In this document: piece after piece, positions 1-64,000 of the stretch
How positions within the stretch are numbered: position 1 is the first letter of the stretch
Layout of the letters: each line of letters begins with the position of its first letter
Assembly: GCF_009662475.1 (NCBI RefSeq)
Contig: NZ_CP045571.1
Span: 2,912,501-2,976,500 of the forward strand
DNA from: Acidithiobacillus thiooxidans ATCC 19377
GTDB taxonomy: Bacteria; Pseudomonadota; Gammaproteobacteria; Acidithiobacillales; Acidithiobacillaceae
Length of the DNA stretch: 64,000 nucleotides
Reading direction: 5' to 3'
Notes under the pieces: generated by a model
The model's database searches: none
What the model was told of the DNA's origin: nothing
Seen by the model: the letters and a program-made list of their open reading frames with translations, nothing else
Made by a program: the position numbers and the translations under genes

Positions 1-388
1 CCATCACCCCCTGTTGCTGGGCGGCGGCAAAAATTTCGTTACCATGTTCAGCCAGCAGGGCTTTATTGGCTGTCACCACATGCTTGCCTGCGGCAATAGC
101 TGCCAGAATCAGTTCCCTGGCCAGCCCCGTACCGCCCATGACTTCCACCAGCACATCCACTTCCGGATCGCGCACCACGGCCCAGGGATCGGTGCTGATC
201 CGCGCCTGCAGGTCCAATGCTTCCAGACGCGCCGGATTACGCACCGCAGCATGGACTACCCGTAAATCCCGACCGACCCGACGGGTGATTTCTTCGGCAT
301 TACGTGCCAGCACCCGCACCGTGCCCTGACCGACAGTGCCCATTCCCAGAATACCAATACGCACAGGATCCATGCTGTCGCTCATCAT
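1..388 (-). CDS. hom: Homoserine dehydrogenase, N-terminal part (runs off the window)
   Basis: NAD(P)-dependent reduction of aspartate semialdehyde to homoserine, on the route to threonine and methionine. Reading the minus strand from the ATG at 388 gives a protein beginning [20 protein letters not shown], with a Rossmann glycine motif (GMGTVGQG) at about residues 15-22, followed by typical family segments such as VEVMGG and [16 protein letters not shown]. About 129 residues are visible; the C-terminal catalytic and any ACT domain lie beyond position 1. The start codon overlaps the stop of the upstream aminotransferase gene (ATGATGA), so the two are probably translationally coupled. Homoserine dehydrogenase next to an AlaC-type aminotransferase is a common proteobacterial arrangement. 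Confidence 0.93.
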
Positions 389-1566
389 AAATCCTCACGG
401 AACATTTGTTTGATTCCACGGATGGCCTGACGGGTACGATGTTCGTTTTCCACCAGACCAAAACGCACATATTCGTCACCCAGTTCACCAAAGCCAATAC
501 CGGGACTGACCGCCACCTTGGCCCGGTCCAACACCAGCTTGGAAAACTCCAGCGAACCCATTTTGCGCAGATTTTCCGGAATACGCGCCCAGACAAACAT
601 GGTTGCCATGGGCTTTTCCACCACCCAACCTGCTGCATCCAGCCCCTCGCAAAGCACATCGCGGCGTTGTTCATACATCAGGCGAATGTCTTCCACACAA
701 TCCTGAGGACCTTCCAGTGCCGTAATGGCCGCCACCTGAATGGGGGTGAAGGTGCCGTAATCCAGATAGCTTTTCATGCGCGCCAGGGCACCCACCAGCT
801 TGGGATTACCTACGGCAAAGCCGACCCGCCAGCCGGGCATGTTATAGCTCTTGGACAGTGTGAAAAATTCCACCCCCACATCTTTGGCCCCCGGCACCTG
901 CAAAAAGCTGGGCGCCTTATAGCCATCAAAGACGATGTCAGCATAAGCCAGATCATGCACCACCCAGATGCGATGCTCCTTGGCAAACTCCACAATCCGC
1001 CTGAAGAAATCCAGATCGACCACCGCTGCCGTCGGATTATGCGGGAAATTGATGACCAGCATTTTCGGCTTGGGCCAGGCGGCCTTGACGGCCTTTTCCA
1101 GTTCTTCGAAAAAATCCACGCCCGGCAGCATCGGCACATGGCGCACGTCTGCGCCGGCAATCACAAAACCGTAGGGATGTATGGGATAAGTCGGACTGGG
1201 AACCAGCACCGTATCCCCGGGGCCCATGGTAGCCAGGGCCAGATGCGCAATACCTTCCTTGGAGCCAATGGTCACTATGGCCTCTGATTCAGGATCAAGA
1301 GCCACCCCGAAGCGCTGTTCGTACCAGGTCGTGATAGCGCGCCGCAGCCGGGGAATACCCCGGGATACGCTGTAACGATGGGTATCCCCGCGCTGGGCGG
1401 TCTCGCAGAGCTTATCGACAATATTCTGGGGCGTGGGCTGGTCGGGATTTCCCATACCAAAGTCGATAATATCCTCACCGCGCTTACGGGCCTGATTTTT
1501 CAGGTCAGTGACAATATTAAACACGTAAGGGGGCAAACGGCGGATACGTTCAAAATCACTGTTCAT
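385..1566 (-). CDS. alaC: PLP-dependent aminotransferase, AlaC type
   Basis: Class I/II aminotransferase of 393 residues, probably glutamate-pyruvate transaminase (alanine synthesis). Fold-type I landmarks are visible: substrate/cofactor Asn in FPHNPT near residue 177, Asp in HDLAYAD near 205, the Schiff-base Lys239 in [14 protein letters not shown], and the C-terminal Arg in [12 protein letters not shown]. The length and the SKSYNM..GWRVGF signature match AlaC and related LL-diaminopimelate-like aminotransferases. It precedes hom with a 4-base overlap. A role as a related aspartate or diaminopimelate aminotransferase cannot be excluded from sequence alone. Confidence 0.85.
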
Positions 1567-1661
1567 GGGACACAGGCCTTCAAGGGTTGTCGTGAATACC
1601 GAAACCGAAGAACAATAGAGAGGCTACGCTGGCCTGTCAATCCGCATCATGGAGGAAAGTC

Positions 1662-2036
1662 ATGAAATTACACCTGCAACAGGACGCCCAATACAATCTC
1701 ATCAATGGCTATGGACAAGACGGCATCGTGGTACGCGGCCAGCATTACCGCCATGGATTGTTGGTAGCGGCGGACTGGCTGCAGAGCCCCTGGGGACCGG
1801 AAAGTGCTGAAGGGCTCGGCCTGGAGCATTTTAACGAAGTGCTCGCCCGCAAGCCCGACGTCATGCTCCTGGGCACCGGTAAAAAACAGCATTTTCCTTT
1901 GCAACTGATGGCAGCCCTGCGCGATGCCGGCATTCCTGTGGAAGTCATGGATACCAGCGCAGCCTGTCGGACCTACAATATTTTAATGGCCGAAGACCGC
2001 ATGGTGCTGGCCGCCCTGATGCATCCAGAGGCTTGA
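1662..2036 (+). CDS. Mth938-like (DUF498) domain protein
   Basis: Protein of 124 residues of the Mth938/NDUFAF3-like family. It shows the family pattern of an N-terminal LHLQQD..YNLINGYGQDGI strand region, a central KPDVMLLGTGKK segment and a C-terminal VEVMDTSAACRTYNILMAEDR block. Bacterial members have no established biochemical activity; eukaryotic relatives help assemble respiratory complex I. The start ATG follows GGAGGAAAGTC, a strong ribosome-binding site. It is transcribed divergently from alaC, with about 95 bases between them holding both promoters. It lies just upstream of a long-hairpin repeat that probably ends its transcript. Confidence 0.85.
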   Translation: MKLHLQQDAQYNLINGYGQDGIVVRGQHYRHGLLVAADWLQSPWGPESAEGLGLEHFNEVLARKPDVMLLGTGKKQHFPLQLMAALRDAGIPVEVMDTSAACRTYNILMAEDRMVLAALMHPEA

Positions 2037-2063
2037 AATTTTTGGGCCAGCGGTTTTCAAGAG

Positions 2064-2267
2064 CAGGCTCCGGCAGGCCGGTGGCGGGGAGGCTTTGCAG
2101 CGACTTTGTCCCGCGCCGTTGTTGTTCTTGGTGAAATCCTGCGCCCGTCAGGAGAGCTGTTTGAGCCCAAAGGGCGAGTTCTCTCCTGACAGCAGGATGA
2201 GCCGTAGAACAACAGGCAAGGGACGTTGGAGCAAAAAGCCTCACCGCCACCGGCCTGCCGGAGCCTG
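2064..2267. repeat. Long imperfect hairpin repeat, copy 1
   Basis: A 204-bp inverted structure between the Mth938-like gene and rpoS. The outer arms 2064-2096 and 2235-2267 are complementary at 32 of 33 positions. An inner, interrupted stem closes on the tip GCCCAAAGGGC. The roughly 148-bp core (about 2092-2239) recurs, in opposite orientation and with about nine bases in ten identical by eye, at 58366-58513. The outer arms differ completely between the two copies although each pair is self-complementary. Short open frames across it are by-products of the palindrome. It could be a bidirectional terminator, a structured RNA or a small non-autonomous mobile element. Confidence 0.85.
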
Positions 2268-2279
2268 CGAAAGCCTGCT

Positions 2280-3224
2280 TCAGCCGAACAGGGATTCTGT
2301 GGTCAGACCTTCTTCTTCAATACGGTGACGTAACGCCAGCAAGGCTTCCACCTGGATTTGCCGCACCCGCTCCCGGGTGATACCCAGACGGTTACCGACA
2401 TCTTCCAGAGTCGCCCCCTCCGTACCATCCAGACCAAAGCGCCAGAACAGTACCTGCCGATGTTTTTCAGACATGGATCCAATCCAGTGATGAATCTGCA
2501 GGGACAAATCCTGCTCAGCAAAAGCCGCTTCAACGCCAGGATTTGCCATATCAGCAATAACATCGGCCAGGGGGCGCTCAGATTCACGACCATGAGGTAC
2601 ATCGAGGCTGGTCACCTTGCCGTCATTTTCCAGACAGCCGCGAATTTCGTCCACAGGCCGATCCATGGCTGCCGCCACTTCCTCAGCCGTTGGATCACGC
2701 TGCAGGGTCTGGCCCAGACAGCGTGCTGCACGCAAGACGCTACTCAGTTCTTTCATCACATGAATAGGCAGACGAATGGTGCGTGTCTGATTCATCAGGG
2801 CCCGTTCGATATTCTGGCGTATCCACCAGGTAGCGTAGGTCGAAAAACGAAAACCCTTTTCCGGATCAAATTTTTCCACGGCACGAATCAGGCCCAGATT
2901 CCCCTCTTCAATCAAATCCAGAAGAGGCAGACCACGGTGGATGTAACGTCTGGCCAATTTGACCACCAGACGCAAGTTACTCTCTATCATGGTGCTGCGC
3001 GCGGCCGCATCACCCGCCTGAACGAGCCGCCCCAGGGAAATTTCCTGCTCTGCCGTCAGCAACGGATTATGACCGATTTCCCTCAGATAACAGCGGGTAG
3101 CATCCCAGTCGGGGGCCTCGCCGTAATCCTCCTCAGCAATTTCCGGCGTCTCATCTGCCGTATCCACGGACTCCACGGAAAGATCTTCTTCCTCTTCTCT
3201 GATCGCGTCGTTCATGCTTAACAC
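2280..3224 (-). CDS. rpoS: RNA polymerase sigma factor RpoS
   Basis: Group 2 sigma-70 factor of 314 residues, close to the usual RpoS length and lacking the long region 1.1 of RpoD. It has an acidic N-terminus, region 1.2 around [11 protein letters not shown], the core-binding and -10 recognition region 2 ([32 protein letters not shown], given here in outline), region 3, and a region 4 helix-turn-helix in [20 protein letters not shown] near the C-terminus. Its start overlaps the end of pcm, completing a surE-pcm-rpoS order. The nlpD gene usually found between pcm and rpoS is absent. It probably directs stationary-phase and stress transcription. Confidence 0.92.
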
Positions 3225-3874
3225 TCTCCAGAGGCTAATGAAACCGTACCAGCCAGTAAGGGAACAAAAAAACAGTCACCCAGATGACTGATCCGGGCTT
3301 CATGACCATCCCAATGGCTGACCTGCAAATGTTGCTTGCCCCGATCTTCCACCGGCATCACCAGACGACCGCCAGGCCTTAACTGGCGATATAAGGGGGC
3401 CAAAGCGCAAGGAACCGCCGCCGTAATCACAATGGCATCATACGGCCCCTGCTCCGGCCAGCCGCCACTACCATCACCATGCAACAGATGTACCTGGGAA
3501 TAACCCAGTCGGCTCAGCACCTTGTCCGCATGATGATGCAGGGGACCAATGCGTTCCACAGTAAATACTTCCGCCCCCAGTTCCGCAAGAAGCGCCGTCT
3601 GATAAGCAGAACCGGTCCCGATTTCCAGAATGCGTCGGGGAATCGGGTTGTTTTCGAGAATAGCCTCCATCATCCGCGCCACAGTCCACGGCTGGGAGAT
3701 GGTCTGACCATAACCAATGGGCAGGGAGACCAGTTCGTAGGCCCGTCCCGCCAGGGCCTGGGCCACAAAATGATGGCGCGGCACCTGATTCATCACATCC
3801 AGCACGCGTTCATCACGAATACCCGCCGCCCGCAGGCGTAGCACCATCCTCCCCCGGGTGCGGGGAGAAATCAT
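3218..3874 (-). CDS. pcm: Protein-L-isoaspartate O-methyltransferase
   Basis: SAM-dependent methyltransferase that starts repair of isoaspartyl residues in damaged proteins. Family motifs are clear: [18 protein letters not shown], the SAM-binding [18 protein letters not shown], and [11 protein letters not shown] prefer the ATG at 3874, preceded by GGAAG five bases away and lying just after the surE stop; it gives 218 residues, close to E. coli Pcm. A longer frame starts at 3913 and would overlap surE by 25 bases. The 3' end overlaps the rpoS start by 7 bases, so pcm and rpoS are likely cotranscribed. Confidence 0.92.
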
Positions 3875-3888
3875 TCCTACTTCCGGGT

Positions 3889-4647
3889 TCAGGACTGGCA
3901 AGTGCGCAGCCACTGACTTAAGCCTTCCAGGAAATTGTATCGGGTCATATCCAGATCCAGGGGCGTAATGGAGACATACCCCCGACGTACCGCATCAAAA
4001 TCCGTACCCGGCCCGGCGTCTGCTTCCCGCCCGGAAGGACCAATCCAGTAGACCGGATCACCGCGCGGGTCCGCAGCCGGAATCACCATATCACTTTTGT
4101 GGCGTCGCCCCAGACGGGTGACTTCAAAGCCCCGCAATTGTTCGTAAGGCAAATCCGGCACATTCACATTGAGAATGGTATCTGCGGGCAGCGCATGGCT
4201 GAGCACGCCGGTAACCAGGGTGGCAGCGACTCTGGCCGCCGTTTCAAAGTGACTGCAATCACGACCCGCGAGGGAGACGGCAATGGCTGGCAGCCCCAGA
4301 AAACGACCTTCGGTCGCTGCGGCGACGGTGCCGGAATAAAGCACGTCGTCACCCATGTTGGCGCCCCGGTTGATACCGGACACCACCATGTCTGGGGCTT
4401 CGGCAAAAAGACCAGTCACTGCCAGATGCACGCAATCCGTTGGGGTACCGCCGACCAGATAGTGAAAACCATTGAGGCCGGTACGCATGCGCAGGGGGCG
4501 GTCAAGGGTCAGGGAATTACTGGCGCCGCTGCGATCCTGCTCCGGTGCCAGAACCTCTACTTCGCCGAGAGGAGTGATTGCCTGAGCCAGTGCTGCCAGT
4601 CCCGGTGCCAGATATCCGTCATCGTTACTGAGCAAGAAACGTGGCAT
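3889..4647 (-). CDS. surE: 5'/3'-nucleotidase SurE
   Basis: Metal-dependent nucleoside monophosphate phosphatase associated with stationary-phase survival. The 252-residue protein begins [11 protein letters not shown], with the metal-binding Asp-Asp pair, and carries the family blocks [24 protein letters not shown] and [25 protein letters not shown] (the last given in outline). It heads the surE-pcm-rpoS group. The 99 bases upstream hold its likely promoter, although I cannot pick convincing -35 and -10 boxes. Confidence 0.95.
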
Positions 4648-4746
4648 TTGATCTCCCTGACGGCCTTTATCCAGGCTGATATACTAAGCTACGAGGGCGT
4701 TACCGGTCTATCCCAATTCTCAATCGGGACCAGACCGCAACCCGAC

Positions 4747-5310
4747 TCAGTGCGCCTGATGCCCTTGCATGGGTGAGGGTGATGCTGGAGCGGTCGTTTC
4801 CGGAATCTGTTCCAGTTGGTGCTGCAATAACATAACCCGCATTTGGGCATTATCCACTTCCTGCTTCAGACCATTTACCCGTTGTAAATAACGGGCATAA
4901 TTTCTTTCATTACCGGTGCGGATAGCTTTGCCCTGTTGATAATTATGGGTCGCCTGCAGCAACTGCAGACGCGCCGCCGCCAATTCGGCTTCCAGCCGTT
5001 TACGGGCAGGATTACTCGCATTCAGCTCCGGCTTGTCTACTCCGGGCTGAACATTCGGTGCCGCTTCCGGAGGGCGCTGAACCTCTGCAGGCGTACTCAC
5101 CGATTGCTGAGGCGCACCGGCAATTTGCTCAACCCCCTGGGCGCCTGCGGGCGGATTTTCTCCGTAACTCACCACACCGTTGCTACCCACCCAGCGGTAT
5201 ATGGTTTCTGCGTTGGCAAGCACACTGAAAGTTCCGGCCAGCAGCAAAGTCATCATCACACTGCGGCGCACGAAAGTGCCTGCTCCACCAAAAATACTTG
5301 CATTTTTCAT
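4747..5310 (-). CDS. Exported DUF4124 coiled-coil protein
   Basis: Hypothetical secreted protein of 187 residues. The start ATG at 5310 follows GGGGAG eight bases upstream. A basic N-terminus and the hydrophobic run MMTLLLAGTFSVLANAE suggest a signal peptide cleaved after ANA. The next segment, TIYRWVGSNGVVSYGENPP, is the DUF4124 motif. A proline-rich linker follows, then a predicted coiled coil at about residues 95-165 (KRLEAELAAARLQLLQATHN and onward). DUF4124 proteins are periplasmic or envelope-associated, with no settled function. It lies between surE and glnA. Confidence 0.75.
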   Translation of the reverse strand: MKNASIFGGAGTFVRRSVMMTLLLAGTFSVLANAETIYRWVGSNGVVSYGENPPAGAQGVEQIAGAPQQSVSTPAEVQRPPEAAPNVQPGVDKPELNASNPARKRLEAELAAARLQLLQATHNYQQGKAIRTGNERNYARYLQRVNGLKQEVDNAQMRVMLLQHQLEQIPETTAPASPSPMQGHQAH

Positions 5311-5376
5311 CAACCGATCTCCCCATCATCCAGCGCAACTTATATGGTCGCCCCGCTCATGATTGTCAAGGCGCAG

Positions 5377-5409
5377 TAATAAAAAGGCCCCGCATGCTGC
5401 GAGGCCTTT
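5377..5409 (-). terminator. Rho-independent terminator of glnA
   Basis: Hairpin with arms AAAGGCC and GGCCTTT, extended inside by CGCA-TGC-TGCG (5383-5409). On the minus strand it is followed by a T-rich tract (TTTTTATT), 39 bases after the glnA stop codon. Confidence 0.85.
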
Positions 5410-5447
5410 CACTGTGCAAATCAGCGGGCCACCCGCCCGCCATGAGC

Positions 5448-6863
5448 TCAGAGGCTGTAGTACATCTGGAATTCTACCGGATGGGTAGTGACGCGCAGAG
5501 CCTGCACTTCCGCCCATTTCACATCCAGATAACCTTCCAGCCAGCTCTGGCTGAATACGCCACCCTTCATCAGGAACTCATGGTCCGCTTCCAAAGCGCG
5601 CAAAGCTTCTTCCAGAGAAGCGGCCACGCCCGGAATATTGGACTGCTCTTCGGCGGGCAGATCATAGAGGTTCTTGTCCATGGCATCGCCGGGATGAATC
5701 TTGTTCTGAATACCATCCAGACCGGCCATCATCATCGCCGCAAAAGCCAGGTAGGGGTTGGCCGTGGAATCCGGGAAGCGGACTTCAATACGCCGCGCCT
5801 TGGGGCTATTGACGAAAGGAATACGAATGGAAGCAGAGCGGTTTTTTGCCGAATAGGCCAGCAACACCGGCGCTTCATAGTGGGGGACCAAACGCTTGTA
5901 ACTGTTGGTGCTGGGATTGGTCAGCGCATTGATGGCCTTGGCGTGCTTGATGATACCGCCAATGTAATAAATGGCCAGTTCCGACAAACCACCGTACAAA
6001 TCACCCGAAAACAGGTTTTTGCCGTCCTTGGCCAGCGACTGATGGACGTGCATGCCACTACCGTTGTCACCGACAATGGGCTTGGGCATGAAGGTTGCGG
6101 TCTGACCATAAGCCGCAGCGACATTGTGAATCACATATTTCAGAATCTGTACTTCGTCGGCTTTGCGGGTCAGGGTGCTGAAGCCCACACCAATTTCATG
6201 CTGACCGGCGGTAGCCACTTCGTGGTGATGGACTTCGACCTTCAGACCCATTTCCTCTAGCGCCAGACACATGGCTGAACGCAGATCCTGAGCAGAATCC
6301 ACCGGAGGTACCGGAAAATATCCGCCCTTCACACCGGGACGATGGCCCATGTTGCCGGATTCATATTCCTTACCGGAATTCCAGGCAGCTTCTTCCGCAT
6401 CGACCTTGTAACCGCAGCCACTCATGTCGATATTCCAGGTCACGGAATCGAAGACAAAAAATTCATTTTCGGGGCCAAAATAAGCAGTATCGGCAATGCC
6501 AGTACTTTTCAAATAGGCTTCGGCACGTTTAGCCACTGAACGCGGATCGCGCTCATAACCCTGACCGGTAGCTGGTTCGATGACGTCACAACGAATGTTC
6601 AGGGTCGCTTCGTCGGTAAAGGGATCGAGCACGGCGGAATCAGGATCAGGCAGCAGAATCATGTCGGATTCATTGATCCCTTTCCAGCCGGCAATGGAAG
6701 AACCATCGAAGGCCTTGCCTTCTACAAAAGTATCTTCTTCCATGGTGTGGGAAGGCACAGAAACATGCTGCTCCTTGCCCTTGGTGTCGGTGAAACGGAA
6801 ATCAATAAATTTGACGTCTTTTTCTTTAATCAATTTCAGCACATCTTTCGGGCTGTGACCCAT
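5448..6863 (-). CDS. glnA: Glutamine synthetase, type I
   Basis: ATP-dependent condensation of ammonium and glutamate to glutamine. The 471-residue length, the N-terminal beta-grasp ([20 protein letters not shown]), the catalytic [19 protein letters not shown], the ammonium/glutamate loop [10 protein letters not shown] and the C-terminal region [17 protein letters not shown] identify GlnA. The adenylylation region KNLYDLP contains the conserved Tyr near residue 400, suggesting control by GlnE. I take the ATG at 6863, after GGAGGAGAAGCAG; an in-frame TTG 15 bases upstream overlaps that site. It is monocistronic, with a sigma-54-type promoter and a downstream terminator. Confidence 0.96.
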
Positions 6864-6911
6864 CTGCTTCTCCTCCAATCAAGAAATATGTACGACCTGA
6901 ATACCATTAAG

Positions 6912-6931
6912 CATGCAAAACTGATACCACT
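6912..6931 (-). promoter_or_regulatory. Sigma-54 (-24/-12) promoter of glnA
   Basis: On the minus strand the sequence reads GTGGTATCAGTTTTGCATG: a -24 GG (6927-6928) and -12 GC (6915-6916) separated by exactly 10 bases, close to the TGGCAC-N5-TTGCA consensus. It lies 49 bases before the glnA start and next to NtrC-like sites. Confidence 0.75.
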
Positions 6932-6967
6932 TTCAAATGAAGCACCCACAGAATCCTGGTGGATTAT

Positions 6968-7025
6968 TGCACCAAATTAGCACCCCATAACAGTGCAATC
7001 AAACGCTTTGCACCAACATTGTGCA
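6968..7025 (-). promoter_or_regulatory. NtrC-type binding sites upstream of glnA
   Basis: A near-perfect NtrC dyad, TGCACCAACATTGTGCA, occupies 7009-7025. Related half-sites TGCACCAAATTAGCACC (6968-6984) and GCACCCCATAACAGTGC (6980-6996) lie between it and the sigma-54 promoter. The layout is that of a nitrogen-regulated enhancer. No ntrBC genes lie in the window. Confidence 0.65.
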
Positions 7026-7032
7026 CAACCGC

Positions 7033-8196
7033 TCATTCCTTCTCCGTGGCAGACGTCTGCCAGGCGACATCTACCCGCTGCAGGCCGGAAACCTTTCCCT
7101 GCAAGGCTTCCTGAATCTGTTTTTCCTGCGCTTGCAGACTCTCCAGACTCGCCGCAGGCGGAAAAGGATAACGCAGGCAAATCACCACACCATCTTTCAG
7201 ATAATGCAAGGTCATTTGTTGAGGTAAAGGCAAATTACGGGCCAGCAATACGGATTCCACCTTTTCATCAATGACACTGCGCGGCGGCAGCACCGCACCA
7301 CCCTCTTCGTCATTTTCACTATCAATATGAATGGTGGCGTCCACCAGATCATCTACCGCCTGCAACAGGGACATACGCACCCGCTCGGCAATCTGGTGCC
7401 CCTCGGAGACACTCAGTAGCGGGTTAGTCACTTGCAGATGCACCTCAGCCAGAGCCTGATGCCCGACCTTGCGTGTCTTGAGCAGGTGCAGGTCGCGCAC
7501 GCCTTCGCAACCCAGAATCACCTCGCGAATTTGCGCCAAAACTGCATCGTCCAGCCCCCGGTCTGCCAGTTCCTGCAATGCCTCCCAGGCGGTCACCAGG
7601 CCAATGCGCAACACCATCAAGGCCACAATCAGAGCCACCACCGAATCCAGATAAGGGGCACCCAGAAGGCTTCCGCCAATACCAATCAACACAATGACGC
7701 TGGAAATCGCATCGGTACGATGATCCCAGGCATTGGCCCGTAACGCTGCCGAGCGGGTTTTACGCGCCACCCGAATGGTAATCTGATAGAGGGTTTCCTT
7801 GGCGAAAATGGCAAAGGCGGCAATATACAAAGTCCAGACCGCAGGCATCCCGTAATGTCCAATCACCAGACGTTGCACAGCCTCATAGCCAATACCCGTG
7901 CCATTCAGCGCCAGCAGCGTACCCGTGCCAAGCGCCGCCAGCGTCTCGAAACGCTCATGCCCGTATGGATGTTCCTGATCCGGCGGCTGGCTGCTGAAAT
8001 GCATGGCCAGAATCAGGCCCAAATCCGAAAGCAGATCAGATAAAGAATGCACCGCATCGGCCACCAAAGCATCGGAGTGGCCGAAAATGCCCCCCGCCAA
8101 TTTGGTAAAAAACAGCACCAAATTGGTCCCTGCCCCCATCAGGGTCACCCGCATATTCTTTTTACCGCGATCACTGCGGCTGATGGTTTCTGTCAC
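7033..8196 (-). CDS. Cation diffusion facilitator family transporter (FieF-like)
   Basis: Integral membrane efflux carrier for divalent metals. It has the family's aspartate-rich helix HSDALVADAVHSLSDLLSDL, a second metal-site helix DHRTDAISSVIVLIG, six predicted hydrophobic segments and a cytoplasmic C-terminal ferredoxin-like domain (about residues 215-300 of the preferred protein), followed by an extra C-terminal extension. The start is uncertain. GTG at 8196, preceded by AGGA, gives 387 residues; the open frame extends to 8319 but that N-terminus (MKCCNRPKP) looks unlike a CDF protein. The substrate (Fe, Zn or other) cannot be told from sequence. Confidence 0.82.
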   Translation of the reverse strand: MTETISRSDRGKKNMRVTLMGAGTNLVLFFTKLAGGIFGHSDALVADAVHSLSDLLSDLGLILAMHFSSQPPDQEHPYGHERFETLAALGTGTLLALNGTGIGYEAVQRLVIGHYGMPAVWTLYIAAFAIFAKETLYQITIRVARKTRSAALRANAWDHRTDAISSVIVLIGIGGSLLGAPYLDSVVALIVALMVLRIGLVTAWEALQELADRGLDDAVLAQIREVILGCEGVRDLHLLKTRKVGHQALAEVHLQVTNPLLSVSEGHQIAERVRMSLLQAVDDLVDATIHIDSENDEEGGAVLPPRSVIDEKVESVLLARNLPLPQQMTLHYLKDGVVICLRYPFPPAASLESLQAQEKQIQEALQGKVSGLQRVDVAWQTSATEKE

Positions 8197-8373
8197 GCTT
8201 CCTGACCTCTGATGTTGTTGGGACACTTCTGGTGCTTTGGTGGCGACATGATAGCCGGAAATGGGTGTGCGGGATAAGTGGGGATTACTGGTTGGCTTTG
8301 GCCGGTTGCAACATTTCAACCGTCATTGTTGATGAAGGGCTTTTGCTGGTCCTTGGCTTTTGACGCCGTTTTT

Positions 8374-9144
8374 CTACAGCCCCGTAAAACGATGAATCAA
8401 CGAAAAATACCAGCGATAGGGCAGGCAGCGCAGAAATTTGAGCTTGCGGGTAAAGGCGCGGGGAAAGTGAATTTCAAACGCGCTGCTTTCCATACCCGCC
8501 AGAATTTCCGTGGCTGCCTGTTCGGGGCTGATTAAATTGGGCATGGGAAAGTCGTTGTGCGCGGTCAGGGGCGTTGCAACAAAACCGGGATGAATGACCT
8601 GAACCTTGATCCCCTTGGCTTCCAGATCCAGATGCAGGACTTCGGCGAAATGGGTCAGTGCCGCCTTGCTGGGTCCGTAATATAAAGACTGGGGTAAACC
8701 GCGCAGACCAGCCACACTGGAAGTCAGGACGATCTGCCCCTGTCCGGCCGCGAGCCAATCGGCAAGTACCGTATGTACCGCATCTACCGCGCCCAGATAA
8801 TTGGTGCTGATGGCCTGACGGGCCTGGTCCGGGTTGAGTTCCCAGCTCCGCGCGGCCTGATAGGTGCCGGCAAGAAACAGCAGCACATCCAGACCGCCCC
8901 ATTGTTCGCGAATATCTGTATAGGCTTTGTGTAGTTCCTCCGGAGTCGTCACATCGGCGGGGCAAACCAGGGTGTTATCGTTACCCAGCTTGGCGGCCAA
9001 GTCCGCAAGCTTGGCTGGATTGCGCGCCGTCAGCGCCAGCCGGGCACCTTGGGCATTCAGTGCTGCGGCGCAGGCAGCACCGATTCCCGTACTGGCCCCG
9101 ATCAACCAGCAACGTTTACCCTGCCAATAGGACTTATCGCTCAT
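8374..9144 (-). CDS. Short-chain dehydrogenase/reductase
   Basis: Classical SDR of 256 residues. It shows the cofactor motif GASTGIGAA near residue 17, a structural NADPADVT-type region, the catalytic Ser in VLTSSVAGLRG and the YxxxK pair in SLYYGPSKAAL near residue 155. The substrate is unknown. It overlaps the upstream DUF3833 gene by 4 bases (ATGA), so the two form an operon. SDRs with DUF3833, Cfa-like and amine-oxidase genes recur together in the photo-oxidative-stress clusters of other proteobacteria, which suggests lipid or isoprenoid modification. That link is inference from context. Confidence 0.85.
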   Translation of the reverse strand: MSDKSYWQGKRCWLIGASTGIGAACAAALNAQGARLALTARNPAKLADLAAKLGNDNTLVCPADVTTPEELHKAYTDIREQWGGLDVLLFLAGTYQAARSWELNPDQARQAISTNYLGAVDAVHTVLADWLAAGQGQIVLTSSVAGLRGLPQSLYYGPSKAALTHFAEVLHLDLEAKGIKVQVIHPGFVATPLTAHNDFPMPNLISPEQAATEILAGMESSAFEIHFPRAFTRKLKFLRCLPYRWYFSLIHRFTGL

Positions 9145-9695
9145 ACGGGCACCGCATCGCCCACACGCGGTAACTGCAGCATAGTTTTACGATTTTCAGG
9201 CGTATCCGCCAAGCGATGGATTTCTATACTCACGTCACCCACAAAAAAGCCTAAAAAGCGCATTTTGCTCCGGTTAACAACATGATCTTTATCAATCAAA
9301 TACATCCAGTCGTCCACCCGCAAATTGAAAAACCGTTTACCCACCGGTTGCCTTACCGTATATCGCCAGCGCATGGCAAAGCCTTCGGCTTCTCCCTGAG
9401 CAAGCCCCACAATATCCCCTGCAGAACCTTGTGCAGTGGCGGTAAATTTATGGGCACCAGTTACCTGCAATTGCCACAAACGCTCAGCGTGACTGGCCTT
9501 ACCGTCATTATCCAGAAACAGAAATTTTTCGCTCAGGGAACCGACAGAATCAGTCTGCCACGTCCCCAATAAATACATGATAAAGCGATTGACCACCTTA
9601 CCCGAGCGGTCTTGGAAAACTCCCGTAGCCACCGCAGGACCATTAAAAAATTGATTGATATGAAATACCGGAAGTGATGATTCGTATTGTTTCAT
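9141..9695 (-). CDS. DUF3833 family protein (paralogue A, no signal peptide)
   Basis: Protein of 184 residues of the DUF3833 family, function unknown. Conserved stretches shared with the paralogue at 15605-16195 include FFNGP.A.GVF..RSGKVVNRF, GSAGD, QPVGK.F.NL...DWMY and a C-terminal FxGxxxxEIHxLxDT region. The paralogue carries a lipoprotein signal; this one begins MKQYESSLPVFHINQFF and appears to be cytoplasmic, or its export signal has been lost. It is cotranscribed with the downstream SDR (4-base overlap). The two paralogues bracket the PYP locus. Confidence 0.8.
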   Translation of the reverse strand: MKQYESSLPVFHINQFFNGPAVATGVFQDRSGKVVNRFIMYLLGTWQTDSVGSLSEKFLFLDNDGKASHAERLWQLQVTGAHKFTATAQGSAGDIVGLAQGEAEGFAMRWRYTVRQPVGKRFFNLRVDDWMYLIDKDHVVNRSKMRFLGFFVGDVSIEIHRLADTPENRKTMLQLPRVGDAVPV

Positions 9696-9747
9696 AGCGC
9701 GCCTGTCACTGGAATTTGTGAATACTGTTTAAACATCTTTATACAGC

Positions 9748-9774
9748 AAAAAAGAGGGATGCATAGCATCCCTC
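9748..9774 (-). terminator. Rho-independent terminator of the sHdrA-like gene
   Basis: A perfect 9-bp stem, GAGGGATGC-ATA-GCATCCCTC at 9754-9774, is followed on the minus strand by six T (9748-9753). It lies 49 bases after the stop of the flavoprotein gene and separates it from the DUF3833-SDR pair. Confidence 0.85.
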
Positions 9775-9822
9775 AAGGCCACCAGAATTCACAACTGGAG
9801 AAAACTCAAAAATAAAGGAAAA

Positions 9823-10878
9823 TCAGGCAGAGGCCGCCAGTAATTGATACAAATCAGCTACCGCCCGGGCACCCGCAGACTGGCCTTGTGCCATTGAATC
9901 ATCAATGGTTTCAGGACCTGTAGCTGCGCCACAAACGTAAATGCCCCTGCGGGTTGTTCCTTGCGTGTTGGTATATTGCTCGGCGCGATCAATAAAGCCG
10001 TGCTTCTCAAGACCGATACCAAACACTTTGGCAATTTCAGGATTCAGTGCATTAGGATCCATGCCAATAGCGTGCACTACCATGTCCATGGGAATAACAA
10101 TAGGACGTTTAACCAGGGTATCTTCGCCTTTGACCAGTAAGCGTCCATCCGGAGATTTCGTTACTTCGGCAATACGAGCCTTGACGAACTTGGTTTTGAA
10201 TTCTTCCTGGCTTTTCCAGTAGAACTTGTCCTCGTAAAGACCGAAGGTACGGATGTCCATGTAATAGATGAACACATCGGTGGTCGGTGACATCTCCTTG
10301 ATTTCCATAGCTAGATTAGTCGACACCGTGCAGCAGATCTTGGAACACCACTCTCTACCGATCTGGCGGTCGCGAGAACCTACGCACAACAATATCGCGA
10401 CCCGCTCCGGAACTCTTCCATCCGAGGGACAACGAATTTGTCCGGTTGCGACCATCTGTTCCATCTGGGTTGTGGTCAGCACGTCCTCATAGGTGCCGAA
10501 CCCCCATTCAGGTTTATTTATAGAGTCAAAATGCGTAAAACCGGTGGCCAGAACCACCGCACCCGCATCTACTTTCTCACCGGAACTCAAAGTCGCCGTA
10601 AAATTGCCTGCTTCACCTTCAAATCGGGTTACTTTTGTTGAAGTATGAATCGCCACATCTTTGTTGCCGGTGACTCGACTTACCATACGACCGATGGCGT
10701 CCTTAGCCCATTCACCCGAGGGGACCAGACGCGCATAACCGGAAATGATGGGGGCTCCACCCAGAACATCTTCTTTCTCGACGATGACGGCTTTTTTACC
10801 CATGGAGGCAATGGTTGCTGCTGCTGAAAGACCTGCGGGACCCGCTCCTACTACCAGTACTGAATCGGTGTTTGCCAT
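9823..10878 (-). CDS. sHdrA-like FAD oxidoreductase (orphan)
   Basis: Soluble flavoprotein of 351 residues resembling HdrA of the sulfur-oxidizing heterodisulfide-reductase-like (sHdr) system. It has an N-terminal FAD motif GAGPAGLSAAATIASMG, a central cysteine-rich block CVGSRDRQIGREWCSKICC that could hold an iron-sulfur cluster, and a C-terminal FAD block IYVCGAATGPETIDDS. The ATG at 10878 follows CAGGAG at good spacing; the frame extends 20 codons upstream, but those overlap the -10 and -35 boxes. In Acidithiobacillus, sHdrA is normally encoded inside an hdrC1B1A-hyp-C2B2 cluster (from memory); here no hdrB or hdrC neighbour exists. It has its own promoter and terminator. Confidence 0.8.
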   Translation of the reverse strand: MANTDSVLVVGAGPAGLSAAATIASMGKKAVIVEKEDVLGGAPIISGYARLVPSGEWAKDAIGRMVSRVTGNKDVAIHTSTKVTRFEGEAGNFTATLSSGEKVDAGAVVLATGFTHFDSINKPEWGFGTYEDVLTTTQMEQMVATGQIRCPSDGRVPERVAILLCVGSRDRQIGREWCSKICCTVSTNLAMEIKEMSPTTDVFIYYMDIRTFGLYEDKFYWKSQEEFKTKFVKARIAEVTKSPDGRLLVKGEDTLVKRPIVIPMDMVVHAIGMDPNALNPEIAKVFGIGLEKHGFIDRAEQYTNTQGTTRRGIYVCGAATGPETIDDSMAQGQSAGARAVADLYQLLAASA

Positions 10879-10893
10879 GACACGCTCCTGGAA

Positions 10894-10958
10894 TTCAATC
10901 AACGATTGAAATTTAGACCACGCCCACGACTTTGTCAATCATTTGTAGTAAACAAATG
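10894..10958 (-). promoter_or_regulatory. Sigma-70 promoter with two operator-like palindromes upstream of sHdrA-like gene
   Basis: On the minus strand a TTGACA box (10933-10938) and TAAATT box (10910-10915) are separated by exactly 17 bases. Palindrome CATTTG-N7-CAAATG (10940-10958) abuts the -35 box upstream. A second, TTCAATC-AAC-GATTGAA (10894-10910), covers the probable transcription start. The pattern suggests tight regulation, but the regulator is unknown. Confidence 0.7.
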
Positions 10959-10979
10959 TTAGTCACTTCTAAGGGATGT

Positions 10980-11891
10980 TCAGGCCCATTCGCGAATGGC
11001 TTTCAACATATCCTGCAAGCGCACAAAACAGGGTTCATCCTTTGCAGCTCCCAGCTCCTGGCAACCACTACCCCCCAACCATAAGCTAACTCCTGCAGGC
11101 ATGCGTTGTTGCAAGTCATGTAATAGCTGGCGATTCTGCGCATTGACTGAAGCTGCCGATACCGCCAGATGAATCACCTGCACATGACAGGCTTCTGCCG
11201 CCGCAATCAAATCATCCACTTCGGGCTCCGAACCAATGAACAAAACATCCACGCCCTCACCCATCAGCAAGGCACGGGTCATCTGCAATTCCAGCGTGCG
11301 GCCTTCTCCGGGAAAACTCGCCAGCAAAACCCGCAGACGGGTTTCACCACCCGGTAACTGACTGGTCGCGACGTAAAGACATTCCATCAGCAGTTCCTGA
11401 AGGCAGCCCTCCCGATAAGCCTTTATTTCACCTATCATTCGGGCGCGAGCGACGCGCTGCAGCAAAGGCGCGGCGACCTGCAGCACAAAGCGGGGGAGTC
11501 CTTCCTGCTGCAGCTGGCGGCGCATGTAACTACGCAACTGCTCGGGACGATCGGAGGCCAGCATATTGAGCGCTTCTGCCAGCACGACAGGATCTTCGCG
11601 GGGTACAGAGTGCTGCGCAGGAATTTCAGCCACCAGGTTGTCGATTTTCTGCGCATCGGCACCCACCACAGCACCCGGCCGATACCCTGCTGCCAGTAAT
11701 TGATTAATCCGGTGCAACCGCTCAATCTGCGCACGACTATACAGACGGTTACCTGCCGCATCCCGACCCGGCACCGGAAAGGCGTATCGCCGTTCCCACA
11801 TGCGCAGTAACTCTTTTGAAATACCGGTTTCCTGCTCAACCACACTGATTGGAAATTGCGATACTTCTGTTTCATCCGTGCTGATATCCAC
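10980..11891 (-). CDS. MerR/LitR-CarH-like regulator without cobalamin-binding residues
   Basis: DNA-binding regulator of 303 residues, starting at GTG 11891 with AGGGA seven bases upstream. Residues about 14-60 form a MerR helix-turn-helix (VVEQETGISKELLRMWERRY, then NRLYSRAQIERLHRI). The rest aligns with the helical and Rossmann-like B12-binding domains of CarH/LitR. The CarH signature residues appear lost: the Trp and His of W-x9-EH align with Arg and Gly (RARMIGEIKAYREG), and the lower-ligand His of GE.H..G aligns with Arg in FPGEGRTLELQM. It therefore probably does not use adenosylcobalamin as CarH does. It is divergent from the PYP gene, 229 bases apart, which suggests a functional pairing. 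Confidence 0.8.
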   Translation of the reverse strand: MDISTDETEVSQFPISVVEQETGISKELLRMWERRYAFPVPGRDAAGNRLYSRAQIERLHRINQLLAAGYRPGAVVGADAQKIDNLVAEIPAQHSVPREDPVVLAEALNMLASDRPEQLRSYMRRQLQQEGLPRFVLQVAAPLLQRVARARMIGEIKAYREGCLQELLMECLYVATSQLPGGETRLRVLLASFPGEGRTLELQMTRALLMGEGVDVLFIGSEPEVDDLIAAAEACHVQVIHLAVSAASVNAQNRQLLHDLQQRMPAGVSLWLGGSGCQELGAAKDEPCFVRLQDMLKAIREWA

Positions 11892-12120
11892 AACCGTTCC
11901 CTTTTTGTATATGACGCCTTATTGACATATGGACCCTGAACAGCAATCTATTTTATCATTGTCACTCAGGTTCCTGCACACATTGACTGGATGTATCGTC
12001 CCATAAATGATCAGGAAAGCCCATGAGTTGAGAGGATTCTGGCGGTTACCCCGCTGCCTGACAACATCATGGCACAGAATCTGTTCTGCCTGTTATTGTG
12101 TCTTTGTCCAAGGAACGTGA
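11892..12120. promoter_or_regulatory. Divergent regulatory region between MerR/LitR-like gene and PYP gene
   Basis: These 229 bases hold both promoters. A weak plus-strand match is TTGACT (11983-11988) with TAAATG 15 bases downstream. TTGTATATG near 11906 resembles TTGTAT/TTGTAC elements found upstream of the photolyase operon. AAGGA before the PYP ATG is the ribosome-binding site. No clear operator can be fixed by eye. Confidence 0.45.
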
Positions 12121-12525
12121 ATGTTAGCCCACAATTTTGTTGCAGATGCCATCCTGAACAACCCCGACCAGATCAATGCGCAAATGGCTGACCGGCAGAG
12201 TTTTGGCATCATTGCTCTGGACAGTCACGCTCAGGTAAAAATTTTTAACGCAGCAGAGGCGCGGCTCAGCGGTTTGAGCGTGACCGAAGTACTGGGCCGC
12301 AACTTTTTTACGGAAGTCGCACCCTGCACAGCCAGCCGCCTGTTTCGTGGAAGATTCCGCCAGGGTATTCAGGAGGGGTCTCTGGACGCGCATTTTTACT
12401 ATACGTTCACCTATCGTATCCGCCCTATCTCTGCCCATGTGCACATGTTTTACGATATGCGTAAAAGTCCGCTTTTTTTTATTTTTATTGATCGCATTAT
12501 TCAGTTGTACGAGGATCTGGGCTGA
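12121..12525 (+). CDS. pyp: Photoactive yellow protein (PYP)
   Basis: Blue-light PAS photoreceptor that normally carries p-coumarate on a cysteine thioester. The 134-residue protein aligns without internal gaps to Halorhodospira PYP over most of its length, with matching numbering: FGIIALD, FNAAE (42-46), GRNFFTEVAPCT (59-70) and YYTFTY (93-98). Cys69, the chromophore attachment residue, and Glu46, which hydrogen-bonds the phenolate, are kept. Tyr42 is Phe, Thr50 is Ser and Arg52 is Leu, so colour and photocycle may differ from the model protein. It has no output domain. Its stop overlaps the next start (TGATG). A ligase able to activate coumarate lies two genes downstream, supporting a true PYP rather than a generic PAS protein. 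Confidence 0.9.
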   Translation: MLAHNFVADAILNNPDQINAQMADRQSFGIIALDSHAQVKIFNAAEARLSGLSVTEVLGRNFFTEVAPCTASRLFRGRFRQGIQEGSLDAHFYYTFTYRIRPISAHVHMFYDMRKSPLFFIFIDRIIQLYEDLG

Positions 12526-12839
12526 TGCAGATTCCTGCGGAAAACCAAGTCATTACCCAGTTTCTGGCGTATGCCGATGAACTGCTGCAAGCGCTGATAG
12601 ATCTGCCCGAAATACATCAGGAACAACGGCAACTTTACCTGGTCTGTCTGAACAGCCTGTGGCAAATGCTGAACAACGCCTTTCAGCAGGATGGCGGTCA
12701 TTTCCTGAACGAGCAGCAAATTGCGCTTTTACAAATGGTTGACCGGGAAATCCAGCACATTGAAAGTGACATTCCCGAAGATTTTCGTAACCAGCTGCAC
12801 TTGTTGTTAAGGCAAATGAATTTGGATCTGGTGTCCTGA
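12525..12839 (+). CDS. Small helical protein of the PYP operon, unknown function
   Basis: Protein of 104 residues, not recognised as any family. It is predicted to be almost wholly alpha-helical and rich in Leu and Gln (QVITQFLAYADELLQALIDL, then FLNEQQIALLQMVDREIQHI), with no Cys beyond one (YLVCLNSLW) and no signal or membrane segment. The start ATG overlaps the PYP stop codon, and its own stop lies just before the ligase gene, so it should be made together with PYP. Context suggests a partner or output protein for PYP, for example a helical adaptor; this is inference only. Confidence 0.75.
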   Translation: MQIPAENQVITQFLAYADELLQALIDLPEIHQEQRQLYLVCLNSLWQMLNNAFQQDGGHFLNEQQIALLQMVDREIQHIESDIPEDFRNQLHLLLRQMNLDLVS

Positions 12840-12841
12840 AC

Positions 12842-14152
12842 TTGTCAGGTCGCCATAAATTTCTGCATCAACTGGCAGAAGGTCTGCATCAGGGTTTTGC
12901 ACTGGATTGGCACCGGAATGGTAATACCCATGCCTGGCCGGGACAGTCGCTCTGGGCCAGAGCCGCCCGTATCAAAACCCGCTGGCGCCGCGCCAAAATC
13001 ATCCCCGGAAGCAGAATTGCAGTCTGCCTGCCCAACAGTCCCGCTTATTTGGCCTATATGCTGGCCTGCTGGATGGGTGACTGGATATTCTGCCCCGTCC
13101 CTGCCTTGCACCCATTGGAAATCCAGCGCCGCCTGCAACTGCTCCAGCCCGCACTATGGGTACATTACTCATCAGATCGTGTTCAGGAAGAAGTCCAGGA
13201 AGGTGGCATCCATGACGATCAGGATGCGGCCCTGATTTTGTGGAGCTCGGGCAGTATGGGAGCCGGAAATGCTTACCGACTCAGCTTTGCAGCGTTAGAT
13301 TGGCAGGTTGCCACCCATTTACCGGCACTGCAACTCAGCGCCGATAGCCTGCTCTGGAACACCCTACCCTGGGCCCATGCCTTTGCGGGTGTGTTGGAAT
13401 TACTGCCTGCCTGCATGGCAGGTAGTGTTATTCAGGTAGAAGCACAGCGCGCTCGCCATCCCCCCCGGGACTGTACCCATCTCTTGACGGTTCCGCGCAT
13501 AGCACGCCTGCTTACCCCAAAATTCTTGCATAGCTTACAGAGTGGCATCATTGGCGGAGCCCCCATTGGTAAAGTCCTTGCCAATCAACTCCAGGGCACT
13601 GCGCTGCGGGTGGGTTATGGACAAAGCGAGGCCGGGCCGGGAATCACGCTGGGACCTCCCGGAGAGTTTCAGCCATTTATCCTGGGACATTCCCTGGTGG
13701 AATATGCGTTGCGTGGCGAAACCCTCCATTATCATTCACCCGGGCAAGCTGATGCCCGCCTGTCCGCGTCGGGTTGGCAAAGCATTCAGGATGATCAGGG
13801 CTGGATCAACAGTGGCGATGAAGTCAGCCAGGATCCTGACGGCTGCTTGTTTTGGCGCGGCCGTGAAGATGGGGGATTCAGTCTGGCAAATGGCCACAGC
13901 ATCCGTCCTGAAGCGGAGGAAGCCCGGTTGACGGACCAGTATCCAGAGGCCGAAAGCATTATCCTTGGCGCGCCAGGAGCACGGCACCTGACCGCCGTTG
14001 CAAAAGTACCCGGCGAGAGGGTCTCTACATTGCGCAAACAATGGCAAGAGCCCTATCTGCTGTGCATTCCAGCGGCACGGTTCTGGGACGATGCGCCAGT
14101 GCCTCAGGGCAAGCCCAGTCGGCGCTGGCTGTATTCACACTGGCCGGACTAA
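12842..14152 (+). CDS. AMP-forming acyl/coumarate-CoA ligase-like enzyme
   Basis: ANL-superfamily adenylating enzyme of 436 residues, shorter than typical 4-coumarate ligases (about 540). Motifs are recognisable but divergent: the P-loop-like LILWSSGSMGAGNAYRLS, GYGQSEAG in place of GYGxTE, WINSGDE for the ATP-binding aspartate motif, GREDGGFSLANGHSIRP for the hinge, and a C-terminal PQGKPSRRW that keeps the catalytic Lys. PYP loci elsewhere pair pyp with a p-coumaryl-CoA ligase that activates the chromophore, so that is the likely role. The start appears to be TTG at 12842, five bases after the preceding stop TGA begins; no ATG lies nearby. An alternative is another aryl-CoA ligase. Confidence 0.8.
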   Translation: MSGRHKFLHQLAEGLHQGFALDWHRNGNTHAWPGQSLWARAARIKTRWRRAKIIPGSRIAVCLPNSPAYLAYMLACWMGDWIFCPVPALHPLEIQRRLQLLQPALWVHYSSDRVQEEVQEGGIHDDQDAALILWSSGSMGAGNAYRLSFAALDWQVATHLPALQLSADSLLWNTLPWAHAFAGVLELLPACMAGSVIQVEAQRARHPPRDCTHLLTVPRIARLLTPKFLHSLQSGIIGGAPIGKVLANQLQGTALRVGYGQSEAGPGITLGPPGEFQPFILGHSLVEYALRGETLHYHSPGQADARLSASGWQSIQDDQGWINSGDEVSQDPDGCLFWRGREDGGFSLANGHSIRPEAEEARLTDQYPEAESIILGAPGARHLTAVAKVPGERVSTLRKQWQEPYLLCIPAARFWDDAPVPQGKPSRRWLYSHWPD

Positions 14153-14225
14153 CGCTCTCATCGCTTTCATAGGGCCATCCCCTTATAATTTTTCACTACA
14201 GTCAGAATAATGAGTATCCCGATTT

Positions 14226-15602
14226 ATGCACCCCAGCTCCAAGTCCGTCAGCCCCAGTGAAATTTGGGGCCATGCGGTCGCCAACATCACCCCCTCGGCA
14301 ATGCCCGCTGTTACCATTTCCCTGGTGGCGGTGCACAGTGGCAATTTTACCTGGCTGGCCTATAGCGTCATAGGCATCCTGATGATGCTGGTCGCCCTGC
14401 AAATTGGTATTTTGGCACGGCATTTCCCTTCTCCGGGCTCATTGTTTTTTTATCTGAGCAAAGCCTTGCACCCCATAGCCGGGATGCTGGCGGGCTTTGT
14501 CATGATTGCCGGATACTTTGGTGCCCTGGCAGCTGCGCCCCTGTTAGGAGGCCTGTTTCTGGAGCAGGCCCTGGCCTTTTTCTGGCCCATTCACGGCATC
14601 GGCTGGATTGCGCTTATTGCTTTTATATACCTGCTGATTGCCTGGAGACTGGCGCGGCGCGGCATTGAAATTTCCGCCCGCTGGGGACTTTGGGTGGAAA
14701 TTTTTTCCATTGCCTGCATTTTGTTGATTGCCGCATTTACGCTGGGACATTTTGGCTGGCGAGATCCGGCTCAGTGGCATTTTACGCAAATGCAGCAAGG
14801 CCCGTTTACCCAGGCTTTAATATTATCCCTGTTGGCTTACGGCGGTTTTGAAACAGCCGGAAACCTTGCCGGGGAAACCCGGGCTGCGCGCACGGCTATT
14901 CCCAAGGTCATGCTCTTTTCCGTGGGGATGGTCGGCTTGTTTTTTGTGGCTATGGCCTACATTGAAATTCTGGCCTTTGCCCACATCCCCACCGCCATTG
15001 GTAACAGCCCTGCTCCTCTCAACCGGATTGCCGAGGCTATTGGCAGGCCCTGGCTGGGCATTTTTTCGGATCTGGCCATGGCTACTGCTGCTTTTTCAGC
15101 GACCATCGCCACCCTGAATAGTATTTCCCGCATTTTATTCAGCATGGCGGGACATCAAGTCATCAGTCAGTATTTGCATTTCCGGCACCCCTCGCATGGG
15201 ACCCCTACCCGCGCCCTGGGTCTCCTCGCTATGCTGGTTCTGTTCAGTATAGTGGTGGTGAGCGTGGGCCATTTTTCCATTTTGTCCGTGGTCGGGACTT
15301 TTGGCACATTTACCGGATTGGCTTTTTTGTTGATTTACAGCCTCGCCAATATTGCTACGCCTCTGTATTTATTTCGACAAAAACATGTCTGGCGCTGGTT
15401 CAGCCTTATCATCGCCGTCATTTCCCTGCCGCTGCTGCTCAAAGTACTGGAAGTCAGTTTATGGCCCTTACCTGCCGGCGGAGAAGGTGCTGCCACGGTG
15501 CTGTTTGTGCTACTCGTGCTATTGGTATTTATCTGGGGTTTGCTATGGGCCCGCTTCAAACCCCAGAAATTGCAGCAACTGGTTGAACTTGTTGATGAAT
15601 AA
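14226..15602 (+). CDS. APC-family amino-acid permease
   Basis: Inner-membrane transporter of 458 residues with about 12 hydrophobic segments. The N-terminus (SEIWGHAVANITPSAMPAVT) and the middle motif YGGFETAGNLAGETR are typical of the amino acid-polyamine-organocation superfamily. The gene follows the ligase by 73 bases on the same strand and is probably in the PYP operon. Its substrate is unknown. Tyrosine, or p-coumarate itself, would fit chromophore supply, because no tyrosine ammonia-lyase is present in the window; this is inference. It converges on the DUF3833 lipoprotein gene with 2 bases between stop codons. Confidence 0.85.
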   Translation: MHPSSKSVSPSEIWGHAVANITPSAMPAVTISLVAVHSGNFTWLAYSVIGILMMLVALQIGILARHFPSPGSLFFYLSKALHPIAGMLAGFVMIAGYFGALAAAPLLGGLFLEQALAFFWPIHGIGWIALIAFIYLLIAWRLARRGIEISARWGLWVEIFSIACILLIAAFTLGHFGWRDPAQWHFTQMQQGPFTQALILSLLAYGGFETAGNLAGETRAARTAIPKVMLFSVGMVGLFFVAMAYIEILAFAHIPTAIGNSPAPLNRIAEAIGRPWLGIFSDLAMATAAFSATIATLNSISRILFSMAGHQVISQYLHFRHPSHGTPTRALGLLAMLVLFSIVVVSVGHFSILSVVGTFGTFTGLAFLLIYSLANIATPLYLFRQKHVWRWFSLIIAVISLPLLLKVLEVSLWPLPAGGEGAATVLFVLLVLLVFIWGLLWARFKPQKLQQLVELVDE

Positions 15603-15604
15603 AA

Positions 15605-16195
15605 CTATTTAATTGCGGCGACTTTTTCCCGATTAGCCGCCGTATCCGGCAATTTATGCATCTCCAGAAAGATGTTGCCGGCATGGAATCCATACCAGGT
15701 GACGTCAGTGTGATCTATGACCGTATCGGGAGTGATCATGTACATCCAGTCATTGGCGTGCAGATTGTAAAAGCTTTTACCGACCGGCTGACGCACATCG
15801 TAGGACCAGTGCAGGGCAAATCCGAAGGCATCACCAGAAGCCTTTTTGACATCACCGGCCGAACCTTCAGCACTGCCAACAAAGTGATGTGTACTGGTTT
15901 CAGTAAGATGCCAGACCCGCTGTTGATAGGTCTTTTTACCGGCAGCATCAAAATAGGTGAAGTTTTCCACCAGAGTTCCCTGATTCCCCTGCCAGGAGCC
16001 CATCATGCGCACCACAAAACGATTGACGACCTTACCTGAACGATTTTCAAAAACGCCCTGGGCCATCAAGGGGCCATTAAAAAACGTCTTCAAATCAAAT
16101 TTAGGATGGCTTTGTGCGTATTCCTGCGGCTGAGTGGCACAACCAGCCAGCGCCATCACCAAAGACAAGCCCAAAACTTTATGTACTGTATTCAT
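15605..16195 (-). CDS. DUF3833 family lipoprotein (paralogue B)
   Basis: Protein of 196 residues starting at the ATG at 16195. It begins MNTVHKVLGLSLVMALAGCA, a signal peptide with a lipobox (LAGC), so it should be an envelope lipoprotein. The remainder is DUF3833, with FFNGPLMAQGVFENRSGKVV, GSAGD, QPVGKSFYNLHANDWMYM and a C-terminal EMHKLPDT. It is similar throughout to paralogue A at 9141-9695. The gene ends the minus-strand lipid-modification operon and overlaps the MFS gene by 4 bases. DUF3833 proteins recur with Cfa-like and amine-oxidase genes, but no activity is known to me. Confidence 0.85.
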   Translation of the reverse strand: MNTVHKVLGLSLVMALAGCATQPQEYAQSHPKFDLKTFFNGPLMAQGVFENRSGKVVNRFVVRMMGSWQGNQGTLVENFTYFDAAGKKTYQQRVWHLTETSTHHFVGSAEGSAGDVKKASGDAFGFALHWSYDVRQPVGKSFYNLHANDWMYMITPDTVIDHTDVTWYGFHAGNIFLEMHKLPDTAANREKVAAIK

Positions 16196-17478
16196 GATAC
16201 CCTCCCAGATATGGAACCAGAAAAACGTAACTCCCGACCTTCTACCGACCAATAGCCCATCAAAATAATGGCGATGATTTTGGTCAGCGCCGGAATCACG
16301 GCATAACAAAAAGACAAGGCCCAAAGATCTTTCCCTGAGGAATAACCGAGAGCTTGCAAAAGTGGCAATATCAAACCGGCGCCCAAGGCTGTAGCGGCTT
16401 TGCCCACCCAATTCAACAACCCGAAATAATTTCCCGGTCGACTGCGACTGTCCTGATCACTGTGATCTGCCAGAAGACTGGGCGGCAGGGCCTGATCTGC
16501 CCCGAGAGTCAAACCGGTAAATACACAAATCAGCGCGTAGCCCCAGACATCACCGCTGCGTAGAAAAAAAGCACAGAAAAATGCCAGGGTGGCAATGAAC
16601 ATGGAAAGGCGCCAGGCCAGACTCTTACTGAAATGACTGGATAACCACAACCATAAAGGCATTCCCAATGCGCCCGAAAGAAAGTAGGCCAGTAGAAATA
16701 AGGGAGCCAATTGATGCGCACCAAGAATTTCATCCACAAAAAAGAAAAACAGGGTTCCAGCTACGGCATTGGCAGACTGCGACAAGGTATAAATAATCAG
16801 CAAGTGCCGTAATGACTTACGTCGCAACGCGGAAAAAAATGCCCACCACGGCGTTTTCTCGCCGACCACCGGGCGCTGCATACTGCGCCTTTGCAAAGGC
16901 ATTACGGCCAGAATGAGCAACATCGCAAAAATACCCGCAAAAATTTCCAGACCATGATGACGCCCAAAATGCTTCATCAACAGGTCGGGTAATGCGGCTG
17001 CAAGTAACACCCCAATTAATGCACCAGCCTCGCGGCTGGTCGTCAGCCAGGTCCGGCCATTGTAGTCATGGGAGAGTTCTGCACCCAAGGCCTGATAATT
17101 GACACTACTGACACTGAAAAATATATAAAAAACAATGAGAGACAAGCTTAGACTCAACCAGATCATGCCTGCCAGCGGATTGAACAGTAGATAAAAACCC
17201 AGAATCATTCCGGGAATACCCAGAAGAATCAGCAGACGCCGCCCCCGGTGCTGTTCTGCCCAGCGATCACTCCAAAGCCCGATCAAGGGATCCTGCACGG
17301 CATCCAGCAAGCGGACTGCCAACAAAATTACCCCCAGCAAACTCAGGGACATCCCAAAATCCGTGGCATATAAATGGGGTATTAACAGATATACAGGCAA
17401 GGCACCAAATGCCAAAGGCATTCCCAGCGGAGCGTAAAGCAGGAGCATTTTCAGGGAGGGCCTGTCCTGCTTATTCAT
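16192..17478 (-). CDS. MFS/GPH-type transporter
   Basis: Membrane carrier of 428 residues with about 12 hydrophobic helices, resembling the glycoside-pentoside-hexuronide:cation symporter group. The helix 2-3 loop contains RLLDAVQDPLIGLWSDRW, the typical D-P-hxGxxSDR pattern, and GRRLLILLGIP. In photo-oxidative-stress operons of other proteobacteria a similar carrier accompanies cfa-like and flavin amine oxidase genes, so the cargo may be a lipid or precursor rather than a sugar. The start overlaps the chalcone-isomerase-like gene by 8 bases and its stop overlaps the DUF3833 gene, indicating one polycistronic mRNA. Confidence 0.82.
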   Translation of the reverse strand: MNKQDRPSLKMLLLYAPLGMPLAFGALPVYLLIPHLYATDFGMSLSLLGVILLAVRLLDAVQDPLIGLWSDRWAEQHRGRRLLILLGIPGMILGFYLLFNPLAGMIWLSLSLSLIVFYIFFSVSSVNYQALGAELSHDYNGRTWLTTSREAGALIGVLLAAALPDLLMKHFGRHHGLEIFAGIFAMLLILAVMPLQRRSMQRPVVGEKTPWWAFFSALRRKSLRHLLIIYTLSQSANAVAGTLFFFFVDEILGAHQLAPLFLLAYFLSGALGMPLWLWLSSHFSKSLAWRLSMFIATLAFFCAFFLRSGDVWGYALICVFTGLTLGADQALPPSLLADHSDQDSRSRPGNYFGLLNWVGKAATALGAGLILPLLQALGYSSGKDLWALSFCYAVIPALTKIIAIILMGYWSVEGRELRFSGSISGRVS

Positions 17479-18007
17479 GCAGGTCCAAAAGCTTTTTGCG
17501 TAAACCCGGTACCTGGGTATGGGGACTCAACCAGATGGCAAAAAAGTCCGGACAAAATTGCGGGTCATCAATTTTGCTATGGAGCACGCCATTATAATAA
17601 AATGCCGTGTATTTCCCGGGCATACACAAGCCGACAATCTGATCACCGGATTGCACATCCGGGAATGCATGCTGGAGGTCAGTCCGATATTTTGCCAACT
17701 GAGCGGCATCCAGATCATCCAGTCGCCGCATTTCCTTGAGCGAAGTCTTGACCAGCTCGTGGCTGCTGAAACTGCGCTCATAGTCAATGCCCAAGGCAAA
17801 AGTCCGGGTGGGTGTGTACTGATCGCCGCTGATCCACAACGCCGCGTTATAAACACTGAAAAAAAGCCAGTTCAGATGTCCCGCACCCAGCAAATGCAAA
17901 TCCGGAGCCGCCGTTTTTACCGCTGCCGGCAATGGCACCTTGGGCGCTGCAGACCAGGCGAACGGGCTCATCAAAAGCAAACAGAAAATAGTCAGCAGCT
18001 TAGCCAT
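17471..18007 (-). CDS. Chalcone-isomerase-like exported protein
   Basis: Protein of 178 residues with a clear signal peptide (MAKLLTIFCLLLMSPFAWSA). The mature part shows the bacterial chalcone-isomerase-like pattern: GAGHLNWLFFSVYNAALW, YERSFSSHELVKTSLKEM, GDQIVGLCMPGKYTAFYYNG and a C-terminal FFAIWLSPHT. Such proteins share the fold of plant chalcone isomerase and fatty-acid-binding proteins and need not isomerise flavonoids; fatty-acid binding would suit its neighbours. It overlaps both the cfa-like and MFS genes by 8 bases. Confidence 0.8.
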   Translation of the reverse strand: MAKLLTIFCLLLMSPFAWSAAPKVPLPAAVKTAAPDLHLLGAGHLNWLFFSVYNAALWISGDQYTPTRTFALGIDYERSFSSHELVKTSLKEMRRLDDLDAAQLAKYRTDLQHAFPDVQSGDQIVGLCMPGKYTAFYYNGVLHSKIDDPQFCPDFFAIWLSPHTQVPGLRKKLLDLHE

Positions 18008-19217
18008 GAGTCAGGGTTACCTGGGTCAGATCAATTTCTCCTTCCGCAAAACCGGCTTCGCAATAAACCAGATAAAAGCGCCACATTTTGCAGAATACCG
18101 AGTCATAACCGAGGCTTTTAACGGCCTCTTCCTGAATATCAAAACGATGACGCCAAATGCGCAAAGTCCTGGCGTAGTCCTGACCAAAATCTTTGCGTTC
18201 GAGCAATTGCAAACCGGCTGTAGATATTTCTTCCTGCAGCCGGGCCGGAGAAGGGAGCATCCCGCCTGGAAACACATAATGACGGATAAAATCAGAACTT
18301 CTCTGATAGGCCGAAAAACGCGCATCGGCGATGGTAATACTCTGGATCAGCGCCCGTCCGCCTCTGCGCAGCAGCTGGTGAATTTGCTGAAAATAAATGG
18401 ACCACCATTCAGCACCCACCGCCTCGAGCATTTCGATGGAGACAATTCCATCATAACGACCCTGTAAATCCCGATAATCCATCAGGGAAAATTCCGTTAA
18501 ATGACTGAGCCCCTGTTTTTCAAGCCGCTCTTTCGCATAAGCCAACTGCTCTTTTGACAGGGTAATACCATGCACAAAAAACCCGCAACGCGCTGCATAT
18601 TCGGCAAATCCACCCCAACCACAGCCTATTTCCAGAAGTCTTGATCCAGGGGCCAAATTCAGGGCACTGAGCGCCCGTGCATATTTTCTTTCCTGGGCGT
18701 CAGTCAGCGTCAGGGAATCGTCACCATCATACAAGGCACTGGAATACGTCATACTCGAATCCAACCAGAGCTGGTAAAATTCATTGCCCAGGTCGTAGTG
18801 AAACGAAATATTCTTGCGGCTACCGCGCCGGGTATTGGCGCGCAACAGTCGGTTCAGCAGGGTGAATATCAAGCGCCGGAACCATGAACCCTCAACGAAT
18901 TTTTCGACCATGGCACGATTGGCAATAGCCAGACGCAGCAATGCCACCGGATCACTGCTCTCCCACAAGCCTTCCATGTAACCGCGCCCGAAAGCAATAT
19001 CACCATCCCGCGCCAGCAGCGACAAAATTCGCCAGTCATTCACCACCCACTCGGCTTGAATACCCGATTCTGCCCCCTGAAACTGCAAAATTTCCCCTTC
19101 CGGGGTTTTCAGCGTCAATTGTCCGCAATGCATGCCTTCCAGCATCTTCAGCAAGCTTTGTGCAGAGCGGGGAAGTCCTGACATAGGAATTCTTTGGTTA
19201 CCAAGCGCTGTACTCAT
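18000..19217 (-). CDS. Cyclopropane-fatty-acyl-phospholipid synthase family methyltransferase
   Basis: SAM-dependent methyltransferase of 405 residues acting on unsaturated acyl chains of membrane phospholipids. The SAM motif LEIGCGWGGFAEYAARCG, the GITLSKEQLAYA segment, YDGIVSIEMLEAVG and the C-terminal YARTLRIWRHRF are hallmarks of the Cfa family. The N-terminal lipid-binding region is present. In this operon, with an amine-oxidase-like flavoprotein and DUF1365, it may make a methylated or furan fatty-acid precursor rather than a simple cyclopropane lipid; that is inferred from similar singlet-oxygen-response clusters. It overlaps the genes on both sides. Confidence 0.88.
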   Translation of the reverse strand: MSTALGNQRIPMSGLPRSAQSLLKMLEGMHCGQLTLKTPEGEILQFQGAESGIQAEWVVNDWRILSLLARDGDIAFGRGYMEGLWESSDPVALLRLAIANRAMVEKFVEGSWFRRLIFTLLNRLLRANTRRGSRKNISFHYDLGNEFYQLWLDSSMTYSSALYDGDDSLTLTDAQERKYARALSALNLAPGSRLLEIGCGWGGFAEYAARCGFFVHGITLSKEQLAYAKERLEKQGLSHLTEFSLMDYRDLQGRYDGIVSIEMLEAVGAEWWSIYFQQIHQLLRRGGRALIQSITIADARFSAYQRSSDFIRHYVFPGGMLPSPARLQEEISTAGLQLLERKDFGQDYARTLRIWRHRFDIQEEAVKSLGYDSVFCKMWRFYLVYCEAGFAEGEIDLTQVTLTHG

Positions 19218-19981
19218 AAACTGATCTCCTGCTGGAGGGGCTCCGGTTTTTTATGAAAAGGAATGTGCGCACGCCATAGTCGGATGGCCTGCCAATGAAT
19301 AAAAAAAACGACTGAGAAGGTCATGAAAGGCTGCTGCAAAACGGCCCGCCAGATGCTGGAAATATTCAGATCACGGCGCTGCCCCGCAATTTGCGTGATG
19401 AGACAGGGCGCGCCATCCGCATCCAGATAATGAATATCTGCCTGAAATCCTTGATCTTCGAGATGAAAGCGAAAGCGATACTGCCCTTCTACCGGTAAAA
19501 ACGGGGATACATGAAAAGCCTTATTGGCAACCAGCCAGTCACCCTTGCCGATAGCGCGCCGGTCTGCGTGCGCCAGTAAATAACTATGGTGCTCGCCGAA
19601 AGTGTTGTTCACCTCAGCCAGCACGCCGCGCAGTCTGCCGGCTTCGTCCAGGCCCAGCCAGAAACTGACCGGATTAAAAACATATCCCCAAAGACGGGGA
19701 TAGGTGACCAGGACAAAGCGGCTGACTTCAATCTGCTGCTCGGCAAAAATGTCGCGAATCCAGGCTGAAAGTGGCGAACCATCACGGCCACCATGATCAC
19801 GATCGTGAAAACGCAGGGGACTGAAGCGGCAAAGAATTTTCTGCAGCAGCGACAAATCATCCAGATCAAAGCAAATACTGAAGGTCCGGTAATGAAATGC
19901 GCGTCGCAACGGCTGCAGGCGACGATGCATGACGCGGCCCAGCAGAAGCCCGCCCTTCAGCGTAGAACTTGTTGTGGCCAT
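19214..19981 (-). CDS. DUF1365 family protein
   Basis: Protein of 255 residues with family landmarks: GRVMHRRLQPLRRAFHYR, RFHDRDHG, VTYPRLWGYVFNPVSFWL, EVNNTFGEHHSYLL, and KAFHVSPFLPVEGQYRFRF. A C-terminal hydrophobic segment (PFMTFSVVFFIHWQAIRLW) may anchor it to the membrane. DUF1365 is nearly always encoded between an amine-oxidase-like flavoprotein and a Cfa-type methyltransferase, as here, suggesting a joint role in acyl-chain modification. No catalytic activity is established that I can name. It overlaps the flavoprotein gene by 25 bases and the Cfa gene by 4. Confidence 0.85.
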   Translation of the reverse strand: MATTSSTLKGGLLLGRVMHRRLQPLRRAFHYRTFSICFDLDDLSLLQKILCRFSPLRFHDRDHGGRDGSPLSAWIRDIFAEQQIEVSRFVLVTYPRLWGYVFNPVSFWLGLDEAGRLRGVLAEVNNTFGEHHSYLLAHADRRAIGKGDWLVANKAFHVSPFLPVEGQYRFRFHLEDQGFQADIHYLDADGAPCLITQIAGQRRDLNISSIWRAVLQQPFMTFSVVFFIHWQAIRLWRAHIPFHKKPEPLQQEISL

Positions 19982-21276
19982 GTTTCCATCCGGGGTTCAG
20001 TGGCAGGACTTGCCTGCTTTTGCCAGGTAGCGCGAATACCCATGTGGTTGGCGACTTCGACGGCACTGCGCAAACCGTCTTCATGAAAACCATGGCCCAG
20101 CCAGGCACCACAAAACCATAAGCCATCTCGACCCTGCAGACGACGCACGGCCTCCTGGCCAGCCAATGCCCCATGATCAAATACCGGATGGGCATAATGA
20201 AACTGTGCCCAGGTTTTTTGCGGATCCGGTACGCGCTGCGGGTTCAAAGTAACCATAACCGGCGTCTTGAAGGGCAGAGGTTGCAACTGATTGATCAAAT
20301 AGGTGACAGCCACCGAACGCCGGGCGTCGGCAACCCCTTCTTCATGAAAATTCCAGGCAGCCCAAGCTTTGCGATGCTTGGGAAGAAAACTTTCATCCCA
20401 ATGCAGGTAGGCTTCATTGTCCTGATATTGACACTGCGCCAGCGCCGCGCTTTGTTCTGGCCAATGGTCACCCAGCAACTTTCTGGCCTGATCGCCATGC
20501 AGGGCGCAAATGACCTGATCAAAGTGTTCTTTCTGATTGCCGGCAAACTGGACCATGACCCCGCCTTCCGGAGCCGGATGCAATGCTTCCACCGGCGCAT
20601 TCAGACGGACATCGCTGAGCTGTCGAGTGATGCGCTGGACGTATTCACGGCCTCCACCAACAACTGTCCGCCATTGTGGCCGATCAAAAATCTGTAACAG
20701 TCCATGATTCCGGTAAAACTGCAAAATGGAACGCGCCGGATAAGCCAGCATGGTTGCGGTCGGGCAAGACCAGATGGCTGCCGCCATGGGAAGAAGATAG
20801 GCTGTTTTGAACCACTCCCCGTAGGCTCCCCGACGCAGAAACTCGTCCAGGGTGATGTCAGCATCGCTTATGTTTAACCAGGCCAACGCCTCGCGATTGA
20901 AGCGCAAAATATCCTTGAGCATTCCCCAAAAAGCCGGACGCAAAATATTCCGCTTCTGGGCGAAAAGCGTGCTCAGACTGGAGCCGCACCATTCCAGATT
21001 CAGGGCAGGAAGGCGCACACTGAGGGACATGTCACTGGCGGTCCAGGGTACATTCAGTTCCGCGAAAAGCCCCAGCAAATTCGGGTAGGTTCGATCGTTA
21101 AACACCAGAAAACCGGTATCTACAGGTGCTGAAACGCCCTGCAGGCTGACATCCACGGTGTGAGTATGACCGCCGGGGTAGTCCGCCGCCTCGAAAACAC
21201 TCACGCTATGCGTTTTCCGCAATATCCAGGCGGCCCCCAGCCCGGAAATACCTGCACCAATGATGGCAACTCGCAT
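19957..21276 (-). CDS. Flavin-containing amine oxidase-like protein (lipid-modification cluster)
   Basis: FAD-dependent oxidoreductase of 439 residues and first gene of the minus-strand operon. The N-terminus MRVAIIGAGISGLGAAWILR is a dinucleotide-binding motif, followed by EAADYPGGHTHTVDV and DTGFLVFNDRTYPNL. The C-terminal RDGLWFCGAWLGHGFHEDGLRS, given here in outline, is the second FAD motif. This subgroup resembles phytoene desaturase and amine oxidase but usually clusters with Cfa and DUF1365; in Rhodobacter-type clusters it is linked to unsaturated or furan fatty acids (from memory). AAGGAG precedes the ATG. It is divergent from the DUF2256-photolyase operon. Confidence 0.85.
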   Translation of the reverse strand: MRVAIIGAGISGLGAAWILRKTHSVSVFEAADYPGGHTHTVDVSLQGVSAPVDTGFLVFNDRTYPNLLGLFAELNVPWTASDMSLSVRLPALNLEWCGSSLSTLFAQKRNILRPAFWGMLKDILRFNREALAWLNISDADITLDEFLRRGAYGEWFKTAYLLPMAAAIWSCPTATMLAYPARSILQFYRNHGLLQIFDRPQWRTVVGGGREYVQRITRQLSDVRLNAPVEALHPAPEGGVMVQFAGNQKEHFDQVICALHGDQARKLLGDHWPEQSAALAQCQYQDNEAYLHWDESFLPKHRKAWAAWNFHEEGVADARRSVAVTYLINQLQPLPFKTPVMVTLNPQRVPDPQKTWAQFHYAHPVFDHGALAGQEAVRRLQGRDGLWFCGAWLGHGFHEDGLRSAVEVANHMGIRATWQKQASPATEPRMETWPQQVLR

Positions 21277-21556
21277 AAATCTCCTTTATTGTTTTTAAAT
21301 GTATTGTACAAGTACTCACTTAGTATAGGATAACGCAAAGCTCCCCAAACATCCTATGTCGGTTCGAATGATCCAGAACCTGCAATGCCTCGGTACGCTC
21401 AAATCCCCACAGCACAACCGCAACACCCTGGCAAAGTGGCCTTATCAGCTATTACGCAAATACTTCGTCAGTGGATGCAGGTTCAGACACCTTGCGCATT
21501 GCGCCGAAGCCTTGTTAGTCTTATTGTACTATACAATTTCTAATTTTGTATAAGCC
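21277..21556. promoter_or_regulatory. Divergent regulatory region with TTGTAC/TACAAT palindromes
   Basis: The 280 bases between the lipid operon and the photolyase operon hold TTGTACAA (21304-21311) about 30 bases before the amine-oxidase gene and a perfect palindrome ATTGTA-CTA-TACAAT (21523-21537) about 20 bases before the DUF2256 start, followed by TTGTATAA. They look like operator copies of one regulator controlling both directions; the MerR/LitR-like protein is the obvious candidate. A TATACT (about 21322-21327, minus strand) could be a -10 box. An open frame of 65 codons in the middle has no protein-like features and is not called. Confidence 0.55.
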
Positions 21557-21724
21557 ATGAAACCCCTACAACGTCATCAGGAAGAAAAAATCTGTGTGGT
21601 CTGCCAGCGCCCCTTTACCTGGCGTAAACGCTGGAAGCGCTGTTGGGATGAAGTACGTTATTGTTCAGCCGCCTGTCGAAAAAATCGGCATCACTCCGGA
21701 AACCAGCCCCATGTCTCAGACTGA
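21557..21724 (+). CDS. DUF2256 zinc-ribbon-like small protein
   Basis: Small basic protein of 55 residues ([20 protein letters not shown] and onward) with four cysteines arranged C-x2-C...C-x3-C ([16 protein letters not shown], then RYCSAACR) plus one more Cys, the DUF2256 pattern, probably binding zinc. It overlaps the photolyase gene by 14 bases in another frame. DUF2256 genes commonly sit just upstream of photolyase/cryptochrome genes in proteobacteria, suggesting a helper role in DNA or chromophore handling; the function is unknown. Confidence 0.85.
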
Positions 21725-23321
21725 AAGGACTGTTCGTCATCTGGTAGTGATTCTCGGTGACCATCTGGATCCGGACAGCCTGGCCCTGGAAGGCTTCGAT
21801 CCGGATCAGGATCTGTGCTGGATGGCCGAAGTGCCCGAAGAGTCCAGCATAGTCTGGTCGCATAAGGCCCGCATTGCCCTGTTCCTGAGTGCCATGCGTC
21901 ATCATGCTGCAGCCTTGCGGCAACGTCGCTTTCCTTTGGAGTATCTGACCTTTGGCACGCACCCCTATCAGAGCATGAGTCAGGCCCTGGAAGCGGCTCT
22001 ACTACGCTGGCAGCCCCGGCAAATCATCAGCCTGCGTCCCGGCACCTGGCAGCTGCGCGAAACCATTCGTCACTGCGCAGAAAGTAGGCAGATTCCCTGG
22101 CAAGAACGGCGTAATCTTAATTTTCTGTTTTCAGTCCCGGAATTTGGCCAGTGGGCAGAAAATCGTCGCCAGATGCGTCTCGAGTTCTGGTACCGCCACG
22201 CCCGGCAAAAAACCGGGATACTCATGGATAATGATCAGCCGGTTGGCGGGCGCTGGAATTTTGATCCGGAAAACCGTCAGCGTCCCGGTTCTCAGGGTCC
22301 CGGCTGGATTCCGGAACCTTTGAGTTTTACTCCGGATGCCATCACCCGGGAAGTCATGGCCCTGGTCGAAACACAATTCGCCGAACACCCGGGTAACCTG
22401 CAACACTTTGACTGGCCGGTGACTTCCCAACAGGCCCAAGCTGCGCTTCAGGATTTTCTGGATAGTCGTCTTGCACAATTTGGCCCCCTGCAGGATGCTT
22501 TCTGGCCAGGACAGGTCTGGCTTTATCATTCCCGGCTGTCTGCAGCGCTGAATCTCGGCCTGATCCGTGCCATAACGGTCATTCAGGCGGTGGAAGAAAA
22601 TTTCCGGGCTGGTAAAGTTTCCATCGCCTCTGCAGAAGGATTTATCCGGCAAATTTTGGGCTGGCGCGAATACATACACGGCCTCTATTGGCTGCACATG
22701 CCCCAATGGCTGCAGCAGAATATCCTCCAGGCCCATCAGCCCTTGCCGGAATTCTACTGGACGGCAAAAACCGACCTGTCCTGCCTGCAGGACACCATCG
22801 CGCGCACTCTGGAGCATGGTTATGCTCACCATATTGAAAGACTGATGATTACCGGTCTGTTTGCGTTGCTGCTGGGTGTCGAACCGCAAGCCATTCATCG
22901 CTGGTTTCTGGCCATTTACGTGGATGCCGTGGAGTGGGTGGAGCTGCCCAATGTCATCGGCATGTCCCAGTATGCAGATGGCGGCTGGATGGCATCCAAG
23001 CCCTATGTCGCCAGTGGTAATTATCTGCAGAAAATGGGCGGGCATTGTCAGCGCTGCCCGTATGAACCCAAATTGGCTAGCGGCGCAAAAGCCTGCCCCT
23101 TTACGGTGCTGTACTGGGATTTTCTGCAGACGCACCAGGAACGTTTCCGTCAGCATCCGCGTACCGCCCTGCAATGGAAGCATCTGGAACGCATGTCCGA
23201 TGACCGTCTTGCGGCGATTCGCGCCCAGGCTCAGGTGATACGCAAAAACCTGGAAGATGGTCACGCATTCGAGGTGAATATAATGCATCCGGAACCCGAA
23301 ATTTCACGTAATCTGGAATAA
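21711..23321 (+). CDS. Iron-sulfur bacterial photolyase/cryptochrome (PhrB/FeS-BCP type)
   Basis: Light-driven DNA repair flavoprotein, likely a (6-4) photolyase, of 536 residues. The N-terminus [20 protein letters not shown] is typical of the group. Four cysteines, Cys358, Cys446, Cys449 and Cys462, match the cluster ligands of Agrobacterium PhrB at a constant offset of eight residues (from memory of that protein), so a [4Fe-4S] cluster is expected. The HIERLMITG motif holds the active-site His. I take the ATG at 21711, inside the end of the DUF2256 gene; the frame is open farther upstream but lacks a better start. Cytochrome b and molybdoenzyme genes follow closely. Confidence 0.92.
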
Positions 23322-23341
23322 GTCTACAAGCGAGGCAAGAC

Positions 23342-23950
23342 ATGGCAGAAATCATTCATATTCCCGGCAGCGTATTCTCCGCTCAGGCGCCTGAAAACCT
23401 GGTGGAATATCCTGTTTATGCCAAGATTTTGCATCTGGGACTGGTGCTGAGTGTTACCTTTGAGTTATGGAACAGCCTGGCCGCCTTGTGGTTTGCCAAT
23501 TTCACCTGGTTCCCGCTGCATGTACTTGCCGGGCTGATTCTGACCGGCTGGCTGGTTCTTACCTGGTTGGTGTATTTACTCACACCCTGGGGACGTCATC
23601 TTTTGGGTACCTGGTTTTCCTGGCGCACCCCTCAAGCCGTAGGTCATGACCTTGCCCGGCTATTTCGCGGAAAATTACCCAGTCATGGGGTCAGGCCGGG
23701 TTTATCCAGCCTCTGGCAAGCCATTTTTTTCATCGGAGTCAGCATCGTGACCTTTGGGGGTTTTCTTGGCTGGCTCGTTCTGCGTGGAGACCTGCATCTG
23801 AGCGGAGGCGCACAAATTGGACTTACGCTAATGCGCCTGGGTACCCCCCTGTTAGCCTATTTCTGGATAGGCCATGTTGTCATGGCCACTTATCATGCAC
23901 TGCGCGGCGACGCCCTTTGGCGTATATTCGCCGTCTGGAAAAGAGGATAA
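23342..23950 (+). CDS. Cytochrome b561-like membrane protein
   Basis: Protein of 202 residues with four main hydrophobic segments, similar to the cytochrome b561/formate-dehydrogenase gamma class. Candidate haem-ligand histidines lie in KILHLGLVLSV, WFPLHVLAGLIL and the C-terminal YFWIGHVVMATYHALRG. It is followed after 5 bases by a Tat-exported molybdoenzyme gene, so it probably anchors that enzyme and passes electrons between it and the quinone pool, like the YedYZ pair. It lies 20 bases after the photolyase stop, in the same apparent operon. Confidence 0.8.
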   Translation: MAEIIHIPGSVFSAQAPENLVEYPVYAKILHLGLVLSVTFELWNSLAALWFANFTWFPLHVLAGLILTGWLVLTWLVYLLTPWGRHLLGTWFSWRTPQAVGHDLARLFRGKLPSHGVRPGLSSLWQAIFFIGVSIVTFGGFLGWLVLRGDLHLSGGAQIGLTLMRLGTPLLAYFWIGHVVMATYHALRGDALWRIFAVWKRG

Positions 23951-23955
23951 AAGTC

Positions 23956-24603
23956 ATGTCAATCAATCGTCGAGAATTCCTACGCGCAGCGGGTGACCTG
24001 ATTTTGGCGACTGGAGCAGGTAGTCTGGCATATCCTGCCCTGGCTTGGGCGGATACCAAAATCCCGGTTTTTCCGGAGTATTACACTTATGCCGGGTTTT
24101 ATCCCAAAATCAATCCCGATACCTATCGTCTTGAGACTGCGGGACTCATCAACAAACCTCAAATTTTCACCCTTCCCGAGTTATATCAACTCAGCAAGGA
24201 TCGGGAAATCGAAACCTTTCACTGCGTAACCGGCTGGATTGTCAACAATGTTCACTGGCAGGGTATTGCCCTGTCGCATTTTCTGGAGCAGATACAACCT
24301 CAGGCAAGCGCCCGCTATGTCGCTTTTTACAGCGCCGATGGCGTCTACGTAGACAGTCTTTCCATGGATCAGGCTCGCGCCCCCGGAGTCATTCTCGCCA
24401 CGCACATTTCCGGACAGCCGCTGCTGCGAAAAGGCGGATATCCGCTGCGTCTGCTGGTCCCGCAAATGTACGGCTACAAAAGTGTCAAATGGGTCAACAA
24501 GATTGTGCTGGACAGCACCCGCCCACAGGGCACCTGGGAGAAGGACGGTTATGCCAACAATGCCTACATCAAGAAGGGTTTCAGCTTCATGGACCTGCTG
24601 TAA
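23956..24603 (+). CDS. Tat-exported molybdopterin oxidoreductase (sulfite oxidase/MsrP-like)
   Basis: Periplasmic molybdoenzyme of 215 residues. The ATG at 23956 gives MSINRREFLRAAGDLILATG, a twin-arginine signal (NRREFLRA) with cleavage near ALAWA. The mature domain has the sulfite-oxidase fold pattern, with the presumed Mo-ligand Cys in ETFHCVTGWIVNNVHWQG and the KGGYPLRLLVPQMYGYKSVK block. It lacks the C-terminal dimerisation domain of sulfite oxidases, as MsrP does. Repair of oxidised methionine or another S- or N-oxide reduction would suit a photo-oxidative-stress operon; the substrate is not defined by sequence. Confidence 0.85.
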   Translation: MSINRREFLRAAGDLILATGAGSLAYPALAWADTKIPVFPEYYTYAGFYPKINPDTYRLETAGLINKPQIFTLPELYQLSKDREIETFHCVTGWIVNNVHWQGIALSHFLEQIQPQASARYVAFYSADGVYVDSLSMDQARAPGVILATHISGQPLLRKGGYPLRLLVPQMYGYKSVKWVNKIVLDSTRPQGTWEKDGYANNAYIKKGFSFMDLL

Positions 24604-24629
24604 ACCGGAAACGTTGATTTCTCTGCCAT

Positions 24630-24851
24630 TTAGCGGAATTTAACTGGTCGCCGGAAACGGCGGCCAATCAACAGAACAATCAACCCGACCACAAATAAAA
24701 TAGCTCCACGGATAATCCAGATGGTTTCATTGATCATGAAACTGCTTTTCGGGTAGGGAAATATTCCGGTGCCCTGCAGAAAAAACAACAGGCCTGAAAG
24801 CATCAGAAAAATGCCGATGATACTGAGTATGACCAATGCTGTTTTGCGCAT
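24630..24851 (-). CDS. Small two-helix membrane protein, unknown
   Basis: Hypothetical protein of 73 residues with two hydrophobic helices, LVILSIIGIFLMLSGLLFFL and WIIRGAILFVVGLIVLLIG, and a basic C-terminus (RRFRRPVKFR). The start is taken at ATG 24851, where TGAGGGTG supplies a ribosome-binding site; the frame is open eight codons further. It converges on the molybdoenzyme gene and resembles no family I can name. Confidence 0.65.
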   Translation of the reverse strand: MRKTALVILSIIGIFLMLSGLLFFLQGTGIFPYPKSSFMINETIWIIRGAILFVVGLIVLLIGRRFRRPVKFR

Positions 24852-24927
24852 GACAACACCCTCAAATGAATCCACGGTTATTTAAATTAACATCTGCCAG
24901 GACTGATTTTTCCGCTTACAGAACCAC

Positions 24928-25494
24928 TCAAGCCTTGGGAAGAGTCACACCACTTTGGCCCTGATATTTACCACGCCGATCCGCATAGGACACTTCGCAG
25001 ACCTCATCAGACTCAAGAAAAAGTACCTGGGCGACACCTTCATTGGCGTATATTTTGGCCGGCAACGGCGTGGTATTGGAAAATTCCAGGGTCACATAGC
25101 CTTCCCACTCCGGCTCAAAGGGCGTGACATTCACAATAATACCGCAACGCGCGTAGGTACTTTTACCCAGACAAATGGTGAGCACATTGCGGGGAATCCG
25201 GAAATATTCCAGGGTACGCGCCAAGGCAAATGAATTGGGTGGAATAACGCAGGTATCCCCACTGAAATCCACAAAAGAATCTTCGCTGAAATTTTTGGGA
25301 TCGACGATGGCACTGCGCACATTGGTAAATACCTTAAATTCACCGGCGCAGCGAATATCATAACCATATGACGACAAGCCGTAGGAAATGATGGGACTGC
25401 CCTCTACATGGCGCACCTGACGGGGGGAAAAGGGCTCGATCATCCCCTCATTTTCTGCCATGTGCCGAATCCAGCGATCGGATTTGATACTCAT
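24928..25494 (-). CDS. dcd: dCTP deaminase
   Basis: Deaminates dCTP to dUTP for dTMP synthesis. The 188-residue protein starts [20 protein letters not shown] and has the family blocks [62 protein letters not shown] and the C-terminal [12 protein letters not shown]. The ATG at 25494 lies just after the apbC stop, and the longer open frame upstream is apbC read in another frame. Confidence 0.95.
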
Positions 25495-25495
25495 T

Positions 25496-26572
25496 TTAGC
25501 GATTCTGCACGACAATATTGGGGAATTTGTGGCTATGATCCACGGCCTGATTGGCCACCCGCCCGGCCACATGACGCGCCAGTTCGATGTAGATTTTGGC
25601 CAGACGCGAATCGGGTTGCGCCACCACCGTGGGCGCTCCATTATCAGCTTCGCTGCGAATGCTGCGGTCCAGGGGGATGGCACCCAGAAATTCCACGCCA
25701 TCCTGCTCGGCCATGCTGGCACCGCCGCCATGTCCGAAAATATCGTCCTCATTGCCACATTTGGGACAAATATAAAAACTCATGTTCTCGATGATCCCGA
25801 GGATTGGAACCCCGACTTTCTCAAACATTTTCAGACCCTTGCGAGCATCCAGCAAGGCAATATCCTGGGGCGTGGTGACAATGACCGCCCCGGAAACCGG
25901 CACTTTCTGCGCCAGGGTCAACTGGGTATCGCCCGTACCCGGTGGCAGATCGATGACCAGATAATCCAGTTCTCCCCAGCGGGTATCCGAGAGCAGCTGC
26001 TCCAGCGCCTGCATGACCATAGGCCCGCGCCAGACCATGGGGGTTTCTTCGTCAATCAGGAAACCGATAGACATGGCTTTAAGGCCATGCCCCTCCATGG
26101 GTTCCATCTTTTTTCCATCTTTGCTGGTGGGTTTACCGGAAATACCCAGCATGCGCGGCTGGCTGGGACCGTAAATATCGGCATCCAGAATTCCTACCCG
26201 GGCACCTTCCTTGGCCAGCGCCAGCGCCAGATTTACTGATGTGGTTGACTTGCCCACGCCACCCTTGCCCGACGCTACCGCAATAATATTTCGCACGCCT
26301 TCCATGAGCTTGACGCCGCGCTGGACCTGATGGGTGACAATACGATGACTGACCAAAACATCCGCCTGCAGGCCGTGGTCATTTTGAATCTGCCGCGCCA
26401 CATCCTGACTCAGACTGATAGCTACACCAGCGCTGGGATAGGGTAATTCCAGTTTGACCTGGTTACCGTCCACACTTTTGAGTACGCCGGCTTTTGCGAG
26501 GGTTTTACCCAGATAAGGGTCTTCCATTGCCTGCAATGACTGCTCTACTTGTTCCCGCGTCAATTCTGCCAT
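25496..26572 (-). CDS. apbC: Mrp/ApbC-type iron-sulfur carrier ATPase
   Basis: P-loop NTPase of 358 residues that carries and transfers iron-sulfur clusters. An N-terminal DUF59-like domain ([20 protein letters not shown]) precedes the deviant Walker A motif [15 protein letters not shown], the [14 protein letters not shown] switch, [14 protein letters not shown], and the CxxC cluster motif in [19 protein letters not shown]. Start taken at MAELTREQ (26572). It is followed one base later by dcd. Confidence 0.93.
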
Positions 26573-26654
26573 GCTCGTCCTCATCTCCGGCATCCAAAGC
26601 TGCCGTCATATTAAGTGGTGTATCCGCAAAAATCTGTTTTTTCGCGGCAGTGGA

Positions 26655-26969
26655 TCAAGGTGCGGTCTCTGCACTGATCACGACTTCGTGACGCTCCAGA
26701 CCGCCCCCTTCACCAAAGGCTTCCTTGGGCAGCGGATTGGTATGGGCCGCCTTGAAATCGTCACTTTTCATCCAGGCCTCGAACGCTGCCTGATCAGCCC
26801 AGTGCGTCAGCACGACATAAACGCCGTCATCATTGACCGGACGCAAAACCTCCATGCGCACAAATCCCGGCTGCTTATCCACTTCTCCCGCGCGTTTTTG
26901 AAAACGTGCCTCAAACTCGGCCCGATATTCGGCCTTTACAGGTACCCGATTCGCGACAACATATTGCAT
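26655..26969 (-). CDS. ABM-domain (IsdG/HmoA-like) monooxygenase
   Basis: Protein of 104 residues with an antibiotic-biosynthesis-monooxygenase fold. Asn7 in VVANRVPV, a Trp in THWADQAAFEAW and a His in FKAAHTNPLP correspond to the Asn-Trp-His trio of haem-degrading IsdG-type enzymes, and the region up to KQPGFVRMEVLRP is typical of the family. It may degrade haem or act on another aromatic substrate. It lies between apbC and dapB on the same strand, with 35 bases to dapB. Confidence 0.8.
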   Translation of the reverse strand: MQYVVANRVPVKAEYRAEFEARFQKRAGEVDKQPGFVRMEVLRPVNDDGVYVVLTHWADQAAFEAWMKSDDFKAAHTNPLPKEAFGEGGGLERHEVVISAETAP

Positions 26970-27004
26970 GATAGCTGCTCCTCGTTACTTAAGTGCAGGG
27001 AAAA

Positions 27005-27841
27005 TTACAGGACCGGCCCCTGCTTCAAACCCAGAACGTCCTGCATATCGTAAAATCCGGGGCTTTGTACCGCCAACCAGTGCGCCGCCCGCAGTGCGCC
27101 CTCGGCAAAATTCAGACGGCTGGCGGCACGATGGGTCAATTCCAGTCGCTCGCCCGCGCCCGCCAGCCATACCGTATGTTCACCCACCACGTCAGCAGCA
27201 CGCAAAGTGGCAAAGCCAATACTGCCTTCCTGGCGTGGCCCCCGGATGGTATTACGATCAAGGCACTCCACGTCCTTGAGATCGACACCGCGTCCCTTGG
27301 CAACGGCGCGCCCCAAAGCCAGCGCGGTTCCGGATGGCGCGTCCACCTTGTGACGATGGTGGGCCTCGACAATTTCCACATCGTAACTTTCCCCCAGCGC
27401 CTTGGTGATAGCCGGAAGATAAGCCAGCAACACATTGATGCCAACACTCATATTGGGGGCCAACAGCAGGGGAATATCCCGGCTGGCGGTTTTCAGCACA
27501 TTTTGCTGTTCGGAAGAAAACCCCGTCGTACCAATGACGATGGGCGTGTTCGTTCTCTGACAAGCCAGCACATGGTCCAGCGCGGCGGCTACCGGACCGA
27601 ATTCAACGACCACATCCACGGCCTTGTCCTGCGCCAACACCGCACGCAAATCTGCCGTGACCGGCACGCCCAGTGGCATAACCCCAGCAAGACGGCCGGC
27701 GTCTTGCGTCAGATATTCGGCACCTGCACGACCAATGGCTGCGCTCAGCTGCAGGTCATCGCGCCCCTCCAAAGCCTGGATCAGCGCCCGGCCCATACGT
27801 CCCGAGACTGCGGTTATAGCGACGCGGGTTGGCTGGTTCAT
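27005..27841 (-). CDS. dapB: 4-hydroxy-tetrahydrodipicolinate reductase
   Basis: NAD(P)H-dependent reductase of the lysine/diaminopimelate pathway, 278 residues. It has the cofactor motif AVSGRMGRALIQAL, GTTGFSSEQQ, the active-site segment VEAHHRHKVDAPSGTALALG and a C-terminal HRAASRLNFAEGALRAAHWL. The ATG at 27841 overlaps the dnaJ stop codon (ATGA), so it is translated as part of the chaperone operon end; the longer frame to 27997 is dnaJ sequence in another frame. Confidence 0.95.
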   Translation of the reverse strand: MNQPTRVAITAVSGRMGRALIQALEGRDDLQLSAAIGRAGAEYLTQDAGRLAGVMPLGVPVTADLRAVLAQDKAVDVVVEFGPVAAALDHVLACQRTNTPIVIGTTGFSSEQQNVLKTASRDIPLLLAPNMSVGINVLLAYLPAITKALGESYDVEIVEAHHRHKVDAPSGTALALGRAVAKGRGVDLKDVECLDRNTIRGPRQEGSIGFATLRAADVVGEHTVWLAGAGERLELTHRAASRLNFAEGALRAAHWLAVQSPGFYDMQDVLGLKQGPVL

Positions 27842-28986
27842 CAGAGCCCCATCCGGTCCAGAAAGTCTTTGGCCTTGTTCCACCAGCTTTCCTGCTGGGG
27901 ATGCTGACTCTGATCTGCGGCAGTGCTGGCAAATTCTTCCAGCAGTTCTTTTTGTCGGGCCGACAGATGCACGGGCACTTCCACCTGCAGGCGACAATGC
28001 AAGTCACCATGCAGCTTGCTGCGCACCCCCTTGATACCCTTACCGCGCAGGCGGAACACCATGCCGGACTGGGTTCCCGGCGCAATCTGGATTTTGGCCC
28101 GACCCGTCAAAGTGGGCACTTCCAGTTCGCCCCCCATGGCCATGGTCGTGAAAGTCACCGGAACAGCACAATGCAGATCATCTCCATCGCGCTCGAACAA
28201 GCTGTGCGGCTGGACCCGCACCTGAATGTACAGATCACCCGCCGCTGCGCCGCGTTCCCCAGCTTCCCCTTCACCATTCAGACGGATGCGGTCGCCCGTA
28301 TCTACTCCGGCCGGCACTTTGACTTCGAGATCACGGGTTTTGCGGACCCTGCCGTGCCCCTGACAATTGCTGCAGGGATCCTTGATAGTTTTGCCGCTGC
28401 CATTACATTGCGGACAGGGACGTGTCACCGAGAAAAAACCCTGAACCATCCGCACCTGACCGCGCCCCGCACAGGTACTGCAATCTTCTACCTTACTGCC
28501 CGGTTTTGCCCCGGTACCATGACAAACCTCACAAGGTGCGGAACTGGGAATCTGAATAGTGACCTGCTTACCCAGTGCCGCTTCTTCCAGCGTCAGATCC
28601 AGCTCATAACGCAAATCCGAGCCGCGCCCGGAATCCTGGCCACGCACACCGCCACCAAAAGCCTGTTCAAAAAGATCCCCGAAAATATCGCCAAAGCCAG
28701 CACTGCCGCCTCCAAAACCTCCGAAGCCGCCACCAAAACCACCGCCGGGACCAGAACCACCCTGCACCCCGGCGTGCCCGAAGCGGTCATAAGCCTGACG
28801 CTTGGAAGCGTCGGACAATACCTCATAGGCTTCGTTGATTTCCTTGAAGCGGTCTTCCGCACTGGGATCATCGGGATTGCGGTCCGGATGATAGCGCATC
28901 GCCAGACGACGGTAGGATTTTTTGATTTCCCCATCGTCGGCGCTGCGGGTAATTTCCAAAATTTCGTAATAATCGCGTGTAGCCAT
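27841..28986 (-). CDS. dnaJ: Chaperone protein DnaJ
   Basis: Co-chaperone that stimulates DnaK ATPase, 381 residues. It shows a J domain (residues 1-70, with HPD in [11 protein letters not shown]), a Gly/Phe-rich linker, four CxxCxGxG zinc repeats ([32 protein letters not shown]) and the C-terminal substrate-binding domain. It follows dnaK by 66 bases and precedes dapB with overlap. Confidence 0.97.
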
Positions 28987-29052
28987 TTTTTATCCTGAAA
29001 CAGGCAAGGGGACAGGATACCAGATCCTGCCCCCTTATCACCAAAGTCTGAA

Positions 29053-30957
29053 TTACTTTTTATCGACTTCTTCAAACTCCGCGTCGACCACATCATCCGC
29101 CTTGGCTTGCCCTTCACCCTGAGCAGTTGCGCCGGGCTCCGCCTGACTGCCTGCCGCACTTTGCAGCAGCGTGGACATGGCCGCCATCAAGGTCGCCACG
29201 GCGCTCTTGATAGCTTCCGGGTCTTCACCCTTGGCAGCATTTTCCGTCGCCGTAATGGCTTCAGTGACCTTAGCCTTGTCCGCTTCCGGTGCCGATGCCT
29301 GTTCAGTCAGCGCCTTGCGTGCGCCGTGAATGCTGGCATCCGCTTCGTTACGGGCTTCAATCAATGCCCGCGCCTTCTTGTCATCGGCTGCGTGCGCTTC
29401 AGCTTCGGCGACCATCCGCTTGATTTCTTCCTCGGAAAGGCCGGAACCTGCGGTGATCTTGATAGACTGCTCCTTGCCGGTCTGGTTGTCCTTGGCCGAC
29501 ACATGGAGGATACCGTTGGCATCAATATCAAAAGTCACTTCAATCTGCGGCATACCCCGTGGCGCCGGAGCAATATCGGCAAGATCAAAACGGGCCAGGG
29601 ATTTGTTATCCCGGGCCAGTTCACGCTCACCCTGCAAAACATGCACGGTCACTGCCGACTGGTTGTCTTCTGCCGTAGAAAACACCTGGGACTTGCGGGT
29701 CGGGATGGTCGTGTTTTTTTCGATCAGCTTGGTCATTACGCCGCCCAGGGTTTCGATGCCCAGAGACAGGGGGGTGACGTCCATGAGCAGCACGTCCTTT
29801 TTGTCGCCAGACAGCACTGCACCCTGAATGGCCGCACCAATGGCCACCGCCTCATCAGGATTCACGTCCTTGCGCGGATCCTGACCAAAAAAGTCTTTGA
29901 CCTTTTCCTGAACCTTGGGCATCCGGCTCTGACCACCCACCAGAATCACATCAGTCACCTGACTGGTGGACAGGTTGGCGTCCTTCATGGCAACCCGGCA
30001 GGGGGCCATACTGCGGTCAATAATGTCTTCCACCAGAGATTCCAGCTTGGCCCGGGTCAACTTCATGTTCAGATGCTTGGGACCACTCTGGTCGGCGGTG
30101 ATGAAAGGCAGGTTGACATCAGTCTGCTGCGCCGAAGAAAGCTCGATTTTGGCTTTTTCCGCCGCTTCCTTCAGACGCTGCATGGCCAGACGGTCACTGC
30201 GCAGGTCGATACCGGCTTCGGCTTTGAAAGAATCCGCCAGATAATTGATGATACGATTGTCGAAGTCACCACCACCCAGGAAAGTATCCCCATTGGTAGA
30301 CAGCACTTCAAACTGGTGTTCACCGTCCATTTCGGCAATTTCGATGATGGATACGTCAAACGTCCCACCGCCAAGATCGTACACCGCAATTTTGCTGTCG
30401 CCGGGCTTTTTGTCTTCACCAAAAGCCAGGGCCGCTGCGGTAGGCTCATTGATGATACGCTTCACTTCCAGACCGGCAATTCGACCCGCATCCTTGGTAG
30501 CCTGACGTTGGGCATCGTTGAAGTAGGCAGGGACGGTAATGACAGCCTCACTGACCGTTTCACCGAGATAATCTTCCGCCGTCTTTTTCATTTTCTGCAA
30601 AATGAAGGCCGATACCTGTTGCGCGGAATATTTTTTATCGCGCACTTCCACCCAGGCATCGCCGTTCTCAGCCTTCACCACCTTATAGGGAACGTGCTTC
30701 AGATCTTTCTGAACTTCGGCATCGTCGTATTTACGACCAATCAGACGCTTCACTTCATAAATAGTGTTTTCGGGATTGGTGACTGCCTGACGTTTTGCCG
30801 CTTCGCCAACCAACACCTCGCCCTCTTCAGTGATCGCGACAATGGAAGGCGTCGTCCGCTTGCCCTCACTGTTTTCAATGACCTTGACCTTGTCGCCTTC
30901 CATGACGGCGACGCAAGAATTGGTGGTGCCCAAATCGATGCCAATTACCTTAGCCAT
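29053..30957 (-). CDS. dnaK: Chaperone protein DnaK (Hsp70)
   Basis: ATP-dependent Hsp70 chaperone of 634 residues. N-terminal [20 protein letters not shown], the [17 protein letters not shown] and [16 protein letters not shown] nucleotide-binding motifs, the [10 protein letters not shown] segment and the linker [19 protein letters not shown] are all present, with an acidic C-terminus ending EFEEVDKK, the usual docking tail. It is the third gene of hrcA-grpE-dnaK-dnaJ. Confidence 0.98.
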
Positions 30958-31003
30958 TATATGTTCTCCTGAATTAAAAAATTTGTGTTTATATCAACAA
31001 TGA

Positions 31004-31528
31004 TTACGCAGTTTTGGGTGCCTTGGACACCGAAACCATGGCGGGACGCAGCAGACGGTCATGCATGAGATAACCTTTCTGATGCACCGCAAGAATCCGG
31101 TTTGCATCTCCTTCCGATTCCACCATGGCAATCGCCTGATGCAGATGCGGATCAAAACGCCCTTCGCCCATTTCTATGGGGGCGATACCCGCTTTTCCCA
31201 AGGCCTGAGCAAACAGAGTCAGCGTATTTTCAATACCCTGGCGAAACTGCGTGAGCGCTTCATCGCCTTCCAGGGGCGTCGCCAGGGCCAGTTCGAGACT
31301 GTCGATAACCGGCAGCAATTCCCGGGCAAAGCGGTCTACGGCATAATTACGAGCATCTTCAATCTGCTTTTCCGAGCGCTTGCGCTGGTTTTCGGCATCG
31401 GCCAAGGCCCGCAGATAATCATTGCGATAGGCTTCCGCCTTTTCCTCCCAATTGACTTCTTCCGCCTCGGATGCGGCTGGTGTATCGGTGTCTTCTGGCG
31501 ACGCTACGGGTTTTTCTTCTTCACTCAT
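31004..31528 (-). CDS. grpE: Nucleotide exchange factor GrpE
   Basis: Releases ADP from DnaK. The 174-residue protein has an acidic N-terminus (MSEEEKPVASPEDTDTPAAS), a long coiled coil (WEEKAEAYRNDYLRALADAE), the family block NYAVDRFARELLPVIDSLEL and the C-terminal GRFDPHLHQAI...VHQKGYLMHDRLLRPAMVSV beta domain, shown in outline. ATG 31528 is chosen over the frame extension to 31600, because AGGAG lies ten bases upstream. Confidence 0.95.
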   Translation of the reverse strand: MSEEEKPVASPEDTDTPAASEAEEVNWEEKAEAYRNDYLRALADAENQRKRSEKQIEDARNYAVDRFARELLPVIDSLELALATPLEGDEALTQFRQGIENTLTLFAQALGKAGIAPIEMGEGRFDPHLHQAIAMVESEGDANRILAVHQKGYLMHDRLLRPAMVSVSKAPKTA

Positions 31529-31600
31529 GCGCAATTCACTCCTGATCGTTTGGATGTCCTCCATATGGGGAGGACCCGGCGGCATTTCAAGCCAAGCCAC

Positions 31601-32626
31601 TCAAGATTGTGACAAGGCCCGCCCCAGTAAATGGGCGGTGCCATCCACCAGGGGAATAATCTGTTGATAGGGCATACGCATGGGTCCAATCACGCCGAGC
31701 ACGCCCAGCACCTCGCCATCCACCACGTACGGCGCTGAAACGACACTGCAATCGCTCAAGGGCGCAAAGCCCGATTCCTCACCAATGAAGAGGCGCACTT
31801 CACTGCCGCGCATGCTGCCATCCAGAAGATGGACCAGGTCACGCTTCTGCCGCACCGCATTGAGTAACTCGCGCAGACGTTCACTACCGGCCAGTTCCGG
31901 CAGGTCCAGCAATTGAAACTCCCCTTCAATAAGCATGCGCTGCTGATCTTCTTCCAGCATTTCCTCACCCAGCTCCATGGCACTGCGCAATATGCGGTCC
32001 ATTTCGTGACGGGATTGCTGCAGATCGCGCTGCAAATGCTGGATGACTTCCTGCAAGGGGCGACCACCATAACTTTCATTGAAGAAATTGGCCGCCTGAT
32101 TGAGTTCAGCGGCACTGAGGGCGTGTTCGGTGCGAATCAGGCGGTTTTCGACATCGCCCTTATCGGTCACAAAAATGGCCAGCACTTCCTTTTCGCGCAG
32201 TGCCAGAAAATCCACATGGCGCAACGTTCGATTGGCACGTCGGGGCACACGGACAAACCCCGCCATGTGGGTCAATTCCGAAAGCACCTCCGTGGCCGCA
32301 TGGAGCACCTGCTCGGTATCCGGAATGTAGTGCCCCAACCGATGAATCAGCAGTTGATGGGACTCAGGGGACAGCGGCACCACCCGCAGCAGCGCATCCA
32401 CAAAAAAGCGGTAACCAACATGGGTAGGAATGCGTCCGGCAGAAGTATGGGGGGAAATCAGATAACCTTCATCTTCAAGATCCGCCATGACATTACGGAC
32501 CGTAGCAGGACTGATATTGAGACCGGCGCCCTTGGCCAACTGGCGACTGCCGACCGGTACACCATTGGCTATATGCTGCTCGATGAGGGATTTGAGCAGG
32601 TGCCGCGCACGTTCATCCATAGCCAT
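31601..32626 (-). CDS. hrcA: Heat-inducible transcription repressor HrcA
   Basis: Repressor of the chaperone operon through CIRCE elements. The 341-residue protein has an N-terminal winged helix (MAMDERARHLLKSLIEQHIA, GAGLNISPATVRNVMADLED, HTSAGRIPTHVGYRFFVD) and the GAF-like HrcA domain, ending in a MRMPYQQIIPLVDGTAHLLG segment. ATG 32626 is preferred, with GGGGAC seven bases upstream; a TTG start 15 bases earlier is possible. A CIRCE element lies 108 bases upstream, indicating autoregulation. Confidence 0.95.
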   Translation of the reverse strand: MAMDERARHLLKSLIEQHIANGVPVGSRQLAKGAGLNISPATVRNVMADLEDEGYLISPHTSAGRIPTHVGYRFFVDALLRVVPLSPESHQLLIHRLGHYIPDTEQVLHAATEVLSELTHMAGFVRVPRRANRTLRHVDFLALREKEVLAIFVTDKGDVENRLIRTEHALSAAELNQAANFFNESYGGRPLQEVIQHLQRDLQQSRHEMDRILRSAMELGEEMLEEDQQRMLIEGEFQLLDLPELAGSERLRELLNAVRQKRDLVHLLDGSMRGSEVRLFIGEESGFAPLSDCSVVSAPYVVDGEVLGVLGVIGPMRMPYQQIIPLVDGTAHLLGRALSQS

Positions 32627-32733
32627 CAGATTTGTCCCCAACAGACGAGATTATCCTGTGCTGTTGCCAGGCCGCATGAATATCCGGAGAACAAGAAATT
32701 GTGGACGATGCACATATGATTGGAATGGGGTCC

Positions 32734-32760
32734 TTGGCACTCAACCATCAGGAGTGCTAA
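32734..32760. promoter_or_regulatory. CIRCE operator (HrcA binding site)
   Basis: TTGGCACTC-N9-GAGTGCTAA matches the CIRCE consensus TTAGCACTC-N9-GAGTGCTAA at 17 of 18 arm positions. It lies directly downstream of the predicted hrcA-operon promoter. Confidence 0.95.
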
Positions 32761-32761
32761 T

Positions 32762-32790
32762 AACTTAGCAAAATAATGATGGTTGAGCAA
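32762..32790 (-). promoter_or_regulatory. Sigma-70 promoter of hrcA-grpE-dnaK-dnaJ
   Basis: On the minus strand TTGCTC (32785-32790) and TAAGTT (32762-32767) are 17 bases apart, with CIRCE starting 1 base past the -10 box. An inverted repeat CTCAACCATCA / TGATGGTTGAG links the CIRCE spacer (32741-32751) to the -35 region (32777-32787). Confidence 0.7.
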
Positions 32791-32846
32791 AGAACCAACC
32801 GGCCTCTCCTGAAGATTCAGGGCAGACCGCAGGGAGGCACAGAAAA

Positions 32847-33002
32847 TTACTTGATTTTGTCTTCCCGGTAAGCCACGTGCTTACGGACTTTGGGATCGTA
32901 CTTTTTCATTTCCAGCTTGTCCGGTGTGGTCTTCTTGTTTTTGGTCGTGGTGTAGAAATGACCGGTACCGGCCGTGGAAACCAATTTGATTTTGTCGCGC
33001 AT
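32847..33002 (-). CDS. rpmG: 50S ribosomal protein L33
   Basis: Ribosomal protein of 51 residues ([20 protein letters not shown], then [20 protein letters not shown] and [11 protein letters not shown]). The conserved [22 protein letters not shown] pattern is that of L33 of the cysteine-free form, which lacks the CxxC zinc ribbon. It follows rpmB by 11 bases, the standard rpmB-rpmG pair. Confidence 0.97.
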
Positions 33003-33013
33003 CAGTTAAATCC

Positions 33014-33250
33014 TCAGATTTTTTCGCCGGCAGCACGCAGTTCAGCCAGAACCGCATCAATACCTTTTTTGTCGATGGTACGAATACCCTTGGTGCTCAC
33101 CCGCATACGCACCCAACGATTTTCACTTTCTACCCAGAAACGATGATACTGGAGATTGGGCAGAAAACGCCGACGGGTCTTGTTGTGGGCGTGCGAAACA
33201 TTGTTTCCGGCCATAGGCTTTTTGCCGGTCACCTTGCAAACTCTGGACAT
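33014..33250 (-). CDS. rpmB: 50S ribosomal protein L28
   Basis: Ribosomal protein of 78 residues starting [20 protein letters not shown], with the conserved [20 protein letters not shown] and a C-terminal [18 protein letters not shown]. It carries the Cys-free zinc-independent form apart from the single Cys5. It is divergent from metG. Confidence 0.97.
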
Positions 33251-33360
33251 CAGATAAATCTCCCTGAAAAATGGCGCCCTTTATACCATGGATCAGCAGT
33301 GACTGCCAGCATCAAAAATCGTTCAACAGCATTGCCTGACAAGCGCTTCCCCTGTAATTT

Positions 33361-35424
33361 ATGGCTACTATGACTAAACGCATCCTGATTACCAGCGCCC
33401 TGCCCTACGCCAATGGTCCGATTCACCTTGGCCATCTGGTTGAATACACCCAAACCGACATCTGGGCCCGCTATCAGCGCCTGCGGGGTCATGATTGCGT
33501 TTACGTCTGCGCCGATGATGCCCATGGCACGCCCATCATGCTGCGCGCCCAGAGTGAAGGCATCACTCCGGAAGCCTTGATAGCACGCATGCATGAAGAG
33601 CATCTGCGCGATTTTACCGGCTTTGGCATCGGTTTTGATTTGTACCATAGCACCCACTCACCGGAAAACTTCGAGGTATCGCAGGAGATTTATCGGGCTT
33701 TGCGCAGTGCCGATTTCATCAACATCCGCGAAATCGAACAGGCTTATGATGCCGTTGCTGGCATCTTTCTACCGGATCGTTTTATACGCGGGACCTGCCC
33801 CCGTTGCCAGGCACCCGATCAATATGGAGACAGCTGCGAGGTCTGTGGCGCTACATACAGCCCCACCGACCTGATCAATCCGGTGTCTGCCGTATCGGGT
33901 GCAGTACCCGAACGTCGCCAATCCGAGCATTACTTTTTCCAGTTGGGGGATTTTACCGGGTTCCTCAAACAATGGATTCACAGCGGCACCCTCCAGGAAG
34001 AAGTCGCCCACAAGCTGGATGAGTGGTTCAGTATTGGGCTGGCCGACTGGGACATCAGCCGCGATGCACCTTACTTCGGCATCCCCATTCCCGATGCGCC
34101 GGGCAAGTTTTTTTATGTCTGGCTGGATGCCCTGCCCGGTTACATGGCAGCCACCCGCCACTGGTGTGCCAGTCATGGTCGTGATTTCAGTGATTACTGG
34201 GGACCCGACGCCAGCGCCGAAATTTATCATTTCATTGGCAAGGATATTATTTATTTTCATGGCCTGTTCTGGCCGGCGATGCTCAAGGGCTCCGGACATC
34301 GTCTGCCTACCGGTATTTTTGCTCACGGACACCTGACCGTAAACGGTGCCAAAATGAGCAAGTCCCGGGGGACTTCCATCACTGCCGGACAATATCTGCA
34401 ACATCTCAATCCCGAATTTTTACGCTATTACATTGCCACCCGACTCAACAGTCATGTCGAAGACATTGACCTCAACCTTGAAGATTTCCTGCTGAAAGGC
34501 AACGGGGATCTGGTTGGCAAGGTCGTCAATCTGGCCTCGCGGGCGGCAGGATTCATTCATCGCTTTTTTGCCGGGCAACTGGCCCCATCACTGGGATCCG
34601 ATCAGGCATTTTACGATAGTCTGCTGGACAGCCAGGAAGCGATTGGCGAGGCTTATGAAAGTCGCGAATATGGCAAAGCCATGCGCGACATTATGGCGCT
34701 TGCCGACCAGATTAATGCCTACGTAGACCAGAATGCCCCCTGGGCGATGGCCAAAAATCCTGAACAGCGCGAAGCATTACATCGCGTTGTCACTGTGACT
34801 CTGAATGGCTTCCGCATTCTGGTGACTTTACTCAGCCCGGTCATTCCCGAACTGGCGCGCAAATCGCTGGCATTTTTACAAACGGAGCTCAGCTGGCCGG
34901 GACTCAGCCAACCCCTGTTGAAGCACAACATTCAGCCCTACACCCATTTATTGCAACGTATGGATAAATCCCAGGTGGACGCCTTGATTCAATCCCCCAC
35001 AGAAACACCCGGTACCCAAGGTACAGCAACGAAGCCCGAACATGACGGCAAAGCGGCAGCAAAAACAGCAGCAGCTGCGCCCGGCACGGAAAGCAGCACC
35101 ATGAGTATTGAGGATTTCAGCAAGATCGATTTGCGCATTGCCCGGATTGTTGCGGCGGAAGCGGTGGAAGGTGCGGAAAAGTTACTGCATCTAACCCTGG
35201 ATATTGGCGAAGAAAAAACCCGTTCGGTGTTTGCGGGTATCAAGAGTGCCTATGATCCGGCCAGCCTGGTGGGACGTCTGACGGTCATGGTGGCCAATCT
35301 CGCGCCGCGTAAAATGCGTTTTGGCCTGTCTGAGGGCATGGTCATGGCCGCCAGTGGTCCGGCGGGGGGGCCTTTCCTCCTGTCTCCAGATGCCGGCGCC
35401 GAACCCGGCATGCGGGTGAAGTAG
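33361..35424 (+). CDS. metG: Methionine-tRNA ligase
   Basis: Class I aminoacyl-tRNA synthetase of 687 residues. The HIGH motif appears as PIHLGHL, the KMSKS motif as [10 protein letters not shown], and a zinc knuckle [18 protein letters not shown] sits in the connective peptide. The C-terminal ~110 residues (from about 580, [20 protein letters not shown]) form the EMAP-II-like tRNA-binding/dimerisation domain, joined by a low-complexity Ala/Thr/Gly linker. A second possible start is ATG 33370. Confidence 0.97.
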
Positions 35425-35439
35425 GGCTGCGACCCTACT
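35420..35439. terminator. Hairpin spanning the convergent stop codons of metG and the DAHP synthase gene
   Basis: AGTAGGG-CTGCGA-CCCTACT, a perfect 7-bp stem, contains the metG TAG on one arm and the opposing gene's TAG on the other. No T-run follows on either strand, so intrinsic termination is uncertain. Confidence 0.5.
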
Positions 35440-36556
35440 CCGCGACACCCTGAGCGGCGGCCAGAAGCACCCGCTCTTCGTAGGTTTCCCGAGCCAGACG
35501 GACATCTTCCAGAAACCAGGGTAACTCTTTCAGCAGCAAGGCCTGAGGACCATCTACCAGCGCAGTTGCCGGATCCGGATGAAAATCCACCAGAACCATG
35601 TTGGCCCCCGCCACAACCCCCTCTGCGGTAGCATGAAAAACGTCAGGAATTCCGTCCGGCCCGGCATCACGACTGCCCACGGAGTGAGAGGGATCAATGC
35701 AGACCGGCATCCGGGTAAGACGCTTCACGGTGGGCACCTGGGCAAAATCCACAAAATTGCGATGGGGATCACCAAGGTTGGTTTTCATGCCACGCAAGCC
35801 AAACACCACCTTGGTATTCCCCTCTGAGGCCAGATATTCTGCTGCGTTGAGGGACTCTTCCAACGTGATGCCGAAACCACGCTTGAGCAGCACCGGAAAC
35901 TCGGTCTGCCTTCCCACGGCCTTGAGGAGTTCAAAATTCTGGGTATTACGGGTGCCAATCTGGAGCATCACTCCGGTTGGATGTCCGGTTTTTTCCAAAA
36001 CCTCACGGATCTCATCCATGTGTGACTCGTGGAGAATTTCCATGGCAATCACCCGCATTCCATATTTGCCAGCCAGCTCAAATACATAGGGTAAACAGGC
36101 CTGGCCATGTCCTTGAAAGGCATAAGGGCTGGTGCGTGGCTTGTAGGCCCCCATACGGGTGCAGACCTGACCGTTTTCCTGGAGTGCTTTCATCATCTGC
36201 TCAACGTGCTCGGGCGTATCGACCGCGCAGAGACCCGCAAATACATTGAGGTTATCCTGCCCAAAATGGACGCCGTTGTAGTCAAAACCCTGGCTGCGAT
36301 GATCGCCGGAATGCCGCCCAAGCATCCGATACTCCTTGGAAACCCGAATAGCCTGCTTCACGCCGGGCAAGGCTTCCATGTCTTCCACCCGCAACGATTT
36401 GGTATTGCCAATCAGATAAATTTCGCTGAGCAACTGCTCGACGCCCTGTTCCTGATGAATCCGGTACTGGATATCAGACATGGCCTTGAGACGGGTCAGC
36501 AACTGTTGAAAAATGGGCGACTGCTCCGCCAGATCTGCTTCTAAAATCAGGATCAT
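35435..36556 (-). CDS. 3-deoxy-7-phosphoheptulonate synthase (DAHP synthase)
   Basis: First enzyme of the shikimate pathway, joining phosphoenolpyruvate and erythrose 4-phosphate. The 373-residue protein has an N-terminal regulatory-type ferredoxin-like extension of about 90 residues (MILILEADLAEQSPIFQQLL, QEQGVEQLLSEIYLIGNT) followed by the barrel: FAGLCAVDTPEHV, GAYKPRTSPYAFQGHG, VLLKRGFGITLEESL and CIDPSHSVGSRD. The layout is that of the type I-beta enzymes (AroF/AroA-like in different naming schemes), so I give no symbol. CAVDTPE replaces the more common GPCSVE metal/PEP motif, a point worth checking. Confidence 0.88.
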   Translation of the reverse strand: MILILEADLAEQSPIFQQLLTRLKAMSDIQYRIHQEQGVEQLLSEIYLIGNTKSLRVEDMEALPGVKQAIRVSKEYRMLGRHSGDHRSQGFDYNGVHFGQDNLNVFAGLCAVDTPEHVEQMMKALQENGQVCTRMGAYKPRTSPYAFQGHGQACLPYVFELAGKYGMRVIAMEILHESHMDEIREVLEKTGHPTGVMLQIGTRNTQNFELLKAVGRQTEFPVLLKRGFGITLEESLNAAEYLASEGNTKVVFGLRGMKTNLGDPHRNFVDFAQVPTVKRLTRMPVCIDPSHSVGSRDAGPDGIPDVFHATAEGVVAGANMVLVDFHPDPATALVDGPQALLLKELPWFLEDVRLARETYEERVLLAAAQGVAE

Positions 36557-36671
36557 GTTCTAAGTCCTCTTGCGCTGTCTGAATGCTGATGGATTAGCCG
36601 GACCAAAGGATAACATGATCCGGCGATGATCCTCCAGAACAGTCCCTTCTCGGCCTGCCTGAGTGGGGCTT

Positions 36672-38051
36672 TTAGAGCATGTCCTGCGGCCGCACCTGCG
36701 CGTCGAAGTCTTCTCCCGAGAGGAAACCCAACTGAATCACCGCATCCCGGAGTGTACAGTGATTGCGGTGGGCGTGCTGGGCCACGGCCGCCGCGCGCTC
36801 ATAACCCATCACGGGGGTCAGGGAAGTCACCAGCATCAAGGATTTTTCCATGTTTTCCTGCAAGCGTTCATTAACCGGCTCCAGCCCCTGCAGACAATGC
36901 TCGGCAAAAGACCGGGCCGCATCCCCCAGCAGCTCGATGGACTGCAGGATATTGAAGGCAATCAGCGGCTTGTAAACATTCAGCTCAAAATTTCCCTGGG
37001 ATGCGGCGAAGGCAATGGCCGCGTCATTTCCATAAACCTGCACGCAAACCATGGTCAACGCCTCAGCCTGGGTGGGGTTCACCTTGCCGGGCATAATGGA
37101 AGACCCCGGTTCATTTTCAGGAAGCTGCAGTTCGCCCAGACCCGCCCGGGGGCCGGATGCCATCCAGCGAATATCGTTGGCTATTTTCAGCAAGGACATG
37201 GCAACCAGGCGCAGACTGCTGCTCAGTTGCTGGAGGGCTTCATGGCCCGCCAGCGCCGCGAAAAAATTGGCTGCCGGATGAAAAGGCAAGCCCAGTTCAG
37301 CATGCATGTGCGCACAAGCCTGTCTGGCGAAATCTGGATGACAGTTGAGACCCGTGCCCACCGCCGTAGCCCCCAAAGCCAGTCCGTACAGTCCGGGCAA
37401 AGCCTGCTCAATGGCCTGAATCCCCATCTGCAACTGCGCCTGGTACCCGGAAAATTCCTGACCCAGGGTCAGCGGAACAGCATCCATCAGATGCGTGCGT
37501 CCGACCTTGATCAGTGCCGCAAATTGCTGGCTTTTAGCCGCCAGCAGGCTTTCCAGATGGATCAGCGCGGGCAGCAGATTTTGCTGCGCCGCCAATGCGG
37601 CGGCAATATGCATGGCCGCCGGAAAAGTATCATTGGAAGACTGACCAAGATTCACATGATCGTTGGGATGCACGGGGTTTTTCGTGCCCCGGACCTGACC
37701 AGCCAGTTCGTTGGCGCGATTGGCAATCACTTCATTGACATTCATATTGCTCTGGGTGCCGCTACCCGTCTGCCAGACCCGCAGCGGAAACTGTTCATCC
37801 CAGCGTCCATCGATGATTTCGCTGGCGGCAAGCTGAATATAATCGGCAATATCCTTACCCAAAAGGCCCAATTCGTGGTTGATCTGAGCAGCAGCACGCT
37901 TGATTCTGGCCAGGGCATAAATGACCGCCATGGGCATCCGTTCGCTGCCGATGGCAAAGTAATTCAGGGAGCGTTGGGTTTGCGCCCCCCACAGTGCGGT
38001 ATCTTCCACCTCCACCAGACCCATGCTGTCTTTTTCCTGACGCATGCTCAA
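36672..38051 (-). CDS. fumC: Fumarate hydratase, class II
   Basis: Iron-independent fumarase of 459 residues. Landmarks are KDSMGLVEVEDTALWGAQTQ at the N-terminus, the SGTQSNMNVNEV site, HPNDHVNLGQSSND, TVVGTGLN-like ATAVGTGLNCHP, and the signature loop GSSIMPGKVNPTQAEAL. It overlaps the upstream pepF gene by 4 bases. Being free of iron-sulfur, it suits aerobic or oxidative growth. Confidence 0.96.
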   Translation of the reverse strand: MSMRQEKDSMGLVEVEDTALWGAQTQRSLNYFAIGSERMPMAVIYALARIKRAAAQINHELGLLGKDIADYIQLAASEIIDGRWDEQFPLRVWQTGSGTQSNMNVNEVIANRANELAGQVRGTKNPVHPNDHVNLGQSSNDTFPAAMHIAAALAAQQNLLPALIHLESLLAAKSQQFAALIKVGRTHLMDAVPLTLGQEFSGYQAQLQMGIQAIEQALPGLYGLALGATAVGTGLNCHPDFARQACAHMHAELGLPFHPAANFFAALAGHEALQQLSSSLRLVAMSLLKIANDIRWMASGPRAGLGELQLPENEPGSSIMPGKVNPTQAEALTMVCVQVYGNDAAIAFAASQGNFELNVYKPLIAFNILQSIELLGDAARSFAEHCLQGLEPVNERLQENMEKSLMLVTSLTPVMGYERAAAVAQHAHRNHCTLRDAVIQLGFLSGEDFDAQVRPQDML

Positions 38052-39844
38052 CGGACTCCGGCCAGGGATTCCGCCTCATCCACCATACTGGCAAGATAAT
38101 CCAGGGCTTTTGACCACAAATCCGGATCTTCCAGATTGACACCCGTTTCTGCCACCACCTCGGCAGGCGTTTTGCTGCCCCCAAGTTTCAACATGGCGAC
38201 ATATCCCGGCACAAAACCCTGGGGATTTTCCCGATAACGCTGAATTAAAGCCAAAGTCAGCAATTCACCAAAAGCATAAGCGTACACATAGCCGGGAGAG
38301 CCGATAAAATGCGGGATATAACTCCACCACCAGCGGTATCCGGGACTGAACTGGATACTGTCGGCAAACTGCTCGGTCTGGGTTTGCATCCACAGCTCTG
38401 CGAGCCTTTCCTTGCTGAGTTCGCCCTCGCTGCGACGGGCATTGTGCATCACCACCTCAAAGCGATGCATGGCCATCTGTCGGAATACCGTGGCAAAGGT
38501 GTCCTCAATTTTGCCGCAGAGCAAGGTCAGACGTTGCTGCGGGTCCTGCTCCTCGCGCATCAGCCGTTCAAAAGTCAGCATTTCTCCGAACACCGAGGCT
38601 GTTTCCGCTGTAGTCAGCGGCGTATCGGCATTCAGATAGCCCTGCTCACGCGCCAGATACTGATGGATGCCGTGCCCGAGTTCGTGGGCCACGGTCATCA
38701 CGTCGCGCACCGTACCGGTATAATTGACCATCAGGTAAGGATGTACGTCAGGAGTCACCGGATGAGCAAAAGCCCCACCCCGTTTACCGGGTGCCAGAGC
38801 CGCATCAATCCAGTGTTCGTCAAAAAAACGTTGACCGATGGCACCCAGCTCCGGCGAAAAATCATGGACCGCCGCCAGCACAATACGCTGACATTCCGCC
38901 CAGTCGTAACACCGCGCTGCACTGGAGATGGGCGCATAGCGGTCATAGTCCATCAGCGGCGCTACCCTCAGCAGTTTGGCCTTGAGTCGATAATAGCGGG
39001 CCACCAGAGCGTAGCGGGACACCACGGCCGCCTCCAGGGCCTCGACCATGCTGTCGGAAATTTCGTTACTCAGATTGCGCTCACTGAGCCAATGGGGATA
39101 AGAACGCAGTCGGTCGTCCAGGGCCTTATCGGCCAGAATGGCATTAAAACAGGTGGTCAAAGTGTGCAGGCGGCTTTCCAGTCCCGTACTCAGGGATTCT
39201 GCCGCATCATGACGCAATGTCCGGTCAGGATTGGACAGCAGGGTCAGCACTTCCTGCTCGGTCATGGCCTTACCGCGCAGATTGAAACGCATCTCTGTCA
39301 GCGTTTCGTCAAAAAGGCGCTCCCAGAGTGCCCGACCAGTTACCCGCTTTTCCGAAAGAATCTGTTCTTCGCTCTCACTGCGCAAGTGACTGCGATATTG
39401 CCGCCAGTTGCGAAGCAGATGCGCCCAGTGGGCGAGAGCGGGATCCTGAAGTAACTGTTCAGCACGATTCTCATCGACTGCATTCCAGGCAATATCAAAA
39501 AATATCAACTGATTGCTGACTTGAGTCGCGGCTTCTTCATAAGCCTGCAACGCCGCCCCATACGCGGGCTGGTCGGCATGGGTGACATAACTCAGATAAC
39601 GAAAAGTCCCTACCCGACCCAACCGTTGACGAATGGCCTCCAGACTTTGCATGGCTGTGGCCAGGGCAGCCGCATCCAGATCGCCCAAACCCGGTCGATA
39701 CTGCCGGGCAAAATCTTCTGCTGCGCTGCTGGCCCAAAGCATATCGGCTTCCAGGCGCGGATCATCCGAACCCGCATAAAGGTCCTGTAAACGCCAGTGA
39801 ATACTTTCAGCGCCGGTTGTTGTCGATTGCACTGCTTTTACCAT
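38048..39844 (-). CDS. pepF: Oligoendopeptidase F family zinc peptidase (M3B)
   Basis: Cytoplasmic metallopeptidase of 598 residues cleaving short peptides. The zinc motif HELGHGIHQYLAREQG, with the family's further Glu in TAETASVFGEM, is clear, and the N-terminal helical region (HWRLQDLYAGSDDPRLEADM) is typical. No signal peptide is seen. It overlaps fumC by 4 bases and follows a DUF1841 gene by about 30 bases, in divergent-free tandem order. Confidence 0.92.
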   Translation of the reverse strand: MVKAVQSTTTGAESIHWRLQDLYAGSDDPRLEADMLWASSAAEDFARQYRPGLGDLDAAALATAMQSLEAIRQRLGRVGTFRYLSYVTHADQPAYGAALQAYEEAATQVSNQLIFFDIAWNAVDENRAEQLLQDPALAHWAHLLRNWRQYRSHLRSESEEQILSEKRVTGRALWERLFDETLTEMRFNLRGKAMTEQEVLTLLSNPDRTLRHDAAESLSTGLESRLHTLTTCFNAILADKALDDRLRSYPHWLSERNLSNEISDSMVEALEAAVVSRYALVARYYRLKAKLLRVAPLMDYDRYAPISSAARCYDWAECQRIVLAAVHDFSPELGAIGQRFFDEHWIDAALAPGKRGGAFAHPVTPDVHPYLMVNYTGTVRDVMTVAHELGHGIHQYLAREQGYLNADTPLTTAETASVFGEMLTFERLMREEQDPQQRLTLLCGKIEDTFATVFRQMAMHRFEVVMHNARRSEGELSKERLAELWMQTQTEQFADSIQFSPGYRWWWSYIPHFIGSPGYVYAYAFGELLTLALIQRYRENPQGFVPGYVAMLKLGGSKTPAEVVAETGVNLEDPDLWSKALDYLASMVDEAESLAGVR

Positions 39845-39876
39845 GAATTTTCTCCCAAATGCCCCTCAGGGCCGTA

Positions 39877-40320
39877 TCAAGCCGGATCTGGCAACGCCAG
39901 TCCGCGCCGCACACAAGCCAGCAGGGTACCCATATCCGGAGGCCTTCCCGCCCTTTGTGCCTGCCACATCATCTCGCCCATACAGTCAACAAAAAGATGT
40001 TCGGCATCATGTTCACCCCGTTTTTCGCAGGCGGTCGCGTAAAGATGGACGATACCCTGTGGCTGATTCATTGCCAACATTTCTGCCAGCCCCACATGAA
40101 GAGACATATGCAGAAAGGGATTGCTTTGCCCCTGTTCAGGGGAAAAGTCCTGGTACAATCCTCGTTCGGCATCTTCCAGCAAGGGCTGATACTCGGGGTG
40201 ATCCAGAATAGCGGCCACAATCCTGGTCTGCACGCCTTCGAGGGGCCGCCCCTCGCGAAAAGCTTGCCAACTGTCCAGAAATACCTGCCGATATGTTTCT
40301 CGTTTACTGCCATAAAGCAT
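39877..40320 (-). CDS. DUF1841 family protein
   Basis: Small acidic protein of 147 residues, beginning MLYGSKRETYRQVFLDSWQA and containing LDHPEYQPLLED, SPEQGQSNPFLHMSLHVGLA and a C-terminal HDAEHLFVDCMGEMMWQAQR. These are the DUF1841 landmarks; no function is known. The open frame extends to 40362, but the ATG at 40320 fits the family start. Confidence 0.85.
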   Translation of the reverse strand: MLYGSKRETYRQVFLDSWQAFREGRPLEGVQTRIVAAILDHPEYQPLLEDAERGLYQDFSPEQGQSNPFLHMSLHVGLAEMLAMNQPQGIVHLYATACEKRGEHDAEHLFVDCMGEMMWQAQRAGRPPDMGTLLACVRRGLALPDPA

Positions 40321-40413
40321 AATAATTAGCCTGCAAAAGCCTCGTTGACGATGATAGGGCACATTGACATGGGTAGGAAAGGGACGCTTTTTGTGGTAAA
40401 TAAGGCAAGTCTT

Positions 40414-40431
40414 AACAAAGCTTGCTTTGTT
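40414..40431. promoter_or_regulatory. Perfect palindrome upstream of the DUF1641-like gene
   Basis: AACAAAGC-TT-GCTTTGTT, 51 bases before the start codon. It may be an operator or a small hairpin in the leader; no T-run follows immediately. Confidence 0.45.
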
Positions 40432-40481
40432 CTATTAAAAGCACTTATCACAGCATTATTTCAGCGGGAGATTAGCGCAAC

Positions 40482-42185
40482 ATGGCCAACGCGAATACAG
40501 TACCAGCAGCAGTAGTAAGTCTCAACGAACGCCAGTGGGAAGGGCTCGGAAAAGTCGGCGAAGCCGCCCTGCAGGTGCAAAACATGCTGCAGATGCTGCG
40601 CGACGTCCTGAATGAGCTCCCTCAGGCCATCGACACAGACAAATTGATGGAAACCATGCAGCCCTACATGGAAAAACTGCAGGGCATTTCCGAATCCCTG
40701 CAATCTTTCGTCAAGGGCAACTCCGATGAAGAACCGCTGGATCGCCTGCGTGCGCTCATCAATGACGCCCAGCAGGCCGAACTGGACAAAACCCTCAAGG
40801 AAGTCCTGCAACTTCTCGGCAATCTGCAACGCTCCGGATTTTTCAGCTCCATGGCCGCCCTCAGCGCCGAGTTGAAGTGCCCCATCATCGGTGAAAATCC
40901 CGAAGAAATGATCCAGAAAATCCATAGCAGTACGGCCACCATCCAGTACTGGCTAGAAAGCGCCAAGCAGGGTGTAAGCGTTGTTGGCAACATGGTTGGT
41001 CAACTGGACCTGCCGGATCGTCTTGATGAAATCCAGGAAATGGCCGACCAGTGGATTCAGATGGCCAAGCGTGCTCAGCGCCTGATTCAGGGTGATGCTC
41101 CCGATCTGCAGACCCGTCTGAGCGGCATGCTCGACATGGCGGAAATTTTGGGCGGGCAGATGAATATTGCCATTGGCACCCTGCGCGACACCATGCCTGA
41201 AGTTCTGGAAAGCGCCAATATGGGCAATGCGCTGGCCAGCATCGGTTCGGGCGGCAACCGCTGGATGCAGGTGGCCATGCGCGTCAAGCATCTAACCCAG
41301 GGTGACGGCTCCGTGGACATGGTCAGTCGGGTTGAAGGTCTGCTGGATCAGGTAGAACATCTGGCCGGTTATGCGGCCAGTGCCGGATTTTTTGTGCAGG
41401 CGGGTAAAGATGGCCTTGGTGCCGTTAAAGGCATCATCTCCGACCTCGATCTTCCGGACAAACTGGATGATATTGCCGAAGAGGCCGAAAAATGGCTGAA
41501 AATTGCCATGCGCGCCAAAGATCTAGCCCAGGGTGATGCAGACAGCCTTGCCGATCGCGTAGGCTCACTGCTCAAAGTGGCCGAAACAGTAGGGGGTTCC
41601 CTGCAGGCTGCCGCCAAGGCCCTGGAGGCCAAGGGCATCCGTCTGGAAGAAATCCTGACCCCGCGCGGCGATCTGAATATTGCCTTCGGTACCGGTGCAG
41701 ATTTTGTTGCCGAACTGTGGCATGACGGCACCATCCAGCACATTGGCAGCACCATCAGTCAGGGTGCCCTGATCTGGATGGAAATTGCCCAGATTGGTGC
41801 CAAAGCACTCAAGGGGGATGCAGAAAGCATCAACCATCGGATTAAGGGGATTGTTCAGGGCCTCCATGATGCCCATCTGATCGACATGTTACCTGAAGTA
41901 TTTGCCTTGGTCGGCAACCTGCAGAAGGCCGGTCTGGTTGGCAAAATCAACATGGTCATGAGCAAGGTTGTGCCCATGATCCCCTCTGATGAAGTGTTTG
42001 CAGGAGGCGTTGACAAGGCTGTCAAGGCGCTGGAACTGACCAAAACCGAAATGCAGAATGAAGCCAACAAGGGTGGCGGTATTTTTGGCCTGATGAAAAT
42101 CGTCTTCGCTAAGGACACCCAGTACCTGCTCAAATTCTTCATTCGTTTTGCGACGATTTTCATGAAGTCACTGAAAGCCAGCTAA
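40482..42185 (+). CDS. DUF1641-like protein with four internal repeats
   Basis: Protein of 567 residues, predicted almost entirely alpha-helical and soluble. Repeat units centre on a W-(I/M/L)-x-x-A-x-x-x-x-x-L-x-x-GD motif at residues about 191, 261, 338 and 432 (WIQMAKRAQRLIQGD, WMQVAMRVKHLTQGD, WLKIAMRAKDLAQGD, WMEIAQIGAKALKGD), often preceded by DLPDKLDEI-like segments. I read the short repeats as DUF1641-like, a domain that occurs in the hypothetical protein of sulfur-oxidizing sHdr clusters (from memory). It is longer than usual members. The gene stands alone with a strong terminator. A GGGAG site lies 13 bases before the ATG. Confidence 0.65.
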   Translation: MANANTVPAAVVSLNERQWEGLGKVGEAALQVQNMLQMLRDVLNELPQAIDTDKLMETMQPYMEKLQGISESLQSFVKGNSDEEPLDRLRALINDAQQAELDKTLKEVLQLLGNLQRSGFFSSMAALSAELKCPIIGENPEEMIQKIHSSTATIQYWLESAKQGVSVVGNMVGQLDLPDRLDEIQEMADQWIQMAKRAQRLIQGDAPDLQTRLSGMLDMAEILGGQMNIAIGTLRDTMPEVLESANMGNALASIGSGGNRWMQVAMRVKHLTQGDGSVDMVSRVEGLLDQVEHLAGYAASAGFFVQAGKDGLGAVKGIISDLDLPDKLDDIAEEAEKWLKIAMRAKDLAQGDADSLADRVGSLLKVAETVGGSLQAAAKALEAKGIRLEEILTPRGDLNIAFGTGADFVAELWHDGTIQHIGSTISQGALIWMEIAQIGAKALKGDAESINHRIKGIVQGLHDAHLIDMLPEVFALVGNLQKAGLVGKINMVMSKVVPMIPSDEVFAGGVDKAVKALELTKTEMQNEANKGGGIFGLMKIVFAKDTQYLLKFFIRFATIFMKSLKAS

Positions 42186-42209
42186 GTATTTCATCATTCT
42201 GGCTTCATG

Positions 42210-42243
42210 AAAGCCCCGGTCTGTTGTCAGATCGGGGCTTTTT
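42210..42243. terminator. Strong terminator after the DUF1641-like gene
   Basis: AAAGCCCCG and CGGGGCTTT arms, extended by GTCTG-TTGT-CAGAT, followed by a T-run (plus strand). The opposing esterase gene ends 6 bases away, and the stem would also fold in its transcript. Confidence 0.9.
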
Positions 42244-42248
42244 AATGA

Positions 42249-43151
42249 TTATGGATGGATGCGCTGATCGTGACCCTCCTTGATGAAAGCCACCACATCG
42301 TCCAGCACCGGGGCCATCCAGCGTAATGGCTTGGCAAAAGCGCCAATCAAGGTTTCGTGGTTTACACCGCGATACATTTTCAACTCGACACTGACCCCCG
42401 CCTTTTTCAGCATGGCCGCCAATACTTCAGTATTCACTTTCGGATTCACCAGATTGTCATGCACTGCAGCCCCTAAAAAAGTTCGGGGAATATCCGCATT
42501 ATTGGCAAAATCAATCGGCATACTATTGGGGGGATAATCCGGGTAGAAAAATATGGGACGGACCGGTTTATAAGTAATTGGATAAAAATTGTAGGGTCCC
42601 GCCAATCCTATCCAGCCACTAAAAATATCCGGCTTGAGTCCCACTGCCTGCAGCCAGCGCGGATCCATCACCAACATGGCGGCATTATAGGCCCCTGCAC
42701 TATGGCCCATGATATAAAAATCCCGGATATTGCCACCGAAAGCGGCGATGTGCTGATAAGTCCAGGCTACAGCACGTGCATTATCCTTTAAAAAAGCAGG
42801 ATAACGTACCTGTGGATAAATGCAATAATTGGGTATGACCACCACCAAACCACGGGCTGCCAGGGCTTCCCCTACAAACTTGTATTCTTGCCGGTTGCCG
42901 CTATCCCAGGCACCGCCGTAAATAAACAGCACCACGGGATAGCCTCCCGCCGGTTCAGGATAACCATCCCTGGCAACGGGTTCATATACATCCAGATGTC
43001 CGCGTGCCTGATGCTGATAACGAATACCCTGAGTGACCTTATAGGTATTTGTCGGGGTAAGACGATTGATAATTTGTAGCGGAGAACAGGCGGAAAGAAC
43101 GCCCGTCATCCCGGCAATGAATAATTTGCTCATTCTCACAGCTAAGGACAT
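42249..43151 (-). CDS. Alpha/beta-hydrolase lipoprotein (esterase-like)
   Basis: Secreted hydrolase of 300 residues. A lipoprotein signal with lipobox LSAC lies at MSKLFIAGMTGVLSACSPLQ, where the second Met (43133) is an equally good start. The hydrolase core shows an oxyanion-hole motif FIYGGAWDSGN (Tyr replacing the usual His of HGG), nucleophile Ser in YIMGHSAGAYNAAM, and a catalytic His in YRGVNHETLIG. It resembles carboxylesterase/BD-FAE hydrolases. The substrate is unknown. It lies next to an exported truncated-hemoglobin gene on the same strand. Confidence 0.82.
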   Translation of the reverse strand: MSLAVRMSKLFIAGMTGVLSACSPLQIINRLTPTNTYKVTQGIRYQHQARGHLDVYEPVARDGYPEPAGGYPVVLFIYGGAWDSGNRQEYKFVGEALAARGLVVVIPNYCIYPQVRYPAFLKDNARAVAWTYQHIAAFGGNIRDFYIMGHSAGAYNAAMLVMDPRWLQAVGLKPDIFSGWIGLAGPYNFYPITYKPVRPIFFYPDYPPNSMPIDFANNADIPRTFLGAAVHDNLVNPKVNTEVLAAMLKKAGVSVELKMYRGVNHETLIGAFAKPLRWMAPVLDDVVAFIKEGHDQRIHP

Positions 43152-43234
43152 GATTGGTCATCCACAGAAAATACCGACAATTTAAAAGTAAACCCAGTCT
43201 TCAGGACCTGAATGAATAACCAATCTCTCGTGTG

Positions 43235-43729
43235 TTAACCCAACGGACCATTGGCCGTAACAATTTGTGGTTCCATGGCTGCCAGTTGCGCCAAAAGATA
43301 GTTCTGCGCCGGTTTGGCAATATCACGCTGATCCATCGCCTTGATCATATCCTGTGCCAGATAATTGAATGCTGCTGTGGTAACGTGCAAGCCTTTGTGT
43401 GCTGCAGTCATCGTCGGGCCAGTGTAGGTACAGGGTCCGCCCACCACTTCGCAAACCTGTTGCGTCAGATTATATTTCAGGGCCTTGATGTTGGTATGAG
43501 CAAAATAATAATTAATATGGGGATCTGCCGCCACATAACCAACAAACGTATTAATGAGCGCTTTAACTCCGGACTTGCCACCAAAAGCATCAATATGATT
43601 TTGAATCGGCATTTTGATATCTGCCCGCTGCACCGATGCAGCACTCGGAGCGGCCTGAGCCAAAGGCGCCACGAGGCTCACCGCCAATCCTGCCATCAAC
43701 ACTGCAACTCCTGATCTAAAATATTTCAT
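43235..43729 (-). CDS. Exported group 1 truncated hemoglobin
   Basis: Haem protein of 164 residues. A signal peptide (MKYFRSGVAVLMAGLAVSLV, then APLAQAA) precedes the globin domain: IQNHIDAFGGKSGVKALINTFVGYV, PHINYYFAHTNI and the HKGLHVTTAAFNYLAQDMIK block with the expected proximal His (sequences outlined). Most truncated hemoglobins are cytoplasmic, so export is unusual; it could bind oxygen or nitric oxide in the periplasm. Two cysteines (CEVVGGPC) could form a disulfide. Neighbours are an esterase-like lipoprotein and a small membrane protein. Confidence 0.82.
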   Translation of the reverse strand: MKYFRSGVAVLMAGLAVSLVAPLAQAAPSAASVQRADIKMPIQNHIDAFGGKSGVKALINTFVGYVAADPHINYYFAHTNIKALKYNLTQQVCEVVGGPCTYTGPTMTAAHKGLHVTTAAFNYLAQDMIKAMDQRDIAKPAQNYLLAQLAAMEPQIVTANGPLG

Positions 43730-43919
43730 TAAATTCTCCTTAACACCGTTTTCAGATTCAACAGGGAGGCAACAGCCTCAACATAGATGAATACGTATTT
43801 TTTGTGCAGACGGATGCAGCAGGATTTTTTGCATCCAGGTCAGTATATTCCACGTAATCATCGCCGTGACATAAATATGACTATCTGGCCTGAAAAAACC
43901 ACCAGAATAGGGAGCATTG

Positions 43920-44291
43920 GTGAAAAAGATAATTTTGAGTTTTGTATTTATATGGTTTTTTATCGGCAGCCTGGCACATTTTATCTTTACAGGCAGCGAA
44001 GCAAAAATAATTCCGGACTATATCCCCTGGCATATAGCCGATGTTTATGTGAGCGGTTTTCTTGAAATGCTCGGCGCCTTGGGGTTGCTATCAAAAAAGA
44101 CCAGGCCCTATGCCGGGTTTGGTCTTTTTTGTTTAACCATTGCCGTGACACCGGCCAATGTTTATATGGCAATGCATACATCAATATACCCAGATATAGC
44201 TCCCTGGATACTCAATGCCCGGCTCGTTTTTCAACTCATTTTTTTGTGGATGATCAGTTGGTCCAGCGAAATAAGATGGCGTCTTCACTAG
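43920..44291 (+). CDS. DoxX-like small membrane protein
   Basis: Protein of about 123 residues with four hydrophobic helices (MVKKIILSFVFIWFFIGSLA; FLEMLGALGLLS; GFGLFCLTIAVTPANVYMAM; RLVFQLIFLWMISWSS). The loop IIPDYIPWHIADVYVSGFLE and PANVYMAMHTS motif are typical of DoxX-like family members, whose roles are mostly unknown, although some accompany thiosulfate or quinone metabolism. It starts at GTG 43920, or TTG 43917 in frame. It is divergent from the globin gene. Confidence 0.7.
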   Translation: MKKIILSFVFIWFFIGSLAHFIFTGSEAKIIPDYIPWHIADVYVSGFLEMLGALGLLSKKTRPYAGFGLFCLTIAVTPANVYMAMHTSIYPDIAPWILNARLVFQLIFLWMISWSSEIRWRLH

Positions 44292-44323
44292 CAGGGTGCG
44301 CAGGGAGCCATCCTGAAATATCC

Positions 44324-44890
44324 TTAACCGTGCTGCTGCCACCACTCCCGCGCTTTTTCAGCCGCCGTTTTTGCCGCAGCGGGATCAGTCAGCCATGCCT
44401 TGGCAAGGTCAATCAACTGATTATTATCCTGCGCCCAAACAGCTCCACCTGCGGCCAGCAATCCTTGACGTAACGCATTATCCGGCATTTTTGGACCCAG
44501 AATCAGCGGGCAGCCATCGGCAATGGGTTTGGCAAGGTCCACAGCTCCACCCATCAGCGTACCTCCGGGCACACAAAAATCGGCGCAGGGATAAAAGGCA
44601 TCGCGAACATCGACTGTTTCTACGAAATACACCCGCGTCTTCAGTGGTACATAACTGGTAAACAGGCGGCTGTGGCGAATAGTCTGGAGATGATACTTGA
44701 TCGCGTCGCGGTATACTGGTTCATAACGCTCTTCACGATCTGGGGCAAGAATCATGATGCCCATTTTCACCCGCATCAGGGACAGAAAAATTCCGTAGGC
44801 TTCGGCGTCCTCGCCTTCGTGCAAGTTGGGAAAATACACCACGCAGCGTCCCCGATCCCGATATTCCTTAAAGCGTTCGCACCATTCCAT
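44324..44890 (-). CDS. WaaA-like glycosyltransferase, C-terminal domain only
   Basis: Protein of 188 residues matching the C-terminal half of Kdo-transferase/GT-B proteins: an MIMILAPDREERYEPVYRDA region, the loop VYFVETVDVRDAFYPCADFC, and a nucleotide-sugar binding GTLMGGAVDLAKPIADGCPL. The N-terminal acceptor domain, about 200 residues in true WaaA, is missing. It has a good start (ATG 44890 with AAGGAG upstream), so it looks like a standing gene rather than fresh debris. It lies before glgA on the opposite strand. It may be a relic or a specialised partner. Confidence 0.65.
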   Translation of the reverse strand: MEWCERFKEYRDRGRCVVYFPNLHEGEDAEAYGIFLSLMRVKMGIMILAPDREERYEPVYRDAIKYHLQTIRHSRLFTSYVPLKTRVYFVETVDVRDAFYPCADFCVPGGTLMGGAVDLAKPIADGCPLILGPKMPDNALRQGLLAAGGAVWAQDNNQLIDLAKAWLTDPAAAKTAAEKAREWWQQHG

Positions 44891-45013
44891 ACTACGCACT
44901 CCTTACCTGCAGATTTATGTATTGGAGGATCATAGGCGACCTGAAGCCATCATTCAAAAAGTGTTTTGTGATATGTTAGCAACAAGTCACTCACTGAAGA
45001 ACCTGAAACCTCT

Positions 45014-46477
45014 ATGTTGCAAGTCCTGTTCGTGCTCTCCGAAATGGTTCCCTACTCCAAAACTGGCGGCCTGGCAGACGTCGGAGGCGCTTTGCCACTG
45101 GCTTTGCAGCAACTGGGCGTTGATGTACGGATACTGGTCCCCTGGTATGGCCGTCCGGATCTGCATGAAATGCACTGGTTCTGTTCGGTGAATACGCCTT
45201 ATAGCCAGGAAGCTGCCGAACTCTGGATAACGCCGAACCGGCCCGGTATTTTTTTTCTGCGTTATCCCGACTATTACGAGCGGGATGGTGGACCCTATCA
45301 AAATGCGCAGGGTCAGGATTGGCCGGACAATCCGCGCCGCTTCGCTTTGCTGAATCGAGTAGCCGTTGAAATGGCTCAGGGTCGCGTATCCGGCCTCGAC
45401 TGGCAGCCCGATCTGGTCCATGTGAATGACTGGCAGACCGGCCTCGTCCCTTATTTGCTGAATCTTGAAACCCGAATAGGAAGCCCGCGACCGGCCACAC
45501 TGTTCACCATTCACAACCTCGCCTATCAGGGCCGCTTTGATCCCGCCATCATGGCAGAATTACATCTTCCTGCCGAAGATTTTCATTGGCAGGGAACCGA
45601 ACTTTACGGGGCTTTTTCCTTCATCAAGGCCGGCTTGATCTACAGCGACCAGATCAGCACAGTCAGTCCTACCTACGCCCGGGAAATCCAGAAAGAGGCC
45701 TTTGGCATGGGACTGCAAGGTCTCCTGCAGCAGCGCTCCGCGCAACTCACCGGCATTCTTAACGGAATAGATGAAGTCCACTGGAACCCCCGGGCTGATC
45801 CTTATCTTCCGGCGCACTACAATGCCCGCAGCCTGGTTGGAAAAAGTCAGTGCAAAGCCCAGCTGCAGCAGAGTCTCGGGCTTGAAGCCCAGCCCGATGT
45901 TTTTCTGCTGGGCATGATCAGTCGGCTGGTAGAGCAAAAAGGCGTCGATATGGTTCTGGATATTTTGCCCGATCTCCTCCAGCGTGGGATGCAGGTGACT
46001 ATTCTGGGCAGTGGCGAGAAATACTTTGAAGCGCGGCTCCAGGAACTGGCGGCAGTTCATCCGGGTCGTCTCGCCGTGCGCATCGCCTTTGACGAAGGGC
46101 TGTCACACCGGATTGAAGCGGGTGTGGATGCTTTTCTCATGCCCTCGCGCTTTGAGCCCTGCGGCCTCAACCAAATGTACAGCTTACGTTATGGGACGCT
46201 GCCCATCGTCCATCATACCGGCGGATTGGCCGACACCGTCGTCGATGCCGGCGACTTTGCCCGGGATGAAGAACGTAACGGCTTCGTATTCAGCTTTGCC
46301 CATAGTGATGATCTTCACCATGCCGTCCTCAGGGCTGCAGCGCTGCATCGGGAAAAAGCCGCATGGCGACATCTCCAGAAACAGGCCATGGCCGCGAACC
46401 ACAGTTGGGAACACGCTGCACTGTCCTACCTGGAGCTTTATCGCCAGATTCTGGAGCGCCGCAAATCTGCGCAGTAA
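45014..46477 (+). CDS. glgA: Glycogen synthase (ADP-glucose type)
   Basis: GT5 glycosyltransferase of 487 residues that elongates glycogen from ADP-glucose. The ADP-glucose signature SKTGGLADVGGALPLALQQL lies at residues 16-35, and the GT-B C-terminal half has GMISRLVEQKGVDMVL, and MPSRFEPCGLNQMYSLRYGT. Carbon storage suits an autotroph. It is not accompanied by other glg genes here. Confidence 0.95.
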   Translation: MLQVLFVLSEMVPYSKTGGLADVGGALPLALQQLGVDVRILVPWYGRPDLHEMHWFCSVNTPYSQEAAELWITPNRPGIFFLRYPDYYERDGGPYQNAQGQDWPDNPRRFALLNRVAVEMAQGRVSGLDWQPDLVHVNDWQTGLVPYLLNLETRIGSPRPATLFTIHNLAYQGRFDPAIMAELHLPAEDFHWQGTELYGAFSFIKAGLIYSDQISTVSPTYAREIQKEAFGMGLQGLLQQRSAQLTGILNGIDEVHWNPRADPYLPAHYNARSLVGKSQCKAQLQQSLGLEAQPDVFLLGMISRLVEQKGVDMVLDILPDLLQRGMQVTILGSGEKYFEARLQELAAVHPGRLAVRIAFDEGLSHRIEAGVDAFLMPSRFEPCGLNQMYSLRYGTLPIVHHTGGLADTVVDAGDFARDEERNGFVFSFAHSDDLHHAVLRAAALHREKAAWRHLQKQAMAANHSWEHAALSYLELYRQILERRKSAQ

Positions 46478-46550
46478 ATTCTGGCCTATTCATTTTGAGA
46501 ATAATCAAGGGGTCATTGGAGATCATTATCCCCACAAAAAAGCTTTTGCG

Positions 46551-46578
46551 TTGCACCGTAGCCATAAACCGCTACAAT
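46551..46578 (+). promoter_or_regulatory. Sigma-70-like promoter of the His-rich protein gene
   Basis: TTGCAC (46551-46556) and TACAAT (46573-46578) with a 16-base spacer, 42 bases before the ATG at 46620, which is preceded by GAGG. Confidence 0.65.
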
Positions 46579-46619
46579 GCTCTGATGACTTTTTTCCCAC
46601 ATGCATGAGGAGTCGCACG

Positions 46620-47036
46620 ATGTCAGGTCATTTTCCCTTTTCCGGTAAAGCCAACCGCGTTTCTGTTTTTGCCTTTTTTGAAGCCCACAACTGGAGTATT
46701 GAAGCCCAGGAAAAATACTTTGAAGAATGGTACAAATGGGCCAAGGATTACGTCATGAACGACGCCGATCTCAACGCCGCCAAGGGTGTGCTTTTCGCAA
46801 GTGATCATTTCGGCACCCACGCCGATCATGACTTCCACCTGCATGGTTATGCCATTGCCACGCGCATGCTGGATCTGGGCGAACTCATCAAAGGCAGCAT
46901 TTTGCCCAAGTTGGACCATGATATGCTGCATGCTCTGGAACACGATCATGAAGAATGGATTGCCTCAGCCAATGCCGTAGCGGCCAACCATCCCCGTGCC
47001 GAAGCGCCCGAAATCGGTCGTTATCGTCACGTCTGA
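46620..47036 (+). CDS. Histidine-rich protein, unknown function
   Basis: Protein of 138 residues, not recognised. It contains a dense histidine and acidic region at about residues 65-120 (SDHFGTHADHDFHLHGYAIA, then LDHDMLHALEHDHEEW), which could bind metals such as zinc or iron. The N-terminus SGHFPFSGKANRVSVFAFFE has no signal peptide. Its good promoter and downstream hairpin suggest an independently expressed gene. The much longer open frame that contains it is glgA read in a second frame. A carboxylate/His-bridged metal site is possible but unproven. Confidence 0.75.
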   Translation: MSGHFPFSGKANRVSVFAFFEAHNWSIEAQEKYFEEWYKWAKDYVMNDADLNAAKGVLFASDHFGTHADHDFHLHGYAIATRMLDLGELIKGSILPKLDHDMLHALEHDHEEWIASANAVAANHPRAEAPEIGRYRHV

Positions 47037-47043
47037 GCCCAAT

Positions 47044-47078
47044 AATCGGGGGCCGGATCACCGGTTCAGCCCCCGATT
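47044..47078 (+). terminator. Hairpin after the His-rich protein gene
   Basis: AATCGGGGGC / GCCCCCGATT arms form a perfect 10-bp stem seven bases past the stop codon; the T-tract is weak (TTTCC). It lies in the 56 bases before nth. Confidence 0.6.
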
Positions 47079-47092
47079 TCCAAATTAGCGCT

Positions 47093-47743
47093 ATGGATGC
47101 CAAACACATCAAGCAGTGCTTTGCCGCGCTCCGCGCCAGCATCCCCGAACCCAAAACCGAATTGCAGTACGCCAGCGCCTTTCAGTTGCTGGTAGCCGTA
47201 GTTCTTTCCGCCCAAAGCACCGACAAGGTGGTCAATTTGTGTACGGCGACTTTATTTGCAGAGGCGCCCGATGCCTTCAGTATGGCTGCGCTCGGTGAAG
47301 AGGGCATTAAAAATCATATTCGTCGCCTCGGACTTTTCAATGCCAAGGCCCGTCATGTGCATGGCCTGGCCGAGCAACTGATTGCTCAGCATCACGGCGA
47401 AGTACCCCCAGATCGTCACGCTCTGGAAGCACTCCCCGGCGTGGGCCGCAAAACCGCCAATGTGGTACTCAATACCCAATTTGGACAACCCACCATCGCC
47501 GTGGATACCCATATATTCCGGGTAGGCAATCGGATTGGTATTGCTCCGGGTAAAACCCCTCTCGCCGTAGAACAGGCTCTACTCAAAAAGGTTCCCGCTG
47601 AATATATTCAGGATGCTCACCATCTGCTCATTCTGCATGGCCGCTATACCTGTACGGCACGTCGCCCTCATTGTGAACGCTGCGCGCTGTTCAGTTGCTG
47701 CGCATGGCCTGACAAGGTACTGTGGACCCATCAAAGCCAGTAG
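47093..47743 (+). CDS. nth: Endonuclease III
   Basis: Base-excision-repair DNA glycosylase/AP lyase of 216 residues. The helix-hairpin-helix LEALPGVGRKTANVVLN carries the catalytic Lys, with the catalytic Asp in AVDTHIFRV, and the C-terminal [4Fe-4S] loop is CTARRPHCERCALFSCC. The ATG at 47093 matches the family start. Its 3' end overlaps the FIST gene by 22 bases. Confidence 0.96.
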   Translation: MDAKHIKQCFAALRASIPEPKTELQYASAFQLLVAVVLSAQSTDKVVNLCTATLFAEAPDAFSMAALGEEGIKNHIRRLGLFNAKARHVHGLAEQLIAQHHGEVPPDRHALEALPGVGRKTANVVLNTQFGQPTIAVDTHIFRVGNRIGIAPGKTPLAVEQALLKKVPAEYIQDAHHLLILHGRYTCTARRPHCERCALFSCCAWPDKVLWTHQSQ

Positions 47744-48798
47744 CCAGCGGCTTCGCGCGCGGTAACCGGCCACCCGGAGAACTCCTTCAATCGGCCATTG
47801 CCGAGGCCCGCGAAAAACTCTCCGGTGAAGCCATCACTGCCGCTTTTTTCTTGTTCAGCCCCACCCTTGCTCCGGTGAGTCCAGCATTACTGCAGTCCCA
47901 GATGCGTGCACTGTCCTGCCTGCAAATTGCGACAGGGACTTTTCCGGGGATATTTACCGAAAGAGATACGGCGTTGGGGGAAAATGCCTGTGCCGTTCTC
48001 CTCCTGAGCGCGCCGCTGGGTTTTATCCCCCAGATTCCCGACCCCGACTTGGTGACATTCAGTTGGGGAAGACTGGAGCAGCTCCAGGGCGAATGGTTGC
48101 AGCAATCACCGCGCTTTGGCAGTCTCAGCAGTCGCAGCGGGCGCTTCTGGTATCAAGCTAGCCCACGGAATATTCTGGAAATTGCCTTTCAGGGCATCCA
48201 GCCATCCCAAAGCGTCTGGTCCGCAGGACTGCGCACCCTGAGTGCCCCACTCCCGGTCCATCTTCAGGAGGGCAGCTTGCTGCTGCAGTTGGAACGTTAT
48301 CTGGCGCTCCCCCTGCTGGCCCAGAATATTCCGGTCAGTATCCGCAAGGACAGTCGCCTGCCCCTGGAGCGCCTGCTCATGGGGGAGATTCGCGCTGATG
48401 CTGCCCCTGGAGCTCCGCCGGAATTACTGCACATTAGCGCCACCGACCTGAATCGAAGCGGGCTCTGGCTGGAAAGACCACTGGCGGAACACTCACGAGC
48501 CTTTCTCAGCCTGCGCGATCCGGCCATTGCCGAGCGTGACACCCGCATTGCTCTGGAACAATTATCCGCCAGCACCCAAGAGCCCACCTTTGCCTGGATT
48601 TCCAGCTCCATTGGTCGGGATGCGGCATTTTTTGGTCAGGAAGATCAAGATCTGTGTATCTGGCGCGAGCAATATCCCGATTTGCCCATGCTGGGGGCCT
48701 ACGGCATGGGCGAACTGTTTCCACATCAGCAGCGCAGTCATTTTTTGCGCTATGGTAAAATTTACACCCTGTTTTCAAGGACAGACATATGCCCATAA
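47722..48798 (+). CDS. FIST-domain protein
   Basis: Protein of 358 residues starting at GTG 47722 inside the end of nth. The C-terminal region GRDAAFFGQEDQDLCIWREQ followed by LPMLGAYGMGELFPHQ is the FIST_C pattern, and the N-terminus (EAREKLSGEAITAAFFLFSP) fits FIST_N. FIST proteins are proposed small-ligand sensors, often feeding signal-transduction systems, but no transmitter gene is adjacent. It overlaps the L,D-transpeptidase gene by 10 bases, so nth, this gene and the transpeptidase probably share a transcript. Confidence 0.75.
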   Translation: MDPSKPVASGFARGNRPPGELLQSAIAEAREKLSGEAITAAFFLFSPTLAPVSPALLQSQMRALSCLQIATGTFPGIFTERDTALGENACAVLLLSAPLGFIPQIPDPDLVTFSWGRLEQLQGEWLQQSPRFGSLSSRSGRFWYQASPRNILEIAFQGIQPSQSVWSAGLRTLSAPLPVHLQEGSLLLQLERYLALPLLAQNIPVSIRKDSRLPLERLLMGEIRADAAPGAPPELLHISATDLNRSGLWLERPLAEHSRAFLSLRDPAIAERDTRIALEQLSASTQEPTFAWISSSIGRDAAFFGQEDQDLCIWREQYPDLPMLGAYGMGELFPHQQRSHFLRYGKIYTLFSRTDICP

Positions 48799-49703
48799 AT
48801 CGTTCCGCAGTTATCCTGTCTTTTTTGGGTTTAATGCTGACAGTCTTGAGTGCTCCCGCCTGGAGCAGCACGTATCTGCTGCCACCACCTGGAGACAATA
48901 TCGTCGGCGCTATCCAGAGCATCAGCGCCCGACATGAAGACACACTTTCCGACATTGCCCGTAAATATGACCTGGGTTATGACCAGATTACTGCCGCAAA
49001 TCCACAGGTGGACCCCTGGTTACCCGGCGCTGGCAGCCGCATCATTCTTCCCAGCGAATATGTGCTGCCCGATGCCCCGCGTCAGGGCATAGTGATCAAT
49101 CTGGCGGCCATGCGGTTGTTTTATTATCCGCCCACTGTCGCTGGACAGGCCCCGGAAGTAATCACTTATCCCATCGGCATAGGTCGCGAAGGTTGGGGGA
49201 CACCCCTGGGCAAGACCCGCATTACCGCCAAAGTGGCAAATCCCAGCTGGACACCACCGGAAAGCATTCGCAAGGAACATGCAGAAAACGGAGATCCTTT
49301 GCCAGCAGTGGTTCCTGCCGGTCCAGACAATCCACTGGGACTGTTCGCCCTGCGCCTGGCTATTCCCGGTTACCTGCTGCACGGCACCAACAAGCCCTGG
49401 GGGGTCGGCATGCGCGTCAGTCACGGCTGCATCCGCCTCTATCCAGAAAATATCGAAGCACTATTTGCGCGCGTTCCGGCAGGAACCCCGGTCCTGATTG
49501 TCGATCAACCCTGGTTACTGGGCCATGATGGCGGACATGATTACCTGCAGATTTACGGGCAAATGACCGATCGCCCTTTCGAGCAGGTCCAAGGCTCCTT
49601 TACAGACTGGCTCAACCAACATTTGCCCGCCGGCAAAGCCATCGATTCGAACATAGCCAGGCGCTGGCTAAAGGCCGCGACGGGAATACCGGAACCGCTG
49701 TAA
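48789..49703 (+). CDS. LysM plus YkuD L,D-transpeptidase
   Basis: Periplasmic peptidoglycan cross-linking or lipoprotein-attaching enzyme of 304 residues. A signal peptide (MPINRSAVILSFLGLMLTVL...SAPAWSS) precedes a LysM-like region (ISARHEDTLSDIARKYDLGY, NPQVDPWLPGAGSRIILP), then the YkuD domain with HGTN and the catalytic SHGCIRLYPE. The pattern matches the ErfK/YbiS group. Confidence 0.92.
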   Translation: MPINRSAVILSFLGLMLTVLSAPAWSSTYLLPPPGDNIVGAIQSISARHEDTLSDIARKYDLGYDQITAANPQVDPWLPGAGSRIILPSEYVLPDAPRQGIVINLAAMRLFYYPPTVAGQAPEVITYPIGIGREGWGTPLGKTRITAKVANPSWTPPESIRKEHAENGDPLPAVVPAGPDNPLGLFALRLAIPGYLLHGTNKPWGVGMRVSHGCIRLYPENIEALFARVPAGTPVLIVDQPWLLGHDGGHDYLQIYGQMTDRPFEQVQGSFTDWLNQHLPAGKAIDSNIARRWLKAATGIPEPL

Positions 49704-49873
49704 AAAATAGCGCAGCGCAAGTAACCCGTTGCGACTGGTCGGCTTCGAGCGTTCCCGGTCACATCTCGAGACTCAAGATACCTCATTTGCGCTGAATGAA
49801 GTTGTCAATAACTCCAATAGCTTAGCCGGCGCCCAAATGGACAGGAGAGCGGGGCGAGACCGGACAAAACCTG

Positions 49874-50266
49874 ATGCTGCTGCTGGATACTTGTACCCTG
49901 ATCTGGTGGTTGGCACAGACAGAAAAGATTCCGGCTACAGCACGCAGCCATATCGCCGAGGATATGGAGGTTTGTATAAGCGTGGTCACCATTTGGGAAA
50001 TTCTGGTGAAGCACACGAGCGGCAAGCTGATTATCGAAAGCGGTTCCGAATCGGTTTTTGACTATATGCTCCGCCAAATCGAGGCAGTGGATTTTCGACG
50101 CATAGCGCTGTCGGATACCGACCTGCGTCATCTTCCGCAACTACCGCCCATTCATCGGGATCCTTTCGACCGCATGCTGATTTGTCAGGCCATCGAACGT
50201 GGACTGACCTTGGTCACCCCTGACCCCGCTATCAGGCAGTATCCCATTCGTACACTTTGGCTGTGA
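49874..50266 (+). CDS. PIN-domain protein (VapC-like toxin), orphan
   Basis: Putative RNase of 130 residues. The acidic PIN catalytic residues lie in MLLLDTCTLIWW, SVVTIWEILVKH and DPFDRMLICQAIERG, typical of the VapC type II toxin. A matching antitoxin gene is not found upstream: the 170 bases after the transpeptidase stop give only a scrambled short frame. Either the antitoxin is lost or it lies elsewhere. It stands beside an anti-sigma relic. Confidence 0.8.
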   Translation: MLLLDTCTLIWWLAQTEKIPATARSHIAEDMEVCISVVTIWEILVKHTSGKLIIESGSESVFDYMLRQIEAVDFRRIALSDTDLRHLPQLPPIHRDPFDRMLICQAIERGLTLVTPDPAIRQYPIRTLWL

Positions 50267-50369
50267 GGTGTGGTGCATACTTTTCTGGTCAGAAGCTTCC
50301 GAACGGAAACACCTGACACCAATAAGCTACCCAATACCGCCCCCTGGGGGTTGGGCGGCAACAGGCGCA

Positions 50370-50538
50370 TTACCAACGCAACAATGTTTTCCCGAGTAGT
50401 GCGCCGAGCACGGTGGGAATCAAAATCCCGAGCAAATAACAGGTGTCGATAAACGGTGCGCCCATTTCAGGGCAATGCAGACTGTACACGGCACTGCACC
50501 CACAAACCCAACTGACACTGGGTTTTGATGGGCAACCG
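50370..50538 (-). pseudogene. 3' remnant of an NrsF/DUF1109 anti-sigma factor gene
   Basis: Minus-strand reading frame ending TGG-TAA at 50370 gives GCPSKPSVSWVCGC, then SAVYSLHCPEMGAPFIDTCY and LLGILIPTVLGALLGKTLLRW. The combination YxLHCPE...WY-like helix...GALLG..LLRW is the C-terminus of DUF1109 (NrsF-type) anti-sigma proteins. Only about 55 codons are left, upstream sequence is truncated by the end of the hydrogenase-like small-subunit gene, and the remaining intergenic bases (50267-50589) contain nothing else I recognise. The cognate ECF sigma gene is not seen. Confidence 0.6.
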
Positions 50539-50589
50539 TTGCCAGCGCGATACGGATTCCCCTTAAAATACGAATTCCCACCAATCCCG

Positions 50590-51072
50590 TCAGGATCGTG
50601 TCTGCCGGGCTACCTGAACCAATGTTTGCCGAATCGCTTCGGGTGTAGGTGGGCAGCCCGGACATTGCCCGGCTACGGGGAGCACTTTTTCTACCGCGCC
50701 GACAACGGCATAACTCCCGGCGAATATGCCGCCCGTACAGGCGCAATCCCCTATGGCCACGACCTTTTTGGGATTTGGCATGGCTGAAAACGTGTCTTGC
50801 AGCGCTGTCGCCATATGTCGGCTGACCGGGCCGGTTACCATCAACAAATCAGCATGGCGCGGCGACGCTGTCAGGCTCAACCCGACTTGCTCCAAGCCAT
50901 AATGTGGACCCGAAAGTGCCTGAATTTCCAGCTCACAAGCATTGCAGGATCCTGCATCCACATGGCGAATGGCGGCACTCCGGCGGAATGGCCCCTGCCC
51001 TTTGGCGGGAATGATTTTTTTACCCGGTTTCCCCAGTCGCCAGATTTCTTTCAGTATGCGATACATTGCCAA
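50590..51072 (-). CDS. NuoB/HyfI-like small subunit of hydrogenase-4-like complex
   Basis: Iron-sulfur subunit of 160 residues homologous to complex I NuoB and hydrogenase-4 HyfI. It has an amphipathic N-terminus and four cluster-ligand candidates: Cys43 and Cys46 (GSCNACELEI), Cys110 or 112 (GDCACTGG) and Cys140 (CPGCPP), so a proximal [4Fe-4S] cluster is likely retained. It follows the large-subunit gene by 21 bases and ends the operon. Because the large subunit has no nickel-binding site, electron flow through this cluster is in doubt. Confidence 0.9.
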   Translation of the reverse strand: MAMYRILKEIWRLGKPGKKIIPAKGQGPFRRSAAIRHVDAGSCNACELEIQALSGPHYGLEQVGLSLTASPRHADLLMVTGPVSRHMATALQDTFSAMPNPKKVVAIGDCACTGGIFAGSYAVVGAVEKVLPVAGQCPGCPPTPEAIRQTLVQVARQTRS

Positions 51073-51093
51073 TATCCTCCGGGTGCTGACACG

Positions 51094-52653
51094 CTATAAA
51101 TCATGTCCGCTGTAACTCAAATTGAACGATTTATTGATCAGTGGAAAGTCGGCGACAATATCGTTCAGCACGGCCTCCTCAAGGACCGGCCACAGGACCC
51201 ACGAGGGATCGTGGGGGTGGCAGCGTTTGATACGGGCGTTTTCCACAGATAGGGCGACAAACACCTCGCCGCGCCAGGCTTCGACGATGCCCAAGCCTTC
51301 GCCATCGGGGATGCTTTCCGGAATGGTTGTACTGACTGCTCCCCCGGGCAGTTCCATCAACAACCGGGTCTGCAGACGCAGAGACTCATAGAACTCTAAA
51401 AAGCGCAATTGCCAACGTGCGGCCACGTCACCTTCCGGGGAAAGCTGCATGGAAACATCCAGATTCTGATAAGGCGCATGGGGAAACTGGACCCGCAAAT
51501 CCCAGGCCTGACCACTGGCGCGGCCGGCAAGCCCCGCCATACCGAGTGCTGCAGCACGGGGTGGCACAATTTTTCCTGTACCCACCAGGCGATCCCGCAG
51601 ACCGGAATGCTCCTGCAAGAGGAGGTCCAAACGCTGCACGGTGCGCTGCCAGGATTCACTGTTACTCCGAATTGAGGCTGTTTGCGCGGAGTTCAGATCA
51701 AAAGCGACGCCACCGGGAATAATGCAGTCCATCAAATAGCGGTGTCCGAAAATTTCCCGGTTTTCGCGGAGCAGGCTTTCCTTGATAAACAGAAATTGTG
51801 ACTGACAGAAGGCGAAGCCAGCGTCATTTCCCAGAGCGGCAAGATCACCCAGATGGTTGGCCATGCGCTCCCGTTCCAGGCAAACAGCACGCAAAGCTGC
51901 TGCACGAGGCGGGATTGCGCATCGGGCAATGGATTCCACCGCCATGCAGTAGGCCCAGGCATAACCCGCTGTAGTGTCACCACTGATGCGTCCTGCCAGA
52001 CGCGCACCCGCAAACACATCCCGATCTTGGAAAAGGCGTTCGACGCCCTTGTGCGTGTATCCCAATCGTTCTTCCAGACGCAGAATTTGTTCACCGATAC
52101 ACGAAAAACGAAAGTGTCCGGGCTCAATGGTGCCCGCGTGTACCGGTCCCACCGGGATCTGGTGGACATCCACGCTATCAATCAATTGAAAAGGATAATC
52201 GGCATCACCATCCATGCCGAAGGATCTGTCATCCAGTTGACCCTCCCGCAGTGGAAAAATCCCCGCTGGCCAGCACTGATGGCGGAGCCATGGCCTGGTA
52301 TCGGCATTCCCCGCCGCCCTGATTCCCGTAAGATCGTACAGGGCCCGCTCCATCCGCGAGGCAGCGGGAAAAATGTCGGCCAGCGAGGGAAATTGTCCCT
52401 CGCTGGATTGCACCGTCAGAGTGATCCACAAATATCCGGTTGAACCAAGGCCCAGCGCATGTATGTAAAAAAATGCATTTTCATGGCCCGCCTCTCCCCA
52501 CAATCCCAGCAAACGCCCGCCCTGATCGCGCAGCGCCAGCGCGGCACTTGTCCAGGATGCAGTCTGCACCTCGACCTGCCAGACGGGTGGCGCAGTCAGA
52601 ATTTGTTGCCACTGGCCCACAGAGGGCAAAGTATCAGAACCAAGTTCAGTCAT
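51094..52653 (-). CDS. Hydrogenase-like large subunit (NuoC-NuoD fusion) lacking all nickel-ligand cysteines
   Basis: Fused NuoC/NuoD-type protein of 519 residues, like HyfG/HycE. The NuoC-like domain covers about 1-125 (MERALYDLTGI) and the NuoD/large-subunit domain the rest (GPVHAGTIEPGHFRFSCIGE, LEERLGYTHKGVERLF). True [NiFe] enzymes carry RxCGxC near the start of this domain and DPCxxC at the end. Here the first is RISGDT, with Ser224 and Thr227 in place of Cys, and the last is NLSYSG, with Ser513 and Gly516. So no Ni-Fe site can be built. Its role is probably like energy-converting-hydrogenase-related (Ehr) proteins. Confidence 0.92.
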   Translation of the reverse strand: MTELGSDTLPSVGQWQQILTAPPVWQVEVQTASWTSAALALRDQGGRLLGLWGEAGHENAFFYIHALGLGSTGYLWITLTVQSSEGQFPSLADIFPAASRMERALYDLTGIRAAGNADTRPWLRHQCWPAGIFPLREGQLDDRSFGMDGDADYPFQLIDSVDVHQIPVGPVHAGTIEPGHFRFSCIGEQILRLEERLGYTHKGVERLFQDRDVFAGARLAGRISGDTTAGYAWAYCMAVESIARCAIPPRAAALRAVCLERERMANHLGDLAALGNDAGFAFCQSQFLFIKESLLRENREIFGHRYLMDCIIPGGVAFDLNSAQTASIRSNSESWQRTVQRLDLLLQEHSGLRDRLVGTGKIVPPRAAALGMAGLAGRASGQAWDLRVQFPHAPYQNLDVSMQLSPEGDVAARWQLRFLEFYESLRLQTRLLMELPGGAVSTTIPESIPDGEGLGIVEAWRGEVFVALSVENARIKRCHPHDPSWVLWPVLEEAVLNDIVADFPLINKSFNLSYSGHDL

Positions 52654-54104
52654 TGGACAATTCCTGCAACGTCATGCAGCCATAGCTCTATTTGCCCGGG
52701 GATCGCCACCCCCAGAATCACCACCAGGGATATTTGAAAAAAAACCGGCAAAAGCCCGCCCACCCCGCTTTGCCGATGGGGGAGAGAATTGGCGGGGGCC
52801 AGGAGCATGCTCTGCAGGCGCGGGTATATTGCCGCAAATACGGTGCCCAGGCCGAGCAGAAGAAAAGGCAGGGTTTGCCAGGATTGTTGTACCGCACTGG
52901 CAAGGATCAGAATCTCACTGAAAAACAGGGAACCCGGAGGCATACCCAGAATCGCCAGCACCGACAGGAGGACACTCCAGCCCAAGACGGGCCGGGAATG
53001 CATCAAGCCGTTCAGTGCGGAAATGTCCTGAGTGCCAGCTTCCTGGCTGGCCTGCCCGGTAGCAAAAAACACCGAGGATTTTGCCAAACTATGTCCCAGC
53101 ATGTGGAGCATACCCGCAAAAACCGCCAGCGGTCCGCCCAAACCAAAAGCAAAAGTGATCAGTGCCATGTGCTCCATGGAAGAGTAGGCAAAAAGACGTT
53201 TGACGTCCTGTTGCCGAAACATGGAAAAGGCAGCAAGCAACAGGGTCAGAAGACCGAAGCCCATCAGCAGATGCCCAGTGAAAGGCCCGGCCACAGGGCC
53301 GGACAGGAGACTTTTAAAACGCAGGATGGCATACAGCGCCACATTCAGCAGCAAAGCGGACAAGGCGGCGGATGCAGAACTGGGTCCTGCCGCATGGGCA
53401 TCGGGTAACCAACTGTGCAGGGGGGCCAGACCAACCTTGGTTCCAAAGCCCACGAGCACAAAAATAAAGGCAATGGTCAGCACCCCGGAATTGAGCGCGG
53501 CAGAATGGGCATGCAATTGTGACCAAAGTAAGGCATCACTACCTGCACCCAGTGCGGGTTCCGCCGCAAAATACAGTAACACCGTTCCCAACAGCGCCAT
53601 GGCGAGCCCGACGCCACAGAGAACGAAGTATTTCCATGCGGCCTCCAGACCTTGCGGCTTACGCATCAGACTGACCAGCAGCACACTGGACAGGGTCGCC
53701 CCTTCCAGAGCCACCCAGAGAATCCCCATATTGTTGGTGAGCACAGCGAGCAACATGGTAAATAGAAAAAGCTGGAACATACTGTGGTACAGCTTTTGTT
53801 GCCCTGCGGACAAACCATGATGCTGTACTTCTTTCAAAAAGTAGCTGTGTGAAAACCAGGCAATGGAAAAGCCGACCGTACTGTTGACCAGTGCCAGTAA
53901 CAGGGAAAAGGCGTCCACCCGGAATTCATCGCCGCCTGCCCGGATGATGCCCTCGGTAGCCACTTGCACGGACATAACCACACAGGCGATCAACACCAGA
54001 AAATTAAGCAGCAGAAACAGTCTGGCTCCGCGTCGCCCGCTGCCCAAAAACGCCAGTAAGGGAACTCCGGCACCAGCCAGAACCAGCACCCAGAAGATGA
54101 TCAT
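52650..54104 (-). CDS. HyfF/NuoN-like proton-pumping antiporter-type subunit
   Basis: Membrane subunit of 484 residues with about 14 hydrophobic segments. The antiporter/complex-I motifs are WVALEGATLSSVLLVSLMR, GFGTKVGLAPLHSWLPDAHA (conserved Lys and the H-x-WLPDAH box), and a helix with KRLFAYSSMEHMALITFAFG. It overlaps the neighbouring genes by 4 bases on both sides. It would contribute to ion translocation. Confidence 0.88.
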   Translation of the reverse strand: MIIFWVLVLAGAGVPLLAFLGSGRRGARLFLLLNFLVLIACVVMSVQVATEGIIRAGGDEFRVDAFSLLLALVNSTVGFSIAWFSHSYFLKEVQHHGLSAGQQKLYHSMFQLFLFTMLLAVLTNNMGILWVALEGATLSSVLLVSLMRKPQGLEAAWKYFVLCGVGLAMALLGTVLLYFAAEPALGAGSDALLWSQLHAHSAALNSGVLTIAFIFVLVGFGTKVGLAPLHSWLPDAHAAGPSSASAALSALLLNVALYAILRFKSLLSGPVAGPFTGHLLMGFGLLTLLLAAFSMFRQQDVKRLFAYSSMEHMALITFAFGLGGPLAVFAGMLHMLGHSLAKSSVFFATGQASQEAGTQDISALNGLMHSRPVLGWSVLLSVLAILGMPPGSLFFSEILILASAVQQSWQTLPFLLLGLGTVFAAIYPRLQSMLLAPANSLPHRQSGVGGLLPVFFQISLVVILGVAIPGQIELWLHDVAGIVQ

Positions 54105-54787
54105 TTATCCTCCCGGATATGTTCCAGATAATGCAGATCGAGACTGTCGAAAGTGTCGCGGATCTGAAAGAAAAAGACGCCAATCACCACCAACCCGATC
54201 AGGGTATCCAGGGCAATACCCAATTCGACGATCAGCGGCATCCCCAGTGTTGCACTGGTGGCGGCGAAAAACAGGGCGTTATCCATGGCCAGAAAGCCCA
54301 CGATCTGGGAGATCGCCTTGCGGCGGGTAATCATCATCAGGAACGACAGCAAAAATGCGGCCAGGGCAATCCCTAGCATGCCATGGGTCGCGGCGGGCAA
54401 ATATCCATCCAGAGGGGCGGCAATGGAAAATGCAAATACCACCAGTAAAATACCCAGCAGTTGCGTACTAGGGACATTGAGTGTCATCTCGACATCACCG
54501 CGCACCTGCAGACGACGCAACAGATAATGCAAGACATAGGGCATGAGAATTCCCTTGATGGACAAGGTCAACACCGCCGAAACCCAGAGGATGGGATCAC
54601 CCGTTAACTGCGCGACGAGGGCCGTACCCACCGCCAGGGTGACACCCTGCCAGGCAAGCAGGCGAATAAGACTCAGCAGCCGTCTTTGCGCAAGCAGGGC
54701 GAAACTGAGTACCAACATCCAGGCCGCGAGAATTCTCAACACGGGGCTGATAATCGCGCTATGGGCAAGAATGGAATGCATGATCAT
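54101..54787 (-). CDS. HyfE/NuoK-like small membrane subunit
   Basis: Hydrophobic protein of 228 residues with several helices (IIMHSILAHSAIISPVLRIL region, TAWQGVTLAVGTALV-like stretch, FLAMDNALFFAATSATLGMP). It resembles HyfE/HycF-type subunits and MnhC/NuoK-like proteins. It overlaps the HyfC-like and HyfF-like genes by 4 bases on each side. Confidence 0.82.
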   Translation of the reverse strand: MIMHSILAHSAIISPVLRILAAWMLVLSFALLAQRRLLSLIRLLAWQGVTLAVGTALVAQLTGDPILWVSAVLTLSIKGILMPYVLHYLLRRLQVRGDVEMTLNVPSTQLLGILLVVFAFSIAAPLDGYLPAATHGMLGIALAAFLLSFLMMITRRKAISQIVGFLAMDNALFFAATSATLGMPLIVELGIALDTLIGLVVIGVFFFQIRDTFDSLDLHYLEHIREDK

Positions 54788-55734
54788 GACCCCAGCATGA
54801 AGTGACTCAATAAACCGATGACTCCGAAAAGGAAGCCGGTGATGGCGAACTCAGGGACCCGAAAAAGCCGTTTTTTTGCCAGTAAGGTTTCCACCAGCGC
54901 CAGAACCACAACCGCAAAAAACAGTTTGACGAGAACCAGTCCTGCAGCAATGACCAGGCTTGTCAGCGACGGTTTTGCAGCAATTCCCCAGGGCAGGAAC
55001 AGGGCGAAACCAATGGTCATATATAAAAACAGCTTGAGTTGTGCCGCCCATTCGAGCAGTGCCAGGTGCCGTCCTGAATACTCCAGCACCATCGCTTCGT
55101 GAATCATGGTCAGTTCGAGGTGCGTTGCCGGATTGTCCATCGGAATTCTGGCGTTTTCCACGAGCAGAACAAAGCCAAATGCGATGGCGGCAAAAACCAT
55201 GCTGGGATGAATGGAAAATAACTGTATTTGACTCAGATGAACAATCTGCACAAGCGATGTGGATCGGGCCAATAAAGAGGCGGTAAACAGTGCCGCCAGT
55301 AAGGCAGGTTCTGCCAATGCGGAAATCAGCATTTCACGATGCGCCCCATAACTGCCAAAAGCTGTTCCCGTATCCATGGCCGCCAGCACCTGAAAAATGC
55401 GCGCCACGGCCAGCAGACCCACCAGCGCAATGACATCGGCAGCACTGGCCAGAGGCAAGCCATTGGCAATGATGGGCACGATGGCCACCGCCATGATCTT
55501 GGCTCCGAACATGACATAGGGTGCAAACTGAAACAGCCAGGAAGATTGTTCAGGGATCAGGGTTTCCTTGTGGAACAGTCGAAAAAGATCACGATAGGGC
55601 TGGAGAATCCCTGCAGAACGCCGATTTTGCAAAAGTGCCCGGACCGTCTGCAGCCAACCCGCCAGAAGTGGAGCCGCCGCGACGACAAAAAGGATCTGGA
55701 AGCATTGATCCCGCCAGCTGATCAGACTAGTCAT
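54784..55734 (-). CDS. HyfC/NuoH-like membrane subunit
   Basis: Integral subunit of 316 residues homologous to NuoH and HycD/HyfC. It keeps the cytoplasmic loop LLQNRRSAGILQPYRDLFRL, the ENARIPMDNPATHLELTMIHE acidic loop facing the quinone-like site, and about eight helices (loops outlined). The charged loop suggests the coupling machinery is intact even though the metal centre in the large subunit is lost. Confidence 0.9.
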   Translation of the reverse strand: MTSLISWRDQCFQILFVVAAAPLLAGWLQTVRALLQNRRSAGILQPYRDLFRLFHKETLIPEQSSWLFQFAPYVMFGAKIMAVAIVPIIANGLPLASAADVIALVGLLAVARIFQVLAAMDTGTAFGSYGAHREMLISALAEPALLAALFTASLLARSTSLVQIVHLSQIQLFSIHPSMVFAAIAFGFVLLVENARIPMDNPATHLELTMIHEAMVLEYSGRHLALLEWAAQLKLFLYMTIGFALFLPWGIAAKPSLTSLVIAAGLVLVKLFFAVVVLALVETLLAKKRLFRVPEFAITGFLFGVIGLLSHFMLGS

Positions 55735-55755
55735 TGAAGCCTCGCCCTCTTGTAT

Positions 55756-57747
55756 TCACCGAAAAAACACCAGAAGGACAATCAGGGTCAGAAACGAATA
55801 CAGCAGATAAGAGGTGATGCGACCATGCTGTAATCGGCTGATCCCTCCGGCAATCCACAGGGTGACACGACCCCAGGGCAGGTAAAAACCTTTCCAGAAA
55901 GGATCAGGAATTTGCACCGGGAGGGTGTTTCTCCCGCCCTGGCGGTTTATGAGCGTGCTTAAGGAAACGCCAAAAATTCTGAGCAGAGGCTGGCTGAAAC
56001 CGGTCGGACTGTCTTGTGTTTGGGCACTATAATCTGCTGCAAAACCACAGGACCATATGGGGGCACGGCGCAGGGAGCGCCCGAAACGCCACCAAACCAG
56101 TACAAAAACGACCGCAATGGACAGTGCGATTCCCAAAAGAAAAACGCCGGGGAGATAACTGGCCCGCTGCGCCGAAATCGGCGTGAGCGCCAGCGCGCTT
56201 TGGTGGGCTATTTGGCTGCCATGTAACAACAGAGCCGTTATGTGCGACAAACTGTCTACTACGCGGCCCGGAAACACACCGAGCAGGACGCAGAACAGGG
56301 CCAAAAAGGCCATGCTGGCGCGCTCCCAGATCCCGGCCTCCTGTTTGGCGACCGCACTACGCGCCCGCCCCAGAAAAGCGATCCCATAAAATTTGACGAT
56401 GGCAAAAGCCGCCACAGCAGTAACCAGCACAACACCTGCGGCGGCCAGGGGAAGAATGGCCCGTAGCATTCCTGATGGCAAGCTGGGGGCCAACAGGAAA
56501 GCCTGAAGTAACAGCCATTCCGAAGCAAAACCATTCAACGGCGGCAATCCGGCAAGGGCAAAAATGCCAATGAGCACCAGAAAAGCCGTCTGCGGCATGG
56601 AACGAATCAGACCACCCAAATGGGACATTTCCAGGGTGCCTGTAGCGTGTAGAACGCTGCCGCTTCCCAGAAAAAGCAAGCTCTTGAAAAAAGCGTGATT
56701 CAGCACTTGAAATAAACCCGCTATCAAGGCGAGAGCGGCCAGGGGCCACAGATTTTGCTCGGCAAAAATTCGGGAAAGACCGAGAGCGATCAGGATAAGT
56801 CCCATATTTTCCATGGAGGAATAAGCCAGTAGCCGCTTCATGTCGGTTTGCAATGCCGAATACAAAACGGCAAAAAGTGCAGAGCTTAAACCCAGTCCCA
56901 GCCAAAGCGGACCCCACCACCCCGCGCCCGCCGGAAGAATTTGCCAGTCAATGCGCAGCAGGCCATAGACCGCAACGGGCAACATGGCCCCACTCATCAG
57001 CGCCGAAACCGGCGATGGCGCTGCCGGATGTGCTTCCGGAAGCCAGGCATGCAGTGGCAGAAGCCCCAGTTTTGCGCCAAAACCCAGCAAGGTGAGTCCA
57101 AAAACCGCATTGGCGACAATAGGAGAATCGGACAATTGCGCCATGCGCTGAAAATTCCCATTGCTGATCAGATCACCATGACTCAGCAAGGCAAAAGCGA
57201 CAAAAAGGGCCAGGGCACCGAGATGCGCGATCAGTAAATACAGATAGGCGGCTTGCTGCCGACGCTGGTCCTGGCCTTCGACCAGGATAAGAAATGTTGA
57301 ACTCAGGGCCATCAGTTCCCAGGCCACAAGGAATGTGTAGGCATTGGCTGCCAGCAATACCCAAACCATGGCCGTCACAAAAACCGGATAAGGCAATAGC
57401 ACCTGTTTCAGCTTGCTCTGGCTACCATGATGGAAATAACCGATAGCATGCAAGGACGCCGCAAATCCCACGGATCCCAGCACCAACAGAAAAAAACCGG
57501 AGAGCGGGTCGAGGGTGAATTGCCAGGCAAGATCGGTGAGTGGCCCCGGGATACTTGCATGGAGCGCAGGGCTTGCCAGCGCATGCATGCCGACCACGAT
57601 GAGCAGCAGGCAAAATGCAACGGTCAGCAGAAAACCCAGGGAACGTTTCCAGCGGATTGGCAATGCGGGAATTGCCACCAGCACTGTCGGCAATAAAGAC
57701 AACAGTGACGCATACAGGACCCAAAGCAGACAGTCGCCGGAGTTCAC
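55756..57747 (-). CDS. HyfB/NuoL-like antiporter subunit
   Basis: Large membrane subunit of 663 residues with about 16 helices. It holds ALSSTFLILVEGQDQRRQQA, GFGAKLGLLPLHAWLPEAHP (Lys and the HAWLPEAH box), KRLLAYSSMENMGLILIALG and a helix with FNHAFFK-like LNHAFFKSLLFLGSG, all typical of NuoL/HyfB proton or ion translocators. Its stop overlaps the regulator gene start of the same strand by 4 bases at its upstream end. It is the first structural gene of the complex. Confidence 0.9.
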   Translation of the reverse strand: MNSGDCLLWVLYASLLSLLPTVLVAIPALPIRWKRSLGFLLTVAFCLLLIVVGMHALASPALHASIPGPLTDLAWQFTLDPLSGFFLLVLGSVGFAASLHAIGYFHHGSQSKLKQVLLPYPVFVTAMVWVLLAANAYTFLVAWELMALSSTFLILVEGQDQRRQQAAYLYLLIAHLGALALFVAFALLSHGDLISNGNFQRMAQLSDSPIVANAVFGLTLLGFGAKLGLLPLHAWLPEAHPAAPSPVSALMSGAMLPVAVYGLLRIDWQILPAGAGWWGPLWLGLGLSSALFAVLYSALQTDMKRLLAYSSMENMGLILIALGLSRIFAEQNLWPLAALALIAGLFQVLNHAFFKSLLFLGSGSVLHATGTLEMSHLGGLIRSMPQTAFLVLIGIFALAGLPPLNGFASEWLLLQAFLLAPSLPSGMLRAILPLAAAGVVLVTAVAAFAIVKFYGIAFLGRARSAVAKQEAGIWERASMAFLALFCVLLGVFPGRVVDSLSHITALLLHGSQIAHQSALALTPISAQRASYLPGVFLLGIALSIAVVFVLVWWRFGRSLRRAPIWSCGFAADYSAQTQDSPTGFSQPLLRIFGVSLSTLINRQGGRNTLPVQIPDPFWKGFYLPWGRVTLWIAGGISRLQHGRITSYLLYSFLTLIVLLVFFR

Positions 57748-58289
57748 TGCGCCACCACAATCAGAAGCACCGATGCCAACTCATGCAGATTATGCCAGTT
57801 GTGAGAAAGACGCGGGTCATAGTAGACGGCATCCCCCTCATCCAGATCAAAGCTGGAACCTTGCTGTTCAAAGCGCGCGCTTCCCTTGATGAGCATGGCG
57901 AACTCTTCCCCATCGGCACTACTATAAGGGTGGTCTCCACATTCTCCACCTGCATCCAGCGTGACCAGCAGCGGTTGCATTTTTTTTCGGGAAAATCCTC
58001 GTGCCAGTGGTTCAATCGTGGCATGCGACCCTGAACTATAGACCCGACGTCTTTGTCCGGCACGGAGAATGAGCGGGGATGCTTCACTATCCGGTTCATC
58101 CAGGAGTGCGGCAATCCTGAGCCCCAAGGCAGTGCAAATTTTCTCAAGCGTTGCAATGGAGGGGGAAACCTGCGCAGCTTCAATCTGGGATAGCGCACTG
58201 GAAGAGACCCCGGCCATTTCTCCCAGGGCACGCAGGGAAAGTTGTCGGTCTTCGCGAAGCTGACGCAAACGTTGAGCAAGCTGTTTCAT
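57744..58289 (-). CDS. XRE-type regulator with C-terminal cupin
   Basis: Protein of 181 residues. A helix-turn-helix occupies residues 1-60 (LRQLREDRQLSLRALGEMAG, VSSSALSQIEAAQVSPSIAT) and a cupin domain about 105-178 (GGECGDHPYSSADGEEFAML, EGDAVYYDPRLSHNWHN). The layout is the PuuR-like family, where the cupin senses a small molecule. It opens the hyf-like operon, overlapping HyfB by 4 bases, and follows the hairpin repeat. It probably autoregulates or controls the complex; the ligand is unknown. Confidence 0.88.
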   Translation of the reverse strand: MKQLAQRLRQLREDRQLSLRALGEMAGVSSSALSQIEAAQVSPSIATLEKICTALGLRIAALLDEPDSEASPLILRAGQRRRVYSSGSHATIEPLARGFSRKKMQPLLVTLDAGGECGDHPYSSADGEEFAMLIKGSARFEQQGSSFDLDEGDAVYYDPRLSHNWHNLHELASVLLIVVAQ

Positions 58290-58345
58290 GCCCCGGATTG
58301 TCCGTTAAAATGGACGGCGTGTCCATATTAACGTATGAAGCTAAA

Positions 58346-58532
58346 AACGGCAGTTGCCGTGGGTGCTTTTTGCTCCATTGTTCCTTGCCTGTTGTTCTAG
58401 GGCTCATCCTGCTGTCAGGAGAGAACTCGCCCTTCGGGCTCAGACAGCTCTCCTGAAGGGCGCAGGATTTCGCCAAGAACAACAACGGCCCGGAACAAAA
58501 GTCGCTGCAAAGCACCCACGGCAACTGCCGTT
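58346..58532. repeat. Long hairpin repeat, copy 2
   Basis: A 187-bp inverted structure between cbbO and the xre gene. Outer arms 58346-58369 and 58509-58532 are perfectly complementary over 24 bp. The core (about 58366-58513) is the reverse complement of the core at 2092-2239, about 90 percent identical by eye, while these outer arms share no similarity with copy 1. It lies inside the cbbM-to-hyf unidirectional gene series, where it could act as a terminator or attenuator. Confidence 0.85.
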
Positions 58533-58545
58533 AGGATGAAGCCAT

Positions 58546-60825
58546 TCAATGGGTCAGGCTTAAAAAAATCTCCGGCAATCTTTCCGGCAACGATTCAATC
58601 CGATCAATAATGCTGAATCGATTACCAAAAATTTTTCGTACGTATTCGTCTGCATGTGGATCAAGGCTGATGCAATGGCAAAAAATGCCCTTCTCCTCCA
58701 GCTCCAGAACGGCGCGACGGGTATCTGCCAGCAAATAATCCGGATCATCCACATCGATGTCGGCCGGTTGCCCATCGGTCAGGATCAGAAGCAGGCGCTT
58801 GTCGGCAGATTGACCGGACAGATAGTGTCCGGCGTGACGCAAGGCCGCACCCATGCGCGTAGAATAGGCGGCACGGAGCGCTGCGAGCCGTGCGTAGACT
58901 GCATCCTGCCAAGGTTCAGAAAATCCCTTGATATGCCAGTAGCGCAACTCATGACGGGTGTTGGAATAAAAGCCGGAAATGGCAAAGGGGTCACCCAGGC
59001 GGTCAATCGCCCAGGCTAGCAGTGTAACGGCTTCCTGGGCCAGGGAAAGGATGGTAGGTCCTGAGCCTGCACCCTCAACCGGATCATTCAGCGATTCGGA
59101 AAGATCCAGCAGCAGACTCACCGAAAGATTCCTTCGTGCGTGGCGGAAACTTTCGTTGATGCGCGGATCGACATTTTGTCGACAGCGATAATCTACCCAG
59201 GAACGCAGCGCCCAGTCCAAATCCAGATCGGACCCCTCTTCCTGACGGCGCAGGCGTTCGCGATCCTGCGGTTTCAGCATATCCAGCAACCGTTCAAGAC
59301 GCTTGGCCAAAGCAGCGTGTTTCTGCAATATCTGCAGGATATCGCTGGCAGAACCTTGGGGATGCAGATGCTCGTAGAGACTGACCCAATCCGGTAGGTA
59401 ATGTTGCGATCGGTAATCCCACTCGGGATAGTGCCGGACCAGCGTCAATTCGTTTTCCGATACCGCTTCGGCCCGGCTGCTTTCTTCCTCGCTTTCCTGA
59501 TCGCCATCAATGAACTGCCAGAGGTGGCGGTTGTCATCCCGGTAGGACACTTCCGTATCGGTAAAATAAATCTTGGCAAAACTGTCACTCGGCAGGCGTG
59601 TCTGAATGAGATATTCCAGGGCGAGTTCCGCAATGCTGTGGGTGCTGCCCGGTCCGTTGAGCATTTGCTCGTAAAAGCGCTGCACAAATTGCCGGAGGAC
59701 GGGGTTCTGGTAACCATGCTCAGGATCAAGAACGGCTCGGGAAAACAGGGTCAAACGATGACGTATGCAGGATTCCTGCCCGGAATCGCAGGCATCTTCC
59801 TCGGGATGGGGATGCAATTGCAGCATAAGCGTCCGAAGCCCGGGGAAACGCCGCAAAATCAGGGTGTCCACGCGCGCATCTTCAAAATATTCGATGTACA
59901 AGCGCTGAAAGGGACTCCAGTTATCGGCAAGGAGCGCCTGACTGTAGCGGCGATGAGCGGCAAGATGGGCGAGGGCCAGACGGTATTGATCCAGGCCCGA
60001 TATACCCTCCCGATCATGGTACAGGTCCGGCAGATGCATACCCAGGGAATCCAGGTAAGGCTGGGGCCGACGCAGATGATCAAAAGCTTCCGAATACGGG
60101 ACCAGCATGGCGGGTTCATCCCAGAGGGCCCGCAAATACAGGTCCATCTCACGCTCGTGGCTGCGCAGCAGGGTCCCATCGCGCTGCTCCTGAAAAATGG
60201 CCCGACTGTCTGCACTTTGCAGGGCAAAATAATCCGTCTGACGTTCGGGGTTACTGGCATAATAGCGCAACCCGTATTCTGCCCAGGTCTGCAGTCCCTC
60301 CAGATTCACTTTTTGCAGGAGTTCGGCCGCCAGGCGAATGAATTCAGGCAAAGCGCGGCTGGGGAGAATGGCGTGGCGGCCATGGATGGAGGTGCTGCTG
60401 CGCTCGGCAATATCCGTCAACAAATCGAGATAGTCGCGAAGCAGCGTCCGGTTGGGCAAAGCCCGGGTAACGGCGGGAAGCGCCTGGAAAAACAATCCGA
60501 TAACATCGCCATTGGGCGAACGCTGAATTTTCGCCACCCACTGCAAAACCGGATCAATACAGTCGTGACCGACAGCAGCGGCCACTTCCGGCCAGCCTTC
60601 CAGAAAGGCCATCACTGGCTCGGCACCCCGCCCCAATTTGCACAAAAAGCGGGCAGCATCTACATAAGCGAACAATTCCTGCTCCTGCCACTGCGCAGCG
60701 GCAACCGTGAGGCAGTCCGCAAAAACCGCCTGTACTGAACTAAAAGCACAGTCCAGATGACGCCGCCAGTAGTCCTCGTCGGGCGGAATCGCTGACCCGG
60801 TTTCTGCGTCAGTTGAAGGTGGCAT
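58546..60825 (-). CDS. cbbO: RuBisCO activase-associated protein CbbO
   Basis: Large partner of the CbbQ motor that helps release inhibitors from RuBisCO, about 759 residues from ATG 60825. The long N-terminal helical region (AFSSVQAVFADCLTVAAAQW) is followed by a C-terminal von Willebrand A domain with a MIDAS motif, SLLLDLSESLNDPVEG, and TDGQPADIDVDDPDYL. ATG 60825 has GGAG about ten bases upstream; starts at 60834 and 60864 lie inside cbbQ and are less likely. Its 5' end overlaps cbbQ. Confidence 0.9.
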   Translation of the reverse strand: MPPSTDAETGSAIPPDEDYWRRHLDCAFSSVQAVFADCLTVAAAQWQEQELFAYVDAARFLCKLGRGAEPVMAFLEGWPEVAAAVGHDCIDPVLQWVAKIQRSPNGDVIGLFFQALPAVTRALPNRTLLRDYLDLLTDIAERSSTSIHGRHAILPSRALPEFIRLAAELLQKVNLEGLQTWAEYGLRYYASNPERQTDYFALQSADSRAIFQEQRDGTLLRSHEREMDLYLRALWDEPAMLVPYSEAFDHLRRPQPYLDSLGMHLPDLYHDREGISGLDQYRLALAHLAAHRRYSQALLADNWSPFQRLYIEYFEDARVDTLILRRFPGLRTLMLQLHPHPEEDACDSGQESCIRHRLTLFSRAVLDPEHGYQNPVLRQFVQRFYEQMLNGPGSTHSIAELALEYLIQTRLPSDSFAKIYFTDTEVSYRDDNRHLWQFIDGDQESEEESSRAEAVSENELTLVRHYPEWDYRSQHYLPDWVSLYEHLHPQGSASDILQILQKHAALAKRLERLLDMLKPQDRERLRRQEEGSDLDLDWALRSWVDYRCRQNVDPRINESFRHARRNLSVSLLLDLSESLNDPVEGAGSGPTILSLAQEAVTLLAWAIDRLGDPFAISGFYSNTRHELRYWHIKGFSEPWQDAVYARLAALRAAYSTRMGAALRHAGHYLSGQSADKRLLLILTDGQPADIDVDDPDYLLADTRRAVLELEEKGIFCHCISLDPHADEYVRKIFGNRFSIIDRIESLPERLPEIFLSLTH

Positions 60826-61621
60826 CAATGGCATGCTCCAGCGTGCTGCGGATGTCCTCGTCATCCGTAATCGGGTCCATCAGCGCCATCCGGCAGGCGC
60901 GTGTTGCGGGCACCCCATCGGCAATGAGCGATGCCGCATAAACCAGCAAGCGTGTCGATATCCCTTCATCCATGCCATGTCCTTTCAAATTGCGAGAGCT
61001 TTTGGCCAGGGCAACCAGTTGTTCCGCAGTCTGTTCAGGAATACCCACTTCACGGACCAGGATTTCTGTTTCCACCTTTGTTTCCGGATAATCAAAGCGA
61101 AAAGCGGCGAAACGCTGCTTGGTGGACTGTTTGAGGTCCTTCATCAAGGACTGATATCCCGGATTGTAGGAAATCACCAGCTGGAAATCGGCGTGCGCCT
61201 GAATCAGTTCCCCTTTTTTGTCCAGCGGGAGCTGGCGACGATGGTCAGTCAGGGGGTGGATGACCACGGTACTATCCTGTCGGGCTTCGACAATTTCATC
61301 CAGATAGCAGATGGCACCATAGCGAGCCGCCACCGTGAGCGGACCATCCTGCCAGCGGGTACCCTCTGCATCCAGGAGCCAGCGGCCCACCAGATCTGCA
61401 GCGGTCATATCTTCATTGCAAGCCACCGTGATCAGGGGCTTGCCCAGTTTCCAGGCCATGTATTCGACGAATCGGGATTTGCCGCAGCCCGTGGGGCCTT
61501 TGATCATGACCGGCAAACGCCGGGCATAGGCAGCGGTAAACAGGGCAATCTCATCCCCTTGCGGATGATAATAAGGTTCCTTGTTGACCATGTAATCGTA
61601 TACCGGATTACCAGGATTCAT
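60809..61621 (-). CDS. cbbQ: RuBisCO activase AAA+ protein CbbQ
   Basis: AAA+ ATPase of the MoxR type, 270 residues, forming a ring that with CbbO remodels RuBisCO. Walker A is GPTGCGKS, Walker B ICYLDEIVEA, and SYNPGYQS fits sensor 1. The ATG at 61621 is preceded by GGAGA eight bases away; the frame is open to 61660. It overlaps cbbO by 17 bases. Confidence 0.94.
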   Translation of the reverse strand: MNPGNPVYDYMVNKEPYYHPQGDEIALFTAAYARRLPVMIKGPTGCGKSRFVEYMAWKLGKPLITVACNEDMTAADLVGRWLLDAEGTRWQDGPLTVAARYGAICYLDEIVEARQDSTVVIHPLTDHRRQLPLDKKGELIQAHADFQLVISYNPGYQSLMKDLKQSTKQRFAAFRFDYPETKVETEILVREVGIPEQTAEQLVALAKSSRNLKGHGMDEGISTRLLVYAASLIADGVPATRACRMALMDPITDDEDIRSTLEHAIDATFN

Positions 61622-61633
61622 GTGCAGATCTCC

Positions 61634-61653
61634 ATTCCAGCGGTAGCTGGAAT
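61634..61653 (-). other. Hairpin directly upstream of the cbbQ ribosome-binding site
   Basis: ATTCCAGC-GGTA-GCTGGAAT forms a perfect 8-bp stem ending right before GGAG. It might protect a processed 5' end or modulate cbbQ translation. Confidence 0.5.
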
Positions 61654-61657
61654 CACG

Positions 61658-61703
61658 CAAAAAGAAAACAGGCCGAAATCTGCAAACGGCGAGATTTCGG
61701 CCT
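61658..61703 (-). terminator. Intrinsic terminator/attenuator between cbbM and cbbQ
   Basis: A 12-bp perfect stem, AGGCCGAAATCT (61670-61681) with AGATTTCGGCCT (61692-61703), is followed on the minus strand by GTTTTCTTTTT. It would terminate much of the cbbM transcript before cbbQ. Confidence 0.85.
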
Positions 61704-61740
61704 ACGGCATTGGGTGATGACTCACCGCTACAACAATACC

Positions 61741-63120
61741 TTATCGATGCGCACCGATTTTATCCCGCCAACCCGGGTAAAGTTGATCCGCATCTTGCGG
61801 GAAGGACGCAAAAGCACCCGCAAACTCCTTGTGCTCCTTGGCCCATTCAATGGGATCCGCCTTGGCTTTCCAGCATTCATAGGCCTGGCGCAGGGAGATG
61901 GCTCCGGCCGCCGGGCTGTCGATGTGACCGTAGGAGCCACCGCCGGCAGTATTGATCACGTTGCCGTGGCCCAGATTCTCGAAAAATCCGGGCAGGCGCA
62001 GTGCGTTCATGCCACCAGAAATGATCGGTGTAGTGGGTTTCATGCCATACCACTTCTGGTAGTACACCGGACCCTGACACTCATCGCGTTCAATCATGTA
62101 AGCGATGTTGCGATCGTCATTTTCGCCTTCCATTTTGCCGTAACCCATGGTACCGACGTGGATGCCGGATGCCCCCTGCAGACGGGAAATTTTAGCCAGC
62201 ACGAAAGCAGTGTATCCGCGCAGGGCTGAGGGTGAGGTGATCATGCCATGTCCGGCCCGGTGATAATGGAGATATTGGCCGGGATATTGGCGGCGTGCCG
62301 TCGTGATCATGCCGGGACCACCGACAAAACCGTCCACGAGGAAGGCCACTTTGTCAGCGTCCGGACCAAAAATACCGAGAATATAGTCAGCACGGGCACA
62401 CATTTCATAATGATCATCGGCCGTGATATTGGCGGAAAAAAGCTTGGGCTGCCCGGTCTTGTCCATGGCACGCTTCATCGCATCGGCAACCAGCGGAATG
62501 GTTTTTTTCAAGGGAGAAAACACCTGATTTCCCTGAGGCTCATCGTTCTTGATGAAATCACCGCCCAACCAGAACTGATAAGCGGCTTCCGCAAAGGGTT
62601 CCGGCCGCAGGCCGAGTTTCGGCTTGATGATGGTGCCGGCAATATAACCGCCATCTTTGATGGGCCGACCCAGAATCCGCCATAAATCAGAAATATCCCT
62701 GGCAGGACCATCAAAGAGTTGTATCGCCCGGGGCGGGAAAAAGATATCGATCATTTTGGCATGCGCAATATCCCCCATGCCCTGGTTATTACCGATAGCC
62801 AGCGTGAGAAAGGACACAATCATCATGCGCCCGTCGAGAATATTGCGGTCAAACAGATCCATAGGATAGGCAATACGCATATCCTCGGTGGCTTCGTCAA
62901 TGTGATAAACCAGAGCATCCACGCCCTTGGTGAAATCATCTGTAGTCGATACTTCCACATTGGTTCCGGTTGAGGATTCCGCCGCAAAGTGCGCGGCTGA
63001 TGCAAGATAGCCATATCCTGCTTTGGGTTTCATTTTGTAGGCAACCAGTATGTGCTTGCCACCGGCGATCAGATCTTCTTCGCGCAAAGAGAGATCGGCA
63101 TAACGTGAGGACTGGTCCAT
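61741..63120 (-). CDS. cbbM: Form II ribulose-bisphosphate carboxylase
   Basis: CO2-fixing enzyme of the Calvin cycle, homodimeric form II, 459 residues (the usual 455-470). It begins [20 protein letters not shown] and has the catalytic [11 protein letters not shown] (Lys166) and [14 protein letters not shown] with carbamylated Lys191, Asp193 and Glu194, plus C-terminal [15 protein letters not shown]. Form II enzymes suit high CO2/low O2. It is divergent from cbbR and separated from cbbQ by a terminator, so RuBisCO can be made in excess over its activase. Confidence 0.97.
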
Positions 63121-63259
63121 GTTCCGTTCCTTAAATTGATTGAGAAGTCAACAGACAGTACACTATAAAAATCATTATAAAAAACGATTAATTCATATGC
63201 GTATAATAGATAAAATATATTATTAAGGCCGCAGCCCCTGCACTTAAGGAGATCCATTC
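63121..63259. promoter_or_regulatory. cbbM-cbbR intergenic control region
   Basis: A 139-base A+T-rich region with several TATAAT/TATAAA-like boxes on both strands (for example TATAAT near 63201-63206, and minus-strand TATAAT/TATAGT near 63160-63180). T-N11-A patterns typical of LysR operators are frequent in such sequence, so I cannot place the CbbR site reliably. Confidence 0.45.
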
Positions 63260-64000
63260 ATGAGAAACCTGACCCTGCGCCAACTGGAGATTCTGGGCAT
63301 GTTAGAAGCGACTGGATCCTACACGAAAGCCGCCAACCAGTTGCATCTCACTCAATCAGCGGTGTATCTGCAGGTACGCAAACTCGAACAGGAAATTGGT
63401 TTGCCCGTGACCGAACAGGTCGGCAAAAAAGTCTACCTGACCGATGCCGGAGCACAGGTTCTCCGCTCCGGCGCACTAATCGGTACAGAACTGGAAAACC
63501 TGAAACGCTCTCTGGAGCATTTACGGGATATAGAAGACGGACTCCTCCGCATTTCCGTGACCTCCACCGCCAATGCTTTTGCCGTGGAATTGCTTTCCCG
63601 ATTTTTGAATAAACATCCCCGGGTCAAAATCCATTTAAACATTGCCAACCGCAAAGACGTCCTCGCAGGACTCGAACGTAATGACGTAGACATGGCCATC
63701 ATGGGCGAGCCGTCTCCGGCGCTGGACCTGGTTGCCCTGCCCTTTCATCGTAATTATCTGATTCTGGTTGCTTCGTCCAATCATCCCCTGGCTTGGCAAA
63801 AAAACATTCCGCAAGCTGAAATTGTTAAGGAACCCTTTGTGTTGCGGGAGCCTGGATCGGGAACGCGGGAGACCGTATTGCGCTATTTTTCCGAACAGGG
63901 ATTGCACATCAAGGAAGGGGTGATCATGGACAGTAATGAATCCATCAAACAGGCGGTGACTGTTGGTATGGGGATTGGTTTTCTCGCGCGCCACAGTGTC
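63260..64000 (+). CDS. cbbR: LysR-type regulator CbbR (3' end beyond window)
   Basis: Activator/repressor of the cbb genes. The ATG at 63260 follows AAGGAG. The N-terminal helix-turn-helix reads MRNLTLRQLEILGMLEATGS, with YTKAANQLHLTQSAVYLQVR and KLEQEIGLPVTEQ, typical LysR. The start of the effector domain follows (LLRISVTSTANAFAVELLSR). About 247 residues are visible. Divergence from cbbM is the standard layout. Confidence 0.93.
   Translation, partial: MRNLTLRQLEILGMLEATGSYTKAANQLHLTQSAVYLQVRKLEQEIGLPVTEQVGKKVYLTDAGAQVLRSGALIGTELENLKRSLEHLRDIEDGLLRISVTSTANAFAVELLSRFLNKHPRVKIHLNIANRKDVLAGLERNDVDMAIMGEPSPALDLVALPFHRNYLILVASSNHPLAWQKNIPQAEIVKEPFVLREPGSGTRETVLRYFSEQGLHIKEGVIMDSNESIKQAVTVGMGIGFLARHSV

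Follow-up and report, generated by a model that had tools for sequence, protein, structure and literature searches.

A PYP photoreceptor encoded divergently from a B12-less CarH/LitR-type regulator in Acidithiobacillaceae: a candidate light-responsive repressor pair

Repression by MerR-family proteins is relieved by a separate protein, as is proposed here, in the BluF/BluR system of Escherichia coli and the CarS/CarA system of Myxococcus. BluF is a BLUF photoreceptor and CarS a light-induced antirepressor; a PYP would take their place in the present case. In the PmlR2/PmSB-LOV system of Pseudomonas mendocina, the lit LOV protein binds to the HTH domain of the repressor and strips it from DNA (PMC9758184). 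The precedent of a B12-less LitR paired with a short LOV antirepressor, which had been brought up in the sequence-only reading of the DNA analysed here, is thus real. The published links of PYPs are to chemoreceptors, histidine kinases, c-di-GMP enzymes and unspecified transcriptional regulators (PMC9664959, PMC12826048), and a 2025 survey of 984 PYPs names the partner of the single-domain PYPs as an important knowledge gap (PMC12826048). The text of this survey on pyp operons makes no mention of MerR, LitR or Acidithiobacillus; operon analysis leaves out divergent genes. Among the open-licence papers searched for PYP together with LitR, MerR or Acidithiobacillus, none appears to describe such a pair.

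The window (the whole stretch of 64,000 nucleotides of Acidithiobacillus thiooxidans ATCC 19377 that was analysed) contains genes for a MerR-type regulator and a single-domain PYP that are divergently transcribed and separated by 229 bp (Table 1). The coordinates, strands and gap of this pair and the chromophore Cys69 are all as the sequence-only reading had them. Like PmlR2/PmSB-LOV, the locus places the gene of a single-domain blue-light receptor close to that of a LitR/CarH-family regulator that presumably does without B12, and the putative target genes likewise include those for a photolyase, an SDR, an FAD oxidoreductase and a fatty-acid-modifying enzyme. Unlike the flavin-based PmSB-LOV, the photoreceptor is a PYP, in which a p-coumarate thioester is expected on Cys69, and there is no adjacent short LOV gene. 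A search of the genome for the LOV core motif yielded two-mismatch hits only, no more than the reversed-pattern control, and a LOV partner was rejected on these grounds.

Table 1. Features of the PYP-regulator locus and the putative target cluster (positions in the window)
Feature	Position	Strand	Details and basis
SDR and DUF3833 genes, also assigned to the putative light cluster	8374..9695	-	PF00106, PF12915
CarH/LitR-fold MerR regulator without cobalamin ligands	10980..11891	-	303 aa, GTG start; Pfam MerR_1, CarH alignment, model superposition
Conserved direct repeat with 18-bp period, CATATGTCA/CATATACAA (as - strand)	11905..11931		Regulator promoter
Weak operator-like site GATACA-N11-TGTGCA	11975..11997		10 of 12; between PYP and regulator
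Single-domain PYP photoreceptor	12121..12525	+	134 aa; match to solved H. halophila PYP (PDB), E 2e-22; alignment of 78 PYPs
orf104, short protein predicted to fold into four helices	12525..12839	+	104 aa; overlaps PYP stop codon
AMP-forming acyl-CoA ligase, putatively the p-coumarate:CoA ligase that supplies the PYP chromophore	12842..14152	+	PF00501, E 1e-19
Amino-acid permease, possible operon end	14226..15602	+	PF00324/PF13520
DUF3833 protein, start codon probably more internal	15605..16411	-	PF12915
MFS transporter, same cluster	16192..17478	-	PF13347
Chalcone isomerase-like protein	17474..18007	-	PF16036
Cyclopropane-fatty-acid synthase family enzyme	18000..19217	-	PF02353
DUF1365 protein	19214..19981	-	PF07103
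FAD-dependent amine oxidase-like protein; its gene leads the putative light-induced operon	19957..21276	-	PF01593
Operator-like site TGTA-N3-TACA-N11-WGTAYA, FAD side	21300..21327		Exact or near in six regulator-bearing genomes
Operator-like site TGTACTATACA-N11-TGTATA, immediately 5' of the DUF2256 gene	21525..21552		Exact in all six regulator-bearing genomes, 0/11 others
DUF2256 zinc-finger-like protein	21557..21724	+	PF10013
Photolyase-related protein (ORF, probably with a more internal start codon)	21594..23321	+	PF04244

Residues 12-267 of the regulator align with the CarH/LitR protein of T. thermophilus (E 1e-15), and the MerR HTH is combined with CarH-type helical and Rossmann effector domains in the class I layout. 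The AlphaFold model of the regulator (pLDDT 83, with 11 sequences as input) superimposes on the effector domain of CarH (5c8d) with Z 19.9 and 2.6 A over 195 residues, so that the likeness to class I CarH/LitR extends from the HTH and the domain order to the fold of the whole effector region. Unlike class I proteins, the regulator is accompanied by a separate photoreceptor gene and has W131, H142 and H177 replaced: the CarH ligand columns W131/E141/H142/H177 read R/E/G/R, and the W-x9-EH motif above the corrin has become R-x9-EG. Across all ten regulators of the family, the W131 column is occupied by R or E and the H142 column by G, A, R or Q, and the column of the lower axial His (H177) is Arg in every one. 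The alignment confirms the replacement of Trp, His and lower His by R, G and R that had been noticed from the letters of the sequence. The regulator scores 84.2 bits against the NCBIfam CarH equivalog NF052513 (cut-off 400) and 28.8 bits against PF02310, under the cut-off of 32.1, and there is no match to PF02607, the 4-helix B12-binding_2 family. This is the reverse of the class II LitR pattern; unlike PmlR2, for which a 4-helix Pfam match has been reported, the regulator keeps recognisable similarity to the B12-binding Rossmann domain.

An alternative cobalamin His, which had been set beforehand as the outcome that would count against B12-independence, was looked for and rejected, since nine of the ten B12-less regulators, when aligned, share no invariant His at any position. 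Adenosyltransferases of the CobA/CobO/BtuR (PF02572) and PduO (PF01923) types were found in none of the 17 genomes of the genus, in a search for these two families that recovered the named controls; judging from the absence of these two families, the genus Acidithiobacillus probably cannot make AdoB12, and the missing supply suggests a reason for dropping B12. Taken together, the ligands gone in 10/10 regulators, the lack of an invariant His and the lack of CobA/BtuR and PduO uphold the earlier claim that the regulator should not be B12-photoregulated, and its B12-independence is well supported by these sequence comparisons. The same observations weigh against the reading that the regulator itself is the sensor and still holds a corrinoid or heme in an unusual, SCHIC-like mode as in AppA. 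The cobalamin-domain fold is indeed kept and the AppA SCHIC domain is a structural neighbour of the regulator model (Z 16.4), but with all three ligand residues replaced, no invariant His and neither tested adenosyltransferase family in the genus, we regard this reading as highly improbable.

The 14 closest regulators outside the family, drawn from 369 genomes of the class and a plasmid collection, all retain the W, the EH and the lower His, and in a maximum-likelihood tree the ten B12-less regulators are set apart from the rest by one branch, which has 100/100 support. Since the closest relatives found are B12-competent and of the CarH type, the ligand loss looks like an event separate from that of class II LitR, and the regulator does not appear to be simply a class II LitR. 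Six of the 14 outside regulators adjoin the gene set that the window also has, with FAD oxidase, DUF1365 and CFA-type methyltransferase and, in most cases, MFS, DUF3833 and SDR, and within the flanks read there is no PYP or LOV motif beside any of these six. Parsimony on these data favours one derived event, in which the B12-type regulator of the cluster would have lost B12 in Acidithiobacillaceae, where it stands by a PYP.

The PYP is identified unambiguously and retains Cys69 (within APCT), Glu46, Phe62, Pro68 and Phe96. Position 42 is Phe in all members of the family, where Tyr is usual; among the 67 other PYPs aligned, F42 occurs in one, and M100, which is replaced by I100 here, in 63. Tyr42 is usual but not universal, and about 9% of PYPs have Phe at this position in published sets (PMC9664959). 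The match to the NCBIfam equivalog TIGR02373 (97.5 bits, E 6e-28) falls under the cut-off of 143 of this model, which is narrow and not family-defining. The family PYPs also carry a conserved C-terminal tail, IIQLYEDLG. In sum, the key residues and the acyl-CoA ligase gene downstream are shared with other single-domain PYPs, those of H. halophila and its family (PMC9664959, PMC12826048), from which the present PYP differs in F42, I100, the C-terminal tail, the lack of a detectable aromatic ammonia lyase (see below) and a LitR-type repressor as the candidate partner. Purifying selection is apparent for both proteins of the pair (dN/dS 0.05-0.13 for the PYP and 0.08-0.12 for the regulator); this and the persistence of the pair in ten species point to more than a chance arrangement.

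Downstream of the pyp gene, the AMP-forming ligase is present in all ten species, whereas the permease follows only in the genus Acidithiobacillus and is missing at the Igneacidithiobacillus loci. Between PYP and ligase lies orf104, which begins on the PYP stop codon, is kept in 9/10 species with an invariant NNA-Q-DG core and is predicted to form four helices (model pLDDT 78). These features would fit a small helical adaptor that is co-translated with PYP and through which PYP acts on the regulator indirectly. We give this route only a slim chance, considering that comparison of the orf104 model with PDB folds brought no match that would point to a function and that A. concretivorus retains PYP, regulator and ligase with orf104 mostly lost; the deletion between PYP and ligase in this species lies around 10400-10475 of the retrieved locus.

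Among the 17 Acidithiobacillus genomes, PYP is present in six and the regulator in the same six, and the other eleven have neither gene. All six pairs are divergent, spaced by 229-230 bp and located within a syntenic block. The nearest named PYP loci are those of Acidithiobacillus sulfurivorans, A. sp. HP-2, A. concretivorus, A. marinus and A. montserratensis, followed by Igneacidithiobacillus, four species of which have the same divergent pair and then orf104 and the ligase, with identities of 57-65% for PYP and 48-54% for the regulator. The Igneacidithiobacillus flanks are partly different, and in YTS05 the adjoining genes are not those of the FAD/CFA cluster. The ten species are related and share one inherited linked block, so the counts of pairs are not independent. 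Inheritance of a linked block would yield identical co-occurrence if the regulator were a light-independent repressor, or one responding to redox or another cue, and PYP signalled elsewhere, the two being linked only as parts of one stress or light island. The intact effector domain and the purifying selection on the protein are compatible with such a regulator, as is a Cys (residue 235) that is invariant among the B12-less regulators and might be a redox or ligand site. Nevertheless, we consider this explanation fairly unlikely: divergent adjacency has been held across two genera while effector identity dropped to about 40%, the pyp operon contains no other signalling partner (kinase, GGDEF or MCP), and the related regulators that stand by this cluster elsewhere have complete light-sensing ligands. 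A partnership between PYP and the regulator is the likely interpretation of the conserved arrangement. Between Acidithiobacillus and Igneacidithiobacillus, the HTH is 78-87% identical and the effector domain 40-45%; the strong conservation of the HTH fits an extra constraint on this domain but would also be expected from DNA binding alone.

Two operator-like sites are located within the promoter region between the divergent FAD oxidase and DUF2256-photolyase genes. They are the sole matches to TGTA-N3-TACA-N11-WGTAYA with at most one mismatch in the 3.4-Mb single-contig genome, as judged with a motif that was derived from the same two sites. Exact sites are present in 6/6 genomes with the regulator and 0/11 without it; the FAD amine oxidase-like target gene occurs only in the six PYP-bearing genomes of the genus and is thus also absent from those eleven, so that the correlation between site and regulator is confounded and does not prove which protein binds. 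The half-sites at 21305-21327 and 21530-21552 equal those of the published PplR/PmlR operator, TRTACA-N12-TGTAYA (PMC9758184), with the spacer N11 instead of N12. The published N12 operator as such has no convincing site in the window; the N11 variant fits. Compared with the strong sites at 21300-21552, the region between the PYP and regulator genes (11892-12120) has a weak one, which scores 11 of 12 in A. concretivorus. The direct repeat in the regulator promoter is retained in six Acidithiobacillus genomes and degenerate in genome G296. The operator motif was not found near the regulators of the B12-type relatives or in the fetched Igneacidithiobacillus loci, which accordingly lend it no support. 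A Rfam search of the window gave no matches. The HdrA-like gene next to the regulator (9823-10938) shows a conserved palindrome, CATTTGT-N5-ACAAATG, that precedes a TTGACA box (10880-11000). The SDR/DUF3833 gene pair of the putative cluster recurs in B12-type LitR clusters of other bacteria.

With moderate confidence, we favour a sensor swap, in which a CarH-type regulator lost AdoB12 sensing and came to depend for its light signal on the PYP encoded opposite it, which would relieve repression. The ancestor would have been an AdoB12-competent CarH-type repressor of a light-induced cluster comprising FAD oxidase, DUF1365, CFA synthase, MFS, DUF3833, SDR and photolyase-related protein genes; in Acidithiobacillaceae, all cobalamin ligands would have been lost, with the adjacent PYP now supplying the light signal. 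In the dark, the regulator would sit on the TGTA-N3-TACA-N11-WGTAYA operators and repress. Under blue light, PYP would pass into its signalling state and bind to the regulator, removing it from DNA, with the contact probably on the highly conserved HTH domain by analogy with PmSB-LOV on PmlR2. The photoprotection/lipid regulon would thus be derepressed in the light, in parallel to the action of LOV on class II LitR in Pseudomonas.

Formation of holo-PYP is in doubt given that no member of the aromatic ammonia lyase family (PF00221) was found in the 17 Acidithiobacillus and four Igneacidithiobacillus genomes. At least one member is present in 12/12 other PYP genomes tested; as the family includes histidine ammonia lyase, this does not establish a tyrosine ammonia lyase there. 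The putative chromophore ligase gene sits in the pyp operon although the PYP-bearing Acidithiobacillaceae lack an aromatic ammonia lyase. A switch with two inputs, in which light and an imported phenolic acid, either p-coumarate or a similar one, would jointly release the B12-less CarH repressor, appears quite unlikely to us; under such a scheme the missing lyase would confine holo-PYP to places where plant- or microbe-derived phenolics occur.

If the sensor swap is real, AdoB12 photolysis has been replaced by PYP photochemistry within one repressor family, and two separate photoreceptors, LOV in Pseudomonas and PYP here, have been recruited to B12-less LitR proteins; a PYP antirepressor would then be a new kind of optogenetic part. 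The candidate pair is conserved, compact and soluble and comes with a specified target promoter, which makes the question of the PYP partner directly testable.

Outside the family, a PYP-LitR pairing was seen at one of 80 PYP loci, in a Bdellovibrio MAG, and was judged incidental; there, roughly 3 kb separate an intact B12-type CarH (5910-6818 of the locus) from a PYP-domain gene that is part of a chemosensory operon. A contig filed as a Phycisphaera mikurensis MAG encodes a PYP and a regulator nearly identical to those of Acidithiobacillus and is probably mis-binned. In Methylotuvimicrobium, at two loci (L026, 238-1845, and L072), PYP forms the C-terminal part of a fusion with a methyl-accepting chemotaxis protein, and a ligase gene is adjacent.
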